DNA of 64,000 nucleotides from Burkholderiales bacterium RIFOXYD12_FULL_59_19. Lineage in GTDB: Bacteria; Pseudomonadota; Gammaproteobacteria; Burkholderiales; Burkholderiaceae_C. The DNA is taken from the NCBI GenBank assembly GCA_001771065.1, contig MESQ01000058.1, positions 1 through 64,000 on the forward strand. The letters run 5' to 3'. Below are positions 1 to 64,000 of the stretch, piece after piece (positions within the stretch are counted from its first letter, which is position 1; every line of letters begins with the position of its first letter). A program made the translations under genes and the position numbers. The notes beneath the pieces are model-generated. The model saw nothing but the letters and a program-made list of their open reading frames with translations, was not told the origin of the DNA and did no database searches.

Positions 1-159
1 CACCACGGCCGACACCGCCATGAGCACGGCGATCAGCATGGGAAATGACTTGGGGCCCATCGGGTCCTGGATGAAGCTTTCCTCAATCTGGATGGCGGCC
101 CACATCATCCCCAGGGAGGCAGCAAGCACAATGGTGGCTAAGATACGATCACTCTTCAT
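1..159 (-). CDS. TctB-family small membrane subunit of a tripartite tricarboxylate transporter (partial, cut by window edge)
   Basis: The minus strand opens with ATG at 157-159 and runs uninterrupted off the left edge, giving 53 codons (begins MKSDRILATIVLAAS). A first hydrophobic helix is followed by a loop with the pattern QDPMGPKSFPM and the start of a second helix. This resembles the N-terminus of TctB, the 4-TM small subunit of TTT transporters that import tricarboxylates using a periplasmic TctC protein. The TctC-like gene just upstream in the same direction supports the call. The C-terminus lies outside the window, and the large TctA permease is presumably further left. Confidence 0.6.
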   Translation of the reverse strand, partial: MKSDRILATIVLAASLGMMWAAIQIEESFIQDPMGPKSFPMLIAVLMAVSAVV

Positions 160-253
160 TACAGAGTCCGATTAAAAGGAGGGGCACATACACCCCAAAT
201 TTAAATAGATGGCCCGTCGATTGAATGCAGCAACAGACCACGAGAAGATCGCC

Positions 254-1246
254 TTACTTGACGATGCCGATTTCTTTCGACAGCACATTGATTTCGTTCA
301 CCGACTCTTTTACATACTTCTGAAAAGCGTCGCCGCGCAGGTTCAGGGGTGCCATGCCGTTTTTGGCCATGGTGGCTTTCCATTCGGCGGAGTCATACAC
401 GGTACCGACTGCCTTGACCCAGAAGTTATAGGCATCCTGGCTCATGCCGCCGGGCACGTAAAAGCCGCGCCAGTTGGCGCCAACGACATCAATTCCCTGT
501 TCCTTGGCAGTCGGGAACTTGGCAAAGTCACCGCTCAGGCGCTCAGGGGCCAGCACCGCCAGCACCTTGATCTTGCCAGCATCGACAAAGCCTTTAGCCT
601 CAGAAAGGTCACCAGTGAATGCCTGAATTTTGCCACCCATCAATTGAGTAACCGCCTCGCCGCCACCGTCAAAAGTCACATATTTGATAGAGCGCATGTT
701 TGAAATGTCCGCTTTACGCGCTGCAATCAGGACTTTCAGGTGATCCCAGCCACCTGCTGCCGAACCGCCACCAAAAGAAATTGCGGAGGGGTCTGCCTTG
801 ACCTTGGCCATCAGTTGGGGCAAGGTGTTGTAAGGCGAATCAGCAGCCACAGCCACTATGCCGTAATCAGCGCCTACGGCTGCAAGCCACTTGACCTGAT
901 CCATGGTGTTGCCCGGGTAAGCGTTTTGGCCCAAACGAGTGGAGGTGGCTGAAGATGCTGCCACGATCAGGTTGTTGTCCGTATTCCGTTTGTTGATGAC
1001 CTCGGCGTAGGCTGCTCCGCCGCCGCCGCCAGCCTTGTTGATGACCTGCATGGTGCCAGGAATCAGCTTGAGGTCTTGCAGGGTTTTGCCAACCAGGCGG
1101 CAGGTCATATCCCAGCCACCGCCCGCACCTGAGGGTGCGATGCACTCCGTGCTACCTGGCTCAAATGCGAGCGCGCTGGTCGACGTAAAGACGATTGCCA
1201 CAGCAATGGGTGCAGTCCAGCGGGCAAAAGGTTTTGTTTGATTCAT
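254..1246 (-). CDS. TctC/Bug-family periplasmic solute-binding protein
   Basis: A 330-residue protein with a clear Sec signal peptide (basic start, hydrophobic core, cleavage after STSALA). The mature part begins with the family pattern in which a Gly-rich loop (GAGGGWD) binds carboxylate. Bug/TctC proteins deliver di- and tricarboxylates to TctAB permeases. The ATG at 1244-1246 is chosen over an upstream in-frame start because an AAGGAAAC ribosome site lies just before it and the signal peptide then starts correctly. It is divergent from acnD and upstream of the TctB-like gene, so a citrate-, aconitate- or methylcitrate-like substrate is plausible. Substrate is inferred from neighbours only, since this family is hugely expanded in Burkholderiales. 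Confidence 0.85.
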   Translation of the reverse strand: MNQTKPFARWTAPIAVAIVFTSTSALAFEPGSTECIAPSGAGGGWDMTCRLVGKTLQDLKLIPGTMQVINKAGGGGGAAYAEVINKRNTDNNLIVAASSATSTRLGQNAYPGNTMDQVKWLAAVGADYGIVAVAADSPYNTLPQLMAKVKADPSAISFGGGSAAGGWDHLKVLIAARKADISNMRSIKYVTFDGGGEAVTQLMGGKIQAFTGDLSEAKGFVDAGKIKVLAVLAPERLSGDFAKFPTAKEQGIDVVGANWRGFYVPGGMSQDAYNFWVKAVGTVYDSAEWKATMAKNGMAPLNLRGDAFQKYVKESVNEINVLSKEIGIVK

Positions 1247-1351
1247 GATGAAGTTTCCTTTGTGGTTGGGATTTACGAAATGCATTTAATGATCATATAA
1301 TGCAATTCAGTGTAGCGCAGTTACCCCATCCAAAACCTAGGAGAAACCCTA

Positions 1352-3946
1352 ATGAAGTTGAGTTCTGTCGCCGTTCAAGGCGATGACATCTGCATCGTTC
1401 CCGTCCGTCAAACCATTGATGAAATGTTTCCAGGCAAGTTTGATCAGATGCCTTACGCCGCACGCGTCATGGCAGAGAACCTGGTACGAAGGAGTCCAGT
1501 AGCAGACCTGGCAGATGCACTTGACCAAGTGGTACATGGAAAGTCAGACAAGGATTTCGCCTTTTATCCTGCACGTGTTGTTTTGCAGGACTTGCTCGGC
1601 ACACCAGCCTTGGTTGATTTGGCCGGCTTGCGTGAAGCCATTGCAGAAACTGGCGGCGATCCACGCGCCGTGAATCCGGTTGTACCGACTCAATTGGTGG
1701 TGGACCACTCGCTCAATGTGGAAGCTGGCGGTATGGAATCAGACGCCATGGAATACAACATGGCCATCGAGCAACGAAAGAACGCAGAACGATTCGAATT
1801 CCTCGCCTGGGCCAAGCAGGCTTTCGAGAACGTAGACATCGTTATGCCAGGCAACGGCATCCTCCACCAAATCAATTTGGAGCGCATGTCACCAGTCGTG
1901 CAAATCAAGGATGGGGTGGCATTCGCGGACACCCTGGTTGGCACCGACAGTCATACCACGATGATCAATGCACTGGGCGTGCTCGGGTGGGGCGTTGGAG
2001 GGATTGAGGCGGAGTCCGTGATGCTTGGGCGTCCGATATGGATGCGAATGCCGGAAATCGTGGGCGTTGAACTCACTGGCAAGCGCCAGCCTGGCGTTCA
2101 GGCCACTGATTTGGTTTTGGCTTTGACTGAATACCTGCGTGGCTGTGCTGTAGTGGGCACCATTCTTGAGTTCACTGGCGCGGGTGCATCGCAGCTTCCA
2201 TTGGCGGACCGTGCAACCATTTCAAACATGGCTCCAGAATATGGTGCGACAGCAGCTTTGTTTGCAATTGACGAACGAACCATGGACTTCCTGCGACTGA
2301 CAGGCCGTCATCCAAGCTTGATTCGGCAAGTCGAAGCCTACGCCCGTGCACAAGGTCTGTGGGCAGATACCCTGACTCAAGCCAACTACAGCCGAAAGCT
2401 GCGGTTTGATCTTAGCCAGGTAGGGCGTGCGTTAGCAGGGCCATCGAATCCTCACCAACGCATCCCACTTAACCTCCTCCGGGCTCAAGGCATCGCGCGC
2501 GCCGCAGGAAACCGTGATGAACCCAATGCAGAGGGACCGTTGCCCGAGGGCGCAGTTGTCATTGCAGCCATCACAAGTTGCACGAATACGTCCAATCCAC
2601 GCAATTTGATCGCAGCGGGCCTCCTGGCTCGCAAAGCCGTTGCCATGGGCTTGAAAAGAAAACCCTGGGTCAAAACATCGTTTGCTCCAGGCTCATTGGC
2701 CGTGGAGAAATACCTGACATCTGCTGATTTGATCAACCCATTAAAAGCACTTGGATTCGGGATTGTTGGTTTCGGATGTACATCATGCAATGGCATGTCC
2801 GGACCGCTGCCAAAGTCCATTGAGGACGAGATTCTCTCGCGAGACCTGCACACGGTTGCTGTGTTGTCGGGAAATCGAAATTTCAATGGGCGTATCCATC
2901 CACGGGTAAAAGAGGCATTTTTGGCCTCGCCTGCATTGACGCTCGCCTATGCTATTGCTGGTTCCATTCGTATCGACATTGAGAACGAAAAATTCGCCGT
3001 TGACAGTCAAGGTCGTGGTGTTGGTCTGGCTGACCTCTGGCCGAATGATGATGAAATTGACGCCGAACTTGTGAAGCACGTGCGCGGGGAACAGTTCAGT
3101 GCTGTCTACGACTTGATGTTCAAGAAGGACAAAACAAGCAGCATACCGGTCCCGGCACTATTTCCGTGGCGCGAAGAAAGCACCTACATCCGTCGTCCTC
3201 CCTACTGGCAGTCGTCACTCAATATGCCGCCAAAAGGTGTCAATATGAGGGCCATTGCGGTCTTGGGTGACAACGTCACGACTGATGACTTGTCCCCTTC
3301 CGGTGCCATCCTCTCCGAAAGCGCGTCAGGGCAGTACCTCATTGCCAAAGGCGTCAAGCCAGAGGACTTCAATTCATACGGCACCCGTCGAGGTGACCAT
3401 GTGGTGGCCGTACGCGCCACCTTTGCCAACAACCGGTTGAAGAATGAGATGACAGCCGGCAAGGAAGGCTCATTTACGCGCCTTGAACCTGAGGGCAAAC
3501 TTATGCCCCTCTTTGATGCGGCTCAACACTATCTGGAACGCAATCAGGAATTGGTGGTCATCGCAGGCAAGAACTATGGTTGCGGATCCTCGCGTGACTG
3601 GGCTGCCAAGGGGGTTCGCTTGCTGGGTGTCAGGGCAGTGATTTGTGAAGGGTTTGAGCGCATTCATAGAACAAACCTTGTCGGCATGGGTGTGTTGCCG
3701 TTGGAGTTCCAGCAAGGAACAAGCCGTCGTACGCTTGCCATTGATGGCACAGAAACCTTCACCCTAGAAGGACTAAAGGGTGCACCAGAGCCTGGCAGTG
3801 TCCTTACCTTGATTGTGAAACGCCGCGATGGCAGCGAAATGCGCACCCAAGTCAAGTGCCGCATCGATACAACCGAAGAGCGACTTGTCTTTGAAGCTGG
3901 TGGCCTGCTGCCGCGCATCGGCAACGAATTACGACACCTTGTGTAA
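1352..3946 (+). CDS. acnD: AcnD-type Fe/S-dependent 2-methylisocitrate dehydratase / aconitase
   Basis: 864 residues, the usual AcnD length. The sequence carries the aconitase [4Fe-4S] ligand motifs TSCTNTSNP and GCTSCNG, the substrate-loop GTDSH, and the C-terminal swivel domain with the YGCGSSRDWA signature. The N-terminal part (AENLVRR, NPVVPTQLVVDHS) fits AcnD rather than AcnA or AcnB. AGGAGA lies about 7 nt before the ATG. AcnD dehydrates 2-methylcitrate to 2-methyl-trans-aconitate, which PrpF isomerises, and prpF is the next gene. No prpB or prpC is nearby, and a tricarboxylate carrier is divergent. The pair may therefore serve methylcitrate formed elsewhere or an imported aconitate-like acid. 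Family is certain; physiological substrate is inferred. Confidence 0.88.
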   Translation: MKLSSVAVQGDDICIVPVRQTIDEMFPGKFDQMPYAARVMAENLVRRSPVADLADALDQVVHGKSDKDFAFYPARVVLQDLLGTPALVDLAGLREAIAETGGDPRAVNPVVPTQLVVDHSLNVEAGGMESDAMEYNMAIEQRKNAERFEFLAWAKQAFENVDIVMPGNGILHQINLERMSPVVQIKDGVAFADTLVGTDSHTTMINALGVLGWGVGGIEAESVMLGRPIWMRMPEIVGVELTGKRQPGVQATDLVLALTEYLRGCAVVGTILEFTGAGASQLPLADRATISNMAPEYGATAALFAIDERTMDFLRLTGRHPSLIRQVEAYARAQGLWADTLTQANYSRKLRFDLSQVGRALAGPSNPHQRIPLNLLRAQGIARAAGNRDEPNAEGPLPEGAVVIAAITSCTNTSNPRNLIAAGLLARKAVAMGLKRKPWVKTSFAPGSLAVEKYLTSADLINPLKALGFGIVGFGCTSCNGMSGPLPKSIEDEILSRDLHTVAVLSGNRNFNGRIHPRVKEAFLASPALTLAYAIAGSIRIDIENEKFAVDSQGRGVGLADLWPNDDEIDAELVKHVRGEQFSAVYDLMFKKDKTSSIPVPALFPWREESTYIRRPPYWQSSLNMPPKGVNMRAIAVLGDNVTTDDLSPSGAILSESASGQYLIAKGVKPEDFNSYGTRRGDHVVAVRATFANNRLKNEMTAGKEGSFTRLEPEGKLMPLFDAAQHYLERNQELVVIAGKNYGCGSSRDWAAKGVRLLGVRAVICEGFERIHRTNLVGMGVLPLEFQQGTSRRTLAIDGTETFTLEGLKGAPEPGSVLTLIVKRRDGSEMRTQVKCRIDTTEERLVFEAGGLLPRIGNELRHLV

Positions 3947-4026
3947 CAAGCATTAAGTGAAACGCAGGCTAAATTCCTTCAGACCAAACCAAGTCATTCA
4001 AATATCCATAGAAAACCGAGGCATCC

Positions 4027-5187
4027 ATGACCCAACTTCGAATTCCTGCTGTCTACATGCGTGGCGGCACCAGTAAAGGCGTGTTCTTCAAGGCGGATGA
4101 TCTGCCGTCGGACACACAACTGCGAGACAAAATCCTGATGCGCGTCATCGGCAGCCCGGACCGGTACGGCAAACATATCGACGGAATGGGAGGGGCAACG
4201 TCGAGCACAAGCAAAGTGGTTGTTATGTCCAAGTCCAGTCGTAGCGATTGCGATGTGGACTATCTGTTTGGCGCGGTGGCGGTCGAAAAGCCCGTCATCG
4301 ACTGGAGCGGAAATTGCGGCAACCTCAGTGCAGCCGTTGGCCCCTATGCCATAAGCGCAGGTCTTGTGGAGGCACCTACCCATGGGCTCGCCACCGTGCG
4401 AATTTGGCAGGCCAACATTGGCAAGCGGATCATTGCACATGTTCAGATGCACGCTGGTGAAGTGCAGGAGACTGGCGACTTTGAACTCGACGGCGTGGCT
4501 TTCCCGGCCGCTGAGGTGAAGCTCGAATTCATTGACCCCGCGTCCGATGAGGGTGAGTCCGAAGGCGGAGCCATGTTCCCGACGGGCAACAAGATCGACA
4601 CGCTGGACATTCCCGGCCTGGGCAAGATCGAAGTCACACTCATCAATGCGGGTAACCCCACCATCTTTGTTGAAGCAGCAAGCTTGGGGCTTGATGGCAC
4701 GGAGCTTCAGAGCGACGTGAATGGCAAGACCGAAATTCTCAAGCTAGCCGAATCCATTCGTGCACATGGTGCCGTTGCCATGGGTTTGGTTGCGACGACT
4801 GAAGAGGCTACAGAGAAAAGACCCCATACACCAAAGCTCGCATTTGTCGCGAAGCCAAAAAGCTATATCGCTTCGGACGGAAAATCTGTGTCCGCTCAAT
4901 CCATCGACATGCTTGCACGCATCTTCTCCATGGGGCAACTGCACCATGCCATGACGGGTACTGGTGCCGTTGCGATTGCGGCCGCTGCTGCCATCCCAGG
5001 AACGATCGTGCGTCGAGTTGCCCCCGTCGGAGATGACGGACGCGTACGATTTGGTCACCCTTCCGGAAGCCTGAGTGTTGGCGCGCAAGCGGTCGAACAC
5101 GAGGGCCAGTGGTCAGTCAAGAAAGTGCTGATGAGCAGGACAGCCCGGCGTCTGATGGAAGGCTGGGTCCGGGTACCCGCAAACTGA
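4027..5187 (+). CDS. prpF: PrpF-family aconitate/methylaconitate isomerase
   Basis: 386 residues with the PrpF/DUF453 diaminopimelate-epimerase-like fold features: start RIPAVYMRGGTSKG, the GMGGATSSTSK segment carrying the conserved lysine, and SGNCGNLS carrying the conserved cysteine of the active site. Characterised members isomerise 2-methylaconitate (PrpF), aconitate or oxalomesaconate. It lies 80 bp after acnD in the same direction, the standard acnD-prpF arrangement. Its TGA (5185-5187) shares a base with the next gene's ATG, so the downstream protein is probably translated by coupling. The exact substrate cannot be set from sequence. Confidence 0.85.
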   Translation: MTQLRIPAVYMRGGTSKGVFFKADDLPSDTQLRDKILMRVIGSPDRYGKHIDGMGGATSSTSKVVVMSKSSRSDCDVDYLFGAVAVEKPVIDWSGNCGNLSAAVGPYAISAGLVEAPTHGLATVRIWQANIGKRIIAHVQMHAGEVQETGDFELDGVAFPAAEVKLEFIDPASDEGESEGGAMFPTGNKIDTLDIPGLGKIEVTLINAGNPTIFVEAASLGLDGTELQSDVNGKTEILKLAESIRAHGAVAMGLVATTEEATEKRPHTPKLAFVAKPKSYIASDGKSVSAQSIDMLARIFSMGQLHHAMTGTGAVAIAAAAAIPGTIVRRVAPVGDDGRVRFGHPSGSLSVGAQAVEHEGQWSVKKVLMSRTARRLMEGWVRVPAN

Positions 5188-5951
5188 TGATGAACAACGC
5201 AACAACAAAAGCATTGACCGAGTTGGCGCCTACGGGACACATTCGTGTCGCCATCAACTATGGCAATCCGGTTCTTGCCCAAAAGAACCCTCAAACAGGC
5301 GAACCCGAAGGGGTCTCGGTTGATCTTGCCCGCGAGTTGTCCTGTCGGCTCCATGTTCCGGTCGAGCTTGTGACTTTCGATGCGGCTGGAAAAGTGTTTG
5401 AGGCACTTAAGGCGTCCGCATGGGATGTGGCGTTCTTGGCAATTGATCCCGTGCGTGCGGCAGAAATATCATTTACATCGCCGTACGTGGTGATCGAGGG
5501 TACCTATATTGTGCGCACTGACTCGCCGATGCATTGCATTGAAGACTTTGACAGGCCTGGCAACCGCATCGCTGTTGGGCGTGGGGCCGCTTATGACCTC
5601 TTTCTGACGCGCGCGCTTCATCACGCGGAATTGGTCAGAACGGATACGTCGATAGGTGCTGTGGACTATTTTGTTGCGCAAAAGCTCGATGCAGCGGCGG
5701 GAGTCAGACAGCCGCTCATGGCTTATGCCGAATCCAATGCCGGTCTACGTGTCATTGAGGGACGATTTGCCGCCATCGAACAGGCCATGGGAACGCCAAA
5801 GCGGCGGGAGTTCGGACTGGCATATCTGGTGGACTTTATTGAAGAAATGAAGTCCAGCGGATTCATCACTCATGCGCTGCAACGTAGTGGGCAAGGTGAT
5901 GCTGTAGTTGCGCCAGCGCGGCCAATGCCATACTTGAATTGGCCCGAGTGA
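5187..5951 (+). CDS. Solute-binding-protein family 3-like protein without signal peptide
   Basis: 254 residues resembling amino-acid-type periplasmic binding proteins: GHIRVAINYGNPVLAQ at the start, then PEGVSVDLARELSCRL, ISFTSPYVVIEGTY and an N-terminal-to-C-terminal lobe hinge. Unlike true binding proteins it has no hydrophobic signal sequence, and the fold begins within about 15 residues of the start. It should therefore be cytosolic, either as a small-molecule sensor or as an enzyme of the cyclohexadienyl-dehydratase type. The start is ATG at 5187 (or 5190), overlapping the prpF stop codon. Its coupling to acnD-prpF suggests it binds or acts on a metabolite of that pathway. No transporter permease is nearby. 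Confidence 0.6.
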   Translation: MMNNATTKALTELAPTGHIRVAINYGNPVLAQKNPQTGEPEGVSVDLARELSCRLHVPVELVTFDAAGKVFEALKASAWDVAFLAIDPVRAAEISFTSPYVVIEGTYIVRTDSPMHCIEDFDRPGNRIAVGRGAAYDLFLTRALHHAELVRTDTSIGAVDYFVAQKLDAAAGVRQPLMAYAESNAGLRVIEGRFAAIEQAMGTPKRREFGLAYLVDFIEEMKSSGFITHALQRSGQGDAVVAPARPMPYLNWPE

Positions 5952-5954
5952 CGC

Positions 5955-6170
5955 ATGCAAGCACCCGCACACCAACTCATTATGACGGTCCTGATGACGC
6001 CCGATATGGCGAACTTTGCAGGGAATATACATGGCGGAACCATCCTAAAGCTTCTCGACCAAGTTGCTTATGCTTGCGCAAGCCGATATGCGGCCAGATA
6101 CGTGGTAACGGTCAGCGTCGATCAGGTGATATTTAGACAGCCTATTCATGTAGGTGAACTCGTGTCTCGG
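5955..6170 (+). pseudogene. Truncated YciA/BACH-like acyl-CoA thioesterase (N-terminal half only)
   Basis: Starting 3 bp after the previous stop, about 70 codons match the hot-dog acyl-CoA thioesterase family: MANFAGNIHGGTILKLLDQ with the HGG active-site loop, then VTVSVDQVIFRQPIHVGELV. Family members continue for another 60-90 residues after this point. Here the frame continues into low-complexity sequence with no resemblance to the family, then reads antisense over the end of the CoA-transferase gene. The break lies near 6166 and looks like a recombination or deletion junction. It is called a pseudogene because the second half of the fold is missing. Confidence 0.7.
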
Positions 6171-6220
6171 CCCAGCGCCAGCCAGCGAGCAAAGCCGGCC
6201 TGTGCTGACGGATTAGACGA

Positions 6221-7471
6221 TCAAACCACGCCGCGCTGGCGCAAGCCCGCCACTTGGAGCGCATCCAAGCCCAATTCAGCCAGCACCTCATCGGTGTGCT
6301 CGCCCAAAGCGGGCGGCGGACGATGTAGCACAGGCGGCGTCGCCGTCAGGCGTAGCGGACTGGCCACCGTCGCGATCGATGCCATCGCGCCTGCGACTGG
6401 CTGGCTGCTGGTGACGGCTTGATCCACTCTTAAACCGCGCGCCTGCACCTGGGCGTCGGCAAAGGCCTGACCGATGTCGTTGATCGGGCCGCAAGGCACC
6501 GCCTTGTCTTCTAGCAGCGCAATCCACTGTGCCGTGCTGCGTGAGCGCGTGACCGCTTGCAGGGTTGGGATCAGGACATCCCGGTGTTTGACGCGTAAGG
6601 TGTTGCTGGCAAAGCGCCCATCTTTCGCCCACTCGGGGTGGCCGGCGGCTTCGCAAAAGCGCGCAAATTGGCCGTCGTTGCCGACCGCCAGCAGCATGCT
6701 GCCGTCCAGGGTCTCGAAGGTCTGGTAGGGCGCCAGGCTCGGGTGCGTGTTACCCTGGCGCTGCGGTACCTTGCCGGTGTTCAAAAAGCCTGCGGCCTGA
6801 TTCGCCAGCACCGCCATGCCCACATCCATCAGCGCCATGTCGATGTGCTGGCCCTCACCTGTGCGATGCCGCACCTCGATCGCCGCCAGAATGGCGCTGC
6901 AGGCGTAGATGCCGGTGAGCACGTCGATCAGCGCCACCCCCATGCGCATCGGGCCGCCGCCGGGCTCGCCGTCCGCATGGCCGGTGATGCTCATCATGCC
7001 GCTCATGGCCTGGATCATGAGGTCGTAACCGGCGCGCTCGGCGTACGGCCCGTTCTGGCCAAAACCGGTGACCGAGCAGTAAATCAGGCGCGGGTTGACG
7101 GCTTTGAGGCTCTCGTAATCGAGGCCGTATTGCTTCAAGCCGCCGACCTTGAAGTTCTCCACCAACACGTCACTTCGTGCTGCCATCTTGAGGATCAGTG
7201 CTTGACCCTCCGGCTGCGCCATGTCGAGGGTTATGGCGCGTTTGTTGCGGTTGCAGGCGGTGAAGTAGGTGGCCTCAGTCGTATCGTTGTCATCCGCATC
7301 CTTGAGGAACGGCGGCCCCCAGTGACGCGTGTCGTCCCCGGCGCCGGGGCGTTCGACCTTGATCACGTCCGCGCCGAGGTCGGCCAGCATCTGGGTGCAC
7401 CAGGGGCCGGCGAGCACGCGCGAGAGGTCAAGGACTTTGAGGTGGGAGAGGGCGGCTTGTTTTGTTGTCAT
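6221..7471 (-). CDS. CaiB/BaiF (family III) CoA-transferase, probably succinyl-CoA:glutarate type
   Basis: 416 residues of a class III CoA-transferase. Visible are LKVLDLSRVLAGP at the N-terminus, GADVIKVE, the NRNKRAITLD strand and the catalytic aspartate near residue 150 in AGYDLMIQAMSG. The GRGQHIDMAL-like segment appears as GEGQHIDMALMD. The gene sits immediately downstream of gcdH on the same strand with a roughly 195 bp gap. That pairing is typical of glutarate/glutaryl-CoA degradation in Burkholderiales, where the transferase activates glutarate. The substrate is inferred from that context. Confidence 0.8.
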   Translation of the reverse strand: MTTKQAALSHLKVLDLSRVLAGPWCTQMLADLGADVIKVERPGAGDDTRHWGPPFLKDADDNDTTEATYFTACNRNKRAITLDMAQPEGQALILKMAARSDVLVENFKVGGLKQYGLDYESLKAVNPRLIYCSVTGFGQNGPYAERAGYDLMIQAMSGMMSITGHADGEPGGGPMRMGVALIDVLTGIYACSAILAAIEVRHRTGEGQHIDMALMDVGMAVLANQAAGFLNTGKVPQRQGNTHPSLAPYQTFETLDGSMLLAVGNDGQFARFCEAAGHPEWAKDGRFASNTLRVKHRDVLIPTLQAVTRSRSTAQWIALLEDKAVPCGPINDIGQAFADAQVQARGLRVDQAVTSSQPVAGAMASIATVASPLRLTATPPVLHRPPPALGEHTDEVLAELGLDALQVAGLRQRGVV

Positions 7472-7647
7472 TTTTTAAGTCCGGGTACATTCATGGATGT
7501 TGACGTGCTTTGACAGGCTGTGCGGTGGCATTTGTCGCTCCGTGACGCTGGCTTGGACTGACTTGGTATTCATCTCTTAGCGGTGGAAAGCGTGTGCTCC
7601 ACCTACTGCCCCCACAGACCCACGCAAGGCAACTGCCAAAGCGAGAT

Positions 7648-7670
7648 TAATTGGAATCTGACCCCAATTA
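7648..7670. repeat. Short palindrome at the 3' end of gcdH
   Basis: TAATTGG (7648-7654) pairs with CCAATTA (7664-7670) around a 9-nt loop, within TTAATTGGAATCTGACCCCA. The stop codon of gcdH is embedded in the right arm. The sequence resembles the AATTGGGGTC...GACCCCAATT palindromes found near REP-associated transposases. Here it may simply act as the gcdH transcript terminator, though it lacks a T-tract. Confidence 0.5.
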
Positions 7671-8861
7671 GTTGAACGCTGCAATGCCGGTCTGCGCGCG
7701 GCCCAGAATCAGCGCGTGGATGTCGTGTGTGCCTTCGTAGGTGTTGACCACTTCCAGGTTCACCAGATGGCGTGCCACGCCAAATTCATCAGAAATGCCG
7801 TTGCCACCCATCATGTCGCGCGCCATGCGGGCTATGTCGAGTGCCTTGCCGCAGGAGTTGCGTTTCAAAATGGAGGTGATTTCCACCGAGGCCGTGCCTT
7901 CGTCCTTCATACGCCCCAGCCGCAGGCAGCCTTGCAGGCCGAGTGCGATTTCAGTCTGCATGTCGGCCAGTTTCTTTTGAATCAGCTGGTTGGCGGCCAG
8001 CGGGCGGCCGAACTGCTGGCGGTCCATCACGTACTGGCGCGAGCGGAACCAACAATCTTCGGCCGCACCCAGCGCACCCCAGGCGATGCCATAACGCGCG
8101 CTATTTAAGCAGGTGAACGGGCCCTTGAGGCCTTGCACTTCAGGAAAGGCGTTTTCTTCGGGGCAAAAAACGCCGTCCATGACAATCTCGCCGGTGATGC
8201 TGGCACGCAGGCCCACCTTGCCGTGGATGGCGGGGGCGCTCAGGCCGGCGGCGCCTTTTTCCAGTACAAAACCGCGGATCGGGCCGATCTGGCCGGATTC
8301 ACTCACCTCTTTGGCCCAGACCACAAACACGTCGGCGATCGGACTATTGGAAATCCACATCTTGCTGCCTGACAGCTTGTAGCCGCCGGGGACCTTGACC
8401 GCTCGGCTCAGCATGCTGGCCGGGTCCGAACCGTGGTTGGGTTCGGTCAGGCCGAAGCAGCCGATCCACTCGCCTGTGGCCAGTTTGGGCAGGTACTTTT
8501 GTTTGGTGGCATCATTGCCGAATTCAAAAATGGGCACCATCACCAGCGAGCTTTGTACGCTCATCATGGAGCGGTAGCCGCTGTCCACGCGCTCGACTTC
8601 GCGCGCAATCAGGCCGTAGGTCACATAGTTCAGGCCGGGGCCGCCATAGGCTTCGGGGATGGTGGGCCCAAGCAGGCCCAGCTCGCCCATTTCGCGGAAG
8701 ATGGCAACATCGGTTTGCTCCCTGCGAAAGGCCTCAATGACACGCGGCTGCAGCTTGTCCTGGCAGTAGGCGGCGGCAGCCTCCTTGATCATGCGCTCGT
8801 CGTCGCTGAGTTGACTGTCGAGCAAAAAGGGGTCTTGCCAGTTAAAGCTTGCGTGGGCCAT
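7668..8861 (-). CDS. gcdH: Glutaryl-CoA dehydrogenase
   Basis: 397 residues in the acyl-CoA dehydrogenase fold. Motifs include [13 protein letters not shown] (FAD/substrate loop), [18 protein letters not shown], the Arg-rich [14 protein letters not shown] helix and the catalytic glutamate in [17 protein letters not shown]. The opening [20 protein letters not shown] is characteristic of GcdH rather than other family members. GcdH oxidatively decarboxylates glutaryl-CoA to crotonyl-CoA in lysine, tryptophan and aromatic catabolism, passing electrons to ETF. The ATG at 8859-8861 is preferred over an upstream in-frame start because a GGAG element precedes it. The CoA-transferase gene follows. Confidence 0.93.
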
Positions 8862-9052
8862 GAGGTGTCTCCAGTAAGTGTTCAGAAGCCCCATGTTAGC
8901 GCCCGCAGGCGTCAGACTACAAACGATTTGTTGTCACATTGACATGAGTAAAACTCATTAATTAATATTTAATTTGGTTAAAAATAGTCAGAATTGCGGA
9001 TAATTCGTGGCATGTTTTGAATTCAAGTCATGTGTCAGCAGCCAGGCCAAAC

Positions 9053-10504
9053 TCAGCTCCCATCGCCTCGACCAAGGATTTCTGTCAACACATGTTCACG
9101 GCTTTCGAACAGTTTTGGCAGTGGCTTGTTTAAAACCTCAGACACCTTGTTCAGGTCGTTTTTGGGCAAGGCGAGCAACAACCTGGGCACTTGTCTGGAT
9201 TGATTCGCCAGGTCGTTCAGGGTCATGACGCCCGCTTGCCCGCGCGAATAAAACGTGGCAGAAAACGGTATCTCGTTCAAATAAACCAGTTGCTCCCCGG
9301 CCCGCATCTGCTGCGTGGCGTAGGTCACCAGGTGTTTCTCGGTTTTGAGCCGCAAGGGCTGCACCGTGACCAGCACCATGTAGGCCGTGACGCCCAGCGG
9401 CACCAGCCAGGTCAGGGCCATCCGCATGCGTTTGGCTACCTTGTTTTCAGGCGGTGTTGTACTCAGCGCAAGCGCCATCAACAGGCAAAAGGGCGCCAAC
9501 GCGGGCAGCATATAGGTCCACAAAATATTGCCTGACAACGTAAAGAACGCGGGGGTAAACAAGGCCCAGGCGAGCAAGTAGGCCTTGTCCGGGTCGTGCC
9601 GTGTTTGCCACAGCGCCGACCTTTGTACCGGGTTGATGACCCGGCGCAGCAGCATGACCAGGGCCACCAGGCCCCAGGGGAAGGCGGCCACCAGCGCCTC
9701 GCCCCAGATCGCCCCCTTCATCCGTTTGTGCGCCACCCCATACAAGTCGCCGGCCCAGCCGGAATCGATAAAACGCAAAAAATGTTCGCCAACCAGAAAG
9801 TAGTTCAGAAAGCCCGGGGTTTTGTTTTCGGCCAGCAGGTACCAGGGTACGCTCAGCATCAGCATCAGCGCCAGTCCGGAGAACCAGGGCATCTTGGTGA
9901 ACGAGGCCCTGATGGACGGGTAAAAAATCAACAGCGGCAGCATGGGCCCGGCCACCAGCACCAGCATGAGCGGCCCCTTGGCCAGCAAACCAATGGCCAT
10001 GGCCACAAAAAAACCATAACGCCAGACCGGCCTGGGTTCTTTGGCGGCCATGGCCAGGGCCACCATGGCCCAGGTGGTGGCGAACGCCAAAAAGGGGTCG
10101 GTGAGCACGGCGCCGGCGGCAATAAACACCAGCGCACACGAGGCGTAAACGAGTAAGGCGGCCTGCGCAACGCGCGCACCAAAATAAGACCTGGCAAAAG
10201 TAAAAATCAAAGCCATACTGCCCACAGTGGCCAACCAGGAGGGTAGCCGGACGGCGAACTCGGTCACCCCCAAGAGCTTGAACGCAAGCGCCTCAGTCCA
10301 GAAAGACAGCGGGGGTTTGCCCCAAAAGGGCTGGTCCGGGGTAAACCACGGTGTGATCCAGTCGCCCCGTAGCGCCATCAGGCGCGCCACTTCGGCATAA
10401 CGGGGCTCGGAGGTGCCTGACAGCGGCATCCACGCCATGGTGACCAGACGCAGCACCAGGATCACACCCAGCGCCCACCACCAGTGGCTAAGGCGCTGGC
10501 GCAT
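9053..10504 (-). CDS. ArnT-like GT39/GT83 membrane glycosyltransferase
   Basis: 483 residues with about 11-12 hydrophobic segments. The first periplasmic loop carries SGTSEPRYAEVARLM and WGKPPLSFW, typical of the ArnT/PMT-like GT-C superfamily in which an acidic residue in this loop is catalytic. Such enzymes move a sugar from a polyprenyl phosphate to lipid A, LPS core or other acceptors on the outer face of the inner membrane. The start at 10502-10504 overlaps the end of the upstream GT2 gene by 17 nt. That gene would supply the polyprenyl-phosphate sugar, so the two form an ArnC/ArnT-like pair. Acceptor and sugar are unknown. Confidence 0.82.
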   Translation of the reverse strand: MRQRLSHWWWALGVILVLRLVTMAWMPLSGTSEPRYAEVARLMALRGDWITPWFTPDQPFWGKPPLSFWTEALAFKLLGVTEFAVRLPSWLATVGSMALIFTFARSYFGARVAQAALLVYASCALVFIAAGAVLTDPFLAFATTWAMVALAMAAKEPRPVWRYGFFVAMAIGLLAKGPLMLVLVAGPMLPLLIFYPSIRASFTKMPWFSGLALMLMLSVPWYLLAENKTPGFLNYFLVGEHFLRFIDSGWAGDLYGVAHKRMKGAIWGEALVAAFPWGLVALVMLLRRVINPVQRSALWQTRHDPDKAYLLAWALFTPAFFTLSGNILWTYMLPALAPFCLLMALALSTTPPENKVAKRMRMALTWLVPLGVTAYMVLVTVQPLRLKTEKHLVTYATQQMRAGEQLVYLNEIPFSATFYSRGQAGVMTLNDLANQSRQVPRLLLALPKNDLNKVSEVLNKPLPKLFESREHVLTEILGRGDGS

Positions 10505-11534
10505 GGGACGGGTCCTCTGGCAAGGTCGGGGTGGCAGACGCTGCACGCGGGCTTTGCACCACGTCGCGCAGCACATACAGCGGGCGTTGTTTGGCCTCGA
10601 AATAGGTTTTGCCGACATATTCGCCGACCACACCAATCGACAGTAGTTGCACGCCGCCCAGGAAGGTGATGACCGCAATCAGGGACGGGTAGCCCCCCAC
10701 CTCATTGCCATGGATCAGAGCTCCCATCACAATCCACAAGCCGAAAGAAAAACCAATTAGCGCCGCCATCAGGCCCAGGCCGGTGGCCCAGCGCAGCGGC
10801 GCAATTGAGAATGAGGTAATGCCCTCAAAGGCCAGGCCGAACAGGCCCAGCACATTCCATTTGGTGTTGCCGGCGGCGCGTTCCTCGCGGTCATATTCGA
10901 TCACATGGGTGGGCAAACCCACCCAGGCGAACAGCCCTTTCATGTAGCGATTGCGCTCGGGCAATTGCTGCATGGCATGCACGGCGCGCCGGCTCATCAG
11001 GCGAAAGTCGCCGGTGTCGGCCGGGATTTCGATGTGGCTGAGGCGGTTCAGAAGGCGATAAAAAAGATGGGCGCTGAGCCGCTTGTGCCACGACTCGCCC
11101 GCACGCGAGCGGCGCTTCATGCTGACAATGTCAGAACCGGCGTGGAATGCCGCCAGCATGTGTTCGATCAGCTCGGGGGGGTCTTGCAGGTCGGCATCAA
11201 GCACCACCACCGCATCACCCACCGACAAATCCAGACCCGCCGTCAGAGCCGCCTCTTTGCCAAAGTTTCGGCTCAGTCGGGCGGCTTTGATTTCGGGATA
11301 CCTGGCCGCCAGTTCCACCAGGTACAGCCCGCTGCCGTCACGGCTGCCATCGTCGACCAGCACCAGTTCATAGCTGATGCCCAATGGCGCCAGCACACGG
11401 GTCAGCCGGTCATGGAGCAGGGGCAGTACCGCGAGCTCGTTATAAACCGGGATCACGATGGACAGCGCAACATGCTCCGTTGGCGCGGGTTCGGGCAGCC
11501 AGGGCCTGGATTCAGAACGCATGGGATTTGCCAT
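10488..11534 (-). CDS. GT2 polyprenyl-phosphate glycosyltransferase (ArnC/GtrB/DPM1-like)
   Basis: About 348 residues. The N-terminal GT-A domain has LSIVIPVYNE, LVLVDDGSRDGS and VVVLDADLQDPPE (the DxD-like metal site). It is followed by two C-terminal transmembrane helices (GLGLMAALIGFSFGLWIVM and YPSLIAVITFLGGVQLLSIG). This layout is that of GtrB/ArnC enzymes, which load a sugar onto undecaprenyl phosphate. The next gene overlaps and encodes the matching membrane transferase. The start is uncertain: ATG at 11532-11534 is used, an ATG 12 nt later is possible, and no convincing ribosome site precedes either. Confidence 0.85.
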   Translation of the reverse strand: MANPMRSESRPWLPEPAPTEHVALSIVIPVYNELAVLPLLHDRLTRVLAPLGISYELVLVDDGSRDGSGLYLVELAARYPEIKAARLSRNFGKEAALTAGLDLSVGDAVVVLDADLQDPPELIEHMLAAFHAGSDIVSMKRRSRAGESWHKRLSAHLFYRLLNRLSHIEIPADTGDFRLMSRRAVHAMQQLPERNRYMKGLFAWVGLPTHVIEYDREERAAGNTKWNVLGLFGLAFEGITSFSIAPLRWATGLGLMAALIGFSFGLWIVMGALIHGNEVGGYPSLIAVITFLGGVQLLSIGVVGEYVGKTYFEAKQRPLYVLRDVVQSPRAASATPTLPEDPSHAPAP

Positions 11535-11629
11535 TTTTAATACGGAGGAGGAATTTTCCAAAATGGCTGCATCTTACCGTCTGCCACCCGCGCGCTTGCG
11601 CGTGTTATCAGCGCCTGGTATTTGTTTCT

Positions 11630-12550
11630 ATGATGGAGGCCATGCGCAGAAAAATACCATCCCTCCAGGCGCTGGCCTGCTTCGAGGCGGCCGCCCGCCA
11701 CCAAAGCTACACCCGTGCCGCACAAGAGCTGGCGCTCACCCAGGGCGCGGTGTCGCGCCAACTCACCACATTGGAGGACTTTGTTGGCGTGGCGCTGTTC
11801 AAGCGCACACGCCATGGGGTTACGCTCACCGACCGGGGCCGCGACTACGCGGCGCAGGTGACTATCCGCCTGCAGGCGCTGGAGCAGGACACGCTGGATG
11901 TGATGAGCACGCAGGGGCGTGGCAGTGTGTTGCATCTGGCGGCCGTGCCCACCTTCGCCACGCGCTGGCTGATTCCGCGCTTGCCTGAGCTGAAAGCAGC
12001 ACAGCCTGATCTCACCGTGCACATCGAGACCCGCACCCGCCCTTTCATGTTTGCCGACACCCCGTTTGATTGCGCGCTATTTGCCGGCACGCCCGAGCAG
12101 GTTAACCAGTGGGCTGGCACCCTGGCCACCAAATTGGTCGACGAAGTGGTGTTGCCAGTGTGCCACCCTAGCCTGCTGCAAGGGCAGGGCAGTCTGTCCG
12201 CAGAGGCGCTCGTGGCGTTGCCCCTGTTGCAGCAAAGCACCCGCCCCGACGCGTGGCGGCAGTGGTTTGAGGCGCAAGGCGTGGCCGCGCCGCAGGCACT
12301 TTTGGGTGCACGTTTTGAGTTGTTTTCGATGACAGTGGCCGCCGCCGTGCACGGCATGGGCCTGGCGCTGGTGCCACGGCTATTGATCATGCAGGAGCTG
12401 GCGCGTGGCGACCTGGTGGTGGCCTGTGACCGACCGCTGGCAAATCAACGCGCCTATTACCTGGTACGACCCGTCGGACGGGACAACCCAGCGGCGACAC
12501 AGGCCTTTCTGGATTGGTTGCTTCTGGCCGCGACCGATTTGATGAACTGA
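11630..12550 (+). CDS. LysR-family regulator, GcvA-like
   Basis: About 306 residues. The N-terminal winged helix (IPSLQALACFEAAARHQSYT, then RAAQELALTQGAVSRQ) is of the GcvA subgroup, followed by the two-lobe effector domain (LHLAAVPTFATRWLIPRLP). GcvA-like regulators next to gcdH control glutaryl-CoA dehydrogenase in several proteobacteria. Here gcdH is two genes away on the other strand, so that role is only suggested. Three in-frame ATGs (11630, 11633, 11642) lie close together. The last has GGAGG only 2 nt before it, too close to be ideal, so the first is used. It is divergent from the GT2 gene. Confidence 0.82.
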   Translation: MMEAMRRKIPSLQALACFEAAARHQSYTRAAQELALTQGAVSRQLTTLEDFVGVALFKRTRHGVTLTDRGRDYAAQVTIRLQALEQDTLDVMSTQGRGSVLHLAAVPTFATRWLIPRLPELKAAQPDLTVHIETRTRPFMFADTPFDCALFAGTPEQVNQWAGTLATKLVDEVVLPVCHPSLLQGQGSLSAEALVALPLLQQSTRPDAWRQWFEAQGVAAPQALLGARFELFSMTVAAAVHGMGLALVPRLLIMQELARGDLVVACDRPLANQRAYYLVRPVGRDNPAATQAFLDWLLLAATDLMN

Positions 12551-12590
12551 TCTTATTCAACAGCGCTCATTTTTCAGAAAGCTGAGGCTC

Positions 12591-13790
12591 ATGCAACGCA
12601 CTTTGATCTGGGACCTTCCAACCCGACTCTTTCACTGGACTTTGGCGACATGTTTTTTGCTGGTGTGGCTCACCGGCGACGCCGATCGATGGCGTGCCAT
12701 TCACGTTTTTGTTGGTTATTTGATGCTCGGACTGGTCGGTTTTCGCCTGGTGTGGGGTGTTGTCGGCTCGCATTTCTCGCGCTTTGCCAATTTCTGGTTT
12801 GGCCCCGGGGAGGCCTTTCACTACCTGAAGCAGGTGGTGCAAGGTAACGCGCCCCGCCACCTGGGGCACAACCCCGCCGGCAGTCTGGCCATTTACCTGT
12901 TGTTGGTGCTGACGGTAGGGGTTGGCAGCACAGGCATCATGACTCTGGGGGGCGACGAGCAGCAGGGTATGGCGGCTGGCTGGTTTACTTTTGCACAAAT
13001 CCAGATGGTTAAAGAATGGCATGAACTCGCCGCCATCGCGATGCTGCTGATCGTTGGCGGTCACATTACTGGTGTGCTGGTGGAAAGTGTGCTGCACCGG
13101 GAAAACCTGGCGCGTTCGATGATCAACGGCTTCAAAATGGCAGCGCCTGGCACGCTCGCAGCCAAGCCGCATCGACTTGTGGCTGGTGTCATGTTGCTGG
13201 TTATTCTTGGTTCTGGTGGCTGGTGGTTTGACTACGCCATTGACAGGCATCTGGACCAACAAGCGGGTGTACTCAAGAAGGAAATGCGTGTTGGCACAGA
13301 GTCACATGTCAAGTTTGTCGGCGCGGTATTGCCTGACAACGAGCTTTGGCGTGATGAATGTGGCAGTTGTCATTCGGAGTTTTATCCTTCGCTGCTGCCC
13401 AGCCGCTCGTGGCAAAAAATCCTGGCAGAGCAGCATAGGCACTTTGGCAAGGACCTGATGCTTGATGTCCCCACGGTTGCAGAGGTACTGACATTTCTGA
13501 ATGAAAACTCTGCCGACAAACACCTTACCGAGGCGGCCTTCAAGATAGAACAATCGATTTCAAAAATCACCACGCCGCTGCGCGTCACCGAGACGCCTTA
13601 TTGGTTGAACAAGCACCGGGAGATCGGGTCCGATGTCTGGACCCGTCCGGCGGTCAGTGGCAAGAAAAATTGTGTCGCTTGTCACGAGGATGCCAAGGCG
13701 GGTACCTATGAAGACGCCGCCATGCATATCCCCGAAGCACCAGCCATGCCCAAGCCAGCGGGTGTCGCCGCGCCGTTAAGCAAGCCATGA
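12591..13790 (+). CDS. Cytochrome b561-type membrane domain fused to a dihaem cytochrome c domain
   Basis: 399 residues in two parts. Residues 1-180 are a four-helix b561/Ni-hydrogenase cytochrome b domain, starting IWDLPTRLFHWTLA with paired helix histidines (H15, H38, H144, H158) suited to b-haem. A fifth hydrophobic segment at about 197-215 anchors the periplasmic C-terminal half. That half has two CxxCH haem c sites, CGSCH at 257-261 and CVACH at 361-365, matching dihaem cytochrome c (DHC) proteins. In Rhodobacter and others DHC and its cytochrome b partner are usually separate genes. The protein probably moves electrons across the inner membrane; donor and acceptor are unknown. Confidence 0.8.
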   Translation: MQRTLIWDLPTRLFHWTLATCFLLVWLTGDADRWRAIHVFVGYLMLGLVGFRLVWGVVGSHFSRFANFWFGPGEAFHYLKQVVQGNAPRHLGHNPAGSLAIYLLLVLTVGVGSTGIMTLGGDEQQGMAAGWFTFAQIQMVKEWHELAAIAMLLIVGGHITGVLVESVLHRENLARSMINGFKMAAPGTLAAKPHRLVAGVMLLVILGSGGWWFDYAIDRHLDQQAGVLKKEMRVGTESHVKFVGAVLPDNELWRDECGSCHSEFYPSLLPSRSWQKILAEQHRHFGKDLMLDVPTVAEVLTFLNENSADKHLTEAAFKIEQSISKITTPLRVTETPYWLNKHREIGSDVWTRPAVSGKKNCVACHEDAKAGTYEDAAMHIPEAPAMPKPAGVAAPLSKP

Positions 13791-13892
13791 TGCCCTGCTT
13801 CACCCAGGACATCACTTACACCGGTACGTCCAGCACAGCGCCACCGTGCTAAGCTAAACGCCATTGACAACCCATACACAGGAGTGTTTTTT

Positions 13893-15029
13893 ATGCCCGG
13901 ACTTCTTCCCAATATCGACCCCGATGGCCTGCTCGAGTTCTCGGTGGTCTATACCGACCGTGCGCTTAACCACATGTCGCAATGTTTTCAGGGCGTGATG
14001 AAAGACATTTCCAGCATCCTCAAGGAGGTCTACCACGCCCCCTCGACGGTGCTGGTGCCGGGCAGCGGCACCTTTGGCATGGAAGCCGTGGCACGCCAGT
14101 TTGCCACCGGTAAAAAGACGCTGGTGATTCGCAATGGCTGGTTCAGCTACCGCTGGACGCAGATTTTTGACATGGGGCATATCCCGAGCGAGTCCATCGT
14201 GCTCAAGGCGCGCCGCGTGGGTGACGACAAACAGGCGCCGTGGATTCCCTGCCCAGTCGACGAGGTGGTGGCCAGCATTCGTGCCAACAAGCCCGATGTG
14301 GTGTTTGCCCCGCACGTCGAAACCGCCGCCGGCATGATCTTGCCCGACGACTACCTGAAAACCGTGGCTGACGCGGTGCATGAAGTCGGTGGCCTCTTTG
14401 TGCTGGACTGCATTGCCTCGGGCGCCATGTGGGTCAACATGGAAGCTACCGGCGTTGATGTGCTGGTGAGCGCACCACAAAAGGGCTGGAGCGGCTCGCC
14501 CTGCTGCGCCATGGTGATGCTCAGTGCCCGCGCTCGCGCTGCCATCGACGCCACCACCAGCACCAGCTTTGCCTGCGACCTGAAAAAATGGCTGCAGATC
14601 ATGGAGGCTTACGAAAAAGGTGGCCACGCCTACCACGCCACCATGCCGACCGATGCGCTCATGCGCCTGCGCGAGGTCATGCAGGAAACCCGCGCCTATG
14701 GTTTTGAGAAGGTTAAGGCTGAGCAGGCGGCGCTGGGCGCCAAGGTGCGTGCCTTGTTTGAGAGCCGCGGCATCCGAAGTGTCGCCGCCGAGGGTTTCAA
14801 GGCCCCCGGTGTGGTGGTGAGTTACACCCTTGACGCCGACATCCAGAACAGCAAAAAATTTCTGGCACTCGGCCTGCAAACTGCCGCCGGCGTGCCGTTG
14901 CAATGTGACGAACCGGCTGATTTTTCAAGCTTCCGCGTCGGTCTGTTTGGTCTGGAAAAACTGCACAACGCGGACCGCAGCGTGGCCCACCTGGCGGCAG
15001 CACTCGACGCCATGGGCATCGCTGCCTGA
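13893..15029 (+). CDS. Class V PLP-dependent aminotransferase (alanine--glyoxylate / 2-aminoethylphosphonate type)
   Basis: 378 residues of fold-type I aminotransferase class V. Features are VLVPGSGTFGMEAVARQFA near the N-terminus, LFVLDCIASGAMW with the PLP-ring aspartate, and the Schiff-base lysine in SAPQKGWSGSP. The ATG at 13893 follows GGAG with 8-nt spacing, so the upstream in-frame GTG at 13884 is rejected. The gene stands alone between the cytochrome gene and htpX. Family members convert serine, alanine or aminoethylphosphonate with glyoxylate or pyruvate, and the substrate cannot be decided here. Confidence 0.8.
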   Translation: MPGLLPNIDPDGLLEFSVVYTDRALNHMSQCFQGVMKDISSILKEVYHAPSTVLVPGSGTFGMEAVARQFATGKKTLVIRNGWFSYRWTQIFDMGHIPSESIVLKARRVGDDKQAPWIPCPVDEVVASIRANKPDVVFAPHVETAAGMILPDDYLKTVADAVHEVGGLFVLDCIASGAMWVNMEATGVDVLVSAPQKGWSGSPCCAMVMLSARARAAIDATTSTSFACDLKKWLQIMEAYEKGGHAYHATMPTDALMRLREVMQETRAYGFEKVKAEQAALGAKVRALFESRGIRSVAAEGFKAPGVVVSYTLDADIQNSKKFLALGLQTAAGVPLQCDEPADFSSFRVGLFGLEKLHNADRSVAHLAAALDAMGIAA

Positions 15030-15162
15030 GTTTGAAGGCGCCCGTTAAATGGGCACTTGATGTGGGGGAATTAATCATGCCCCGAGTTGATCGACGGGCC
15101 TTCACCACTACCATTCGCTCACCGAAACGGGGATTCCGTTTGAATCAGTGAAAAAGGAAAAC

Positions 15163-16038
15163 ATGAAACGCATTTTGTTGTTTGTTCTGACCAATGTGAT
15201 GGTGGTGGCGGTGCTCGGCATTGTGGCCAGCCTGCTCGGCGTGAACCGTTATCTGACGGCCAACGGCCTGGACCTGGGCGCCTTGCTGGGCTTTGCGCTG
15301 GTGATGGGTTTTGGTGGTGCCATCATTTCGCTGCTGATCAGCAAACCCATGGCCAAGTGGACTGCGGGTGTGCGCATCATCAACCAACCGGCCAACGTCG
15401 ATGAGGCCTGGATTGTCGAGACCGTGCGCAAGCTGGCTGACAAAGCCGGTATCGGCATGCCCGAAGTGGGCATTTTTGACGGTGCGCCCAATGCCTTTGC
15501 CACCGGAGCCTTCAAAAATTCGGCGCTGGTAGCCGTCAGTACCGGCTTGTTGCAGGGCATGACCCACGAGGAAATCGAAGCTGTGATTGCCCACGAGGTG
15601 TCCCACGTGGCCAATGGCGACATGGTCACCATGACGCTGATTCAAGGCGTGATGAATACTTTTGTGGTGTTTCTGAGCCGTGTCATTGGTTACGCGGTCG
15701 ATAGCTTCTTGCGCAAGGGCGACAGCCAAAATACCGGCCCAGGCATCGGCTACATGATCACCACCATCGTGCTTGACATCGTGCTCGGTTTTGCCGCCGC
15801 CATCGTGGTGGCTTGGTTTAGCCGCCACCGCGAGTTCCGTGCCGACGCGGGTGCCGCCCAATTGATGGGACGGCGTCAGCCCATGATCAACGCGCTGGCC
15901 CGTCTGGGCGGCTTGCAACCCGGTGAACTGCCCAAAAGCGTCGCTGCCTTTGGTATCACTGGTGGCATTGGCAAGCTGTTCTCAAGCCACCCGCCGATTG
16001 AAGACCGTATTACTGCACTGCAAAACGCGCAAGCTTGA
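15163..16038 (+). CDS. htpX: HtpX zinc metalloprotease
   Basis: 291 residues. Two N-terminal helices ([41 protein letters not shown]) are followed by the M48 zinc motif [10 protein letters not shown] and a second pair of hydrophobic segments. The downstream acidic ligand lies in [14 protein letters not shown]. HtpX degrades misfolded inner-membrane proteins alongside FtsH. ATG 15163 with AAGGAAAAC before it is preferred to the in-frame GTG at 15148. A perfect 6-bp inverted repeat (AAACGG/CCGTTT) lies just upstream at about 15125-15141 and may be regulatory or the end of an upstream transcript. Confidence 0.93.
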
Positions 16039-16070
16039 TGCCGAATCCGGTTGGGCGGACTTGTGTATGT

Positions 16071-16129
16071 TGTAGGGCGGACTTCAGTTCGCCAGGTCGA
16101 CTGAAGTCGACCCTATCAGCAACCCTACA
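16071..16129. repeat. Modular palindromic element A, covering the 3' end of the FAD-oxidoreductase gene
   Basis: The element is bounded by TGTAGGG (16071-16077) and its inverse CCCTACA (16123-16129). Inside are two palindromes: GGCGGACTTCAGTTCGCC (16076-16093) and GGTCGACTGAAGTCGACC (16095-16112), then CCTATCA. Related copies occur at 17957-18007, 21638-21717, 22581-22626 and 23091-23111. On the minus strand the element encodes the last 15 residues and the stop codon of the neighbouring oxidoreductase. Confidence 0.8.
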
Positions 16130-17853
16130 GAAGCCAGCTTGATGGCCAGTGCCTCAGCCACCTTGATGCCATCCACCCCGGCCGACAAAATCCCGCCCGC
16201 ATAACCCGCGCCTTCACCCGCCGGGTACAGGCCCCGGGTATTGATACTTTGAAAGTCATCCCCGCGCGGCATACGCAGCGGTGACGAGGTGCGGGTTTCC
16301 ACCCCGGTCAGCACCGCGTCGGGCATGTCAAAGCCCTTGATCTTTTGGCCAAACGCCGGTAGCGCCTCGCGCAGCGCCGCAATGGCGTAATGCGGCAGGG
16401 CGGGGTGCAAGTCGCCCAGCTTGACCCCGGGTTGGTAGGAGGGCAGCACAGCACCCAGCGTGGTTGACGCCTTGCCCGCGATGAAGTCGGCCACCAGTTG
16501 CCCTGGTGCCTCGTAGTTGCTGCCGCCCAGCACATAAGCGCCGGATTCGAGTTGGCGCTGCAGGTTGATACCCGCCAGTGGGTGCGTGGCGCCTGGGTGG
16601 GTTGCTTTCAGGCGCTCGGATTCTTCGGCATAACGCTGACCAGCGACAGGGCCAAAAGCTTGCACAAAGGCCGCTTCATCCTGGCAAAAGTCAGCGGGCT
16701 CAATGCCGACCACCATGCCCGCATTGGCGTTGCGCTCGTTGCGTGAGTACTGGCTCATGCCGTTGGTCACCACACGGCCGGGCTCGCTGGTGGCCGCTAC
16801 CACGGTGCCGCCGGGGCACATGCAAAAACTGTACACCGCGCGGCCGTTGCTGGCATGGTGCACCAGCTTGTAGTCGGCCGCACCCAGACTGGGGTGACCG
16901 GTGTGGCGGCCCCAGCGGGCGCGGTCGATCACGCTTTGCGGGTGCTCAATGCGAAAACCCACCGAAAACGGCTTGGCATCCACCGTCACGCCGCGCTCAT
17001 GCAGCATGGCAAAGGTGTCGCGTGCGCTGTGGCCCAGCGCCATCACCACCTGCTCAGCATGCAGCTCATACGATTGTCCGGTGGCCTGGTCCAGCACGCT
17101 GAGGCCACGCAGTTGGCGCTCGGCTGCATCTTCTTCCACCAGCACGTCGGTGACGCGTTGCTGAAAGCGGATTTCACCGCCCAACGCGATGATCTGGGCG
17201 CGCAGGTTTTCCACCACCTTGACCAGTTTGAAAGTGCCAATGTGCGGGTGCGACTCCACCAGAATCTCGGGTGGTGCGCCAGCCTTGACAAATTCTTCCA
17301 TCACCTTGCGCCCCAGATGGCGCGGGTCCTTGATCTGGCTCCACAGTTTGCCGTCGGAAAAGGTGCCGGCGCCGCCTTCGCCAAACTGCACATTGCTCTC
17401 GGGGTTGAGCACATGTTTGCGCCACAGGCCCCAGGTGTCCTGGGTGCGTTCGCGCACTTTTTTGCCGCGTTCCAGCACGATCGGCTTGAAGCCCATGTGG
17501 GCCAGAATGAGTGCTGCAAAAATGCCGCAGGGGCCAAAGCCCACCACCACCGGGCGCAGCGCCAGATCGGCCGGGGCCTGCGCCACCAACCGGTACGTCA
17601 TGTCGGGTGCGGGCACGATGTGCGGGGTGCCCGCGTGTTGTGCCAGCAAGCGGGCTTCCTGCGCTGGTTTGGTCAGCGTGGCATCAACGATGTAGACCAC
17701 CCGCACCTGGGCCTTGCGGGCATCAAAACTGCGTTTGAAGATATGCCACTCGGCCAGATCCTCTGGCTGGAGCGCCAGTGTTTTCAGGATGAGTGCGTTG
17801 AGGTCGTCAGGCGTGTGGTCAAGCGCGAGCTTGAGTTCGGAGATGCGGATCAT
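16084..17853 (-). CDS. NAD(P)/FAD-dependent oxidoreductase of the COG2509 type
   Basis: 589 residues. An N-terminal small domain is followed by a Rossmann motif (RPVVVGFGPCGIFAALILA), ERGKKVRERTQDTWGLW, the GEGGAGTFSDGKL loop and the C-terminal FAD-binding GLYPAGEGAGYAGGILSAGVDG. These fit the widely conserved but functionally uncharacterised FAD-dependent dehydrogenases (COG2509). The start is ATG 17851-17853; the in-frame TTG further upstream is not needed. The last 15 residues (from VGLLIG onward) are encoded by a dispersed palindromic element, so the natural C-terminus was probably shorter or different before the element arrived. Confidence 0.82.
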   Translation of the reverse strand: MIRISELKLALDHTPDDLNALILKTLALQPEDLAEWHIFKRSFDARKAQVRVVYIVDATLTKPAQEARLLAQHAGTPHIVPAPDMTYRLVAQAPADLALRPVVVGFGPCGIFAALILAHMGFKPIVLERGKKVRERTQDTWGLWRKHVLNPESNVQFGEGGAGTFSDGKLWSQIKDPRHLGRKVMEEFVKAGAPPEILVESHPHIGTFKLVKVVENLRAQIIALGGEIRFQQRVTDVLVEEDAAERQLRGLSVLDQATGQSYELHAEQVVMALGHSARDTFAMLHERGVTVDAKPFSVGFRIEHPQSVIDRARWGRHTGHPSLGAADYKLVHHASNGRAVYSFCMCPGGTVVAATSEPGRVVTNGMSQYSRNERNANAGMVVGIEPADFCQDEAAFVQAFGPVAGQRYAEESERLKATHPGATHPLAGINLQRQLESGAYVLGGSNYEAPGQLVADFIAGKASTTLGAVLPSYQPGVKLGDLHPALPHYAIAALREALPAFGQKIKGFDMPDAVLTGVETRTSSPLRMPRGDDFQSINTRGLYPAGEGAGYAGGILSAGVDGIKVAEALAIKLASVGLLIGSTSVDLAN

Positions 17854-17956
17854 TTTGCGTACCAAATAGGCTTGTGTTTATCAAGCAAGAGCACTGTATT
17901 TTAGAAGACCAATCCTTGAACCCTGTGGAGCGGACTGGTACCTGTAATGGTTCTTG

Positions 17957-18007
17957 TGGGGCGGACTTGCACCCCGCCATGGTCGACGGAAGTCGACCCC
18001 TATCAGA
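17957..18007. repeat. Modular palindromic element B
   Basis: TGTGGGG is followed by the palindromes GGCGGACTTGCACCCCGCC (17960-17978) and GGTCGACGGAAGTCGACC (17981-17998), then CCTATCAG. Same order of parts as element A: first palindrome, GGTCGAC palindrome, CCTATCA box. It lies between the FAD-oxidoreductase gene and cysK, close to the cysK stop codon. It may function as a transcription barrier. Confidence 0.75.
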
Positions 18008-18028
18008 AGCCGTGTTCGACTGAATAAA

Positions 18029-18946
18029 TCAGCTTGGCAAAAAGCCTTCGACCGACAAATAGCGCTCGCCGGTATCGTAGTTAAAGCCCAGCACGGTCGC
18101 TTCAGCAGGCAAATCGGGGAGTTTTTGCGCAATGGCGGCCAGCGTGGCGCCGCTGGAAATACCCACCAAAAGACCTTCTTCGCGGGCGCTGCGGCGTGCG
18201 TATTCGCGTGCCGGCTCGGCATCAACCAGAATGACGCCGTCGAGCAGTTCAGTGTGCAGGTTTTTCGGGATAAAGCCAGCACCAATGCCCTGGATCGGGT
18301 GAGGTGCAGCGGTGCCGCCAGAGATCACCGGCGAGGCCGCTGGCTCGACCGCAAACACCTTGAGCTGGGGCCATTGTTCTTTCAAAACCTGGGCTACTCC
18401 GGTGAGGTGGCCGCCCGTGCCCACACCGGAGATCAGTGCATCAATGCCGTCCGGAAAGTCGGCCAAAATTTCTTGCGCCGTGGTACGCACATGTGCTTCA
18501 ATGTTGGCGGGATTGTCGAATTGCTGTGGGATCCAGGAGCCGGGCAGGTTGAGGGACAGCTCGTAAGCGCGTGCAATCGCGCCTTTCATGCCTTTGTCGC
18601 GAGGGGTCAGGTCAAACGACGCGCCGTAGGCCAGCATCAGGCGGCGCCGTTCAATGCTCATGCTGTCAGGCATGACCAGAATCAGTTTGTAGCCCTTGAC
18701 TGCGGCCACCAGTGCCAGACCGACGCCGGTGTTGCCGGAGGTGGGCTCGATGATGGTGGCGCCGGGCTGCAATTCACCCGACTTTTCTGCTGCTTCGACC
18801 ATGGCCAGCGCAATGCGGTCCTTGATGGAGCCACCGGGATTGGCGCGTTCGGATTTGATCCATACCTTGTGCGTATTGCCAAACAGGCGGTTGATGCGGA
18901 TGTGGGGCGTGTTGCCAATGGTTTGCAGGACGTTGTTGACTTTCAA
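18029..18946 (-). CDS. cysK: Cysteine synthase A (O-acetylserine sulfhydrylase)
   Basis: 305 residues of fold-type II PLP enzyme. The PLP lysine is in NPGGSIKDR, followed by the substrate loop [28 protein letters not shown], the phosphate cup [10 protein letters not shown] and [12 protein letters not shown]. The last motifs are typical of CysK rather than CysM. It makes cysteine from O-acetylserine and sulfide in the cytosol. The start codon is TTG (18944-18946) with GAGGAG 8 nt before it. A cysteine-free Rrf2 regulator lies just upstream beyond rnpB, in the same orientation. Confidence 0.9.
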
Positions 18947-19065
18947 AGGGACAGCTCCTCAAGTAGATAAGATAAGCTTTTATTTTCGACGACTTGACCC
19001 ACTGATTGGGATAAAAGTGGGGAAGACCGGGCGCAGAGCATGGTTCATGCCGCGATAATCGGCGC

Positions 19066-19409
19066 GTGAAGCCCGCCAGACTGCCGCTGGTGCAATTCTG
19101 GAAACAGAGCACTGGAGGAACGTCCGGACTGCATAGGGCAGCGTAGCAGCTAACGGCTGTCCACTGAAAGCCCGGGCCGCAAGGCCAGGGTATAAGGTGA
19201 GGATCAGAGCAACAGAGACGAGCCGATTGAGTTCGGGTGAAACGGGCAATCTCTACGCGCAGCAATACCAAATAGGCACACGTTGATGGGGCCCCCGGAG
19301 TGTGCGGGTAGGTAGCACCGAGCTACTGAGTGATCAGTAGCCCAGATTAATGGCAGTCACGCTAGAGGCAACTTTGGCGCACAGAATCCGGCTTATCGGT
19401 GGGCTTCAC
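19066..19409 (+). ncRNA. rnpB: RNase P RNA, bacterial type A
   Basis: The 5' end GTGAAGC (19066-19072) pairs with GCTTCAC (19403-19409) to form P1. Conserved blocks in order are GAGGAACGTCCGGACT, CATAGGGCAG, ACAGAGACGAGCCG, GGGTGAAACGGGCAATCTC, CAAATAGGCA, GGTAGGTAGCACCGAGC and ACAGAATCCGGCTTATCG. This is the catalytic RNA that matures tRNA 5' ends. Exact 5' and 3' ends are estimated from the P1 pairing. Confidence 0.95.
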
Positions 19410-19485
19410 AACTTTCTTATACATCGTGGGACAGACCGCAGTGACGCATTGCGCACCAGCTCTGTCCTCGACGGATCGTCGGCTG

Positions 19486-20010
19486 TCAGCCTCGCGCCAG
19501 CAAAGACTGGCCCAGCGCAAACACCGAATTGGGCGCGTTGGTGCGCACCGTTTGGTGCACCGGTTTCTTGAACACACCGCGGTTTGGCGCCGGTTTTTGT
19601 TCAATCTTGACGCCTTTGGCCAATTGGTCCAGCACCAGATTACGCAACGTGACCGACTGCATGAAGTCGAGCACCTTGGCGTTCATGGTGTCCCACAGGT
19701 CTTGCGCCATGTCGGGGGTGGATGACATGGTTTCCGGGCTGATTTTTGGCGGTGTGTCTTCAACCGCGCCAATGATGTCGGCCACCGTGATGGCGTCGGC
19801 TCTGAGCCCGAGGGTGTAGCCACCACCTGGTCCGCGGGTACTCGTCACCAGGCCCTGGTGACGCAGTTTGCTGAACATTTGCTCCAGGTACGACAGCGAA
19901 ATTTGCTGGCGCTCGGCAATGTCAGACAGCGGCACGGGACCGAGCTTTTCGCGCAGGGCGACGTCAATCATGGCTGTGACGGCAAAACGGCCTTTGGTAC
20001 TTAAACGCAT
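19486..20010 (-). CDS. Rrf2-family transcriptional regulator lacking Fe-S cysteines (IscR/CymR-like)
   Basis: 174 residues. The N-terminal winged helix (MRLSTKGRFAVTAMIDVAL, RQQISLSYLEQMFSKL and RGPGGGYTLG) is classic Rrf2/IscR. IscR holds a [2Fe-2S] cluster with three cysteines after the dimer helix. This protein contains no cysteine at all: the equivalent stretch reads DTPPKISPETMSSTPDM. It therefore cannot sense clusters the IscR way. No isc genes are near; cysK and rnpB are. Cluster-free Rrf2 proteins such as CymR control cysteine synthesis with CysK as partner, so a sulfur role is a reasonable guess. An inverted repeat at 20027-20045 may be its operator. Confidence 0.8.
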   Translation of the reverse strand: MRLSTKGRFAVTAMIDVALREKLGPVPLSDIAERQQISLSYLEQMFSKLRHQGLVTSTRGPGGGYTLGLRADAITVADIIGAVEDTPPKISPETMSSTPDMAQDLWDTMNAKVLDFMQSVTLRNLVLDQLAKGVKIEQKPAPNRGVFKKPVHQTVRTNAPNSVFALGQSLLARG

Positions 20011-20026
20011 TTAATTTCTCCTGTCA

Positions 20027-20045
20027 GTGTCGGTAAATCAGACAC
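20027..20045. promoter_or_regulatory. Inverted repeat upstream of the Rrf2 gene, candidate autoregulatory operator
   Basis: GTGTC (20027-20031) and GACAC (20041-20045) form an inverted repeat with a 9-nt spacer, 17 bp before the rrf2 start. Rrf2 dimers bind such palindromes and commonly repress their own gene. Inference only. Confidence 0.4.
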
Positions 20046-20069
20046 AGTGCAAACTATAAGGTTCAAATC

Positions 20070-20122
20070 ACTTCGTGTAAATTCGAATAATCAATCAATT
20101 TACTTCGTAAAAATTGAATAAT
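20070..20122. promoter_or_regulatory. Tandem direct repeats in the divergent rrf2 / LysR promoter
   Basis: ACTTCGTGTAAATTCGAATA (from 20070) and ACTTCGTAAAAATTGAATAA (from 20102) are near-identical direct repeats set 32 bp apart, about three helical turns. They lie in an AT-rich stretch just before the LysR-type gene at 20148. This spacing suits a LysR tetramer or two dimers on one face of the DNA. Confidence 0.5.
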
Positions 20123-20147
20123 AGAATAAATATGTGAGGCCATCCGC

Positions 20148-21044
20148 ATGAATTTCAAGCATCTTTACTATTTTTGGGTCACGGCCCGCGCCGGTGGCAT
20201 CATGCGCGCCGGTGAACAGTTGCACACCACGCCGCAAACCCTGTCTGGCCAGATCAAGCTGCTCGAAGACTGGCTCGGGCGCAAGTTGTTTCGCAAGAGT
20301 GGCCGCGGGCTGGAGTTGACCGAGCACGGCCGCCTGGCGTTGGGTTATGCCGATCAGATTTTCAGCCTGGGTAGTGAGCTGGAAAGCAGCCTGCGCCAGG
20401 TGCGCGGTACCGAGCGGCGACTCGATTTCAGGGTGGGGGTGGCTGATTCGGTGTCCAAGTCCATCGCCTACCGACTGCTGGAGCCCGCTTTTTCGATCAG
20501 TGAGTCGGTCAAGCTGCTGTGCAGTGAAGGCAAGTTTGACGACCTGCTGGCCCAATTGGCGCTGCATCGGCTGGACCTGGTGATTGCCGACGAACCCATG
20601 CCCAGACGTGTCAGTGTCAAGGCCTTCAGCCATGCATTGGGCAGCAGCGTGATGAGTTTTTTTGCAGCGCCCGGCCTGCGGTCGCGTATTGTGGGCAAGT
20701 TCCCAGCCTGTCTGGATGGTGTGCCGATGCTGGTGCCGGGCGCCACGGCCTCGGTGCGCCAGCAACTCGAAGGCTGGTTTGCCAGGCACCGGATCGCACC
20801 TGTGGTGGTGGGCGAGTTTGACGACGCCGCGCTGATGAAGGCCTTTGGCCGCGAAGGCCAGGGCGTGTTCATGGCGCCACGTGTGCTCGAGATTGAGACC
20901 TGCAGCCAGTTTGGCGTGCAGGTGATCGGCCACACCGCCGAACTGGTGGAAGAGTTTTACGCGGTGTCGATCGAGCGGCGCATCAGTCACCCCTGCGTGC
21001 TGGCCATCACCGATGCTGCGCGTGGCCAGCTGTTCAGCGTGTGA
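20148..21044 (+). CDS. LysR-family regulator, NhaR-like
   Basis: 298 residues. The start MNFKHLYYFWVTARAGGIMR and the HTH (EQLHTTPQTLSGQIKLLEDW) match NhaR rather than the usual LysR opening. The effector domain follows. NhaR in enterobacteria activates the Na+/H+ antiporter gene nhaA in response to sodium. No antiporter gene is present here, and the downstream partner is a dipeptidase gene 34 bp away in the same direction. Its effector is unknown. Direct repeats 25-78 bp upstream are candidate binding sites. Confidence 0.85.
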   Translation: MNFKHLYYFWVTARAGGIMRAGEQLHTTPQTLSGQIKLLEDWLGRKLFRKSGRGLELTEHGRLALGYADQIFSLGSELESSLRQVRGTERRLDFRVGVADSVSKSIAYRLLEPAFSISESVKLLCSEGKFDDLLAQLALHRLDLVIADEPMPRRVSVKAFSHALGSSVMSFFAAPGLRSRIVGKFPACLDGVPMLVPGATASVRQQLEGWFARHRIAPVVVGEFDDAALMKAFGREGQGVFMAPRVLEIETCSQFGVQVIGHTAELVEEFYAVSIERRISHPCVLAITDAARGQLFSV

Positions 21045-21078
21045 GTTGTTCAGGTGCCTGCAACCGGATAATCCACCC

Positions 21079-21627
21079 ATGCCACTCAGAGAAATCAGCC
21101 ACCCTGTCATTGACATCGATCTGCGTTACGCCACGCCCGACAACTTCACCGGCAAAACCATTTACGACCACGCCGTGGCCTATCTGCATCAGGATGCCCT
21201 GGCGGCACTGGTGCGCGCCGCCGAGCTGACAGCTGCTCAGGGTATGCGTTTGCGTGTGCTGGATGCCTACCGGCCGTCAGCCGCGCAGTGGCGCCTGTGG
21301 GAGGCGCTGCCCGACCCGCGTTTTGTGGTTGACCCGCGCATTGGCTCCATACACACGCGCGGCGTTGCGGTCGACCTGACCCTGTGTGACGCCAGTGGGG
21401 TGCCGCTTGACATGGGCACGGCTTTTGATGAAATGACCGAGCAATCTTTTCACGGCACGACCCACATTGCCGCCCCTGCCCAGCGCCACCGCTGCCTGCT
21501 GCTGGGGCTGATGACCCTGGCTGGTTGGACGCATCACCCCTATGAGTGGTGGCACTACAACCTGCCCGAGCCCACCCGCTACCTGCCGCTCAGCGACGGT
21601 GCCGAGGGTAGTTTTTTGATGGACTGA
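21079..21627 (+). CDS. ddpX: D-alanyl-D-alanine dipeptidase (VanX/DdpX family)
   Basis: 182 residues, normal for the family. Zinc ligands and catalytic residues are visible: the SxHxxGxAxD motif as SIHTRGVAVDLTL, the EWWHY motif near the C-terminus, and the upstream arginine in LRVLDAYRPS. These enzymes split D-Ala-D-Ala. In Gram-negatives they salvage D-alanine or alter peptidoglycan rather than give vancomycin resistance. The start is ATG 21079, 34 bp after the LysR gene. No signal peptide, so cytosolic. Confidence 0.87.
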   Translation: MPLREISHPVIDIDLRYATPDNFTGKTIYDHAVAYLHQDALAALVRAAELTAAQGMRLRVLDAYRPSAAQWRLWEALPDPRFVVDPRIGSIHTRGVAVDLTLCDASGVPLDMGTAFDEMTEQSFHGTTHIAAPAQRHRCLLLGLMTLAGWTHHPYEWWHYNLPEPTRYLPLSDGAEGSFLMD

Positions 21628-21637
21628 GTGCGATTTT

Positions 21638-21717
21638 TGTGGGGTCGACTTCAGTCGACCTAGCCGAATAAATTCGGCCCTATCAAGAGACCTGGCGGGT
21701 GCAAGTCCGCCCTACAG
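21638..21717. repeat. Modular palindromic element C (longest copy)
   Basis: After TTTTTGTGGGG come three palindromes: GGTCGACTTCAGTCGACC (21643-21660), GCCGAATAAATTCGGC (21663-21678) and GGCGGGTGCAAGTCCGCC (21694-21711). CCTATCA lies between the second and third, and CCTACAG follows. It fills the convergent gap between the dipeptidase and pseudouridine-synthase-like genes, a typical place for a bidirectional terminator. Confidence 0.8.
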
Positions 21718-21732
21718 GGGGCATGGCGGGCG

Positions 21733-22530
21733 TTAAAACCGCTCTCCTTCATGCAAGTACCGCCATTGGCCTTCGGGCAAGCCTGACAGTGCCACCCGCC
21801 CCACGCGTTGGCGCTTGATGCTTTGGATGTGCAGGCCGACGCGTTCACACAGGTAGGCGATCAGCCCCGGGTGCGCACCCTTCAAGGCAAAACGTAACCG
21901 GGTGGACGTGTCTGACGTGCTGTTGATGCTGACCTTGACTGGCGGCAGCGGATGGCCGTCGGTGCTCAGGCTGGCGTTCAGGCGCTGCAACACCTCGGGC
22001 GCTATGTCGCCTTCCACTTCCACCACCAGTTCCTGTTCCAGGATGGCCGCGTCTTCGGTGAGCTTGCGCAGCACGCGCCAGTCCTGGGTAAACACCACCA
22101 GGCCGCTGGCCGCCACTTCCAGCGGCACACAGGCACTGAGTTTGGCAAAGTGGTGCTTGAGAAGCCGCACGTTTGACGCGTCCTGCGCCCAGTGGTTGGC
22201 TGGCAGCAGCAACTGGTGCGCCGGTTTGACGCGCTTGCCCGCCTCACCAGGCATGGCCATGGCCTCGAAGCCGGGCGGCTTGTGCAGCAGCAGCGTCACA
22301 TCGGTCAACGTCATCAGGCTGGCGTGCGGGTCGATCTCCACGGTCTGGTCGGTCACCCGCGCCATGGGTTCTTCGACCACTTTGCCGTTCACGCTGACCC
22401 AGCCGCCCTCGATGTACTGCTCAGCCTCGCGGCGCGAGCAACGCATCAGGTGCGCCACATGCTTGGACAGGCGTTCACCGTCCTGAGTGAGCGGTTTGGC
22501 AGGAGGGGAGGGTTTTTTGGGTTTGATCAT
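21733..22530 (-). CDS. RluF/RluB-like pseudouridine synthase family protein with altered catalytic motif
   Basis: About 265 residues. A basic N-terminal tail is followed by an S4 RNA-binding domain (about 20-60; LSKHVAHLMRCSRREAEQYI) and an RsuA/RluB/E/F-type synthase domain beginning VTLLLHKPPGFEA. In active enzymes the motif RLDxxSxGL supplies the catalytic aspartate. Here residues 136-143 read PLEVAASG, so Asp is replaced by Glu (E138) and the preceding Arg by Pro. It may be an RNA-binding protein without activity or a divergent enzyme. ATG 22528-22530 is the chosen start; the upstream TTG adds only three residues. Confidence 0.78.
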   Translation of the reverse strand: MIKPKKPSPPAKPLTQDGERLSKHVAHLMRCSRREAEQYIEGGWVSVNGKVVEEPMARVTDQTVEIDPHASLMTLTDVTLLLHKPPGFEAMAMPGEAGKRVKPAHQLLLPANHWAQDASNVRLLKHHFAKLSACVPLEVAASGLVVFTQDWRVLRKLTEDAAILEQELVVEVEGDIAPEVLQRLNASLSTDGHPLPPVKVSINSTSDTSTRLRFALKGAHPGLIAYLCERVGLHIQSIKRQRVGRVALSGLPEGQWRYLHEGERF

Positions 22531-22580
22531 TGATTGCAATGGTAACCGTCGAAAGTCTTTTCCCGGCCGTGTGCGGGTTG

Positions 22581-22626
22581 TCGTAGTCCGGATGAAATCC
22601 GGGAACTTCTGTGGAGCCTACACATT
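22581..22626. repeat. Modular palindromic element E (short copy)
   Basis: TCGTAGTCCGGATGAAATCC contains the palindrome CCGGAT-GAA-ATCCGG (22588-22602), followed by TCTGTGGAGCCTACA. It shares the GTAG...CCTACA frame of the other copies but has a different stem. It overlaps the stop-codon end of the Nudix/MBL gene. Confidence 0.55.
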
Positions 22627-24303
22627 CCAGTTCAAGTTCTTGATGCGCGCCACATGCGCCATCAGTGAGCGCTTGGCCACCGGCCACATGCGCTGCGGCA
22701 CATCGGCATAGACCAGGGCCAGCCAGTCGTCAAGTGTGCCGTCGGGTTGCGCCTGCATGGCGGCCATCACCTTTGCCTCGCGCTGCAGGCGGTGCGTCTT
22801 GAGCCGGGTGATGGCGGTTTGGGCTTCATCGTCCGGCCCGCCGAGCACATAGCCATGAGCCGGCAGGAGGTACTTGAGTTGGTACTCGGTGCAGGCTGCC
22901 TGCAGCAAATCCAGCGAGTTCAGATAGTCGTTCATGTCGCCATCGGGTGGGTCGACCACCGTGGTGCTGCCATTCAGAATGTGGTCGCCGCTGAATAGCA
23001 AGCCGTCTTCCAGCAACATCAGGCACAGGTGGTTGGCCGCGTGGCCGGGGGTGTGAATGACTTTCAGGGTGTGGGTGGTTTCTTTTTTTGTGGGGTCGAC
23101 TTCAGTCGACCATCCATGGTTTTGGGGCAACGCCAATATCTCACCATCCTGCAACACCCTGTCCGGCACAAACGCGCTATGGGTGCGCGCTGTGTTGGCA
23201 CTTGGCAAGCCCAAAATGGGTGGCGTCGGGTGGCACATGGCCTGCAACGGCCGGGCGCCGGGGGCGTGGTCCGGGTGCGAATGGGTGCAGACAATCAGTC
23301 GAATGTCACCGCCCGCTGCGCGCCACAGTTTGTCCAGATGCTCGGCGTCGGCCGGGCCGGGGTCGATGGCAATGTAGCCGGTGTCGGGGTCGCCTACCAG
23401 ATAGCTGTTGGTGCCTGGGCCGGTCATGGCGCCGGGGTTGGGGGCGGTCAGGCGCAGCACGTTTTTGAGCAGGGGAACAGGCTGTTCACTTTGCCAGTCC
23501 AGCGTGTGCACAATTTGCCCGTCCGGACACACCAGCGCCAGTTCCCCATAGGCCGACTCATGTTCCATATGCCGCTGTTCGCGCCCGGCCAGCAGCCCGG
23601 TGCGCGGGCAACTGGTCCACAGCGGTTCTTCCGACACCGCGCAGGCCTGCAGCACGGCATCAACCGTGGCCAGGTCTTGCAGGCGCTCCAGCGTGATGAT
23701 GGTTGGATAAATCATGAAAAAGCTGCCCGCCAGATGCCGTGCCAGCGCGTCGCCCGGGCGTACCCACACCGGTTCAAACTGCTCGGTCTCGTCGGCCACT
23801 GGCGTTTGTGCGGGTGGCACGCGCGCTACCAGAAACGGCACATCAAAGCGCTTGGGCAGGTCACGGTCGGTAATCCAACGGGCTAGCACAAACATGTCGC
23901 TGGCGGCCAGAGTCAGCTCGCGTGTCGCACACTGCGCGCCCAGGTCGCCTTGCCGGTCCATTGCATCAATCTCGGCCTGCTCGGCCCAACTGCCGTCAGC
24001 ATGGCGCGCCAACAGGATGCCCAGCTCTTCAAAGCTTTCACGAATGCCCGCAATCGCATCAGTCAGGGCTTGCGCGCTTTGCGTGGCCCGTCGTTGTGCG
24101 ATGGCATGGCAGTTGGCGTCTGCGGCATCAATGCCGCCGCCTGGAAACACGTAGGCCCCTGGTACAAAGCTGGCACTGCTGGAGCGGCGTGTCATGAGCA
24201 CCTCCAAGCCTGCAGGCGTGTCGCGCAGCAGCAGCACCGAGGCGGCAGCACGCGTGGGCGCGGGTGGGCGGGCGGTGTGAAGTTGTTGTGACAGACGAGG
24301 CAT
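22618..24303 (-). CDS. Nudix hydrolase fused to a metallo-beta-lactamase (LACTB2-like) domain
   Basis: 561 residues. The N-terminal half is Nudix-like (ASVLLLRDTPAGLEVLMTRR, YVFPGGGID and a Nudix helix ending RESFEELGILL). The C-terminal half is a metallo-beta-lactamase domain with zinc motif THSHPDHAPG, HTPGHAANHLC, SGDHILNG and PAHGYVLG, then a winged-helix tail as in LACTB2. Nudix-MBL fusions are common in Burkholderiales; the substrate is unknown. Within the MBL domain, codons for HGWSTEVDPTKK are formed by an in-frame copy of the dispersed palindrome at 23091-23111. ATG 24301-24303 is the start; longer in-frame extensions look non-coding. Confidence 0.82.
   Translation of the reverse strand: MPRLSQQLHTARPPAPTRAAASVLLLRDTPAGLEVLMTRRSSSASFVPGAYVFPGGGIDAADANCHAIAQRRATQSAQALTDAIAGIRESFEELGILLARHADGSWAEQAEIDAMDRQGDLGAQCATRELTLAASDMFVLARWITDRDLPKRFDVPFLVARVPPAQTPVADETEQFEPVWVRPGDALARHLAGSFFMIYPTIITLERLQDLATVDAVLQACAVSEEPLWTSCPRTGLLAGREQRHMEHESAYGELALVCPDGQIVHTLDWQSEQPVPLLKNVLRLTAPNPGAMTGPGTNSYLVGDPDTGYIAIDPGPADAEHLDKLWRAAGGDIRLIVCTHSHPDHAPGARPLQAMCHPTPPILGLPSANTARTHSAFVPDRVLQDGEILALPQNHGWSTEVDPTKKETTHTLKVIHTPGHAANHLCLMLLEDGLLFSGDHILNGSTTVVDPPDGDMNDYLNSLDLLQAACTEYQLKYLLPAHGYVLGGPDDEAQTAITRLKTHRLQREAKVMAAMQAQPDGTLDDWLALVYADVPQRMWPVAKRSLMAHVARIKNLNWNV
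23091..23111. repeat. Palindromic element D, inside the Nudix/MBL coding sequence
   Basis: TTTTTTTGTGGGG followed by GGTCGACTTCAGTCGACC (23094-23111, sharing its first GG) matches element C at 21638-21660 almost exactly. It is translated in frame on the minus strand as part of STEVDPTKK, with no stop or frameshift. Confidence 0.8.
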
Positions 24304-24418
24304 GGTCAGAAGGCGCTGGTTTGGGTAGTTGACTTTAGCGGATGTGTTGGTTCGGTGTTTGGGACCTCTTGCGGGCGTCAAAGTAATGTAAAAATTGAGC
24401 CACATCAAGAATTAAATC

Positions 24419-24541
24419 TGACAATAATGTCAATTATTAAGCCATAGCTTACAAAAAATGTCATTTTTTCAAACCGATTTGCAGTCGATCTGTCATCAAG
24501 ATGGCCAATTTGACGCCAAGAAGCCTGGCATGGAATCTGCT
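24419..24541 (+). promoter_or_regulatory. Sigma-54 promoter of pilA with upstream TGTCA (PilR-like) sites
   Basis: TGGCATGGAATCTGCT (24526-24541) has GG at -24 and GC at -12 with the exact 12-bp offset required by sigma-54. Upstream lie TGACA (24419-24423), TGTCA (24428-24432), TGTCA (24459-24463) and TGTCA (24491-24495), resembling the tandem TGTC boxes bound by PilR at pilA promoters. The expected transcript start is about 40 bp before the pilA ATG. Confidence 0.8.
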
Positions 24542-24593
24542 GACAAGTTACTTGTGTTCCGTTGTTAGTTTTTTTTAACCCCAAGGAGTAAAT

Positions 24594-25031
24594 ATGAAGC
24601 GTTCCATGCAAAAGGGTTTTACCCTGATCGAATTGATGATTGTGGTTGCCATCATTGGCATTTTGGCCGCTGTGGCCTTGCCGGCTTACCAAGACTACAC
24701 GGTCAAGGCTAAAGTTGGTGCGGCTCTGTCTTCTGTGGCTTCACTCAAGACAGCAGTGGGTGTTTGTGCGCAAGAAAATGGTGGTTTGCTGACGGCTTGT
24801 GATGGTGGTTCAAATGGCGTGCCTACATTCACGGCCACCAAAGAAATTGCGTCTGCGACCACCACTGACGGTGTGATTGTTGCCACGATGGCTACGGGTA
24901 TTGGTTCTGGTGTTGATAGTGCGACCATTACCTTCACCCCTACCGTTGGTTCCTCCAACATCACTTGGAACAATACAACCTCTGTGACTCATGCAGCAGC
25001 GGTGACATTGATCAATAAGTCTAACCTGTGA
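24594..25031 (+). CDS. pilA: Type IV major pilin
   Basis: 145 residues. A short leader (MKRSMQKG) is cut by prepilin peptidase before the F of [20 protein letters not shown], with the invariant Glu5 present. The globular part is rich in Thr, Ser, Ala and Gly. Its two cysteines lie in the N-terminal third (VGVCAQ and LLTACDG, about 11 residues apart) rather than forming the usual C-terminal disulfide loop. AAGGAG precedes the ATG. Sigma-54 control and a strong terminator (25083-25106) indicate a monocistronic, highly expressed gene. It is followed by a likely pilin glycosyltransferase. Confidence 0.95.
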
Positions 25032-25082
25032 TGCTTGCTTGGCTCTTGAGCTGACAATTCAAGCACTTGTTTGTTAAAAAAA

Positions 25083-25106
25083 GGCCACCTATGGGTGGCC
25101 TTTTTT
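25083..25106 (+). terminator. Rho-independent terminator of pilA
   Basis: GGCCACC-TATG-GGTGGCC (25083-25100) is a 7-bp perfect stem with a 4-nt loop followed by six T, preceded by an A-run so it could also act in reverse. Confidence 0.92.
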
Positions 25107-25138
25107 GATCTTGCCTTGTACAGACCATTGGGTTTTGG

Positions 25139-26893
25139 ATGAATCACTTTTCTGCCCCTCGCCACATGCCCCGCCTCTTGCCAGGTGTCGGCCTGCTCAT
25201 GCTTTGTTTGACAGTGGCTTTGGGTGGGCTGTACGGGCAATTTTTGTGGAACCCGCTGATTTTTGACGATATTCCATTTTTCATGGTGGGCGAAGATGGC
25301 TTGCAGCCGATTGTCGCCTACCAATTTGAACTGCTGCAATTGCGTTCACTCCCTTATGCCACGCTGGCCTGGACGCAGGCGCATCTGGGTCAGGACATGC
25401 TGCCGCATCGGGTGGGTAATTTGTTGGCACATCTTGGCACGGTACTGGCCTTGTTTGCATTTCTGACCTCTTTGTTTGCTGCATTAAGAGGATCTGCGGC
25501 GGACAAAGCGCTGCCGCCCCATGTGGCCGCATTTTTTGCGGCATTGCTCTTTGCCTTGCACCCGGTGAGCACCTATGCCGCCGGTTATTTGGTGCAGCGG
25601 ACCGTGGTCATGGCGACCCTGTTCAGCCTGCTTGCGATGTGGGTTTATGTGCGAGGCACTGTGTCTGACAACTTGGTCTGGCTCTGGCTGTGTGTTCCCA
25701 TGTATTACCTCGCGGTGCAGTCCAAAGAACATGCCATCATGTTACCGGCCGCGCTGGTGGCGCTGACTGCATTGCTGCATGAGGACTGGAAGCGCAAACT
25801 CAAACAGCGCTGGGCACTGTTCTTGGCTTTGGCAGTGATCGCAGGGTGGGTGTTGCTGGCGCGCAAGGGCCTGTTGGGGTCTGTTTACGAACCTGTGGCT
25901 GCAGAAATGCTGAGTGCAGCAGATAAAGAAAAGGCTTACCCGTTGAGCGTTCTGACCCAGGCCTGGTTGTTTTTTAAATACGCGTTTTTGTGGCTGCTGC
26001 CCAGGCCCACGTGGATGTCCATCGACATGCGTGAACCCATGGCGCATGCGCTGTCATCTGTTTATTGGCTGGCTCTTTGTGCTTATCTGGCATGGGGTGG
26101 GGCGGCCATTTGGCTGATTTTGAAACACGGCGCAAAGGGCTTGCTTGGGTTTGCCATGTTCTTTCCCTGGGTGATGTTCTTTACCGAATTTTCATCTGTA
26201 AGAATTCAGGAAATATTTGTGCTGTACCGGAGTTACCTTTGGGCAGTGGGTGCTTTTTGTGTGTTGCCGATTTTGTTTAAAAAAGTGGATGCACGTCCTG
26301 CGGCATTGATCTTGTCGATCATTGCCGCGGCCATGTTCATGGTGTCCATGGAACGGCTGATGGTGTTGTCGCATCCGCTGTTTGTTTGGGAGGATGCCGA
26401 AAAGCTGGTCAAGGGGCGCGACGACGCGGCTGGCGCTTACCGTATTTATTACAACCGTGGTACTGAGCGTGCGAGTCTGGGCATGTTGGATGCTGCGGTT
26501 GGAGATTACCAACGCGCGATTGTGCTGAATCCGGATTTTGCTGAATCCTTCGGTAACCTGGGCGCGGCTTACGCGCAGCTGGGGGTGTGGGACAAAGCGA
26601 TTGCGGCGCTGCGGCAAGCAATCAAAATCACAGACAAAAGCGGGCGAACCTTTGCCAGCGCACACGGCAATCTGGGGACGGTTTATTTCCGTCAAGGACA
26701 ATGGGACAGTTCGGTGGCAGCATTTACCACGGCACTTGAAATCAGCCGCACTGAGGGTAAGAATCCAACCCCCAGGGATATTCACGGCAGGGCGCAGGCC
26801 TATGAAAAATCAGGTGACATGCAACGGGCCCAAGCAGATTACCGGGTCAGTTGCCGACTTGCCAACAGAGGTTGCGATAAGGTGGTCCATTAA
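25139..26893 (+). CDS. TMTC-like membrane glycosyltransferase with C-terminal TPRs, candidate pilin O-glycosyltransferase
   Basis: 584 residues. About ten hydrophobic segments fill residues 15-415 and tetratricopeptide repeats fill about 435-575 (YYNRGTERASLGMLDAAVGD; FGNLGAAYAQLGVWDKAIAA; HGNLGTVYFRQGQWDSSVAA). The membrane part shows the GT-C features of TMTC-type O-glycosyltransferases: an Asp-Asp pair in the first external loop (IFDDIPFF, residues 43-44), HRVGNLLAHL, LQRTVVMATLFSLLA written as VQRTVVMATLF, and SKEHAIMLPAAL. The gene directly follows pilA. In many type IV pilus systems the gene after pilA encodes the pilin glycosyltransferase. Function is therefore inferred from fold plus position; acceptor and sugar are unknown. 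Confidence 0.65.
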   Translation: MNHFSAPRHMPRLLPGVGLLMLCLTVALGGLYGQFLWNPLIFDDIPFFMVGEDGLQPIVAYQFELLQLRSLPYATLAWTQAHLGQDMLPHRVGNLLAHLGTVLALFAFLTSLFAALRGSAADKALPPHVAAFFAALLFALHPVSTYAAGYLVQRTVVMATLFSLLAMWVYVRGTVSDNLVWLWLCVPMYYLAVQSKEHAIMLPAALVALTALLHEDWKRKLKQRWALFLALAVIAGWVLLARKGLLGSVYEPVAAEMLSAADKEKAYPLSVLTQAWLFFKYAFLWLLPRPTWMSIDMREPMAHALSSVYWLALCAYLAWGGAAIWLILKHGAKGLLGFAMFFPWVMFFTEFSSVRIQEIFVLYRSYLWAVGAFCVLPILFKKVDARPAALILSIIAAAMFMVSMERLMVLSHPLFVWEDAEKLVKGRDDAAGAYRIYYNRGTERASLGMLDAAVGDYQRAIVLNPDFAESFGNLGAAYAQLGVWDKAIAALRQAIKITDKSGRTFASAHGNLGTVYFRQGQWDSSVAAFTTALEISRTEGKNPTPRDIHGRAQAYEKSGDMQRAQADYRVSCRLANRGCDKVVH

Positions 26894-27006
26894 TTCTTGA
26901 GCCCTGACCAGCCAGGCCATGGCCTTGTGGTCATGAAAGACTTTCGCCTTTGGCGCGGTGCTGGTACCAGGTGTTGGTGTCGGGGACGGGCAGGTTCGGC
27001 AGACGC

Positions 27007-27441
27007 TCATGCTGTCAGGCGTGCGCGCAGCCACTGCGGGAAAGCAAGCCACGGCAGGGCGATATGGCCATTGGGGAGTGCCCTTTCTGATTCGGTACGG
27101 TAAACGAGGATGCCTTGTGGATGAACCTCGTCACCCGCTGCGCCGATGAACCGGTCGATGGGAGCCAAATGACCAGCACCTGGCGTGGCTGTCAATTTGA
27201 TTTCTATGGGCTGCAACTTGCTTTGGATGACGATCAGCAAATCAATCTCAAGGCCATCGTGCGAGCGCCAAAAATACAGCTCTGGTTTACGCCCCAGTGC
27301 CATGAACGCCTTGACGGCTTCCGTTACCACCCAGCCTTCCAGCAACGCACCACCCATGGGGCCAGCCAGAGCCGCCTTGGCATCTGGCTGGCGTTCACAA
27401 GGGCGGCGTCGTAAAAGTAAAACTTGGGTGTTTTGACAGTA
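27007..27441 (-). pseudogene. Frameshifted C-terminal remnant of a DUF4143 AAA+ ATPase gene
   Basis: On the minus strand KTPKFYFYDAALVNASQ (from about 27441) matches the conserved K-x-YF-D-x-GL segment of DUF4143. After a frameshift near 27370, GALLEGWVVTEAVKAF, LYFWRSHDGLEIDLLI and LQPIEIKLTATP continue the same domain (ExVDF/IExK motif), ending at 27007. The N-terminal AAA+ domain with Walker motifs is absent. These ATPases are of unknown function and often mobile. The remnant abuts the higBA locus. Confidence 0.7.
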
Positions 27442-27591
27442 TGAAATTCCTGGCCGTGTCGGGTGGCGAGTTGGCTCTGTTGTTACATACGTGCCAAAAA
27501 TATAATCAGATTTTAATTTTGTCAAACGTGTCCTATCTATCGGCGCCGATCTGCTTGCCGCTTACCGACAAGCGGTATATGATGCACGCTC

Positions 27592-27870
27592 ATGATCCAG
27601 TCATTTAAATGCCAAGACACGCAATTGCTTTTTGAAACAGGCAAGTCCAAGCGTTTTGGCAACATCCGGGATGTTGCTGAGCGCAAGTTGACGCAATTGG
27701 CTGCAGCCATGACTGTGGAGTTTCTAAAGTCGCCACCTGGTAACCATCTGGAAAGACTGACGCATGATCGTGAGGGGCAATACAGCATCCGCATCAACCA
27801 GCAGTGGCGCGTTTGCTTCGTTTGGACTGCAGAAGGTCCTTGTGATGTTGAGATTGTTGGTTACCACTGA
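27592..27870 (+). CDS. higB: HigB toxin (RelE superfamily mRNA interferase)
   Basis: 92 residues matching HigB: MIQSFKCQDTQLLFETGKS, RFGNIRDVAERKL, LERLTHDREGQYSIRINQQW and the C-terminal RVCFVWTAEGPCDVEIVGYH. HigB toxins cut mRNA on translating ribosomes. The antitoxin gene follows 23 bp downstream, in the toxin-first order normal for higBA. The upstream AT-rich stretch should hold the autoregulated promoter. Confidence 0.92.
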   Translation: MIQSFKCQDTQLLFETGKSKRFGNIRDVAERKLTQLAAAMTVEFLKSPPGNHLERLTHDREGQYSIRINQQWRVCFVWTAEGPCDVEIVGYH

Positions 27871-27893
27871 TTTTTTCTGCCACGGAGGGCAAC

Positions 27894-28199
27894 ATGATTA
27901 AAAACGGCATGCGTGCAATTCACCCGGGTGAGTTCCTGCTGGAAGACTATTTAAAGCCACTTGGCATGACTGCCAATGCGCTATCAAAGGCGTTGCATGT
28001 GCCCGCCGGGCGGATCAATGACATCGTGCTAGAGCGGCGCGGCGTCACGCCTGACACCGCTTTGCGTCTGGCGCGTTATTTTGGCGGTGACGCGCAGTCG
28101 TGGTTGAATTTGCAGCAAATGTATGACCTCAAGCTTGCCGAACGCGACAAGGCACAACAAATCGAAGCCGAAATTGAACCATTGACGTTTGCCTCCTGA
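27894..28199 (+). CDS. higA: HigA antitoxin (XRE-family HTH)
   Basis: 101 residues. The opening IHPGEFLLEDYLKPLGMTAN and HTH (ALSKALHVPAGRINDIVLER) followed by DTALRLARYFGGDAQSWLNL are diagnostic of HigA/VapI. It neutralises HigB and represses the operon. The downstream neighbour ruvC is convergent. Sequence is intact, so the module is probably functional. Confidence 0.93.
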   Translation: MIKNGMRAIHPGEFLLEDYLKPLGMTANALSKALHVPAGRINDIVLERRGVTPDTALRLARYFGGDAQSWLNLQQMYDLKLAERDKAQQIEAEIEPLTFAS

Positions 28200-28213
28200 G
28201 GTGGTGTTGCGTT

Positions 28214-28762
28214 TCACCGGCTCCTGCCCGCCTTGTATTTCCCCTTGCCCGCACCGATCACGCCGTCGGCCAGCGCCAGCCGGGCCATGGCCTTGTGGGC
28301 GTGGGCGTGGGTGATGGCCAGGCCAAGCGCATCAGCCGCATCGGGGCCGGGCAGGCTGGGTAGCATGAGCAGGCGCTTGACCATTTCCTGAATCTGGCCT
28401 TTGCTGGCGCGGCCCCAGCCGACCACGGCCTGTTTCATTTGCAGGGCGGTGTATTGCGATACCGGCAAATCCAAGGAAACAAGTGCGGTGATGGCCGCAC
28501 CGCGCGCCTGCCCCAGCAGCAGCGTGGACTGCGGGTTGACGTTGACAAAAACGATTTCGACCGTGGCCGCATCTGGCTCGTAGCGCGCCACCACCTCGCG
28601 GATGCCGTCAAACAAGACCTTGAGCCGCTCTGGCAGCAGGTCTTTGTCAAGGTGCGTGGTGGTGATGGTGCCGCTGGCCACATAGCGCAGGTCGGCGCCG
28701 TCCACGTCCACCAGGCCAAAACCGGTGGTGCGCAGGCCGGGGTCAATGCCGAGGATTCTCAT
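28214..28762 (-). CDS. ruvC: Holliday junction resolvase RuvC
   Basis: 182 residues. Catalytic acidic residues are visible in [16 protein letters not shown] (D7), [14 protein letters not shown] (E69) and [16 protein letters not shown] (two Asp). The C-terminal tail is slightly long and basic ([11 protein letters not shown]). RuvC cuts Holliday junctions with RuvAB. In this genome ruvC is about 14 kb from ruvA and 20 kb from ruvB and is the last gene of the RNB-to-ruvC run. Confidence 0.95.
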
Positions 28763-28774
28763 GGTGTGCGGTGG

Positions 28775-29764
28775 CTACAGGCCAAAATACCAATGCACCG
28801 AGTGAAAAAACACCGGCGCGGCAAAACACAGTGAGTCGATTCGGTCAAGCATGCCGCCGGCGCCTGTCACGCCTTTTTCCTGGCCTTGCCAGATCGGGAT
28901 GCCGCGGTCGCGTTTGAGGGCCTTCATGACCAGGTGCCCGAGCGACCCGGCAGCACAGGCAATGAACGACAGGGCAAAGGCCTGGCCCGGAACAAAGGGT
29001 GTGACGCCCGCCAACAGGGTGCCCAGCAGACTGCCCGTGGCCATACCCCAGCTCCAACTGTTCCAGGTGAAGCTCTGGCTGATGTGTGCTGCCGCAGGCG
29101 CGCGTGGCCGGTACCTTGCCACCAGATGCTGTGTGACCATGCAGCTTTGCACCACCAGCACCAAAAACAGCACCAGAAAAGCGTTTTGCTTGTCGTAGCG
29201 CGGAAAATCCAGCAGCATCAGGGCGGGCACATGGCTCATGCCGTAAATGCACACCATGATGCCCCATTGCAGCTTGGCGTTGCGTTCCAGAAAGCGCACC
29301 GGGTCGTTGGCCAGTGCGCTGGCCACCGGCAGCGCCAAAAACACATAGACCGGAATGAACACCGTGAACAGGTTGAAGTGTTCGGTGCCCACCAGAAAAT
29401 ACTGAAACGGCAGCACCCCGAAAAAAGCCAGCACCAGGCTGCGGTGGTCGCCCTGGCGCGTCGGCGACAGCGTTAAAAACTCGCGCAAGGCAAAAAAAGA
29501 GCCGATCGCAAACAGCACCAGGCGGGTGATGTCGCCTGCCAGCCAGGCCACCCAGAAGATAAAAATTAGCGCCCAGCTGGTGCGCAGCAGGTTGCTCAGG
29601 TCGCTGATGCGGTTCAGATGGTTTTGTTGTGCCTGCACGTCGTCTTGCTCGCGCATCGACAGCAAAAACAGAATGAGCGAGGCCAGCAGCAGCAGGCCAA
29701 AGACCAGGATGAACATGGCGCCCACCTGTTGCGCCGGGCTGAGGTTTTTCAGGGTCTGGTACAT
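28775..29764 (-). CDS. CdsA-like phosphatidate cytidylyltransferase
   Basis: 329 residues with about eight membrane segments. The C-terminal CdsA signature is present but altered: MKALKRDRGIPIWQG then GAGGMLDRIDS, where typical CdsA has HGGxxDRxDS. The H-to-A change and the longer loop are shared by YnbB-like CdsA paralogues that sit next to PlsC-like genes. It would make CDP-diacylglycerol or a related activated lipid from phosphatidate. It directly follows a plsC-like gene. A main cdsA probably exists elsewhere, so this may be an accessory enzyme. Confidence 0.75.
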   Translation of the reverse strand: MYQTLKNLSPAQQVGAMFILVFGLLLLASLILFLLSMREQDDVQAQQNHLNRISDLSNLLRTSWALIFIFWVAWLAGDITRLVLFAIGSFFALREFLTLSPTRQGDHRSLVLAFFGVLPFQYFLVGTEHFNLFTVFIPVYVFLALPVASALANDPVRFLERNAKLQWGIMVCIYGMSHVPALMLLDFPRYDKQNAFLVLFLVLVVQSCMVTQHLVARYRPRAPAAAHISQSFTWNSWSWGMATGSLLGTLLAGVTPFVPGQAFALSFIACAAGSLGHLVMKALKRDRGIPIWQGQEKGVTGAGGMLDRIDSLCFAAPVFFHSVHWYFGL

Positions 29765-29773
29765 GGACTGACT

Positions 29774-30448
29774 TCAGATGTCGCGCAGGGCGATAACTGC
29801 ATTGTGGGCGCGTTGCAAAAAGGCGTGGCAGTCTTCACCGGTTTGCACCTGCATGGGTGTGCCAAAGGTCACCGAGCAAAGCACCGGCACCGGCACCACC
29901 TCACCCTTGGGCATGACGCGCTGCACATTGGCGATCCAGGCCGGGATCAGTTCCACTTGCGGGAACTTGAGCGCCAGGTTGTAGAGCCCGGCCTTGAAGG
30001 CCTGTGGCTCGTCAAAATGGCCACGCGTGCCTTCGGGGAACAGAATGAGCGAATCGCCAGCGGCCAAAGCCTCGATCAGCGGCTCCAGCGGGTCATCCAG
30101 CGCGTTGCGTTCCCGTGAGACATAAATCACGTTGAATACCGCAGTGGTAATCCACTGTTTGAAGGCTGACTTGGTCCAGTATTCACGGGCCGCCACAGCC
30201 CTTGTACTGCGTCGCAGTTCCTTGGGCAGGGCGGCCCAGATCATCACCAGGTCGGCGTGGCTTTGGTGGTTGGCAAAATAAATGCGCTGCTCGGCTTTGG
30301 GTGGGCAGCCCCACCAGCGCGCCTGTGCTCCGGTGAGCACCCGAATCAGCCCCAGCAAGAACAGGCTGACCACTGTGGCCGCCAGTGGTGACAACCAGGC
30401 TGCGGCGCGGCTGCGCCAGTTGTCAGGTTCAGGCAGGGCGTGGGTCAT
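29774..30448 (-). CDS. PlsC-like lysophospholipid / 1-acyl-glycerol-3-phosphate acyltransferase
   Basis: 224 residues. One N-terminal hydrophobic helix (LSPLAATVVSLFLLGLIRVL) is followed by the HxxxxD catalytic motif as NHQSHADLVMIW and the substrate motif FPEGTRG. These acyltransferases add a fatty acid to lysophosphatidate at the inner membrane. The start ATG overlaps the mtgA stop by 4 nt (ATGA). The cdsA-like gene follows after 9 bp, so the two probably act in sequence. Confidence 0.82.
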   Translation of the reverse strand: MTHALPEPDNWRSRAAAWLSPLAATVVSLFLLGLIRVLTGAQARWWGCPPKAEQRIYFANHQSHADLVMIWAALPKELRRSTRAVAAREYWTKSAFKQWITTAVFNVIYVSRERNALDDPLEPLIEALAAGDSLILFPEGTRGHFDEPQAFKAGLYNLALKFPQVELIPAWIANVQRVMPKGEVVPVPVLCSVTFGTPMQVQTGEDCHAFLQRAHNAVIALRDI

Positions 30449-31221
30449 GGCAATTCTGCGCTTTCGAGGCGACGGGCAATGAGGGCGGCGCGCCCTGCCA
30501 CATAGCTTGAATTGGGCAATTTTTCAAAGTACTTGGGGCGCGGCAGCATCACCGCCAACCGTGCCGCTTCGTAACTGCCGAGCTGCGCCGCAGTTTTATG
30601 AAAGTAGTGCTGGGCAGCGGCTTCGGCGCCAAACACACCTTCGCCCCATTCGACGTTGTTAAGGTAGATTTCCAGGATGCGCTCTTTGCTGAGAACGGCT
30701 TCCAACAGCAGTGCGAGGATAAATTCCTGCCCTTTTCTCAAAAACGTGCGCTCGCCCGACAAAAACAGGTTTTTGGCCAACTGCTGGGTAATGGTGGAGC
30801 CGCCCACCACCTTGGGCGCCTTGACCGGTTTGACTGGGGCCGCGGGTTTGGACGCGGCTTTGGGCGGGTTTCTTGCGGCCATCCTGGCCTGTGCTCTGGC
30901 CGCCAGTTCTTCCGCCTTGACATTTTTTTGCCAGGCTTTCTCCAGGGCATTCCAGTCCACGCCGTCGTGGTTGGCAAAGCCGTCGTCTTCACTGGCGATG
31001 ACTGCGCGCTTGAGGTGATTGGAAATCTTGTCGTAGCCTAGCCATTGCTGGCGCCAGCGCAGTGTGTCTTTTTGGGTGGCGATACGCCAGACTTCGGAGC
31101 GCTGGAAGGCGGTGGACTGCGGGTCAATGACCAGCATGGCAGCAATACGCAGCACAAAAAACAGTTGCAGCAACACAAGTGCAACGGCCACCAGACTGAG
31201 CCAGCGCAACATCGGTTTCAT
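30445..31221 (-). CDS. mtgA: Monofunctional biosynthetic peptidoglycan transglycosylase
   Basis: 258 residues. One N-terminal TM helix (LRWLSLVAVALVLLQLFFVL) is followed by the GT51 domain: ASEDDGFANHDGVDW with the catalytic Glu, GGSTITQQLAKNLFLS, RKGQEFILALLLEAVLSKERI and NNVEWGEGVFG. It polymerises lipid II glycan strands in the periplasm. An unusual Ala/Pro/Lys-rich stretch of about 35 residues (AARAQARMAARNPPKAASKP onward) separates the catalytic Glu helix from the GGSTITQQ loop. aroE lies 4 bp upstream. Confidence 0.92.
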   Translation of the reverse strand: MKPMLRWLSLVAVALVLLQLFFVLRIAAMLVIDPQSTAFQRSEVWRIATQKDTLRWRQQWLGYDKISNHLKRAVIASEDDGFANHDGVDWNALEKAWQKNVKAEELAARAQARMAARNPPKAASKPAAPVKPVKAPKVVGGSTITQQLAKNLFLSGERTFLRKGQEFILALLLEAVLSKERILEIYLNNVEWGEGVFGAEAAAQHYFHKTAAQLGSYEAARLAVMLPRPKYFEKLPNSSYVAGRAALIARRLESAELP

Positions 31222-31225
31222 GAGC

Positions 31226-32062
31226 TTAGCCCTGAATGACCTGGCGTAATTCAGCCAGCACCTGGTTTGAGGGCGGGCGCACGCCGCGCCAGATCAAAAA
31301 GGCCTCGGCGGCTTGTTCTACCAGCATGCCCAGGCCATCGCGCGGCAGCGCGCCATGGGCTCGCGCCCAATCCATAAAGCCTTGGGCGCCGGGGCCGTAC
31401 ATCATGTCGTAGGCCAGGGCGCCGGGCTTTAAGGCGCGTGCCGCCACCGGCACTGCCGCACCGCTGAGGCTGGTCGCGGTGGCATTGATGATCACATCAA
31501 AGGACGCATCGAAGCCGTGCAAGGTATGCGCTTCAAGCGTGGTGCTTTGTTGGGCCGCCAGCGGCAAATGGCGCGCCACCAACTCGGTAGCCTTGTGCAG
31601 CGTGCGGTTGGCCACGCTGATGTGGGCCGGTCCGGCCTGCAGCAGCGGGCCCAGCACACCGGCTGCGGCGCCGCCGGCGCCAATCAGCAGCAGGTGCAGT
31701 CCCTTGAGGGATAAGCCGGCGTTGCGTTCAATGTCGTCCACCAGGCCAATGCCATCGGTGTTGTCCGCCAGGATCTGGCCATCCTTGAAGCTCAGCACAT
31801 TGCAGGCCTGCGCCAGTAAGCCGCGTGCGCTGGTTTGGGTGGCCAATTTGGCGGCTTCAAACTTGAATGGCACGGTGATGTTACAGCCCAGCCCGCCCTC
31901 CCGGACGAAGTCATGGACGCTGCGATCAAAGTGGTCCAGCGGGATTTCGCGTTTGTCGTAGTGCAGTTGCTGGCCGGTGAGTTCGGCAAAACGGGCATGA
32001 ATCCAGGGCGAGCGGCTGTGGGCGACCGGGTGGCCCATTACGCAATAGAGGTCGGTGGTCAT
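31226..32062 (-). CDS. aroE: Shikimate dehydrogenase
   Basis: 278 residues. MGHPVAHSRSPWIH binds shikimate, NITVPFK holds the catalytic lysine, NTDGIGLV the catalytic aspartate, and LLLIGAGGAAAGVL is the NADP-binding loop followed by NRTLHKA. It reduces 3-dehydroshikimate in aromatic amino acid synthesis. It lies between the TonB-like gene (21 bp upstream) and mtgA, an order common in Burkholderiales. Confidence 0.95.
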   Translation of the reverse strand: MTTDLYCVMGHPVAHSRSPWIHARFAELTGQQLHYDKREIPLDHFDRSVHDFVREGGLGCNITVPFKFEAAKLATQTSARGLLAQACNVLSFKDGQILADNTDGIGLVDDIERNAGLSLKGLHLLLIGAGGAAAGVLGPLLQAGPAHISVANRTLHKATELVARHLPLAAQQSTTLEAHTLHGFDASFDVIINATATSLSGAAVPVAARALKPGALAYDMMYGPGAQGFMDWARAHGALPRDGLGMLVEQAAEAFLIWRGVRPPSNQVLAELRQVIQG

Positions 32063-32083
32063 TGGGTATTTTTGTAAATGGGT

Positions 32084-32941
32084 TTATTTGGCGCTGAGTT
32101 TGGTTTCCAGCGTGTCGTCGCGGGTGAAGTTAAAGCGCGATACCACGGCGATCTCATCGGTCTGGCGTCGCATCGCAGGGCTGAATTTACCAAAAGGCCC
32201 CGCGCTGCTGGCAATGGCGCGTGCACGCTGGTCCAGCGCCAGGTTGCCGGAACTTTGCACCACTTCGGTTTCCAGTACCTGGCCGAGATGGTTGATGGTC
32301 ACCACCATGGTGAGTTCGCCATACAACTTTTGGCCGTTGGCCTGCGGAAAATTCACGGTGCCCCGGTCTTCAATGACCCGGCGCAGGTGGTCGTAATACA
32401 CTGCGTACACCGCCTCGCGTGTGGCCGGGCTGATGTAGCGTTTTTTGGGGCCGGCATTTTGCAGCTGGATACGGCGCTCAATTTCGGCCAGTAACTTGAC
32501 TAACTGGCGCTGCTTTTGCTCGCGTTGGGCCTGCTCCGGCGTCAGGGCTTGCTGCTGGTTCTCGCTGGTGGGCAGGTTGGTCAGCAAGCGCTTGACGTTG
32601 AGCAACAGCAGGTTTTGTTGGGCCTGCATTTCACGCAGCTGGCGTTCCTGCTCGCTGACGTTGTCAGGCCCGTCGACATTGAGCAGGGCCGGTGGCAACG
32701 GGCTTTGGGTGCGGCCGTGTGTCGCTTCACCCCCGCCGGCCATGGCGACCTGGGCGATGGCTTGCGCTTTGTCCGGTTTTTCCTGCGGGTTGGCATTGAC
32801 CAGGATCACCTCCAGCGGGGTGTCGTGCATGACGCGTGTGAAGGCTTCGGGCTCCACCATGCGCACGGTCAGCAGCGTGGCGTGTACCGCAATGGACGCG
32901 CCCAGGGCCAACTGCAGGGGTCCAAGCGGCAACAGGTTCAC
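32084..32941 (-). CDS. TonB C-terminal-domain energy transducer-like protein
   Basis: 285 residues. An N-terminal hydrophobic anchor (LQLALGASIAVHATLLTV), a proline-containing and Gln-rich coiled-coil-like middle (about 90-165), and a C-terminal TonB-like domain (YYDHLRRVIEDRGTVNFP and TMVVTINHLGQVLETEVVQS). It may couple the proton-motive force to an outer-membrane receptor, though no ExbBD genes are near. Its ATG overlaps the end of the RNB gene by 4 nt, so both are translated from one message. Confidence 0.8.
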   Translation of the reverse strand: MNLLPLGPLQLALGASIAVHATLLTVRMVEPEAFTRVMHDTPLEVILVNANPQEKPDKAQAIAQVAMAGGGEATHGRTQSPLPPALLNVDGPDNVSEQERQLREMQAQQNLLLLNVKRLLTNLPTSENQQQALTPEQAQREQKQRQLVKLLAEIERRIQLQNAGPKKRYISPATREAVYAVYYDHLRRVIEDRGTVNFPQANGQKLYGELTMVVTINHLGQVLETEVVQSSGNLALDQRARAIASSAGPFGKFSPAMRRQTDEIAVVSRFNFTRDDTLETKLSAK

Positions 32942-35001
32942 GGCGTGTCAAGGGCCTCTGGTTCGGTGGGTTTGGGGCTGGGTTCAGTGTCGTTGAGGTC
33001 CACCGCGATCGCAATCGGGCCGACCGCGGTGTCCTCGTCCTGCTCTTCGTCGGCATCAAACACTTCGGGTTCGGCGTCGAGGCGCTCTATCACGGTGCCG
33101 TGAATGTCGAGTGACACCAGGTCGATATCTCCTAGCTTCACGCGCACCCGCGCGCCGCGCGGCAGCCCTTGTGCGCCCATCACCGGCAGCACCAGCGGCA
33201 GGTGGTCGGCACGCACCAGGTTGTCTTTGAACAGGGTGGCCTCGATCTCGGTGATGGCCTGCTGTTGCACGTATTTGAGGGTCCAGAAGCGCTCGATGGC
33301 GTTCTGGTAGCCGTTGTAGGCAAAGTAGGCCGCGTCAAAGCTGGAGATGATCGAGAACAGCTCGGCATCCTTGGGTTTGAAGGGCGCCACCAGCGCGGCG
33401 GTCTTGCCGTGCCGGGCGCAGGCAATGATCTGCCACTGGTTGAGCAAATCCACATAACGGCGCAGCGGCGAGCTGCTCCATGCATAACTTTTGACACCAA
33501 TGCCCGCGTGCGGCAAGGCGCGAGTGCCCATGCGCACCTTGACGCCGGGCAACATCGAGGCCTGGCTGCGGTAGATGCCGGGCACGCCCAGCTCGGCCAT
33601 CCAGCTGCCCCAGGTGCTGTTGGCCAGAATCATGGCTTCCGACACAATCAAATCCAGCGGCGCGCCACGCTGGCGCACGCTGATCTGCACTTGCTCGGCG
33701 CCCTGCGGCTCGGCACCGTAGTTTCCGACCAGCCTGAAGTTGTAGTCGGGCCGGTTGAAGTTTTCCGGCTTGCCTCGCACCACCTCGCGTTTGGCCTTGA
33801 GGTCTTGCGCTAGGCGGTACAAAAATGAGAGTTGTGGTCGTTTGTGCTGCAGCGGCTGGGGGTCCATGTCATGTTGGAAAGACGGGTCTTGCAGCCACTC
33901 AAGGGTGACCACGGAGTCGAGTTGGTCGTGGCGTAAATTGGCGCCAATGTGCACGCGCTCTAGCTTGGTTTCAGAGGCCTTGATCTCCAGCGTGGCTTCA
34001 TCTAGCGTCACATAGAGTGACACCGCCGGGCAGTCGCAGTTTTCCATTAGGGTGTAGCTTTGCACCACCTCGTCGGGCAGCATGGTGAGCTTGTAACCTG
34101 GCATGTAGACTGTGGACAGGCGCGCGCGGCCCAGCAGGTCGGCCGCGCTGCCCGGCTGGATCGCCAGGCCGGGCGCGGCAATGTGAATGCCCAGCACCAC
34201 GGTGCCCGTGCCCAGGCCCTGCACCGACAGCGCATCGTCAATCTCGGTGGTGGCCGAGTCGTCAATTGAAAAAGCACGCGCGGGGGACAGCGGCAGCTCG
34301 TCCTTGATGGGGGGTGCATCAAACTTTGGAAAACCCGTGCCTTTGGGAAAGTTCTCCAGCAGAAAACGCTTCCAGTGGAACTGGTAAGGTGAGTCAATGG
34401 CGCCGGCCTTGATCAGCAGGTCGAGCGGGCCCAGGTGAGTGGTGCGCGAGGCCTCGACCACGGCCTTGTATTCGGGCGCGTTTTTGTCGGGCTTGAACAG
34501 GATTTTGTAAAGCTGGTCGCGGATGGCTTGCGGGCAGAACCCTTCGCTTAATTCCTTGACCCAGGTCTCGATTTGCAACAGCAGCTGTTTCTTCTTCTCG
34601 ATGGCGGCCAGCGCCTGTGCCAGGATGTCAGCCGAAGCTTTGCGAAAGCGGCCCTTGCCCGCGCGGCGAAAGTAGTGCGGCGCCTCATACAGCGCCATCA
34701 GCGTGCCAGCTTGCTGCTCCAGCGTGGCATTTTCCGAGAAATAGTCGCGCGCCAGATCGGCAAAGCCAAAGTCGCCTTCGGGCGCAAATTCCCAGGCCAT
34801 ATCGAGCTCGATGCTTGTCGCCACGGCCTGCGCGCCCGCCATCAATTCGTGCGGCGTGGGTTTGTCGAACTTGAGCAGCATGTTGGCGGACTTGACTTTG
34901 ACGCGTTTGCCTGAATCCAGCTCCACCTGCGCCGACGTGTCTGCCTCGGAGAGTATGCGTCCGGCCAGGAATTTGCCGGTTTCTTCAAATAATAAGTACA
35001 T
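32938..35001 (-). CDS. RNB-family exoribonuclease (RNase II-like)
   Basis: 687 residues. An N-terminal unusual domain (MYLLFEETGKFLAGRILSEA) replaces the cold-shock domains. The RNB catalytic domain shows FSIDDSATTEIDDALS with the four Asp ligands, then VVLGIHIAAPGLAI, YSSSPLRRY written as WSSSPLRRYVDLLNQ, and an S1-like end (GARVRVKLGDIDLVSLDIHG). It degrades RNA 3' to 5'. The C-terminal tail is acidic and Pro/Glu-rich. First gene of the minus-strand operon that runs to ruvC. Confidence 0.87.
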   Translation of the reverse strand: MYLLFEETGKFLAGRILSEADTSAQVELDSGKRVKVKSANMLLKFDKPTPHELMAGAQAVATSIELDMAWEFAPEGDFGFADLARDYFSENATLEQQAGTLMALYEAPHYFRRAGKGRFRKASADILAQALAAIEKKKQLLLQIETWVKELSEGFCPQAIRDQLYKILFKPDKNAPEYKAVVEASRTTHLGPLDLLIKAGAIDSPYQFHWKRFLLENFPKGTGFPKFDAPPIKDELPLSPARAFSIDDSATTEIDDALSVQGLGTGTVVLGIHIAAPGLAIQPGSAADLLGRARLSTVYMPGYKLTMLPDEVVQSYTLMENCDCPAVSLYVTLDEATLEIKASETKLERVHIGANLRHDQLDSVVTLEWLQDPSFQHDMDPQPLQHKRPQLSFLYRLAQDLKAKREVVRGKPENFNRPDYNFRLVGNYGAEPQGAEQVQISVRQRGAPLDLIVSEAMILANSTWGSWMAELGVPGIYRSQASMLPGVKVRMGTRALPHAGIGVKSYAWSSSPLRRYVDLLNQWQIIACARHGKTAALVAPFKPKDAELFSIISSFDAAYFAYNGYQNAIERFWTLKYVQQQAITEIEATLFKDNLVRADHLPLVLPVMGAQGLPRGARVRVKLGDIDLVSLDIHGTVIERLDAEPEVFDADEEQDEDTAVGPIAIAVDLNDTEPSPKPTEPEALDTP

Positions 35002-35447
35002 GGCTGAATTGTCACATGGCTTGCCGGTGAGGTCAGTATCCGGTTAAGCGCCATGTTCTGTACGGATGATGATGCGCGCCGTGCGATGGTGGCACGCCTG
35101 CGGAGGTGCGATTCAAATTGGGGTCGAACTACCTTGAGTCATGGTGATTGGGACGTGTGACCGGGCCTTGGGGCGAGAGGCGCGCGCAGAAAACATGCTG
35201 CGTACTTTTCCGTAGCTTCGCGCGTGAATGCGGGGTAAGACCGAGGACACACCGGTTTGAATCTCACCCTGCCTGCGGGGCGATACAAATACATTTGTTA
35301 CCATGTTTCTTGCTGGATGCCCTGAGTCGCTGCTCATTGACCGTGACGCTGGTACGCGCCAAGGCGTTGGCAGTCGCTGGCTGTGACATCGGGGAGTGAT
35401 CCAATGACCCTATTTTTACCAGTGCTTCACACACAGGAGTGGAGGCT
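35002..35447. other. Intergenic region upstream of the sucrose operon
   Basis: About 445 bp between the divergent RNB and sucrose-phosphate-synthase genes. No credible coding frame, tRNA or known riboswitch was recognised. GC-rich short stem-loops occur at about 35180-35225 (CGCAG...CTGCG). The stretch should contain the promoters of both operons. A ribosome site (AGGAG at 35435-35439) precedes the sps ATG. Confidence 0.5.
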
Positions 35448-37613
35448 ATGAAAAAGCAAAACTTGGCAACAAAGAATAAACCCTTGTACATCGTTTTGAT
35501 CAGTGTTCATGGTTTGATCCGCGGGCATGACCTGGAACTCGGGCGCGATGCTGACACCGGTGGCCAGACCAAATACGTGGTGGAGCTTGCACGTGCCTTG
35601 GGCGAGCACCCCGGAGTGGAACAGGTGGTGCTACTGACGCGGCGCGTGGTCGACAGCCAGGTTAGCGCCGACTATGCCGAGGTGTTTGAGCTGCTGTCTG
35701 ACAAGGCCAGTATTGTGCGTATTGCGTGTGGCGAAGACAAATACCTGCGCAAGGAAATGTTGTGGGACTCGCTGGAGAACTTCTCGGACAACGTGCTGGC
35801 CTACCTCAAGAGCCAGCCCCGCATGCCGGACGTTCTGCATAGTCATTACGCCGATGCCGGTTATGTGGGCTCACGCCTGTCACACCAATTGGGTATTCCG
35901 CTGGTGCATACCGGCCATTCGCTGGGCCGAAACAAACGCCAGCAGTTGCTGGCCAGCGGCATCAAGCGCAGCGAGATCGAATCCATCTACCATATCTCGC
36001 GCCGCATCGAGGCAGAAGAAACCACGCTGGGCACCGCTGAGCGCGTCATCACCAGCACCCAGCAAGAAATTGAGCAGCAGTACGGTCTGTACGATTTTTA
36101 CCAGCCCGAGCGCATGCGGGTCATTTCGCCAGGGACGGACCTGACGCAATTTTTTCCACCCCAAGGCGATGAAAAGAAGAGCCCAATGGCGATGGCGCTC
36201 AAGCGTTACTTGAAGCAGCCGAACAAGCCGATGATTCTGGCACTGTCGCGCCCTGATCCCAAAAAGAACATCGTGGCCCTGATTGAAGCCTATGGTGGCT
36301 CACCGGCCTTGCAACAAGCTGCCAATCTGGTCATTGTGGCGGGCAATCGCGACGATATTCAAGAGATGGAAACGGTTTCAAAAGGTGTGCTCACTGAGAT
36401 CCTGCTGGCCATCGACAAACATGATCTGTATGGCAAGCTTGCGTACCCAAAACACCACAAACCGCAAGAGGTAGCCGTGTTGTATCGCCTGGCGGCAAGC
36501 TCGGGTGGCGTTTTTGTCAACCCCGCGTTGACTGAACCTTTTGGCCTGACGCTGATCGAGGCGGCGGCATGCGGCCTGCCGATTGTGGCAACCGAGGACG
36601 GTGGTCCGACCGACATCATTCGCAATTGCCAGAATGGCCATCTGATCAACCCGCTCGACAAGGCGGCGATGGCGGACACGCTGTTGCAGGTCCTGGCGGA
36701 CAAGGTGGCATGGCGGCGTTTGGCCAGGAAGGGGGTCGAGGGCGTGCGCCGCTTCTATTCGTGGCCGGCGCACGTGGAACGTTACCTGTCGGTGATTCGA
36801 CCTCTGGTAGAAAAAACAGAACTCATCACACGGATGAATTTGCAGCGACGCTCGGGCACGTTCCGCAACCAGGCGATCTTCGCCAGCCTGGACCTGAACC
36901 TGTTGGGTGACAAGGTGTCATTGGCGCCATTTTTGCAGACCATGCAGGCACATCGCAAAGCGATCATTTTTGGCATTGCCACCGGCCGTGGTCTTGACGA
37001 TGCGCTGAGCACCTTGAAACGGCATTACATTCCCCAGCCGGACGTGTTGATCACCGGGCAGGGCACGCAAATCCATTACGCTCCCAATTTGACCGAGGAC
37101 GCGGTCTGGGCGCGCCATATCGACCACCAGTGGAACATACAAGCGGTGCGCGATCTTCTTAAAGAATTCCCCGGGTTGACCATGCAACCCAAAAGCCAAC
37201 AAAGCGCGTTCAAGCTGAGTTATTACATGGATCCTACAGTAGCCAGTGTTCATGAAATTCAGCAACTTTTGCTGCGCAATGAACAAGCCGTGAATGTGAT
37301 TTTCTCGTTTGGGCAATTTCTTGACGTGCTTCCGGTGCGCGCCTCCAAGGGGCTCGCCTTGCGCTGGTGCGCTGAGCAATTTGGTTTTCCGCTGGAAATG
37401 ACGCTGGTCGCCGGTGTCACCGGGGCAGACGCAGACATGTTGCGCGGTAACACCCTGGGTGTGGTGGTGGATAACCGGCACCTGGCCGAATTGGCTGATC
37501 TGGCGACTATCGAGAAAATATTTTTTTCAAAACAGCCGTACGCGGCGGGCATTCTGGAGGCCATGACGCATTACAACTTTTTTGCCGACGACAAGGTCGG
37601 AACTGCGGTATGA
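35448..37613 (+). CDS. sps: Sucrose-phosphate synthase with C-terminal HAD-like domain
   Basis: 721 residues. A GT4 glycosyltransferase part (about 10-460) has VHGLIRGHDLELGRDADTGG (donor/acceptor loop), HSHYADAGYVGSRL, HTGHSLGRNKR, LSRPDPKKN and the GT4 E-x7-E motif in NPALTEPFGLTLIEA. The C-terminal part (about 480-720) is a sucrose-phosphatase-like HAD domain lacking a DxDxT start (FASLDLNLL), so probably inactive as a phosphatase. It makes sucrose-6-phosphate from UDP- or ADP-glucose and fructose-6-phosphate. ATG 35448 with AGGAG and GGAGG upstream; the in-frame GTG at 35439 is rejected. First gene of a three-gene sucrose operon. Confidence 0.92.
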   Translation: MKKQNLATKNKPLYIVLISVHGLIRGHDLELGRDADTGGQTKYVVELARALGEHPGVEQVVLLTRRVVDSQVSADYAEVFELLSDKASIVRIACGEDKYLRKEMLWDSLENFSDNVLAYLKSQPRMPDVLHSHYADAGYVGSRLSHQLGIPLVHTGHSLGRNKRQQLLASGIKRSEIESIYHISRRIEAEETTLGTAERVITSTQQEIEQQYGLYDFYQPERMRVISPGTDLTQFFPPQGDEKKSPMAMALKRYLKQPNKPMILALSRPDPKKNIVALIEAYGGSPALQQAANLVIVAGNRDDIQEMETVSKGVLTEILLAIDKHDLYGKLAYPKHHKPQEVAVLYRLAASSGGVFVNPALTEPFGLTLIEAAACGLPIVATEDGGPTDIIRNCQNGHLINPLDKAAMADTLLQVLADKVAWRRLARKGVEGVRRFYSWPAHVERYLSVIRPLVEKTELITRMNLQRRSGTFRNQAIFASLDLNLLGDKVSLAPFLQTMQAHRKAIIFGIATGRGLDDALSTLKRHYIPQPDVLITGQGTQIHYAPNLTEDAVWARHIDHQWNIQAVRDLLKEFPGLTMQPKSQQSAFKLSYYMDPTVASVHEIQQLLLRNEQAVNVIFSFGQFLDVLPVRASKGLALRWCAEQFGFPLEMTLVAGVTGADADMLRGNTLGVVVDNRHLAELADLATIEKIFFSKQPYAAGILEAMTHYNFFADDKVGTAV

Positions 37614-38461
37614 GGCGCTTGTTGCTCTGTACCGACCTGGACCGTACCTTGATTGCCAACGGCGCTCAAACCGCGGCAAAGGGGGCGCTGGCGCTGTTCA
37701 GACAATTGGTGCGCCGCGAAGACGTGACACTGGCCTACGTGAGCGGCAGGCACCGGGCACTCATTGAGCGGGCGATGTTTGATTTCGACCTGCCAGAACC
37801 CGCTTTTGTGATCGCCGATGTGGGATCGACGATCTACCAGGTCTTGCCCTCTGGCTGGCAGAAAAACGAGGTATGGTGTGCGCAGATTGCCCCGGACTGG
37901 CATGGCCTGACGCACGACGACCTGTGTCGCCTGCTGGCCGTTTTCCCGGTCCTGCAGCCGCAGCCACGGGAGCAGCAGAACCGGCACAAGCTCAGCTACC
38001 ACGTGGCGCCGGAAGTGGACGCTGCGAAATTGATGGGCGAAATGGATGCCTGCCTGACAGGTGCACACATCAGGGCAAATCTGATCTGGAGCATCGATGA
38101 ACCCGGCGGGTTGGGCTTGCTTGATGTCTTGCCGGCCAGTGCCAACAAATTACACGCCATTCGCTTCCTGATGCAGCAAAGCGGGTTTCCGGAGCGTGAT
38201 GTCATTTTTGCTGGCGACAGCGGCAACGATCTGGAGGTGCTGCTCAGCGGCCTTCCCTCCGTGCTGGTGGCCAATGCCGACCCGCAAGTCAAAAGCCAGA
38301 CTGCAGCCGCCAACCCGGACACCCTGTATCTGGCACAAGGTGGCTACCTGGGCATGAACGGCAATTACAGCGCGGGCATTCTTGAAGGCGTGGCCCATTA
38401 CCACCCGGCGCTGGACGTCTGGTTGCGCGCACAACAACTGAAGTTTTTGGGAGATCATTGA
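37610..38461 (+). CDS. spp: Sucrose-6-phosphate phosphatase (HAD superfamily)
   Basis: 283 residues. Motif I LLLCTDLDRTLI carries the two catalytic Asp, YVSGRH is motif II, the lysine lies in SANKLHAIRFLM and motif IV is FAGDSGNDLEVL. It removes phosphate from sucrose-6-phosphate. It starts inside the last codons of the synthase gene (ATGA overlap) and shares a base with the next ATG. The enzyme pair is therefore made in balance. Confidence 0.92.
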   Translation: MRRLLLCTDLDRTLIANGAQTAAKGALALFRQLVRREDVTLAYVSGRHRALIERAMFDFDLPEPAFVIADVGSTIYQVLPSGWQKNEVWCAQIAPDWHGLTHDDLCRLLAVFPVLQPQPREQQNRHKLSYHVAPEVDAAKLMGEMDACLTGAHIRANLIWSIDEPGGLGLLDVLPASANKLHAIRFLMQQSGFPERDVIFAGDSGNDLEVLLSGLPSVLVANADPQVKSQTAAANPDTLYLAQGGYLGMNGNYSAGILEGVAHYHPALDVWLRAQQLKFLGDH

Positions 38462-40413
38462 TGTACGAGCAAGCGTCACATGCGGTGTTGAACGACATCC
38501 TGCGGGAGCTCAAGCCTGAGATCGGCAACTTTCGGCTGCGCCATTTTTACACCCGGCTGGGTGCTAATTTTTATGCCATCCACTCCCTGTTTCACCTGCT
38601 TTACGGTGACAGGCTCGACTTCAAGATGCAGATGGTCAGCCTGGTGGAGACGCTGGCGGTGCGCTACATGGAGCGCAGCCCTCCGTTGCGCAAGTCAGAC
38701 CTGGCCCGGGAGCGGGACTACAACTGGTTCCTGAGTCAGAAGTGGGTCGGCATGGCGCTGTATTGCGACCGTTTTGCCGAGGACCTGAGAGGCTTGCGCA
38801 CCAAGCTGCCCTACCTGCAGGATCTGGGCATCAACATGCTGCACATCATGCCGATCCTGGATTGCCCGCCGGAGCATGCCGACGGTGGCTACGCTGTCAG
38901 AGATTTCTTCAACGTGGACGCTCGCTACGGCACCACGGAAGAAGTTGAAGCGCTGGCTGCCACGCTGAAAAAGCGCGACATGCTGCTGGTGCTCGATGTG
39001 GTTGTCAACCATACCTCGAACGCGCACGACTGGGCGCAACGGGCGCGCCGGGGCGAGAAAAAATTTCAGGATTATTACTTCGTGTTCGACGACCGCGAGA
39101 TGCCCGATACCTTCGAGGAAACCATGCCTGAGGTCTTCCCGGCCACGGCGCCTGGCAATTTCACCTGGGACGAGGCCATGGGCAAGTGGGTCATGACGGT
39201 GTTCAACAACTACCAGTGGGACCTGAATTACCGCAACCCGGCCGTGTTGATCGAGATGATCGACATCATCCTGTTCTGGGCCAACAAGGGCGCAGATATC
39301 CTGCGTCTGGACGCGGTGGCCTTTTTGTGGAAAAAGATTGGCAGTACCTGCCAGAATGAGCGCGAAGCGCACCTGCTGCTGCAGTTGATGAAGGACTGCT
39401 GCCAGGTCACCGCGCCGGGTGTGCTGTTCATTGCCGAAGCCATCGTGGCACCCAGTGAGGTGGCCAAGTATTTTGGAGAAGACGCCATCAACGCCAAGGA
39501 ATGCGAGATCGCCTACAACGCCACGTTCATGTCCCTGCTGTGGGACGGGGTGGCCACCAAAAATGCCGTACTGCTCAATCAAGGCCTCAAACACTTGCCG
39601 ACCAAGCTGGAGCGCGCCACCTGGCTCAACTATGTGCGCTGCCACGACGACATCGGCCTGGGTTTTGATGACAATGATGTGCGTCTGTCAGGTTATGACC
39701 CGGTGCAGCACCGACGCTTTCTGATCGATTACTTCACGGGGAGATTTCCCGGGTCAGTCGCCCGGGGGCTGCCATTTGGCGAGAATCCCAAAACCGGCGA
39801 TTCGCGCATATCGGGCTCGCTGGCCTCGCTGGCCGGACTGGAGGCAGCGTTGGAAAGCGAAGATCCGACAGCCATTGATGACGCCATCAAAACCATTTTG
39901 TTGTTGCACAGCCTGATTCTTTCCTTTGGCGGCATTGCGCTGTTTTACTACGGCGATGCCATCGGTATGCTTAACAGCCTGGCCTATTTGGCCGACCCCG
40001 CACAGCGAGATGACAACCGCTGGGTGAATCGCTCCTATTTCGACTGGCAAAAGGCGGCGTTGCGCCAGCAGAGCGGTACGGTGGAGCAGCGCATTTTTAG
40101 TGCGCTTAAAAAAATGATCACCATGCGCAAGGAGCTCAGTGCGTTTGCAGATTTCGACAATCGCCAACTGGTGAGTGTGGACAACCCTAACCTGCTGGTG
40201 TTTTTGCGCACGGACATGCACAACGCGCGCAACAGAGTGCTGGTGGTGAGCAACTTCAACACCAAAGCACAGCTTCTCTCACTGGGTACGCTACGTCCTT
40301 ACGGCTTGTTTCAACAAGAGGCCATGAAAGAACTGTGTTCTGGCGAGCGCATCACGGTCGACAACGATGCGGTCACCATCCCGGCGCTGGTCAGTTGCTG
40401 GTTGGTCGACTGA
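38461..40413 (+). CDS. ams: Amylosucrase (GH13)
   Basis: 650 residues, the normal amylosucrase size. The alpha-helical N-terminal domain is followed by the GH13 barrel: ADGGYAVRDFFNVD, LDVVVNHTSNAHDW, ILRLDAVAFLWK (nucleophile Asp), LFIAEAIVAP (acid/base Glu) and VRCHDDIGLGFDD (transition-state Asp), as in Neisseria amylosucrase. It makes glucan from sucrose releasing fructose, or splits sucrose. The ATG overlaps the phosphatase stop (TGATG). Together the operon can make sucrose and turn it over, as described for methanotroph sps-spp-ams clusters. Confidence 0.92.
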   Translation: MYEQASHAVLNDILRELKPEIGNFRLRHFYTRLGANFYAIHSLFHLLYGDRLDFKMQMVSLVETLAVRYMERSPPLRKSDLARERDYNWFLSQKWVGMALYCDRFAEDLRGLRTKLPYLQDLGINMLHIMPILDCPPEHADGGYAVRDFFNVDARYGTTEEVEALAATLKKRDMLLVLDVVVNHTSNAHDWAQRARRGEKKFQDYYFVFDDREMPDTFEETMPEVFPATAPGNFTWDEAMGKWVMTVFNNYQWDLNYRNPAVLIEMIDIILFWANKGADILRLDAVAFLWKKIGSTCQNEREAHLLLQLMKDCCQVTAPGVLFIAEAIVAPSEVAKYFGEDAINAKECEIAYNATFMSLLWDGVATKNAVLLNQGLKHLPTKLERATWLNYVRCHDDIGLGFDDNDVRLSGYDPVQHRRFLIDYFTGRFPGSVARGLPFGENPKTGDSRISGSLASLAGLEAALESEDPTAIDDAIKTILLLHSLILSFGGIALFYYGDAIGMLNSLAYLADPAQRDDNRWVNRSYFDWQKAALRQQSGTVEQRIFSALKKMITMRKELSAFADFDNRQLVSVDNPNLLVFLRTDMHNARNRVLVVSNFNTKAQLLSLGTLRPYGLFQQEAMKELCSGERITVDNDAVTIPALVSCWLVD

Positions 40414-40472
40414 GCCCGCATGTCAAGGCAGGGGCCGGTGGCCGGGCGCAATCACGGGCAATGCGTGCGGGT

Positions 40473-41225
40473 CTACCTGCTTGTTTTGGGCGCTGGCAGC
40501 AAGCGTTCGCACTCTTCGGTGACTGCGGCGTAACACTCGCAGACACGCGCTTCCAGCCCGGGGCGATCCACCACGGTGATACTGCCGCGCGCCACCGCGA
40601 TCAAGCCATCTTTTTGCAGTTTGCCAGCGGTTTGTGTCACGCTTTCGCGTCGAATACCAAGCAGGTGCGAAATTTGTTCCTGGGTAATGGCCATTTTGGC
40701 CATTTTGTCGCTGTGCACGCGGTCCAGGCTCATTAACAGCCAGCGGCAAAAGCGCTGTTCTACCGAGTGGTGCTGGTTACACACGGCGGTTTGCGACGTT
40801 TGGCAAATCAGCGCCTGGGTGTACAGCAGTGCCAGGTGTTGCAACTGGCCACCCAGCGCAAATTCGTGTTTCATGATTTTGCGGCTGAGCCGGTAGGCGC
40901 TGCCGGCGCTTTGTACCTCGGTGCTGCTGGGCAAGCTTTCGCCGCCCATGTAAATGGAGATGCCGATCAAGCCCTCGTTACCGACCAAGGCGACTTCGCT
41001 GGATGAGCCATCTTCCAGGTCGTAAATCAGCGAGACAATGCCGGAGGTCGGGAAGTGCAAAAAATTGACATGGTCGCCAGATTCCGACAAGGTCCATTTG
41101 CGCGGCATGGCGACCAGGTGCAGATCGGGCAGCAGGCGCTCGTACTCAGCGCTTGGCAACATGGCCAGAATCTGATTGAGCTTGGGGTTGGGTGGGCCGG
41201 ATTCAGGTATTTTTTTGGTGGACAT
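40473..41225 (-). CDS. Crp/Fnr-family transcriptional regulator
   Basis: 250 residues. An N-terminal cyclic-nucleotide-binding-like barrel (FLHFPTSGIVSLIYDLEDGS, GLIGISIYMGG) and a C-terminal winged HTH (MAITQEQISHLLGIRRESVT, then QTAGKLQKDGLI). It has no N-terminal FNR cysteine cluster, and the cAMP-binding RxS pair is not obvious, so the signal is unknown. It ends 59 bp from amylosucrase on the opposite strand (convergent). Confidence 0.85.
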   Translation of the reverse strand: MSTKKIPESGPPNPKLNQILAMLPSAEYERLLPDLHLVAMPRKWTLSESGDHVNFLHFPTSGIVSLIYDLEDGSSSEVALVGNEGLIGISIYMGGESLPSSTEVQSAGSAYRLSRKIMKHEFALGGQLQHLALLYTQALICQTSQTAVCNQHHSVEQRFCRWLLMSLDRVHSDKMAKMAITQEQISHLLGIRRESVTQTAGKLQKDGLIAVARGSITVVDRPGLEARVCECYAAVTEECERLLPAPKTSR

Positions 41226-41251
41226 GGCAGATGTTCAAAAAGGTAATGGAC

Positions 41252-41695
41252 TCAATACGGGTTGTCAAACCCCAGCCGCGCCATGATCTCGCTCTCGCGC
41301 AGCTCCATCACCTGGGCATCTTCCTCTTCGTCGTGGTCCCAGCCCTGCGCGTGCAGGGCGCCGTGCACCAGCAAATGCGCGTAATGTTCCTCCAGGGTTT
41401 TACCCTGATCCTTGGCCTCGGCGGCCACCACCGGCGCACACAACACCAGGTCGGCGGTGACGAGCGGTTCTTGCGTGTAGTCGAAGGTCAGCACGTTGGT
41501 GGCGTAGTCCTTATGGCGGTAATCGCGGTTCAAGGCCTGGCCTTCAGACGCATTGACGATACGCACGGTGAGTTCGGCGTCGTCTTGCAGCGCAGCGCGC
41601 AGCCAGCGCGTGACCTTGTGGCGGGGCAGTGCGGCGCGGTGTTGGGCCACGTCTTCAAACTTGCCGAATTGCAGGGAGAGGGAGAGCTGGTTCAT
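41252..41695 (-). CDS. ybeY: Endoribonuclease YbeY
   Basis: 147 residues with the metal-binding HxxxHxxxxxH motif as HGALHAQGWDH and the upstream TDVLTFDY-like stretch (TNVLTFDYTQEPL). YbeY matures the 16S rRNA 3' end and takes part in ribosome quality control. It overlaps phoH by 4 nt, the conserved phoH-ybeY order. Confidence 0.94.
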   Translation of the reverse strand: MNQLSLSLQFGKFEDVAQHRAALPRHKVTRWLRAALQDDAELTVRIVNASEGQALNRDYRHKDYATNVLTFDYTQEPLVTADLVLCAPVVAAEAKDQGKTLEEHYAHLLVHGALHAQGWDHDEEEDAQVMELRESEIMARLGFDNPY

Positions 41696-42696
41696 AGGTC
41701 AGAGCGTTTGTGGCCTCGGGCGGGGCGTTTGGTGGCAATGGGGTCGGCGTCATCACGGCGCAAGATGCCGATGCGCCCGGGGGCGTCGTAGGCGTCGACA
41801 ATGCGCGCCACCAGCGGATGCCGTACCACGTCGGCACTGGTCAGGCGGCAGATGGCAATGCCGTCGACGCCCTTGAGCACACGCTCGGCGTCAATCAGGC
41901 CGCTGAGCTGGGTACTGGGCAGGTCGATCTGGCTGATGTCGCCCGTGACCACGGCTTTGGAGCCAAAACCAATACGCGTCAGAAACATTTTCATCTGCTC
42001 GGGCGTGGTGTTTTGTGCCTCGTCCAGGATCACAAAGGCCGTGTTGAGCGTGCGCCCGCGCATGAAGGCCAGCGGCGCGATCTCGATGGTCTGGCGTTCA
42101 AATGCTTTTTGCACGGCCTCAAAGCCCATCAGATCGTACAGCGCGTCGTAAAGCGGGCGCAGGTAGGGGTCGATTTTTTGCGCCAGGTCGCCGGGCAGGT
42201 AGCCCAGGCGCTCACCCGCTTCCACGGCCGGGCGGGTCAGCACAATGCGCTGCACCGTGCTGCGCTGTAGCGCGTCCACCGCCATGGCCACCGCCAGGTA
42301 GGTCTTGCCGGTGCCGGCCGGGCCAATGCCAAAGGTGATGTCGTGGCTGATGATGCTGTCGAGGTAATGCGCCTGATTCAGCGAGCGCGGCTTGAGGTCG
42401 GCGCGTTTGGTTTTGAGCGACGGGCCTTCCGCGCCGTTGACATCACCGTCGCCCGCCAGCATCAGTTGCACGGTGCGCGGCTCGATTGGGCGTGCCGCCA
42501 TTTCGTACAGTGCCTGCAGCATTTCCATGCCGCGCTTGGCATTGGCCTTGAGGCCATCGACCTTGAATTGCTCGTGGCGGTGGGCAATCTTGACCTGCAG
42601 CGCGGCCTCGATGGTGCGCAGGTGTTCGTCCATGGGGCCGCACAGGTGGCCCAGACGGGTGTTGTTGGGCGGGGAAAAGATATGTCGGAGGATCAA
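41692..42696 (-). CDS. PhoH-like ATPase
   Basis: About 334 residues. Walker [14 protein letters not shown], Walker B VILDEAQN, the sensor-like [10 protein letters not shown] and the conserved [18 protein letters not shown]. PhoH-like proteins are ATPases linked to RNA metabolism and usually precede ybeY, as here. The start is uncertain. TTG at 42694-42696 would give [12 protein letters not shown], matching how homologues usually begin. An in-frame GTG at 42748-42750 would add 18 residues but would reach to within 3 bp of the divergent ruvA start and lacks a ribosome site. Confidence 0.88.
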
Positions 42697-42753
42697 AGTT
42701 GATAATTCTCGAAAATTGGACTCACGGAAAACATACTTAATGATAGGCACAAA

Positions 42754-43326
42754 ATGATCGGTAAATTAACGGGCACCCTGGACGACAAGAATCCGCCGCA
42801 GGTCATTGTGGACTGCCACGGCGTGGGTTACGAGGTGTTTGTGCCCATGAGCACCTTCTACAACCTGCCTGAATTGGGCGTCAAGGTGACCCTCTTGACC
42901 CATTTTGTGGTGCGCGAAGACGCGCAGATCTTGTATGGTTTTGCCACTTCGCAAGAGCGTGCCGCGTTTCGTGAGCTCATCAAGATATCGGGGGTCGGGC
43001 CGCGCACGGCGCTCTCCGTGCTGTCGGGCATGAGCGTGGCTGACTTGTCGCAGGCTGTGACTTTGCAGGAGGGCGGTCGGCTGATGAAGGTGCCTGGCAT
43101 CGGCAAGAAGACTGCCGAGCGCTTGCTGTTGGAACTTAAGGGCAAGCTTGGCCCCGACATTGGCTTGCCCAGCAGCATGGCCAGCGATGCCCAGGGTGAC
43201 ATTTTGCAGGCACTGCTGGCCTTGGGCTACAGTGACAAGGAGGCTGCTGCAGCGCTGAAGGCCCTGCCGAAAGACATTGGTGTGAGCGACGGCATCAAGC
43301 TGGCGCTCAAGGCGCTGGCAAAGTAG
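42754..43326 (+). CDS. ruvA: Holliday junction branch migration protein RuvA
   Basis: 190 residues. N-terminal OB domain ([13 protein letters not shown]), two helix-hairpin-helix motifs ([15 protein letters not shown] and [13 protein letters not shown]) and the C-terminal RuvB-contacting domain ([20 protein letters not shown]). It binds four-way junctions. In this genome it is split from ruvB by a six-gene block. Divergent from phoH with about 57 bp between. Confidence 0.96.
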
Positions 43327-43403
43327 TTTGAAAGCTCCGCGACAATGGCGATCCGAATTGCCTGTGGGCTCATTTTTAGTTCAACCCCTGATAGGACACC
43401 TTG

Positions 43404-44600
43404 ATGAAAACGATTGGTCTCAAATCCCTGCACTTCACCCTGACAGCGGCAGCCGCCCTGCTTTGTCTGGCCGGGCCGGTACATGCCTCTGACAAGGTCA
43501 AGGTGGGTATGCTTAGCACCTTGTCCGGCCCTGGCGCGGGCTTGGGCATTGACATTCGCGACGGTTTTAACCTGGCGCTCAAACACGCGGGCGGCAAATT
43601 CGGCGGCCTTCCGGTCGAGGTGATCGTGGCTGACGACCAGGCCAAGCCCGATGCCGCGCGCCAAACGGCTGACAGGCTGGTGAAACAGGAAAAAGTGGAT
43701 TTCATGACCGGTGTGGTGTTTTCCAACGTGATGCTGGCCGTGGGCAAGCCGATTTTTGATTCCAAGACCTTCTATATCAGTGCCAATGCCGGCCCGTCGC
43801 AGTATGCGGGGGCGCAATGCAACCCCTATTTCTTCAACGTTGCCTGGCAAAACGACAACCTGCACGAAGCGGTGGGCAAGACGGTGCAGGACAAAGGTTT
43901 CAAGAAAGTTGCCCTGTTGGCACCCAACTATCCCGCAGGCAAGGACGCGCTGGCGGGTTTCAAGCGTTATTTCAAGGGGCAAATTGCCTCGGAAGCCTAT
44001 ACACCGCTGAGTCAGCTGGACTACGGCGCAGAGTTGTCCAAAATGCGCGCTTCGGGTGCTGATGCGGTCTACATCTTTTTGCCAGGGGGCTTGGGCATCA
44101 ACTTCATCAAGCAGTTTGTCGGTGCTGGTTTGTCCAAGGACATGACACTGTTTGGCCCGGGTTTTTCGGCTGACGAAGATGTGATTCGCGCCGTGGGCGA
44201 GCCCATGCTGGGCATGTTTAACAGCTCGCAGTGGGCACACGACATGCAAAACCCGGTCAACAAGCGCTTTGTTGCCGACTTCCAGAAAGACTACGGCCGT
44301 CTGCCCACGCTGTACGCCTCGCAGGGCTATGACGCGGCCCGTCTGATGGATGCCGCCGTGCGCGACGTCAAGGGCAAGCTCGACGATAAAACGGCACTGC
44401 GCAAGGCCATCGCGGCCGCCAAATTTGAATCGGTGCGCGGCGCCTTCAAGTTCAACACCAATGGTTATCCGATCCAGGACTATTACCTGCGTGTGATCAC
44501 CAAGGACGCCCAGGGCCGCATCACCAACCGCACCCTGAGTACCGTGTTCAAGGACCATGCGGATGCCTATGTGGGCGAATGCAAGATGCCCGCGCTCTGA
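43404..44600 (+). CDS. Periplasmic binding protein of a branched-chain amino acid-type (HAAT) ABC transporter
   Basis: 398 residues. Sec signal peptide (cleavage after GPVHA) followed by the type I periplasmic-binding fold (KVGMLSTLSGPGAGLGIDIR, VIVADDQAKPDAARQTADRL, FNSSQWAHDM). ATG 43404 has AGGA at 7-nt spacing. It opens a complete transporter operon. In Burkholderiales many such systems import aromatic acids or short-chain amides rather than leucine; the ligand cannot be fixed here. Confidence 0.88.
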   Translation: MKTIGLKSLHFTLTAAAALLCLAGPVHASDKVKVGMLSTLSGPGAGLGIDIRDGFNLALKHAGGKFGGLPVEVIVADDQAKPDAARQTADRLVKQEKVDFMTGVVFSNVMLAVGKPIFDSKTFYISANAGPSQYAGAQCNPYFFNVAWQNDNLHEAVGKTVQDKGFKKVALLAPNYPAGKDALAGFKRYFKGQIASEAYTPLSQLDYGAELSKMRASGADAVYIFLPGGLGINFIKQFVGAGLSKDMTLFGPGFSADEDVIRAVGEPMLGMFNSSQWAHDMQNPVNKRFVADFQKDYGRLPTLYASQGYDAARLMDAAVRDVKGKLDDKTALRKAIAAAKFESVRGAFKFNTNGYPIQDYYLRVITKDAQGRITNRTLSTVFKDHADAYVGECKMPAL

Positions 44601-44625
44601 TGTCAGTTGAGGTGGATCGCGCGCG

Positions 44626-45546
44626 ATGACCGGCATTTTGGTCCTGGAACAGTCGCTCAACGGCCTGCAGTTCGGCCTGATGCTGTTCTTGCTGGCTGCC
44701 GGGCTAACGCTGGTGTTTGGCATCATGGACATGATCAACCTGGCGCATGGCTCAATCTACATGATCGGGGCCTACCTGATTGCCAGCATGGCACTGGCCA
44801 GTGGGTCGTTCTGGCTCGGGCTGGCGCTCGGCATTGCGGCCACGGCGGCCATCGGCGCACTGCTGGAACTGACAGTGTTGCGCCGCCTGTACCAGCGCGA
44901 TCACCTGTCGCAGGTGCTGGGCACCTTTGCCATTTTGCTGATGAGCAACGAGGTCGTGCGTATGGTCTGGGGTTCGCAGCCGATTGCGCTCAACCCGCCA
45001 GCAGCCTTGGCGGGTCCCGTGGCGCTGTTGCCGGGCTTCAGTTACCCGGCTTATCGACTGTTCATCATTGCCGTGGGCCTGGCGGCGGCTGGCTTGCTGT
45101 ACCTGATGGTGACGCGCACTCGCCTAGGGATGCAGGTGCGCGCCGGTGCCTCGAACCGTGAGATGGCGCTGGCCATGGGCGTCGATGTGCGGCGCCTGTT
45201 TACCCTGGTGTTTGCCATGGGCGCGGGTTTGTGCGCCCTGGCTGGAGGCATGCTCGGGCCGCTGCTGGCGGTGCAGGTCGGCATGGGTGAAAGTATTTTG
45301 ATTCTGGCCTTTGTGGTGATCGTGATCGGCGGCATCGGCTCGATCCGTGGCGCGCTGCTGGGTGCGCTGCTGGTGGGCGTGGTGGACACCGCCGGGCGCA
45401 CCCTGATTCCGTATGTCTTTGAGCGCATCATGGGGCCGGACCTGGCCGCCAACGCAGGCCCGGCCGTCGCCGCGATCCTGATTTATGTGCTGATGGCCGC
45501 AGTGTTGTTCTTCAAGCCCCAAGGGCTGTTTCCAGCCCATGGCTGA
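44626..45546 (+). CDS. livH: ABC transporter permease, LivH type
   Basis: 306 residues, eight or so hydrophobic segments. LivH family features are LQFGLMLFLLAAGLTLVFGI, MDMINLAHGSIYMIGAYL and the EAA-like loop GASNREMALAMGVDVRRLF. It forms half of the membrane channel with the next gene, which it overlaps by 8 nt. GAGGTGG lies upstream as ribosome site. Confidence 0.92.
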   Translation: MTGILVLEQSLNGLQFGLMLFLLAAGLTLVFGIMDMINLAHGSIYMIGAYLIASMALASGSFWLGLALGIAATAAIGALLELTVLRRLYQRDHLSQVLGTFAILLMSNEVVRMVWGSQPIALNPPAALAGPVALLPGFSYPAYRLFIIAVGLAAAGLLYLMVTRTRLGMQVRAGASNREMALAMGVDVRRLFTLVFAMGAGLCALAGGMLGPLLAVQVGMGESILILAFVVIVIGGIGSIRGALLGALLVGVVDTAGRTLIPYVFERIMGPDLAANAGPAVAAILIYVLMAAVLFFKPQGLFPAHG

Positions 45547-46563
45547 GATCGATTCAAAGCCCATCGAAACGGTGGATGTGCCAAAAGCCCCGATGCGCTT
45601 GCAGCCCGGTCTGCTGGACCACCCCTTGCACTGGCGCCCCGGCTTAGGTTTGCTGATCGCCCTGGTGTTGTTGCCCGAGTTGGCGCAGGCGTGGGGGCAG
45701 GGGTTTTATGTGGGTGTGGCCAGCCGCATCCTCATTTTTGCGCTGGCAGCTACCAGCCTCAATTTGATTCTTGGTTTTGGTGGCATGGTGAGTTTTGGCC
45801 ATGCGGCGTTTGTCGGCGTGGGAGCTTATGCGGCGGGTATCCTGATGCAACACGGCCTGCCGTCGGCCTGGCTGGCGCTGTTATTGGCGTTTGTGGTTGC
45901 GGGCGCTTTTGCCTTGCTGATCGGGGCCATCAGCCTGCGCACACGGGGTGTCTACTTCATCATGATCACGCTGGCCTTTGCCCAGATGCTGTATTACCTG
46001 ATGGTTTCGCTTAAAACCTATGGCGGCGACGATGGCCTGTCACTGGACCGTCGCTTTGATCTTGGGTTCGACCTTGGGTTTGGACTGGACCTGAGCCAGG
46101 ATGCACCGTTCTACTATCTGGTGCTGGCCCTTGCCGTGGGGGTATTTTTGGCGGTGCAGCGCCTGCTGAATTCCCGCTTTGGTCATGCCTTGCAGGCGAT
46201 TCGCGACAACGAGACACGCATGGCCGCCATTGGTTTCCCGGTGTACCGCTTCAAATTGATGGCCTTTGTGTTGGCGGGCGCACTCGCCGGTCTGGCCGGC
46301 GCCCTGCTGGCGCACCAGGGCGGTTTTGTCAGCCCGTCGATGATGCAGTGGAGCGAGTCCGGCATGTTGATGGTGATGGTGATTTTGGGTGGTGTTGGCC
46401 ACCTGTATGGTGGCCTGGTCGGTGCCGTGGTGTTTTTGGTGCTGGAAGAATTTTTGAGCAGCATCACCATTCACTGGCAGTTTGGCTTGGGCGCGGTGCT
46501 GCTGGCCGTGGTGTTGCTGGCGCCCAATGGTCTGCTGAGTCTGCGCTTGAAATGGAAAGCGCC

Positions 46564-46567
<4 letters not shown>
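45539..46567 (+). CDS. livM: ABC transporter permease, LivM type
   Basis: 342 residues with about nine membrane helices. Conserved LivM features are LNLILGFGGMVSFGHAAFVGVGAYAAG in part (split here as GGMVSFGHAAF) and the EAA loop ALQAIRDNETRMAAIGF. The N-terminal tail before the first helix is about 35 residues. It pairs with LivH. Its TGA overlaps the ATG of livG. Confidence 0.92.
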
Positions 46568-47324
<757 letters not shown>

Positions 47325-47328
<4 letters not shown>

Positions 47329-48035
47329 GCGCGCTGCTGGAAGTGACGCGGCTGGAGGCAGCCTACGGCGCCAGCCAGGTGCTGTTTGGCGTGAGTTTTG
47401 CCGTGCAGCCCGGCGAAGTGGCCACGCTGCTCGGGCGCAACGGCATGGGTAAAACCACCACGGTGCGCTCGATTCTGGGTCTAACGCCGGCGCTACGGGG
47501 CAGCGTGCGTTTTCGCGGTGAGCGCATCGACCATTTGACGCCTGACCGCATCGCCCGCATGGGGCTGGCGCTGGTGCCCGAGGGCAGGCAGATTTTTCCG
47601 AATCTGTCGGTCAGGGAAAATCTGCTGGCGTTTGCCGCCAACCGCAACACTTCGTCAGACCCATGGACGCTGGAGTCGGTGTTCGATTTGTTCCCGCGCC
47701 TGGCCGAGCGTGTGCGCCACATGGGTAACCAACTCTCGGGCGGCGAGCAGCAAATGCTGGCGATTGGCCGCGCCCTTATGACCAACCCGTACCTGCTGAT
47801 CCTGGACGAGGCGACCGAGGGCCTGGCGCCGCTGGTGCGCGAGGACATCTGGCAATGCCTGCACCAGTTGAGCAGCCGTGGCCAGACCATTCTGGTGATC
47901 GACAAATACGTGCAGCGGCTGATCAAACTGGCGCATCACCACAGCATTCTGGAGCGCGGCCAGGTGGTGTGGCAGGGTGACTCCGGGCAGTTGGCGGCTG
48001 AGCCGGGTCTGTGGCAACGTTATATTGGCGTGTAA
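47325..48035 (+). CDS. livF: ABC transporter ATP-binding protein, LivF type
   Basis: 236 residues. Walker A GRNGMGKTTTVRS, signature LSGGEQQMLAIGRAL, Walker B LLILDEATEGLAP. ATGA overlap with livG. The H-loop position reads DKYVQRL rather than the usual EQ/EH histidine motif, a common LivF variation. Last transporter gene; the hydrolase follows 25 bp later. Confidence 0.93.
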
Positions 48036-48060
48036 TTTCCTTCCCATTGAGCATCAAGCC

Positions 48061-48924
48061 ATGACCCATCTCTACCGCGAATTTGTAAATCAGGCGCAGC
48101 TTGACGCGCAGTACAACCCCGCCATCAAGCTGTCAGACCCCACGGCGCCGGCCAAACACTATGTGACCCAGTCGGCGCTGGCCAGGCAGAGCTTGCGCTG
48201 TGTGCTTGATGTGCCCTACGGCCCGACGTTGGCCGAGACACTCGACATCTTTCCGGCAGATGTGCCCCATGCGCCGGTGTTTGTTTTTCTTCATGGGGGT
48301 TACTGGCGCGCGTTTTCCAGCAAGGAATTCAGCTGTGTGGCGCTGGGCCTGCAGCCGCTGGGCATCACCACCGTGGTGGTCAATTACGCCCTGTGCCCTT
48401 TTGTGACCCTGGATGAAATCACGCGCCAAGTGCGAGCGGCCGTGGCCTGGACGCATCGCCACATTGCCGGCTACGGTGGTGACCCGGCGCGGGTGGCGCT
48501 GGGCGGGCATTCGGCAGGCGCCCACTTGACCGCCATGTGCCTGCAAACGCGCTGGGTCGAAGACTACGGCTTGCCCGCCGACCCACTGGCGGCTGCGGTG
48601 CTGGTCAGCGGCATTTACGACATTGCGCCACTGCGCTACAGCTATTTGCAGCCCATGATCCAGCTCGATGAAGGCATCATCCGGCGCAATTCACCGATGT
48701 TTGGTGTGCGGTCTTGCACAACGCCGATCTGGATCAACTGGGGCAGCGAAGAAACGCCGGAATTTGCGCGCCAGGCCAGCAGTTTTCTGGCGGCATGGCA
48801 AGACGCCGGCAATGCCGGAGAGATCAGCGCGCTACCCGGCGCCGACCATTACATCGGCATCCACGGCTTTGAAGACCCCGTCAGTTCTTTAAGCCAGTGG
48901 CTGGCGACCAGGCTGGCGCTATAG
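48061..48924 (+). CDS. Alpha/beta hydrolase, arylformamidase (kynurenine formamidase)-like
   Basis: 287 residues. The oxyanion motif HGGYWRAFS and nucleophile elbow ALGGHSAGAHLTA are typical of the kynurenine-formamidase branch of the HSL-like hydrolases. The late Asp is in WINWGSEETPEF and the catalytic His in PGADHYIGIH. It probably cleaves an amide or ester of the compound imported by the preceding transporter, being directly downstream. Substrate not known. Confidence 0.75.
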   Translation: MTHLYREFVNQAQLDAQYNPAIKLSDPTAPAKHYVTQSALARQSLRCVLDVPYGPTLAETLDIFPADVPHAPVFVFLHGGYWRAFSSKEFSCVALGLQPLGITTVVVNYALCPFVTLDEITRQVRAAVAWTHRHIAGYGGDPARVALGGHSAGAHLTAMCLQTRWVEDYGLPADPLAAAVLVSGIYDIAPLRYSYLQPMIQLDEGIIRRNSPMFGVRSCTTPIWINWGSEETPEFARQASSFLAAWQDAGNAGEISALPGADHYIGIHGFEDPVSSLSQWLATRLAL

Positions 48925-48955
48925 TGCCTGTCTTTGCTGCTGAATTGAACCTGCT

Positions 48956-50020
48956 GTGAGTATTCAAACCGACGACTTTACCCCGGCGCCGCCCAAGCGG
49001 GTGGTGTCCAACGCGCCCGCCTCGCCCAACGAGGAGGCGATCGAGCGCGCGCTGCGGCCCAAACTGATGCAGGAGTACGTGGGCCAGACCAAGGCGCGCG
49101 AACAGCTCGAAATTTTCATCAGCGCCGCCAAGATGCGCGAGGAGGCGCTGGACCATGTGCTGCTGTTCGGCCCGCCGGGCCTGGGCAAAACCACGCTGAG
49201 CCACATCATCGCGCACGAACTGGGCGTGAACCTGCGCCAGACCAGTGGCCCGGTGCTGGAAAAACCCAAGGACCTGGCCGCGCTGCTGACCAACCTGGAA
49301 AAAAACGATGTGCTGTTCATCGACGAAATCCACCGTTTGAGTCCGGTCGTCGAGGAAATCCTGTACCCGGCGCTGGAAGACTACAAGATCGACATCATGA
49401 TTGGCGAAGGCCCGGCGGCGCGTTCCATCAAGCTCGACCTGCAACCCTTTACCCTGGTGGGCGCCACCACCCGCGCCGGCATGTTGACCAACCCGCTGCG
49501 CGACCGCTTCGGCATTGTGGCGCGGCTGGAGTTTTACACCCCCGAGGAGCTGGCGCGCATCGTCAAGCGCAGCGCCGGGCTGCTCAAGGTGACTACCGAT
49601 GAGCGAGGCGGTTTTGAGATTGCACGGCGTTCGCGCGGCACGCCGCGCATTGCCAATCGGCTGTTGCGCCGGGTGCGCGACTACGCCGATGTGAAAGGCG
49701 TGGGCGAGATCACGCTCGACATCGCCAACCGCGCGCTGGCCATGCTCGATGTCGACCCGCAGGGCTTTGATTTGATGGACCGCAAACTGCTCGAAGCCGT
49801 GATTCACCGCTTTGACGGCGGACCGGTCGGCCTGGACAACATTGCCGCCAGCATTGGCGAAGAACGCGAGACCATCGAAGACGTGATCGAACCCTACCTG
49901 ATCCAGCAAGGTTATCTGCAGCGCACCCCGCGCGGCCGTATTGCCACGCTGGCCGCCTACCGCCACCTGGGCGTGACGCCCCCGGCGGATCAGGCCGGCG
50001 GGGAATTGTTTGGGGTGTGA
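48956..50020 (+). CDS. ruvB: Holliday junction DNA helicase RuvB
   Basis: 354 residues. Walker [14 protein letters not shown], Walker [13 protein letters not shown], sensor [18 protein letters not shown] and the C-terminal winged helix ([17 protein letters not shown]). It drives branch migration with RuvA. The start codon is GTG at 48956. It follows the hydrolase by 31 bp and may be read from the transporter transcript. Confidence 0.96.
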
Positions 50021-50054
50021 TGGTTTGGCTTCGATGACCTGAAGGGACAGTCAC

Positions 50055-51266
50055 TTGAAATACACCAGCAGCAGCCGTGCCTTTGCCCACATCGCCGCTT
50101 TCCACCCCGAGCTGACCGCCTTGCGGCGTGACCTGCACGCGCACCCGGAACTGGGCTTTGAAGAGGTCTACACCGCCCATCGCGTGCAACAAGCGCTCAC
50201 CGTCTGTGGCGTGGACGCCATCCACACCGGCATTGGCAAGACCGGCCTGGTGGCCGTGATCCAGGGTAAGCGCAACAGCAGCGGCAAGATGACGGGTTTG
50301 CGCGCCGACATGGACGCGCTGCCCATGACCGAGCACAACGACTTTGCCTGGAAGTCCGGGAAACCCGGCTTGATGCACGGCTGCGGTCACGACGGCCATA
50401 CCGCGATGCTGGTGGGCGCAGCGCGTTACCTGGCCGAGACACGCAACTTTGACGGCACCGCCGTGCTGATTTTTCAGCCCGGTGAAGAAGGTTATGCGGG
50501 CGCCCAGGCCATGATCGACGACGGTCTTTTTGAGCGTTTTCCGGTGCAGTCGGTCTACGGCATGCACAACTGGCCGGCCATGCGCCCGGGCACCATTGGG
50601 CTCAACGCCGGCCCGATGATGGCCGCCGCCGACCGCATTTCCATCGAGATCACCGGCAAGGGCGGTCATGGTGCACACCCCTATCAGACGGTGGACCCGG
50701 TGCTGGTGGCCGGGCACATCATCACCGCCGTGCAAAGCATTGTGTCGCGCAACGTCAAGCCGGTCGACAGCGCCGTGATCAGTCTGTGCGCCATGCACGC
50801 GGGCGATTTGAATGCCATGAGTGTGGTGGCGGGCAGCGCCACCCTGGTCGGCACGGTGCGCACCTTTAAGACCGAGGTGCAGGCGCTGATTGAGCGCCGC
50901 CTTCATGAGTTGTGCAGCGCGGTGGCACTGGCGTTTGGCGCCAGTGCCGTGGTGACCTATGAGCGTATGTACCCGGCCACGGTGAACACCGCCGCTGAAG
51001 CCCGTTTTGCCGGCGATGTGGCGACCGGCCTGGTGGGCGCCGCCAACGTGGTGCGTGATCTGGAGCCGAGCATGGGCGCGGAGGATTTTTCCTTCATGCT
51101 GCGCGTCAAGCCCGGTGCCTACCTGCGACTCGGCCAGGGCACTGCGAACGGCCTGGGCAGTTGCCACCTGCACAACAACCGCTACGACTTTAATGACGAG
51201 GTGCTGCCCTTGGGCGCCGCGTTACACGCCAGCCTGGCGGAGCAGGCGATGCCTTTGTCGGTCTGA
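50055..51266 (+). CDS. M20D-family amidohydrolase (hippurate hydrolase / IAA-amino acid hydrolase-like)
   Basis: 403 residues. Metal-binding residues are in RRDLHAHPELGFEE, MHGCGHDGHTAML, FQPGEEGYAGAQAMI, GKGGHGAHPYQTVDP and the late His near LHNNRYDFND. The family removes acyl groups from amino acids such as hippurate or N-acetyl amino acids. The start is TTG (50055-50057) with AAGGGACAG upstream. A cytosolic enzyme, 34 bp after ruvB; substrate unknown. Confidence 0.87.
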   Translation: MKYTSSSRAFAHIAAFHPELTALRRDLHAHPELGFEEVYTAHRVQQALTVCGVDAIHTGIGKTGLVAVIQGKRNSSGKMTGLRADMDALPMTEHNDFAWKSGKPGLMHGCGHDGHTAMLVGAARYLAETRNFDGTAVLIFQPGEEGYAGAQAMIDDGLFERFPVQSVYGMHNWPAMRPGTIGLNAGPMMAAADRISIEITGKGGHGAHPYQTVDPVLVAGHIITAVQSIVSRNVKPVDSAVISLCAMHAGDLNAMSVVAGSATLVGTVRTFKTEVQALIERRLHELCSAVALAFGASAVVTYERMYPATVNTAAEARFAGDVATGLVGAANVVRDLEPSMGAEDFSFMLRVKPGAYLRLGQGTANGLGSCHLHNNRYDFNDEVLPLGAALHASLAEQAMPLSV

Positions 51267-51270
51267 CAAC

Positions 51271-52482
51271 TCAGCCCACGGCGCCGGCCTGGCGCAACGC
51301 CCGCACGGCGTCCGCATCCAGGCCCAAGGCATTCAACAATTCATCGGTATGGGCGCCCAGCACCGGCGGACTTAAACGCACACCCAGGCGCTGGCCGTCC
51401 ATGGTGAAGGGGAATAACGTGGCTTTGCTGGTCTGCCCGGCGCGTTCGCCATCGGGCAGGGTGATGTCGGCCAGGCCGCCGGTGGCCAGCAGATGTTCGT
51501 CGTCAAACAGTTCCTCGGGTTTGCGGATCGGTGCGTAGGGCAGCTTGTTGGTTTCCATCAGGCGGCCCAGCGCCGTGGCGCTGTAGTGTGCCAAGCGTTC
51601 GCGCAGTATCGGCATCAATGTGGGGCGCTCGCGCACGCGGTCGTTGTTGGATGCATAACGCGGGTCAAGCTTCAGGTCGGCAAAGTCAAAGACGTCACAA
51701 AAAGTGGCCCACTGCGCGTCGCTGACCGCCGAGATAAAAATCTGCTCGCCGTCTTTCACCGTGAACACGTCGTACACCGCCCAGGGTGAAATACGCGCCG
51801 GCATGGGCGCGGCGGGCTGGCCCGTTATGGCGTACTGCAGCATGTGCTGGCCCACCAGAAACACGTTGTTCTCGAACAGCGCGCTTTGCACCTCTTGGCC
51901 GCGCCCGGTGATGCCGCGCTGGATCAGGGCGCCCAAAGTGCCAATGGCGCCAAACATGCCGCCCATGATGTCGTTGACGCTGGTGCCCGCACGTAAGGGG
52001 TCACCGGGGCGACCGGTCATGTAGGCCAGGCCGCCCATCATCTGCACCACTTCATCCAGCGCCGTGCGGTGCTCGTACGGGCCGGGTAAAAAACCTTTGT
52101 GGCTCACGTAAATGATCTTCGGGTTTTGCTTAGAGAGACTGGCGTAATCGAGCCCGTATTTGGCCATGGTGTTGGGCTTGAAGTTTTCCAGCACCACGTC
52201 GGCACTGGCGGCCAGTTGGCGCGCAATGGCCGCGCCCTCGGGCTTGTGCAGGTCGATGGCGATGCTCTTCTTGTTGCGGTTGAACATGGGAAAAAATCCG
52301 GCCCCGGCGCCGAGCAAATGCCGGGTGCGGTCGCCCTCAATGGGTTCGACCTTGATCACCTCGGCGCCCATGTCGGCCAGCACCATGCCGCATGTGGGGC
52401 CCATGACCATGTGGGTGAATTCGACCACGCGCAGGCCGGTGAGGGGCAGTTGTTGGTTTTGATTTATTGGCATAGCGTTCAT
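51271..52482 (-). CDS. CaiB/BaiF (family III) CoA-transferase
   Basis: 403 residues. LRVVEFTHMVMGPTCGMVLA at the start, GAEVIKVE, NRNKKSIAIDLHKPEG, catalytic Asp in HRTALDEVVQMMGG and GRGQEVQSALFEN. A different subgroup from the transferase at 6221-7471. Convergent with the amidohydrolase gene (4 bp apart). ATG 52480-52482 is used; an upstream in-frame extension of 18 residues has no support. Acyl substrate unknown. Confidence 0.85.
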   Translation of the reverse strand: MNAMPINQNQQLPLTGLRVVEFTHMVMGPTCGMVLADMGAEVIKVEPIEGDRTRHLLGAGAGFFPMFNRNKKSIAIDLHKPEGAAIARQLAASADVVLENFKPNTMAKYGLDYASLSKQNPKIIYVSHKGFLPGPYEHRTALDEVVQMMGGLAYMTGRPGDPLRAGTSVNDIMGGMFGAIGTLGALIQRGITGRGQEVQSALFENNVFLVGQHMLQYAITGQPAAPMPARISPWAVYDVFTVKDGEQIFISAVSDAQWATFCDVFDFADLKLDPRYASNNDRVRERPTLMPILRERLAHYSATALGRLMETNKLPYAPIRKPEELFDDEHLLATGGLADITLPDGERAGQTSKATLFPFTMDGQRLGVRLSPPVLGAHTDELLNALGLDADAVRALRQAGAVG

Positions 52483-52536
52483 GGTGGGACACTGTTCTGT
52501 GGGGGTTAATTGCTGGGCAAATTTGATAACGCGCAA

Positions 52537-52851
52537 CGGTTCGCCACGGACTGCGCCAAGTGGAAGTTGCGTTACTGGCGGTGCCGATGTCGGGCGATGT
52601 CAAAGAAGCAGCGACTCAGTTGGGTCGGCTGTTGGTTTGACCTTTGACCGTTAGCCGTTAGCCCTTAGCCGGTATTTTGCGTAGGGCTGTTTGGCGAGCC
52701 GTGTAGTGTCCGCTCAAACAGCCCCGCTGCCAGCGCGGGTGCGAGGTAATTTTTAGAAAATGTGCGACGATCCTCCGATCCCAATTTAGTCTTCATCTCA
52801 GTTTGGTTTGTTGTGATAAATCGCCCCCTCACTTAATAGAGGCTACCAAAA
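52537..52851. other. Intergenic region with a large imperfect hairpin
   Basis: About 315 bp without a supported gene. GGGCTGTTT (52684-52692) plus GAGC pair with GCTCAAACAGCCC (52712-52724), giving a stem of about 13 bp with a 2-nt bulge and an 11-15 nt loop. Before it is a short run of GTTAGCC-like repeats (about 52649-52672). It may be a terminator or a small structured RNA, and no T-tract follows directly. Confidence 0.45.
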
Positions 52852-53184
52852 TTAACTCACCAGCAAGCGCACAGGCTTGCCGATTCGGCTGAGCATGTCC
52901 ACCAGCGTGTCGATGGTGAACTTGCTCACCTTCATGTTGACCACGTCAGACACCCTGGGGCGGGACACCATCAAAATCTCTGCGGCCTGCGCCTGCTTCA
53001 AGTGGTTGTCATCAATCCATTTGGACAGCTCACCCATCAGTTGCGCCTTTAGCGCACGGGTGTCGTTGATTTGCTGTTGCGATTGGGCTTGAAACTGAGC
53101 GGCATTGGCAGGCGAAAACCCCAGCTCGGCAAACAAGTTGGCATCGGGCGAGGTCACGTGGCGAATTTGGGTATCAATCGTCAT
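52852..53184 (-). CDS. XRE-family antitoxin-like HTH protein
   Basis: 110 residues. An N-terminal extension is followed by an HTH (WIDDNHLKQAQAAEILMVSR, then PRVSDVVNMKVSKFTIDTLV) typical of HTH_37-type antitoxins that pair with Gp49-like RelE toxins. Its ATG overlaps the stop codon of a truncated toxin remnant by 4 nt. It may survive as an orphan antitoxin or repressor, possibly cross-talking with the intact module just upstream. Confidence 0.82.
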   Translation of the reverse strand: MTIDTQIRHVTSPDANLFAELGFSPANAAQFQAQSQQQINDTRALKAQLMGELSKWIDDNHLKQAQAAEILMVSRPRVSDVVNMKVSKFTIDTLVDMLSRIGKPVRLLVS

Positions 53185-53298
53185 TTGGCTTCCTTTCTGG
53201 CGTTCAATACGCTGCGATAACGTGTTTCGGCAATGTCTTTGTCGTGCTTAGCGGTGGCTTCGGTCTTCAACTGAAAACAATGCAGTTGAAAACCGGCG
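53181..53298 (-). pseudogene. C-terminal remnant of a Gp49/RelE-like toxin
   Basis: The minus-strand frame ending at TGA 53181-53183 reads FQLHCFQLKTEATAKHDKDI, then AETRYRSVLNARKEAK. It aligns with the C-terminus of the intact toxin upstream (VLHCFQKKSPDG, then DIELVHQRLKTAQQHYEEH). The N-terminal two thirds are missing, and the fragment begins right after the stop codon of the upstream antitoxin. This is a decayed second copy of the module. Confidence 0.75.
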
Positions 53299-53640
53299 TC
53301 AAGCCGTCACCAGCACGTGTGTGGTGCCACGTTGCGCGCCGCGGGTTGGCCGAATCAGAAAATCGACGTCGTAGCCAAGGGCGTTAAAGAATTCCAGCAG
53401 TTTTTCAGAAGAAAAATTGTCCAGCCGATAGTTCAGCAAGGCGGAAACATTGGGTTGAGCCAGCCCCAGTCGGACGCCTATTTCTGATTGTTTCAAGTGC
53501 AGTGCCTTGATGCGTTCATTCAAGCGTACGGCCAGTACCAGTTTGGTTTTGAGTTCTTCTGGCTGGGGCAGACCCAGGTCAGCAAACACATTGCCGCTGC
53601 TGCACTCGAACTCGGTGCTGTTAATGGTGGTTTTTGCCAT
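53299..53640 (-). CDS. HigA/XRE-type antitoxin of a tandem toxin-antitoxin module
   Basis: 113 residues. VFADLGLPQPEELKTKLVLA, then an HTH (IKALHLKQSEIGVRLGLAQP, NVSALLNYRLDNFSSEKLLE) and FNALGYDVDFLI, typical of HTH_37/HigA-2 antitoxins. The ATG at 53638-53640 lies inside the last 20 nt of the toxin gene, so the two are translationally coupled. It ends exactly where the decayed second toxin begins. Confidence 0.87.
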   Translation of the reverse strand: MAKTTINSTEFECSSGNVFADLGLPQPEELKTKLVLAVRLNERIKALHLKQSEIGVRLGLAQPNVSALLNYRLDNFSSEKLLEFFNALGYDVDFLIRPTRGAQRGTTHVLVTA

Positions 53641-53998
53641 GTGTACCATAGTGTTCCTCGTAATGTTGTTGGGCAGTTTTTAGCCGTTGGTGAACCAGTT
53701 CAATGTCTGTCTTGGCCGTGCGAATGCCGTCAGGCGACTTCTTCTGAAAGCAATGCAACACGTACACCACCTTCGCAAACCGAACCGTGTAAACCGCGCG
53801 GTAAGCATTGTCTTCGTCAGACTCCACCACTTCAAGTACGCCCGAGCCTTCACCCTTCCAGGGTTTGGCTGATGGATGCTTGGATCCCAATTGAGCCACG
53901 CCCAATGCGTACCCCATGGCACGCCGCACATCCTCAGGAAAGTTTATCAATTCACGTTTTGAGGCGCCTGTCCACTCAAGAATTTTTTCGATTGCCAT
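53621..53998 (-). CDS. Phage-derived Gp49-like (RelE/HigB superfamily) toxin
   Basis: 125 residues. WTGASKRELINFPEDVRRAM, GYALGVAQLGSKHPSAKPWK, VLEVVESDEDNAYRAVYTVR and VVYVLHCFQKKSP are diagnostic of the Gp49-like family of mRNA interferases. Toxin-first order with the antitoxin overlapping downstream. The ATG at 53996-53998 is preferred to an in-frame start six codons earlier in AT-rich leader sequence. Intact, so presumably functional. Confidence 0.88.
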   Translation of the reverse strand: MAIEKILEWTGASKRELINFPEDVRRAMGYALGVAQLGSKHPSAKPWKGEGSGVLEVVESDEDNAYRAVYTVRFAKVVYVLHCFQKKSPDGIRTAKTDIELVHQRLKTAQQHYEEHYGTHGKNHH

Positions 53999-54152
53999 GG
54001 AGTATTTTATATACAAATATATATTTTTGCCATATTCACTAAAACAGTCCCGCCGCGGATCAGATCATTCGTTGCCGACATTGCCTTCGTTTTGGTCAAA
54101 GCTGTTGCGTGTTGTTGCAAAGACTGGTGTCAGCATCCCTCCTTAAAATCCG

Positions 54153-54920
54153 ATGATGTCAAATTCGTCCTCATCCCTGCTCGCGCAAAACACGGAGCCC
54201 GGCCACCGTCCCCCACGCGCCGTGCTGTTTGATGCCTACGGTACGCTGTTCGACGTGTACAGTGTGGCGCAATTGGCCGAGGAATTGTTCCCCGGCCACG
54301 GCCAGGCGTTGAGTGTCTTGTGGCGCGACAAGCAGATTGAATACACGCGGCTGGTCACCACCAGCAACCATGGTGCGCACTACCAGCCCTTCAGCGTGCT
54401 GACCCGGGCCGCGCTGATTTATGCCATAAAAAAAATGGTGGTTGGCGCTGACGAAGCCCTGACTCAAGAAGATTTTCTGCTGGAGCATGAGCCCGCCATC
54501 GAGATGCTGCTGGCCCAGTACCAGCACCTGGATGCCTTCCCGGAAAACCTGGCGGTGTTGCAGCAGCTCAAGGCCCGGAGTATTCCAATTGGCATTTTGA
54601 GCAATGGCGACGCCGCCATGCTGCAGGCCGCCGTGCACTCGGCCGGTTTTGATGGTTTGCTTGACCATGTCATCAGCGTCGACCCGATTGCCAAATTCAA
54701 AACCCACCCCGAGGCTTATGCCCTGGGTGAGCAGGCCACCGGCCTTGCTGCGCGTGACATTCTGTTTGTCAGCTGCAACGCCTGGGACGCACTGGGTGCC
54801 ACCTGGTATGGCTACACCACGTTATGGGTCAACCGTTACCATCTGCCTTTTGAGGAGTTGGGCACCCAACCCACCCGTACCGGAGCAGATCTGCGTGCCG
54901 TGCTCGACTTTTTCGCCTGA
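54153..54920 (+). CDS. Haloacid dehalogenase type II
   Basis: 255 residues. Catalytic Asp in VLFDAYGTLFDVYSV, substrate segments RDKQIEYTRLV, motif II GILSNGDAAML, the lysine in KFKTHPEAYALG and motif III as FVSCNAWDALGATWYG, the S-x-N-x-WD pattern of L-2-haloacid dehalogenases. Converts L-2-haloacids to D-2-hydroxyacids. An N-terminal extension of about 20 residues precedes the fold. Located 36 bp before glcB, so possibly co-transcribed; the product glycolate or lactate would suit that neighbour. Confidence 0.87.
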   Translation: MMSNSSSSLLAQNTEPGHRPPRAVLFDAYGTLFDVYSVAQLAEELFPGHGQALSVLWRDKQIEYTRLVTTSNHGAHYQPFSVLTRAALIYAIKKMVVGADEALTQEDFLLEHEPAIEMLLAQYQHLDAFPENLAVLQQLKARSIPIGILSNGDAAMLQAAVHSAGFDGLLDHVISVDPIAKFKTHPEAYALGEQATGLAARDILFVSCNAWDALGATWYGYTTLWVNRYHLPFEELGTQPTRTGADLRAVLDFFA

Positions 54921-54956
54921 GCATTTTTCTGATTTTTAACTCTGAGCCCCACCACC

Positions 54957-57188
54957 ATGACTGAACGCATCACCAAGAACGGCCTGCAAATTGCGGCGAA
55001 CCTGTGCCAATTCATTGAAACTCAAGTGCTCCCCGGCACCGGGGTGGCGCCTGCCAAGTTCTGGAAAGGTTTTGGCGCCATCGTGGCCAACCTGGCCCCC
55101 AAGAACATCACCCTGCTGGCCGAGCGCGACCGTCTGCAGACCGAGCTTGACAGTTGGCACAGGGCTCACCCCGGCCCCATCACCGACATGCCTGCCTACC
55201 GCAGCTTTTTGGAGGGTATTGGCTACCTGGTCGAAGCCCCCAAAAAGGCCCGCATCACCACCTCGAACGTGGATGCCGAACTGGCCAAGCAGGCCGGCCC
55301 ACAGCTGGTGGTGCCCATTTTGAATGCACGTTATGCGTTGAACGCCGCCAACTCGCGTTGGGGCTCTTTGTATGACGCGCTGTATGGCACCGACGCGATT
55401 GATGAAGCCAAGGGCTGCGAAAAAGTGGGTAAAAAGGGCGGCTACAACCCAAAACGCGGCGCCAAGGTGATTGCCTACGCACGCCATGTGCTCGACCGTT
55501 GCGCCCCGCTACGCAAGGGTTCGCATGTGGATTCGGTCGAATACCGCATCAAGGCCGGCAAACTGGCCATCAAACTGGCCGACGGCAGCAACACCAGCCT
55601 GGCGGATGCCAGCCAACTGGTCGGTTTCCAGGGCGAGGCCAAGGCGCCCTCATCGGTGCTGTTTGAGCACAATGGCCTGCATCTGGACCTGATCATCAAC
55701 CGCGCCACCACCATTGGCGCCAGCGACGCGGCAGGTGTGTCCGATCTGGTGCTGGAAGCGGCGCTGTCGACCATCCTCGACCTCGAAGATTCGGTCGCTG
55801 CCGTGGACGCTGACGACAAGGTGCTGGCTTACAGCAACTGGCTGGGCATTTTGAAGGGCACGCTGACCGAAGAAGTCGCCAAGGGCAACAAAACTTTCAC
55901 CCGCGGCCTGAATGCCGACCGCCTGTACACCGCACCCGACGGTAAAAAGTCGGTGCGCCTGCACGGCCGCTCGCTGATGTTTGTGCGCAATGTTGGTCAC
56001 CTGATGACCAATCCCGCCATTTTGTACACCGACAAGACCGGCACCGTGCGCGAAATTCCCGAGGGCATTCTGGACGCCGTGGTCACCACCACCATCGCCA
56101 TGCACGACCTCGCCAAGACCAAAAAAGACGCCATCCGCAACTCGCGCAAAGGCTCGGTCTACATCGTCAAGCCCAAGATGCACGGCCCCTTTGAAGTGGC
56201 TTTTGCCGCTGAACTGTTTGGCCGCGTCGAAGCCATGCTGGGCCTGCCCGACAGTACCGTCAAGCTCGGCATCATGGACGAAGAGCGTCGCACCAGCGTC
56301 AACCTGAAAGCCTGTATTGCCGCCGCCGCCAGCCGGGTCGCTTTCATCAACACCGGCTTCCTGGACCGCACCGGCGACGAAATGCACAGCGCCATGCAGG
56401 CCGGCCCCATGATCCGCAAGGGCGACATGAAGAGCAGCGCCTGGATACATGCTTACGAGCACAACAACGTGCTGGTCGGCCTGTCTTGCGGCTTGCGCGG
56501 CAAAGCCCAGATCGGCAAGGGCATGTGGGCCATGCCCGACCTCATGAAGGCCATGCTGGAGCAAAAAATTGGCCATCCCAAAGCGGGTGCCAACACCGCC
56601 TGGGTACCGAGCCCGACGGGTGCCACGTTACACGCGCTGCACTACCACCAGGTGCAGGTCAGTGAGGTGCAAAAAGAGCTGGAAAAAACGCATGCCAAGC
56701 GAAACCACCAGCAAGAGCGCGATGCACTGCTGACGGGTTTGCTGACCGTCCCCGTTGCCGCCAACCCGAACTGGACTGCCGCCGAGAAGCAGCAAGAACT
56801 CGACAACAATGCCCAAGGCATTCTGGGCTACGTGGTGCGCTGGGTGGACCAGGGCGTGGGCTGCTCCAAGGTGCCTGACATCCACAACATCGCCCTGATG
56901 GAAGACCGCGCCACGCTGCGTATTTCCAGCCAACACATGGCCAACTGGCTGCATCATGGCGTGGTGACCGAGGCGCAGATCAAGGAAACCTTTGAGCGCA
57001 TGGCCGCCGTGGTCGACGCCCAGAACGCCGGCGACCCGCTGTACCAGCCCATGGCCGGTCACTTTGACACCAGCATGGCCTACCAGGCAGCTTGCGACCT
57101 GGTCTTCAAGGGGCTGGCGCAGCCCAGCGGCTACACCGAGCCGCTGCTGCACGGCTGGCGGCTGAAGGTGAAGGCGGCGGCCGCTTAA
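54957..57188 (+). CDS. glcB: Malate synthase G
   Basis: 743 residues, longer than malate synthase A. Characteristic are [20 protein letters not shown] (catalytic Asp/Glu region), [44 protein letters not shown], and a late [20 protein letters not shown]. It condenses glyoxylate with acetyl-CoA to malate. ATG 54957; a clear terminator follows. It may consume glyoxylate from glycolate made by haloacetate dehalogenation. Confidence 0.96.
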
Positions 57189-57222
57189 TTTGCTTCAGGC
57201 ACAACAACAGTTGACAAAAAAT

Positions 57223-57244
57223 GGCACCTTCGGGTGCCTTTTTT
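57223..57244 (+). terminator. Rho-independent terminator of glcB
   Basis: GGCACC-TTCG-GGTGCC (57223-57238) with a stable TTCG tetraloop, preceded by A6 and followed by T6. Confidence 0.93.
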
Positions 57245-57824
57245 GTCTGCGAGACCCTTTCGACTTGTCTTGCAGGCCGACCCGATGGGGGTGGTCAATG
57301 GGGCAGCGGTTCTGAATACCGCAGGAGACCCGTACCAGCCATTCACCAAAATTTCCAAACGACCATCAGAAAGTCGAAAGCAGTCCTTCGATTTCGCCGA
57401 AAGCAGACTTTCGTTTTTGTCACCCGAATCTCTGGAGCGGTCATTCAGCCGTGAAAATCAGCTTTTCAAATTGGTGGTCGGCACTGCAGCGTTTCCTGTC
57501 TTTGACGAGCGGCAGCTTTTATGAAACCTAATTGACTTTCCGCAGGAGTCAGGTCGTGGTGGGTTGAATGGTGTCCTCGGAAATCATTATTGGCACCGTC
57601 GTCCCGTGTCCTTGGTTCGAGCTCAAGTTGGCGAGCCAATTAGATGCAGAGATAGCCCGCCGCATCGCGGTAATCACTGGCCCCACGGCCCGCAATGCCA
57701 GTTTTCCCCCCATTTGGGGGATGTCTAGCAGGCAAGAATGCAACTATGATGAACCTTTGTTTCTATAGCCCCCCGTGTTACATAACGGGGGTGTAACTCA
57801 CTGTCCTTATCTCTGCGAGGTTGA
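57245..57824. other. Gene-poor boundary region upstream of the AbiGi-like gene
   Basis: About 580 bp with no frame that resembles a protein. Two 16-nt near-copies, CGAAAGCAGTCCTTCG (57375-57390) and CGAAAGCAGACTTTCG (57398-57413), lie in tandem. A strong hairpin CCCCCGT-8 nt-ACGGGGG (57770-57791) ends about 33 bp before the next ATG. The base composition drops here, marking the change from core chromosome to accessory sequence. Confidence 0.5.
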
Positions 57825-58640
57825 ATGCTTTTGCATTTCACGAAAAGTATGGAAGCCCTATCTTCCATAACAAGCAATGGTTTCTTGTATTTGCACAATG
57901 AAACCGGCGTATTAGGTCCAGCCGCACGGGATGCATTCGGCATCGACGCGGCTGACACACAATCAAGTGGCATGATCTGCTTCACTGAACTCTCGGAATC
58001 CGAAATTTCAGGTCATCAAGATAAATACGGAAAATTTGGCGCGGGCATCTCCAAGGCATGGCTTGTAGCTAACGGCGCCGGAAAAGTGAATTACGTTCAG
58101 ATTGGCGGCCCGATATACACATCCTTCGTGGAAAGATTGAAATCACTCGCACCCAAAACCCTATATGGAATTTCCACTCAAGAATACTTAGCTAATCCAG
58201 ATACACGGTTCAACGGTACGCAAGCGCTCACCAGCCCTAAGTGGGCATCAGTGGTAGGAGCGAGTGAGGAATTTGTCTCGCTCCTTGAGAGTCTTGAGTG
58301 GACGCAGATTGACAGGGATGCAGCCGAACGCGAATGGCGAATACGCAATCCAAAACCTTATGCGTTTAAAGGCCGCCCCAGTCGGCAAGAAGCGGTTGCC
58401 CTCCTAGTGAACTGCATCTTGGACCCAAACATCCCGGACCAGGTGGAAGGCGTCATGCTTTATACGATAAACGGAAAGCATCAACTCATGTGCCCAGGCA
58501 AATCATCTTTAGCCCTACGGTTGCCTGCAGAGCAAATACAAGCATTATTCTGTCCTCACGACCACAGACCAGTGGTTGACACGGCTCTCGGTGAAGCCGG
58601 TGCAAACCACATCAGAGTCGTTGCAAGCACCGGTGTTTAA
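57825..58640 (+). CDS. AbiGi-like abortive infection family protein
   Basis: 271 residues. The opening LLHFTKSMEALSSITSNGFL, then MICFTELSESEISGHQDKYG and KFGAGISKAWLVANGAGKVN follow the AbiGi pattern (HFT...L..IL..GF, MxCF-D/E-Ls, H...YG.yGig.sKeW, p-V.Y). AbiGi proteins act in phage-induced abortive infection, originally paired with AbiGii. No AbiGii-like nucleotidyltransferase follows; the next sequence is gene debris. Codon use and GC are unlike the upstream core genes. GAGG precedes ATG 57825. The C-terminal third has no recognised motif. Family call is from pattern memory only. Confidence 0.6.
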   Translation: MLLHFTKSMEALSSITSNGFLYLHNETGVLGPAARDAFGIDAADTQSSGMICFTELSESEISGHQDKYGKFGAGISKAWLVANGAGKVNYVQIGGPIYTSFVERLKSLAPKTLYGISTQEYLANPDTRFNGTQALTSPKWASVVGASEEFVSLLESLEWTQIDRDAAEREWRIRNPKPYAFKGRPSRQEAVALLVNCILDPNIPDQVEGVMLYTINGKHQLMCPGKSSLALRLPAEQIQALFCPHDHRPVVDTALGEAGANHIRVVASTGV

Positions 58641-58659
58641 GTCGGACCTACGTGTATCG

Positions 58660-58753
58660 AGGACGCCCCACCGACGCCGGCCACTGAGGCGGTGTCGACG
58701 ATGGCCCCGCCAGTGGCCTTGAGCATATGGCGGATATCATAATGCGTGCGCAG
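58660..58753 (-). pseudogene. Internal fragment of a short-chain dehydrogenase/reductase gene
   Basis: The minus strand reads LRTHYDIRHMLKATGGAIVD followed by TASVAGVGGAS. This is the SDR segment that holds the conserved N and S (GxIVNxSSxAG). Nothing of the Rossmann start or the YxxxK site is nearby on either side. The fragment, about 31 codons, is bounded by the AbiGi-like stop on one side and a 27-bp palindrome on the other. Confidence 0.6.
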
Positions 58754-58780
58754 AAAGACTCTGGGGACCCCAGACTCTTT
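58754..58780. repeat. 27-bp near-perfect palindrome
   Basis: AAAGACTCTGGGG (58754-58766), one A, then CCCCAGACTCTTT (58768-58780) pair at 12 of 13 positions. It begins exactly where the SDR fragment ends. It could be a terminator for the AbiGi-like gene or the end of a lost mobile element. Confidence 0.6.
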
Positions 58781-59233
58781 GACCGGTTACCCTGCAAAGC
58801 CAAATTGCAGGTTGAATCAATTAACTATCAAGCCGCTTGACCACAAGTCTCCACAGGTACCCCGGCTCCCACCCCTTTTGAGTCTGAGGCTCCAGGGGTC
58901 TCCGGGCCTTCGGCCTGTGGATTTTGTGGACAAGCTAGCGTGTCAGTAAACTCTACGGAATGAATACCAATTCCCAGTTCTCAGATTCAACATCGCTGGG
59001 GAGCTAATCAAGGCTCGAACATGCACGGCTTTCTTATTGGAAAACTGCGCTCGACTACCCTCACGCTGAACGGCTGGAATCGGGCATGTAAATTCAGAGG
59101 GCGAAGGACGCCTATCAGCCTGTTCCTGCCGGAGAAGGCCGTGCAGCCCGGTTTCCAAAGTCAATGCCGGCTGTAGGCTGATACCGGTCCGTCCAGAAAT
59201 TCCACCGGATACCCGCTCAGTATCCTGTTGGAG
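58781..59233. other. Intergenic debris region
   Basis: About 450 bp with no supported gene. Short open frames here have no recognisable motif, domain or ribosome site. A GGGCC-TTCG-GGCC-like hairpin lies near 58899-58915. The region separates the plus-strand AbiGi-like gene from the minus-strand accessory operon whose last gene ends at 59234. Confidence 0.5.
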
Positions 59234-59692
59234 TCAGTCAGCCATCATTTTTGGTGGCCGCTTAGCAGTCATTGATCTCCTGGTATTCAGATGCACACAC
59301 ACTGAGCAAACTGTGCAGTTGACAGACCACCTTTGCGCATCAGACATTTCAACGGCAGCGCCGCATTGCTCGCAAGTACGCGCTGCCGCTTGCTGGGCGA
59401 GTTCAATGAGGCGAAGGGCTTGCGGATTTTCATCACGTCTGAAATGACCACGGATATAGAAACGCAGATATCCTAATTTTTCTTTGACTTGAAGGGCTAC
59501 CACCGGCGGTATCGCACCCACAGCCACTTGGCGGGTGATCTCTGCGCACAGACTATCGATGATTTCAAACCAACCATCCCCGCAACCAAATCCCCAACAC
59601 ATGCCTGTCTCGGTCATGTCTGCATGCCGATCACGGAATATGTCCGGGTAGCGTTGACAGAGGAGGTCGTCAAGTTCTTGCCGCATTGGCAT
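59234..59692 (-). CDS. Uncharacterised zinc-ribbon-like protein
   Basis: 152 residues, function not known. The central segment CWGFGCGDGWFEIIDSLCAE and VKEKLGYLRFYIRGHF is a recurring pattern of a small bacterial family of unknown role. The C-terminal part has CEQC and CTVCSVC pairs (about 110-135) that could bind zinc. The ATG (59690-59692) lies 23 nt inside the FtsZ-like gene, so the two are probably coupled in translation. Last gene of the accessory minus-strand run. Confidence 0.6.
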   Translation of the reverse strand: MPMRQELDDLLCQRYPDIFRDRHADMTETGMCWGFGCGDGWFEIIDSLCAEITRQVAVGAIPPVVALQVKEKLGYLRFYIRGHFRRDENPQALRLIELAQQAAARTCEQCGAAVEMSDAQRWSVNCTVCSVCVHLNTRRSMTAKRPPKMMAD

Positions 59693-60371
59693 TTCCGTTC
59701 ATCAATTCGCATAGGCAGGCAGCGATTCGTTGGTTTTGAAGATCGAAAAATTTCCCTTGGTCTATGCCATCTCCGGTAGCTTCCATCAATTCTTGATTGG
59801 AAAAACGCACTAGCAAGTCAGCTTCGCGTTTGAGGTGATGGATGGCGGTGTCCGCAGTTCGGCTTCTCGCTTCCCCTTCAAATTCAAAAGGCGTCACGAC
59901 AGTCGCCACGGTCAACGCGCCAGCTGCTCGTGCCAGTCGCGCCATGATGGGCGTGACTCCGCTGCCTGTGCCACCGCCCAACCCGGCCACCAGGATGACC
60001 ATCTCTGTGTCGGCCATCAGGGCTGTTCGCGTGTCACGGCTTCGCAATGCGGCGGCACGACCGCGATTAACTCGCCCTGCAGAACCCACTGTGGCGAGCG
60101 ATAGGGTCTCAATCGACGGGCAACTCGGTGAAGCTGCGTTGTTGGCATCAATGTAGTTCAGAACTGCAAGATCGAGGTCGACGCCAATGAACTCAAGCAC
60201 CCATTGCGAACTTGCCGGAATTGCTCCTGACTGTGAAGCAGCAAGGACAAAATTGCAGCCTGCGCCACCAATGCCTATGACCTTGCAAGACCTAGTCGGC
60301 GATGCCGTAGTGGTCAGATTCAGGCCAACAGTTCCAGCTCCGAGTCCTTTCAAGAAATACCTGCGATCCAT
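59670..60371 (-). CDS. FtsZ/tubulin-like GTPase domain with Tat-like N-terminus, lacking the C-terminal domain
   Basis: 233 residues. FtsZ GTP-binding loops are clear: T1 VIGIGGAGCN (31-40), the tubulin signature GLGGGTGSG (130-138) and TVVTPFEFEGEARSR (158-171), followed by helix H7-like FFDLQNQRIAACL with the guanine-contacting Asn. The protein ends there. The C-terminal domain with the T7 loop (NxDxxD), needed to trigger GTP hydrolysis in the next subunit, is absent. The N-terminus MDRRYFLKGLGAGTVGLNL looks like a twin-arginine signal (RRxFLK), followed at once by the GTPase fold. AAGGAC lies before the ATG. It may be a filament cap or partner, or a member of the FtsZ-like families proposed to act in membrane remodelling. 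Exact role unknown. Confidence 0.72.
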   Translation of the reverse strand: MDRRYFLKGLGAGTVGLNLTTTASPTRSCKVIGIGGAGCNFVLAASQSGAIPASSQWVLEFIGVDLDLAVLNYIDANNAASPSCPSIETLSLATVGSAGRVNRGRAAALRSRDTRTALMADTEMVILVAGLGGGTGSGVTPIMARLARAAGALTVATVVTPFEFEGEARSRTADTAIHHLKREADLLVRFSNQELMEATGDGIDQGKFFDLQNQRIAACLCELMNGNANAART

Positions 60372-60456
60372 ACCCGTTGTCCTTTGGTTGGGAATTAACG
60401 GGTTTGATTGTTCACTCGCTGTGCGACAGGATACGTCGCCAGCGAAGTGATGGTTC

Positions 60457-61116
60457 TTAGTTGACGTTGATGCTTTCTCGTACTGTTGGATTAAGAACGC
60501 TTTCGTCCGAATATATAACCAGGCCCGGAAGGTTATCCGGCAGAGCCGACGTAACAGCAGTCCCGGCTAACAGAGCGATTGCCGGTTTAATCACTCGGTC
60601 GAGCAAAGCTTTGCTGGAATCCAAGCTTAGCAAGCGAATACTGAATGTCCATTCATATTCTTTCCAGCCATCCTTTAAGTCGCCCCAAACAATAAGGCGA
60701 TTGCTAATAAGCTGGTATGGTGGGTCTTGCGCCAACGGATAACGCATGTAGCACTCGTCATCAAAGCAGTTTTCATCGCGCCAGAGATAGACGTGCAAAA
60801 GTGGATCTTCATTTCCACAAAAAGACATTCCATCACCAATCATGCTGATCTGGTAGCCAATATACATTTCCGGTCTATTTTTCCGCAATGTCTTACCCAT
60901 CAACGGCAGTGAACTAGCGACATCGGTATAAAGCCAACAGGCTTCATCTTGTCGTGAATCTTCCGAAAATTCACCAGCCACTTTGCATGACAAAACAGCC
61001 TTTCCAATTTCTTTTGTTAGCAACTCGTTGAGCGAGCTGCATAGTGAATCTATTTCTTTGCCAAAAGCTGATATAGCATTGAAGCACTGAACTAATTGGT
61101 TTCCATCCCGAGTCAT
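60457..61116 (-). CDS. Uncharacterised protein, coupled partner of the nuclease-like gene
   Basis: 219 residues, not recognised. The N-terminal 35 residues look like an amphipathic helix or coiled coil (LVQCFNAISAFGKEIDSLCS). The middle contains aromatic-rich strands (PEMYIGYQISMIGDG, LLHVYLWRDENCFDDE). The C-terminal end has a mildly hydrophobic helix (VIKPAIALLAGTAVTSAL). The ATG at 61114-61116 is 4 bp after the stop of the nuclease-like gene. AAGGAG for this gene lies within the end of that gene, so the two are tightly coupled. No signal peptide. Confidence 0.6.
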   Translation of the reverse strand: MTRDGNQLVQCFNAISAFGKEIDSLCSSLNELLTKEIGKAVLSCKVAGEFSEDSRQDEACWLYTDVASSLPLMGKTLRKNRPEMYIGYQISMIGDGMSFCGNEDPLLHVYLWRDENCFDDECYMRYPLAQDPPYQLISNRLIVWGDLKDGWKEYEWTFSIRLLSLDSSKALLDRVIKPAIALLAGTAVTSALPDNLPGLVIYSDESVLNPTVRESINVN

Positions 61117-61120
61117 CGCA

Positions 61121-61900
61121 TTACTCCTTGAAAAACGAACTAAAAACACACTCTGATTTTGGAAGATTTGTTGCCGCCTCACCGAAGCCCGCAAACCCAT
61201 GGGTCAAACCATTGAAAGTCCAGTGATTCAGGTTTACGGAAACAGGTAACTCGATTCGGGCCTTTTTGAAACCATTAAAGCGTTTGATGCCAATCGTTTC
61301 AAGAAAGTGACTCGTAAGTTCCGCCCATCGGGCAAGACTATCGAGGCGACTGCGACATTCGAACAGGACATCCCTTATTTCAGCCCAGCTTACGAGCATC
61401 AATCTATCGTCGTTGCCGATTCTCCATTTGTCGCCATTTTTGGACTCCTTTGCCACTAGGCCAGCACTGATTTCTGGAGCGATGAAAACATGCCAACAAT
61501 TTTGCCTAACGTCCTCTCCTAGATAGTTCATCCACTGAAGACTGAGCTGATCTTCTCCACTTAAGGGAGCATGCCATTTGATTTCTATCAGAATATCCAA
61601 CCGCTTGCTATCGGCGTAAAAAAACGTTAAATGTGCGTCAGGTTCGACTCTGTTATTCCTTGGCCAAAAATCGATCTGATACCGAACTGGAGATTGCGTT
61701 GGTAACGCTGCTGATTGGCCTTGTAGTCGAAATAGTTCAGCCCAAAAATGGAAGACTGCGGTTACTTCGAGGAACTCAAGGGTTCCGAATACTGTTGACG
61801 TGATTTCATCTTCTTCACAGACCCGCTTCTCATGTCCATCACGGTCGCCTAAGTAGCGTCGGTAATAGGTCGTCTTTCGTTTCTCTAAAGCATGCAACAT
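61121..61900 (-). CDS. Putative PD-(D/E)XK nuclease-like protein
   Basis: 259 residues. The arrangement fits the PD-(D/E)XK nuclease core: a Glu-rich helix (CEEDEITSTVFGTLEFL, 28-44), then EPDAHLTFFYA with Asp 88, IEIKWHAPLSG with Glu 106 and Lys 108, and a Q/W helix (DQLSLQWMNYL, 117-127). This spacing is common in restriction-like and defence-island effectors with an opening 'E-D-x-L-T-S-x-V-F-G'. The C-terminal half (W...FNGFKK) is not recognised. Lower GC than core genes. Co-transcribed with the partner gene. Nuclease activity is inferred, not shown. Confidence 0.6.
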   Translation of the reverse strand: MLHALEKRKTTYYRRYLGDRDGHEKRVCEEDEITSTVFGTLEFLEVTAVFHFWAELFRLQGQSAALPTQSPVRYQIDFWPRNNRVEPDAHLTFFYADSKRLDILIEIKWHAPLSGEDQLSLQWMNYLGEDVRQNCWHVFIAPEISAGLVAKESKNGDKWRIGNDDRLMLVSWAEIRDVLFECRSRLDSLARWAELTSHFLETIGIKRFNGFKKARIELPVSVNLNHWTFNGLTHGFAGFGEAATNLPKSECVFSSFFKE

Positions 61901-62044
61901 TGAGTACCCTTATTGACTTTTCGCCTGCCCAAAATGACTGATCAAATCGCACCCAAGTCGGCGCGCCAACCATGGTGCTTCTGAACAATTTTTGAGCAGT
62001 ATATTTACATATCATCACGCACCAGTATCACCCGAGATCCAGCG

Positions 62045-62974
62045 TCACCATCGGCTACCCCCACGGCGCCAGAAAAGATTCCTCCCAGACAATTGCTTAC
62101 CATTGCAGCCATCGACTTTGATCTTGCCAATGACGCTGACACCGCCGGTTGCGAGTATGTTGTCAAAGCTCAGTGGTGAATTCTGAATGGGCTCCCAGTC
62201 AAGCCACTCCGACGGATAGACATGGCCAGCGTCTGGATACCCACCCAGACGCACGCCATCCATCAGGTCGAAGCACCCCCTAAAGGTAAGCGGAATTCCA
62301 GTCTGGTGAATGGCTGCGGCAAAACTCAGCGCGTCATTCAACACAGAGAATCCAAGGTTTTCCGGGTCCAAAGGTCCGACCATGACTTCTATCGGGTCAG
62401 GAAACATGCCGCCCATCGGCATCCATTCGACTCTGGGCTTGGCCCACCATTCACCAGAACCACCGAGGCCCTCACGCCGAGGTTCCTCTTTGTACCGATT
62501 CCTTCTATCCGCGATGGGATAGTGGCTGTCCATTGGCTGGAGCAGATCCTCCCTGGGGATGATCCGCAGCAGCGGGTTCCAGTGGTTGGGTTGGCCTTCC
62601 ACTGCAAGGGCCCAGCATTGCAGCAGCCCGTCGCCTATGTTGTCGCCAAGCAATTTGCCTGCGTTGTCCAGGTCGATCTGAACAATTGGCTGCATCGGTT
62701 CATCGTTTGCGAAAGGCCACGACCACTTTGCGCTAGTGAACGGAAAGCCCGGCCCCAACTGATCTGCCATCCGATGGGTCTGGTTTGTTTTGTCCAGCGG
62801 CAGAAACCGGGGCAGACAGTAAGGGCGTGACATTGCGGCATAGGCTCCAACGAAGTTTCTGAGTGCAGCCGTAGGCTGTGCGCTAGCAAATGCATCTAGA
62901 CGGCCCAACGCATCCACCGTCATTGAGCACATCCCCAATCGCCTTGAATTTCCTGATAGCGACTGTTGACTCAT
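62045..62974 (-). CDS. DUF1963-like (YwqG-type) protein
   Basis: 309 residues. IVQIDLDNAGKLLGDNIGDG with LLQCWALAV and a late RLGGYPDAGHVYPSEW resemble DUF1963 proteins, whose fold has Q-I-D-L and G-L-L-Q-F plus a GGyP motif. Function of the family is unknown. The start is ATG 62972-62974, overlapping the stop of the SHOCT gene (ATGA); longer in-frame starts fall inside that gene. Trp- and Pro-rich middle. Confidence 0.5.
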   Translation of the reverse strand: MSQQSLSGNSRRLGMCSMTVDALGRLDAFASAQPTAALRNFVGAYAAMSRPYCLPRFLPLDKTNQTHRMADQLGPGFPFTSAKWSWPFANDEPMQPIVQIDLDNAGKLLGDNIGDGLLQCWALAVEGQPNHWNPLLRIIPREDLLQPMDSHYPIADRRNRYKEEPRREGLGGSGEWWAKPRVEWMPMGGMFPDPIEVMVGPLDPENLGFSVLNDALSFAAAIHQTGIPLTFRGCFDLMDGVRLGGYPDAGHVYPSEWLDWEPIQNSPLSFDNILATGGVSVIGKIKVDGCNGKQLSGRNLFWRRGGSRW

Positions 62975-63708
62975 CGGGGAAACTTGTTCTTGCATTGCGA
63001 TTCCCACTCGTCGAGCATGTCGGCCCTGACTAGAACATCTTCGCCGACTTCCTTCCGATATTTTTCGACGGAATTTTCTACACAACTCGCCACGAAGTCT
63101 GCCGACGCTGGGGTGGCTTGCTCTTTCCTCGCTGGGGAGGGGGCAGCAGGAGTTTCACTGGTGCTTTCGGCATCGTCCAGGACTTCAAAGGTCAACAGGA
63201 ATTTTCCGTCGGCAGTTTGCTCCATCTTGTACGACACGGGGGCCTTCCTTGTGGTGTTGAGCGTAATAGTCGCGCGGCAAACAAGCACATCCGTTTTCGC
63301 ATCACGGCTCTGCTCTTTGACATCATTGACCAAAATTGCACTCAGGTTCATCGATCTTGCAAACTGAGACTGATCAAATGCCCTTTGAAGGGTGTCCTTG
63401 GCGGTGGCGCTATCGCATTGCAGTTTCGAACTATTTGAATTGGCAAGGGGGATGCTAGGACCCACCTGGTTGACTGGGCTGACAGTGCTGTCCGTGCCGG
63501 GGTGGCCTGCAAGACTGCCAAGTGCATTCAACAGGCTGATGGTGCCGATGATTAGCAGGGGAATTGCCCAAAACAGGCGGCGTGATCTCTTTGCCTTGGG
63601 GCTGCTGGTATTCAATATTTCCGCTTTTTTGGCGGCAAACTCTTCTGCGCTAAGCACTCCCTTTTCTTTGAGTTGGCTCAGCTTTTCCAGTTCGTCGGCT
63701 TGACTCAT
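62971..63708 (-). CDS. SHOCT-domain single-pass membrane protein
   Basis: 245 residues. A SHOCT domain at residues 4-33 (ELEKLSQLKEKGVLSAEEFA, then KKAEIL) is followed by one TM helix (LFWAIPLLIIGTISLLNALG, about 44-63). A soluble region with several cysteines follows, likely periplasmic. SHOCT domains bind proteins and often sit at the end of membrane or signalling proteins. ATG 63706-63708 has AAGGTGG upstream and places SHOCT at the very start. First complete gene of the accessory run. Confidence 0.7.
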   Translation of the reverse strand: MSQADELEKLSQLKEKGVLSAEEFAAKKAEILNTSSPKAKRSRRLFWAIPLLIIGTISLLNALGSLAGHPGTDSTVSPVNQVGPSIPLANSNSSKLQCDSATAKDTLQRAFDQSQFARSMNLSAILVNDVKEQSRDAKTDVLVCRATITLNTTRKAPVSYKMEQTADGKFLLTFEVLDDAESTSETPAAPSPARKEQATPASADFVASCVENSVEKYRKEVGEDVLVRADMLDEWESQCKNKFPR

Positions 63709-63876
63709 GTTGTTCCACCTTGAGAAATTTGTTGTTGAAGTCGTCAAACAATCAAGGGGAGCATTCGTGGGCATGAGGCATCTCCTTGAAGGTGCTCATG
63801 GTCGCCCACTATTGCGACAGTATTTGTCGCTTCGAAGATCGGCCAAGCCGACAACTGCATTGCGGTGAGTGAAGAC

Positions 63877-63999
63877 TCAGCGCTGTACGGGCGATTCTGG
63901 TTTGGGAATAGCCTCGGACAAATGGCCATATTGCGCCGCACCTTCGCGCAGGCGGGACGCAACTTCACGTCGAAGCGCCAGCGGTTTTTCGACCTTCAC
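63877..63999 (-). CDS. C-terminal end of a gene entering from the right edge (partial, unknown)
   Basis: An open minus-strand frame from the edge reads VKVEKPLALRREVASRLREG, then AAQYGHLSEAIPKPESPVQR and TGA at 63877-63879. The composition is charged and helix-like. It may be the end of a larger upstream gene, but only 41 codons are visible and chance cannot be excluded. Confidence 0.3.
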   Translation of the reverse strand: MKVEKPLALRREVASRLREGAAQYGHLSEAIPKPESPVQR

Positions 64000-64000
64000 A

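Follow-up and report, generated by a model that had tools for sequence, protein, structure and literature searches.

The locus analysed here raises the question of what use a bacterium with an ordinary FtsZ may have for a second FtsZ-like protein, one that ends behind its GTPase domain and starts with a twin arginine. The window, i.e. the whole stretch of 64,000 nucleotides, encodes this protein in an open reading frame with an ATG start codon at 60371 and 0 internal stops. The ordinary FtsZ of the host is encoded on another contig and is 38% identical to the window protein over residues 28-214. The features of the gene are the following:

59670..60371, minus strand: FtsZ-like single-domain protein, 233 aa (open reading frame, profiles, model, and 233 aa orthologues in loci L046 and L075)
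60380..60385, minus strand: Shine-Dalgarno-like AAAGGA, 8 nt upstream of the FtsZ-like ATG, with the same AAAGGA in L046 and L075
60252..60275, minus strand: T1 loop GIGGAGCN (alignment)
59958..59978, minus strand: T4 loop GGGTGSG, residues 132-138 (translation and alignment)

Profile searches match the window protein to the Pfam family Tubulin (PF00091; 102 bits, residues 29-198, cut-off 33). The NCBIfam model ftsZ (TIGR00065) gives 121 bits over residues 26-218, which is below its cut-off of 295; of the 353 profile positions, the match reaches no further than position 197. The GTPase domain is formed by residues 27-224. The alignment displays T1, T4, T5 (PFEFEGEAR), T6 (N192) and the first part of H7 as retained, with TPFEFEG at residues 160-166. 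D67, E165 and R169 are kept together with N192 and the nucleotide loops; by alignment, D67 is equivalent to D46 of SaFtsZ, in what we take to be the SaFtsZ numbering, and the position of SaFtsZ Q48 is occupied by Ala. The AlphaFold2 model (mean pLDDT 80.8, pTM 0.82) displays an FtsZ fold with disordered residues 1-23 and a last long helix at residues 205-224. The best 50 PDB matches listed by Foldseek for this model are all FtsZ entries (best E 1.3e-14, TMq 0.72; query TM-score up to 0.74 among the matches listed). Alignment to the host's own FtsZ identifies the long helix as H7; the T7 loop (NVDFED), the C-terminal domain and the C-terminal tail are absent, and the sequence ends at residue 233. 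Alignment and model thus agree with the first-pass annotation, which had described an intact T1 loop, GGGTGSG signature and TPFEFEG block in a protein that stops after H7 and has neither T7 loop nor C-terminal domain.

The active site of FtsZ lies on the GTP face of a subunit and is completed by the T7 loop of its neighbour (parts of PMC8936486). Because the window domain has no T7 loop with which to complete the active site of a neighbour, it is predicted that it cannot polymerise or hydrolyse in the manner of FtsZ; judged from its sequence, neither filament extension nor a role as catalytic donor is possible for it.

Orthologues of 233 aa occur in L046 (Rhodoferax MAG STB_186) and L075 (the two-contig genome G767), with 73 and 75% identity to the window protein, the same start and the same ribosome-binding site AAAGGA. 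We refer to the window, L046 and L075 as type I loci. The three type I pairs give dN/dS values of 0.25, 0.27 and 0.40 (Nei-Gojobori, by script), which indicates that the gene is under purifying selection. By these sequence comparisons, the open reading frame is a genuine single-domain relative of FtsZ and a real gene. A truncated pseudogene was ruled out by the orthologues of the same length and the dN/dS of 0.25-0.40, and an assembly artefact by one type I copy lying in G767, a genome of 2 contigs with 100% completeness. Orthologues with the same truncation and neighbourhood had been named as a check: the truncation recurs in L046 and L075, and the neighbourhood is shared as well, but without the AAA+ gene in the window (see below).

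The N-terminus carries the second peculiarity of this protein:

60303..60371, minus strand: Tat-like leader, residues 1-23, MDRRYFLKGLGAGTVGLNLTTTA; RR invariant in a 12-row alignment, predicted disordered

The RR-x-F/L-L-K motif is present at the N-terminus, and the leader MDRRYFLKGLGAGTVGLNLTTTASPTRS matches RR.[FGAVML][LITMVF], which we take to be the TatP pattern. The RRYFLK start with a weakly hydrophobic stretch, pointed out in the first-pass annotation, is borne out: the most hydrophobic 14-residue stretch among its first 30 residues has a value of 1.02, the lowest among the RR copies, which range up to 2.36. Ordinary FtsZ starts have a mean of 0.51 and a maximum of 1.37 (one start; first 24 residues). 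The window protein has no AxA in residues 15-45, and its leader gives 11.6 bits on TIGR01409 (cut-off 16.7). Among 12 members this model matched 5 at E up to 10 (best E 0.04), and among 9 proteins, the R. antarcticus leader included, none at E up to 5. We take TIGR01409 to be poorly sensitive to leaders of this kind, and yet count the result against export.

The leader recurs in the family. The pattern M.{0,4}RR.[FLIMT][LFA] occurs in 12 of 107 distinct FtsZ-type proteins, all 12 being second copies, in 0 of 92 other two-domain FtsZ-type proteins, and in none of three other short proteins, L125 (a contig-end piece of an ordinary FtsZ), L130 and L131. Identity to the window protein goes down to 20% among the 12 aligned members, and only 11 columns of their alignment are invariant, three of them being M1, R3 and R4; the two arginines vary no more than the glycines of the nucleotide loops, in either of two alignments. 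RR starts are found in 17/19 second copies (see below), the others being L182 (HH) and L184 (RH). A TatP-type motif lies within the first 14 residues of 15 of the 18 second copies scored (all but L032, with RRSTL, L182 and L184) and of 0/88 ordinary FtsZ proteins from the same searches, with starts set by script; L081, outside the 18, begins MIDRRKFLQ. The leaders of R. antarcticus (WP_162274854.1, N-terminus MNRRKLFQLLGMLGAWTALPAQAQA), L139 and L181 look like textbook Tat leaders, and the window's own leader looks weak. Hydrophobic region and AxA site are good in R. antarcticus and L181 and weak in the window. In the type I pairs, pN is 0-0.045 in leader codons 1-20 and 0.10-0.13 in codons 21-50. 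Since dS is also low in the first 20 codons, part of this conservation may reflect constraint near the start codon.

A gene for TatC is present in the host genome, and the Tat translocase transports folded, ligand-loaded proteins. The first-pass annotation had considered a Tat-exported GTPase paradoxical and the RR motif possibly a membrane or partner tag. This fits the present data less well: export by Tat appears to be the simpler reading, because the two arginines are conserved to the same degree as the loop glycines and relatives have textbook Tat leaders. GTP is not known to be available in the periplasm; this objection weighs less because turnover would already have been lost along with T7.

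The family was sought in 89 genomes of the genus, 399 of the family and 369 of the class, in 11 chosen genomes, in the loci around the AAA+ gene (see below) and in one plasmid record. This yielded 19 divergent second FtsZ copies, one of them outside the genus group. Ten are single-domain (window, L046, L075, L032, whose wider locus is L058, L076-L079, and two in L080) and seven two-domain (L139, the same gene as L126, L145, L181, L082, L135, L182 and L184). L081 is broken, L183 looks interrupted by a transposase-like gene, and the ends of both cannot be judged. Not counted among the 19 are L124 (a second ordinary FtsZ, in G386), the distant L129-L131, and the contig-end pieces L125, L127 and small matches in G845 and G810. 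L130 and L131 (G072, G322) are single-domain FtsZ-like proteins without RR leader from other families of the class; L129 (G219:C28, approximately 44763-45272), again from another family of the class, is a single-domain FtsZ-like region behind an apparent N-terminal membrane segment. An RR copy is present in 13/89 genus genomes (G000, G767, G811, G839, G776, G836, G818, G777, G779, G812, G828, G838, G829). Among the family genomes, the single-domain profile singled out G000 and G395 alone. The longer profile displayed a second match only in G580, at E up to 1e-85; the single-domain copies in G000 and G395 themselves fall short of this threshold. With just 5-6 candidates scored per genome, the family samples may miss remote members. 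A viral or plasmid origin was rejected: three pattern scans of viral contigs displayed no relative. Used as query, the window protein matched 2 plasmid records and 1 phage-collection record, all ordinary FtsZ; the R. antarcticus protein matched 115 plasmid records, and the annotated ones among the 59 other matches listed are named FtsZ.

The R. antarcticus copy (L135) is a full-length FtsZ homologue annotated as hypothetical:

L135 10427-11536 = NZ_CP019242.1 54449-55558, minus strand: plasmid gene of WP_162274854.1, full-length, with Tat-type leader

In the tree, the window, L046, L075, L032 and L076-L079 form one clade (support 100/99), in which 8/8 members are single-domain. A second clade (99/94) unites the full-length L135, L139, L145, L181 and L182 with the two single-domain L080 copies; L082 and L184 stand on long branches among ordinary FtsZ of the family. 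Once the long-branch rows L135 and L184 are omitted, one clade (96/96) takes in all but L082. The first tree suggested that the leader was gained at least twice independently; this is not claimed here, as the data do not reject one common origin with L082 included (p-AU 0.4). L182 (7139-8128, minus strand; full-length, with the HH start) has neither AAA+ nor WYL in 15 kb nor a leader-like hydrophobic stretch; L184 (3203-4222, plus strand) is a second full-length FtsZ copy with the RH start.

Given seven full-length members, including R. antarcticus with its Tat leader, the family had probably acquired the leader before some of its members lost the C-terminal domain. From the tree, this loss seems to have happened at least twice, and it is old in the window clade, as all eight members are single-domain. 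Full-length relatives had been named as a sign that the window copy is a mere truncation product. They do exist (L082, L139, L145, L181, R. antarcticus), yet the uniformly single-domain clade of the window does not fit that conclusion. T1 and T4 residues have been lost in L139, L181 and L182, and hence GTP binding is probably not required in every lineage. T7 and the C-terminal domain are kept in L145, L082 and R. antarcticus.

This diversity bears on the main alternative, namely that the protein stays in the cytoplasm and caps FtsZ filaments, docking with its GTP-bearing top surface on the T7-exposed, growing bottom end and, for want of a T7 loop itself, blocking growth, with the twin arginine as a leash to the membrane or TatBC. 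The nucleotide loops, D67, E165, R169 and N192 retained by the window protein would suit such a role, and monomers are argued to add by their top surface to the T7-exposed end (sections of PMC8936486). The Ala at the SaFtsZ Q48 position speaks against it, as does the Tat leader, which should take the protein out of the cytoplasm. Moreover, among relatives with the same leader, L139 and L181 lack T1/T4 residues, and L145, L082 and R. antarcticus still have both T7 and the C-terminal domain, and therefore capping cannot be the common role of the family. We regard capping as unlikely. With full-length proteins in the family and others without nucleotide loops, neither export nor capping accounts for all members.

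Tat export may be put into context by the genes around the window protein:

59234..59692, minus strand: Cys-rich (zinc-ribbon-like) protein, 152 aa; the first 23 bp of its gene overlap the end of the FtsZ-like gene
60457..61116, minus strand: uncharacterised neighbour, 219 aa from the ATG used, no Pfam family
61121..61900, minus strand: neighbour of 259 aa, weak PADLOC PDC-M15A match (34.2 bits), 72% to L075
62045..63085, minus strand: uncharacterised protein, conserved part of 292 aa, 81% to L046; its L046 relative has no Pfam family
62971..63774, minus strand: SHOCT-domain protein, 267 aa; in L046 an AAA+ gene comes next, which is absent here
63880..64000 (contig 63880-64983), minus strand: 3' end of a WYL regulator gene (Pfam WYL and WCX on the L046 relative)

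The Cys-rich gene adjoins the FtsZ-like gene in all three type I loci; its protein has no Pfam family over cut-off and a poor model (mean pLDDT 52.6). A longer form of the 60457 open reading frame, to 61200, is 59% identical to an L075 open reading frame. The order in L046 is WYL, SHOCT, a double AAA+ ATPase of 805 aa, the 292 aa protein, a PLD-like protein (19.4 bits, under the Pfam cut-off of 27), FtsZ-like and Cys-rich. The window has the same set minus the AAA+ gene, with the PLD-like gene replaced by two other genes; L075 has the same two replacement genes and an AAA+ remnant of 90 aa. A strict AAA+ partnership for type I was thereby ruled out, and without an AAA+ gene in the window such a partner is not essential. 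Beside the island, the window encodes an AbiGi-like protein (57825-58640, plus strand; PF10899 with 34.8 bits, cut-off 22.4, and PADLOC AbiGi too).

Outside type I, the FtsZ-like gene lies with AAA+, DUF2779 (a name taken from the annotation of L135) and WYL in L139, L145 and L181, where the contig end truncates AAA+ in L181, and divergently from AAA+-DUF2779-WYL in L135. In L080, AAA+, DUF2779 and WYL are a few kb off; L082 has AAA+ and WYL, and L183 only WYL. Altogether, a WYL gene lies within approximately 6 kb of 11/19 copies, and an AAA+ gene or a fragment of it near 8/19. The AAA+ gene itself occurs at 17 places in 14 of the 89 genus genomes, and 12 of these 17 places are without such an FtsZ-like neighbour in the fetched stretches, several being cut by contig ends. 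It lies within 5 kb of the FtsZ-like gene in 5/13 RR genomes, with 0.3% expected per locus (binomial 2e-10, a value that ignores the clustering of mobile genes). The fetched stretches of L058 and L076-L079 contain no AAA+ or WYL gene; the neighbours there are a protein of approximately 170-175 aa, which looks like a degenerate C39 peptidase by its sequence, and small uncharacterised proteins. Three proteins scanned from these neighbourhoods had no Pfam match. Genes of alpha/beta-hydrolase-like proteins with apparent Sec signals lie directly upstream of the FtsZ-like gene in L076 (5478-6452, minus strand), L077 (8743-9534, plus strand) and L078 (9546-10520, plus strand). In L080 (5177-8674), two RR-leader single-domain FtsZ-like genes flank a DnaB_C-type ATPase gene and a gene of 298 aa.

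This linkage may also suggest a phage-defence set in which the protein acts as decoy or sensor, a mimic of FtsZ that binds phage-made FtsZ inhibitors and signals to AAA+/WYL. The linked AAA+ protein matches PADLOC IetA models (best 131.7 bits) and is accompanied by WYL and weakly PLD-like genes; moreover, T7 Gp0.4 bound to FtsZ triggers CapRel immunity, according to the available portion of PMC13423816. However, the Tat leader would part such a decoy from phage proteins in the cytoplasm, neither the window nor the L058/L076-L079 stretches contain the AAA+ gene, and the FtsZ-like proteins scanned (window, L082, L080b) match no PADLOC model. Hence, we consider a decoy quite improbable.

A palindrome precedes two genes of the set and is a candidate for their shared control:

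60423..60439, unstranded: palindrome GCGAC-N7-GTCGC, putative operator, 51 bp upstream of the FtsZ-like ATG
63814..63830, unstranded: second GCGAC-N7-GTCGC, 39 bp upstream of the SHOCT gene

These are the 2 sites in the window, against 0.09 expected, and 0/100 shuffles reach two. The palindrome also lies upstream of SHOCT in L046 and L075, where the first start codon is 58 bp away. The exact form is found 43-62 bp upstream of the FtsZ-like start in 6/18 genes (window, L046, L075, L080a, L082, L135; binomial 1.4e-10, or 5e-8 counting lineages), and 46 bp upstream of the MIDRRKFLQ start of L081, which is outside the 18. An upstream site has one mismatch in L184 and two in L139, L181 and L183. 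The FtsZ-like genes of L058, L076-L079, L080b, L145 and L182 have no palindrome upstream, and the L058 and L076-L079 loci have no exact one at all. Random 200-bp stretches contain an exact site in 0.45% of cases and one with <=2 mismatches in 16%, and therefore only exact palindromes carry weight. Such palindromes also lie upstream of AAA+ genes (the L075 remnant, L139, L142, L082, L135; 39-94 bp, with starts as used).

Exact palindromes were found in 21/203 loci, many being copies of the same places, and L093 and L129 being unrelated. Across six genomes, 14/63 sites lie inside these islands. As the palindrome is rarer genome-wide than a reversed control in 6/6 genomes, the case rests on position and not on abundance. 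The spacer has diverged between species, which favours an operator bound by protein. No exact palindrome was seen directly upstream of a WYL gene; the WYL protein is probably the reader of the operator. Other spacings of 8-12 bp gave one site, in the unrelated locus L037, and allowing one mismatch at a spacing of 10 bp gave a single, distant site in the window; 7 is the right spacing. The same palindrome was seen near other genes (L141 6496, L143 3364, L139 7834, L081 4815), and the regulon may be wider than the FtsZ-like, SHOCT and AAA+ genes.

A decaying, functionless remnant of an ftsZ duplicate, for which the patchy distribution (13/89 genomes) and the broken copies L081 and L183 could be cited, is very improbable and already largely refuted by the same 233 aa in three genomes, the dN/dS of 0.25-0.40, and a leader, ribosome-binding site and upstream palindrome conserved although the spacers diverged.

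Taken together, the window protein may be a non-polymerising protein of FtsZ fold that is exported by Tat and belongs to a co-regulated, defence-like set of genes, a reading that we regard as evenly poised between right and wrong. We hypothesize that the protein encloses GTP or GDP as it folds in the cytoplasm, that its RRxFLK leader is recognised, and that the folded protein is delivered to the Tat translocase. It would end up periplasmic or anchored to the inner membrane, where it would be a nucleotide-binding domain of FtsZ fold without FtsZ-type polymerisation or hydrolysis, possibly with a role in defence or at the envelope. The FtsZ-like gene would be switched together with SHOCT and, in relatives, with AAA+ via the common palindromic operator, on which the linked WYL regulator probably acts; the set itself would be mobile and defence-like.

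To our knowledge, all known tubulin-superfamily proteins work in the cytoplasm, and nearly all form filaments. A tubulin-superfamily protein working outside the cytoplasm is a more tentative proposal, for which we see somewhat less than an even chance: a folded FtsZ duplicate exported by Tat, non-polymerising, with nucleotide loops lost in some lines, and sharing one operator with a mobile AAA+/WYL defence or stress set. If true, this would be a new use of the tubulin/FtsZ fold, in which the GTPase fold was kept, the filament parts were dropped and an export signal was gained, and Tat carriage of nucleotide-loaded folds would become testable. The palindrome and the AAA+/WYL linkage define a concrete gene set, of which one copy lies on a plasmid of R. 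antarcticus DSMZ24876, and phage or stress phenotypes are testable.

The RR-leader FtsZ-derived family has apparently been undescribed so far. Among open-licence PMC papers, titles and abstract starts gave no description of an exported or single-domain FtsZ family, and the accessible text of a 2023 survey (PMC9871819) has no mention of Tat, truncated or Burkholderi.

In comparison with known systems, the window protein shares with FtsZ (TIGR00065) the GTPase domain fold and the signatures GGGTG(S/T)G and T1 GGxGxN; unlike FtsZ, it has no T7 NxDFxD, C-terminal domain or tail, carries an additional RR leader and stays far under the TIGR00065 cut-off. WYL-regulated defence sets reportedly include BREX and CBASS. 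The loci described here resemble them in the WYL regulator and AAA+ ATPase and, in some loci, in nuclease-type and PLD-like genes; no BREX or CBASS core genes were recognised on reading the loci, and the FtsZ-like gene is an addition. Tubulin_2 (PF13809), which we take to be a marker of FtsZl1, gives 18.9 bits on the window protein (cut-off 27), and none of the 6 window neighbours scanned is a vWA gene. If the window protein were cytoplasmic, its outcome could be FtsZ end-capping, as with MciZ; MciZ, in part according to excerpts of PMC8936486, is an unrelated peptide that binds the bottom surface, whereas the window protein derives from FtsZ itself and has a top surface. FtsZl1 and FtsZl2 are likewise extra FtsZ-superfamily proteins beside a normal FtsZ, and FtsZl1 is linked to other genes and itself without recognisable T6-H7 (Makarova and Koonin 2010, PMC2875224, as far as its consulted sections go). 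According to the same sections, FtsZl1 lies mostly with vWA genes, and FtsZl2 has approximately 300 aa more at its C-terminus, whereas the window protein ends at 233. Unlike both, the window protein is close to true FtsZ, stops at H7 and bears a Tat-like leader.
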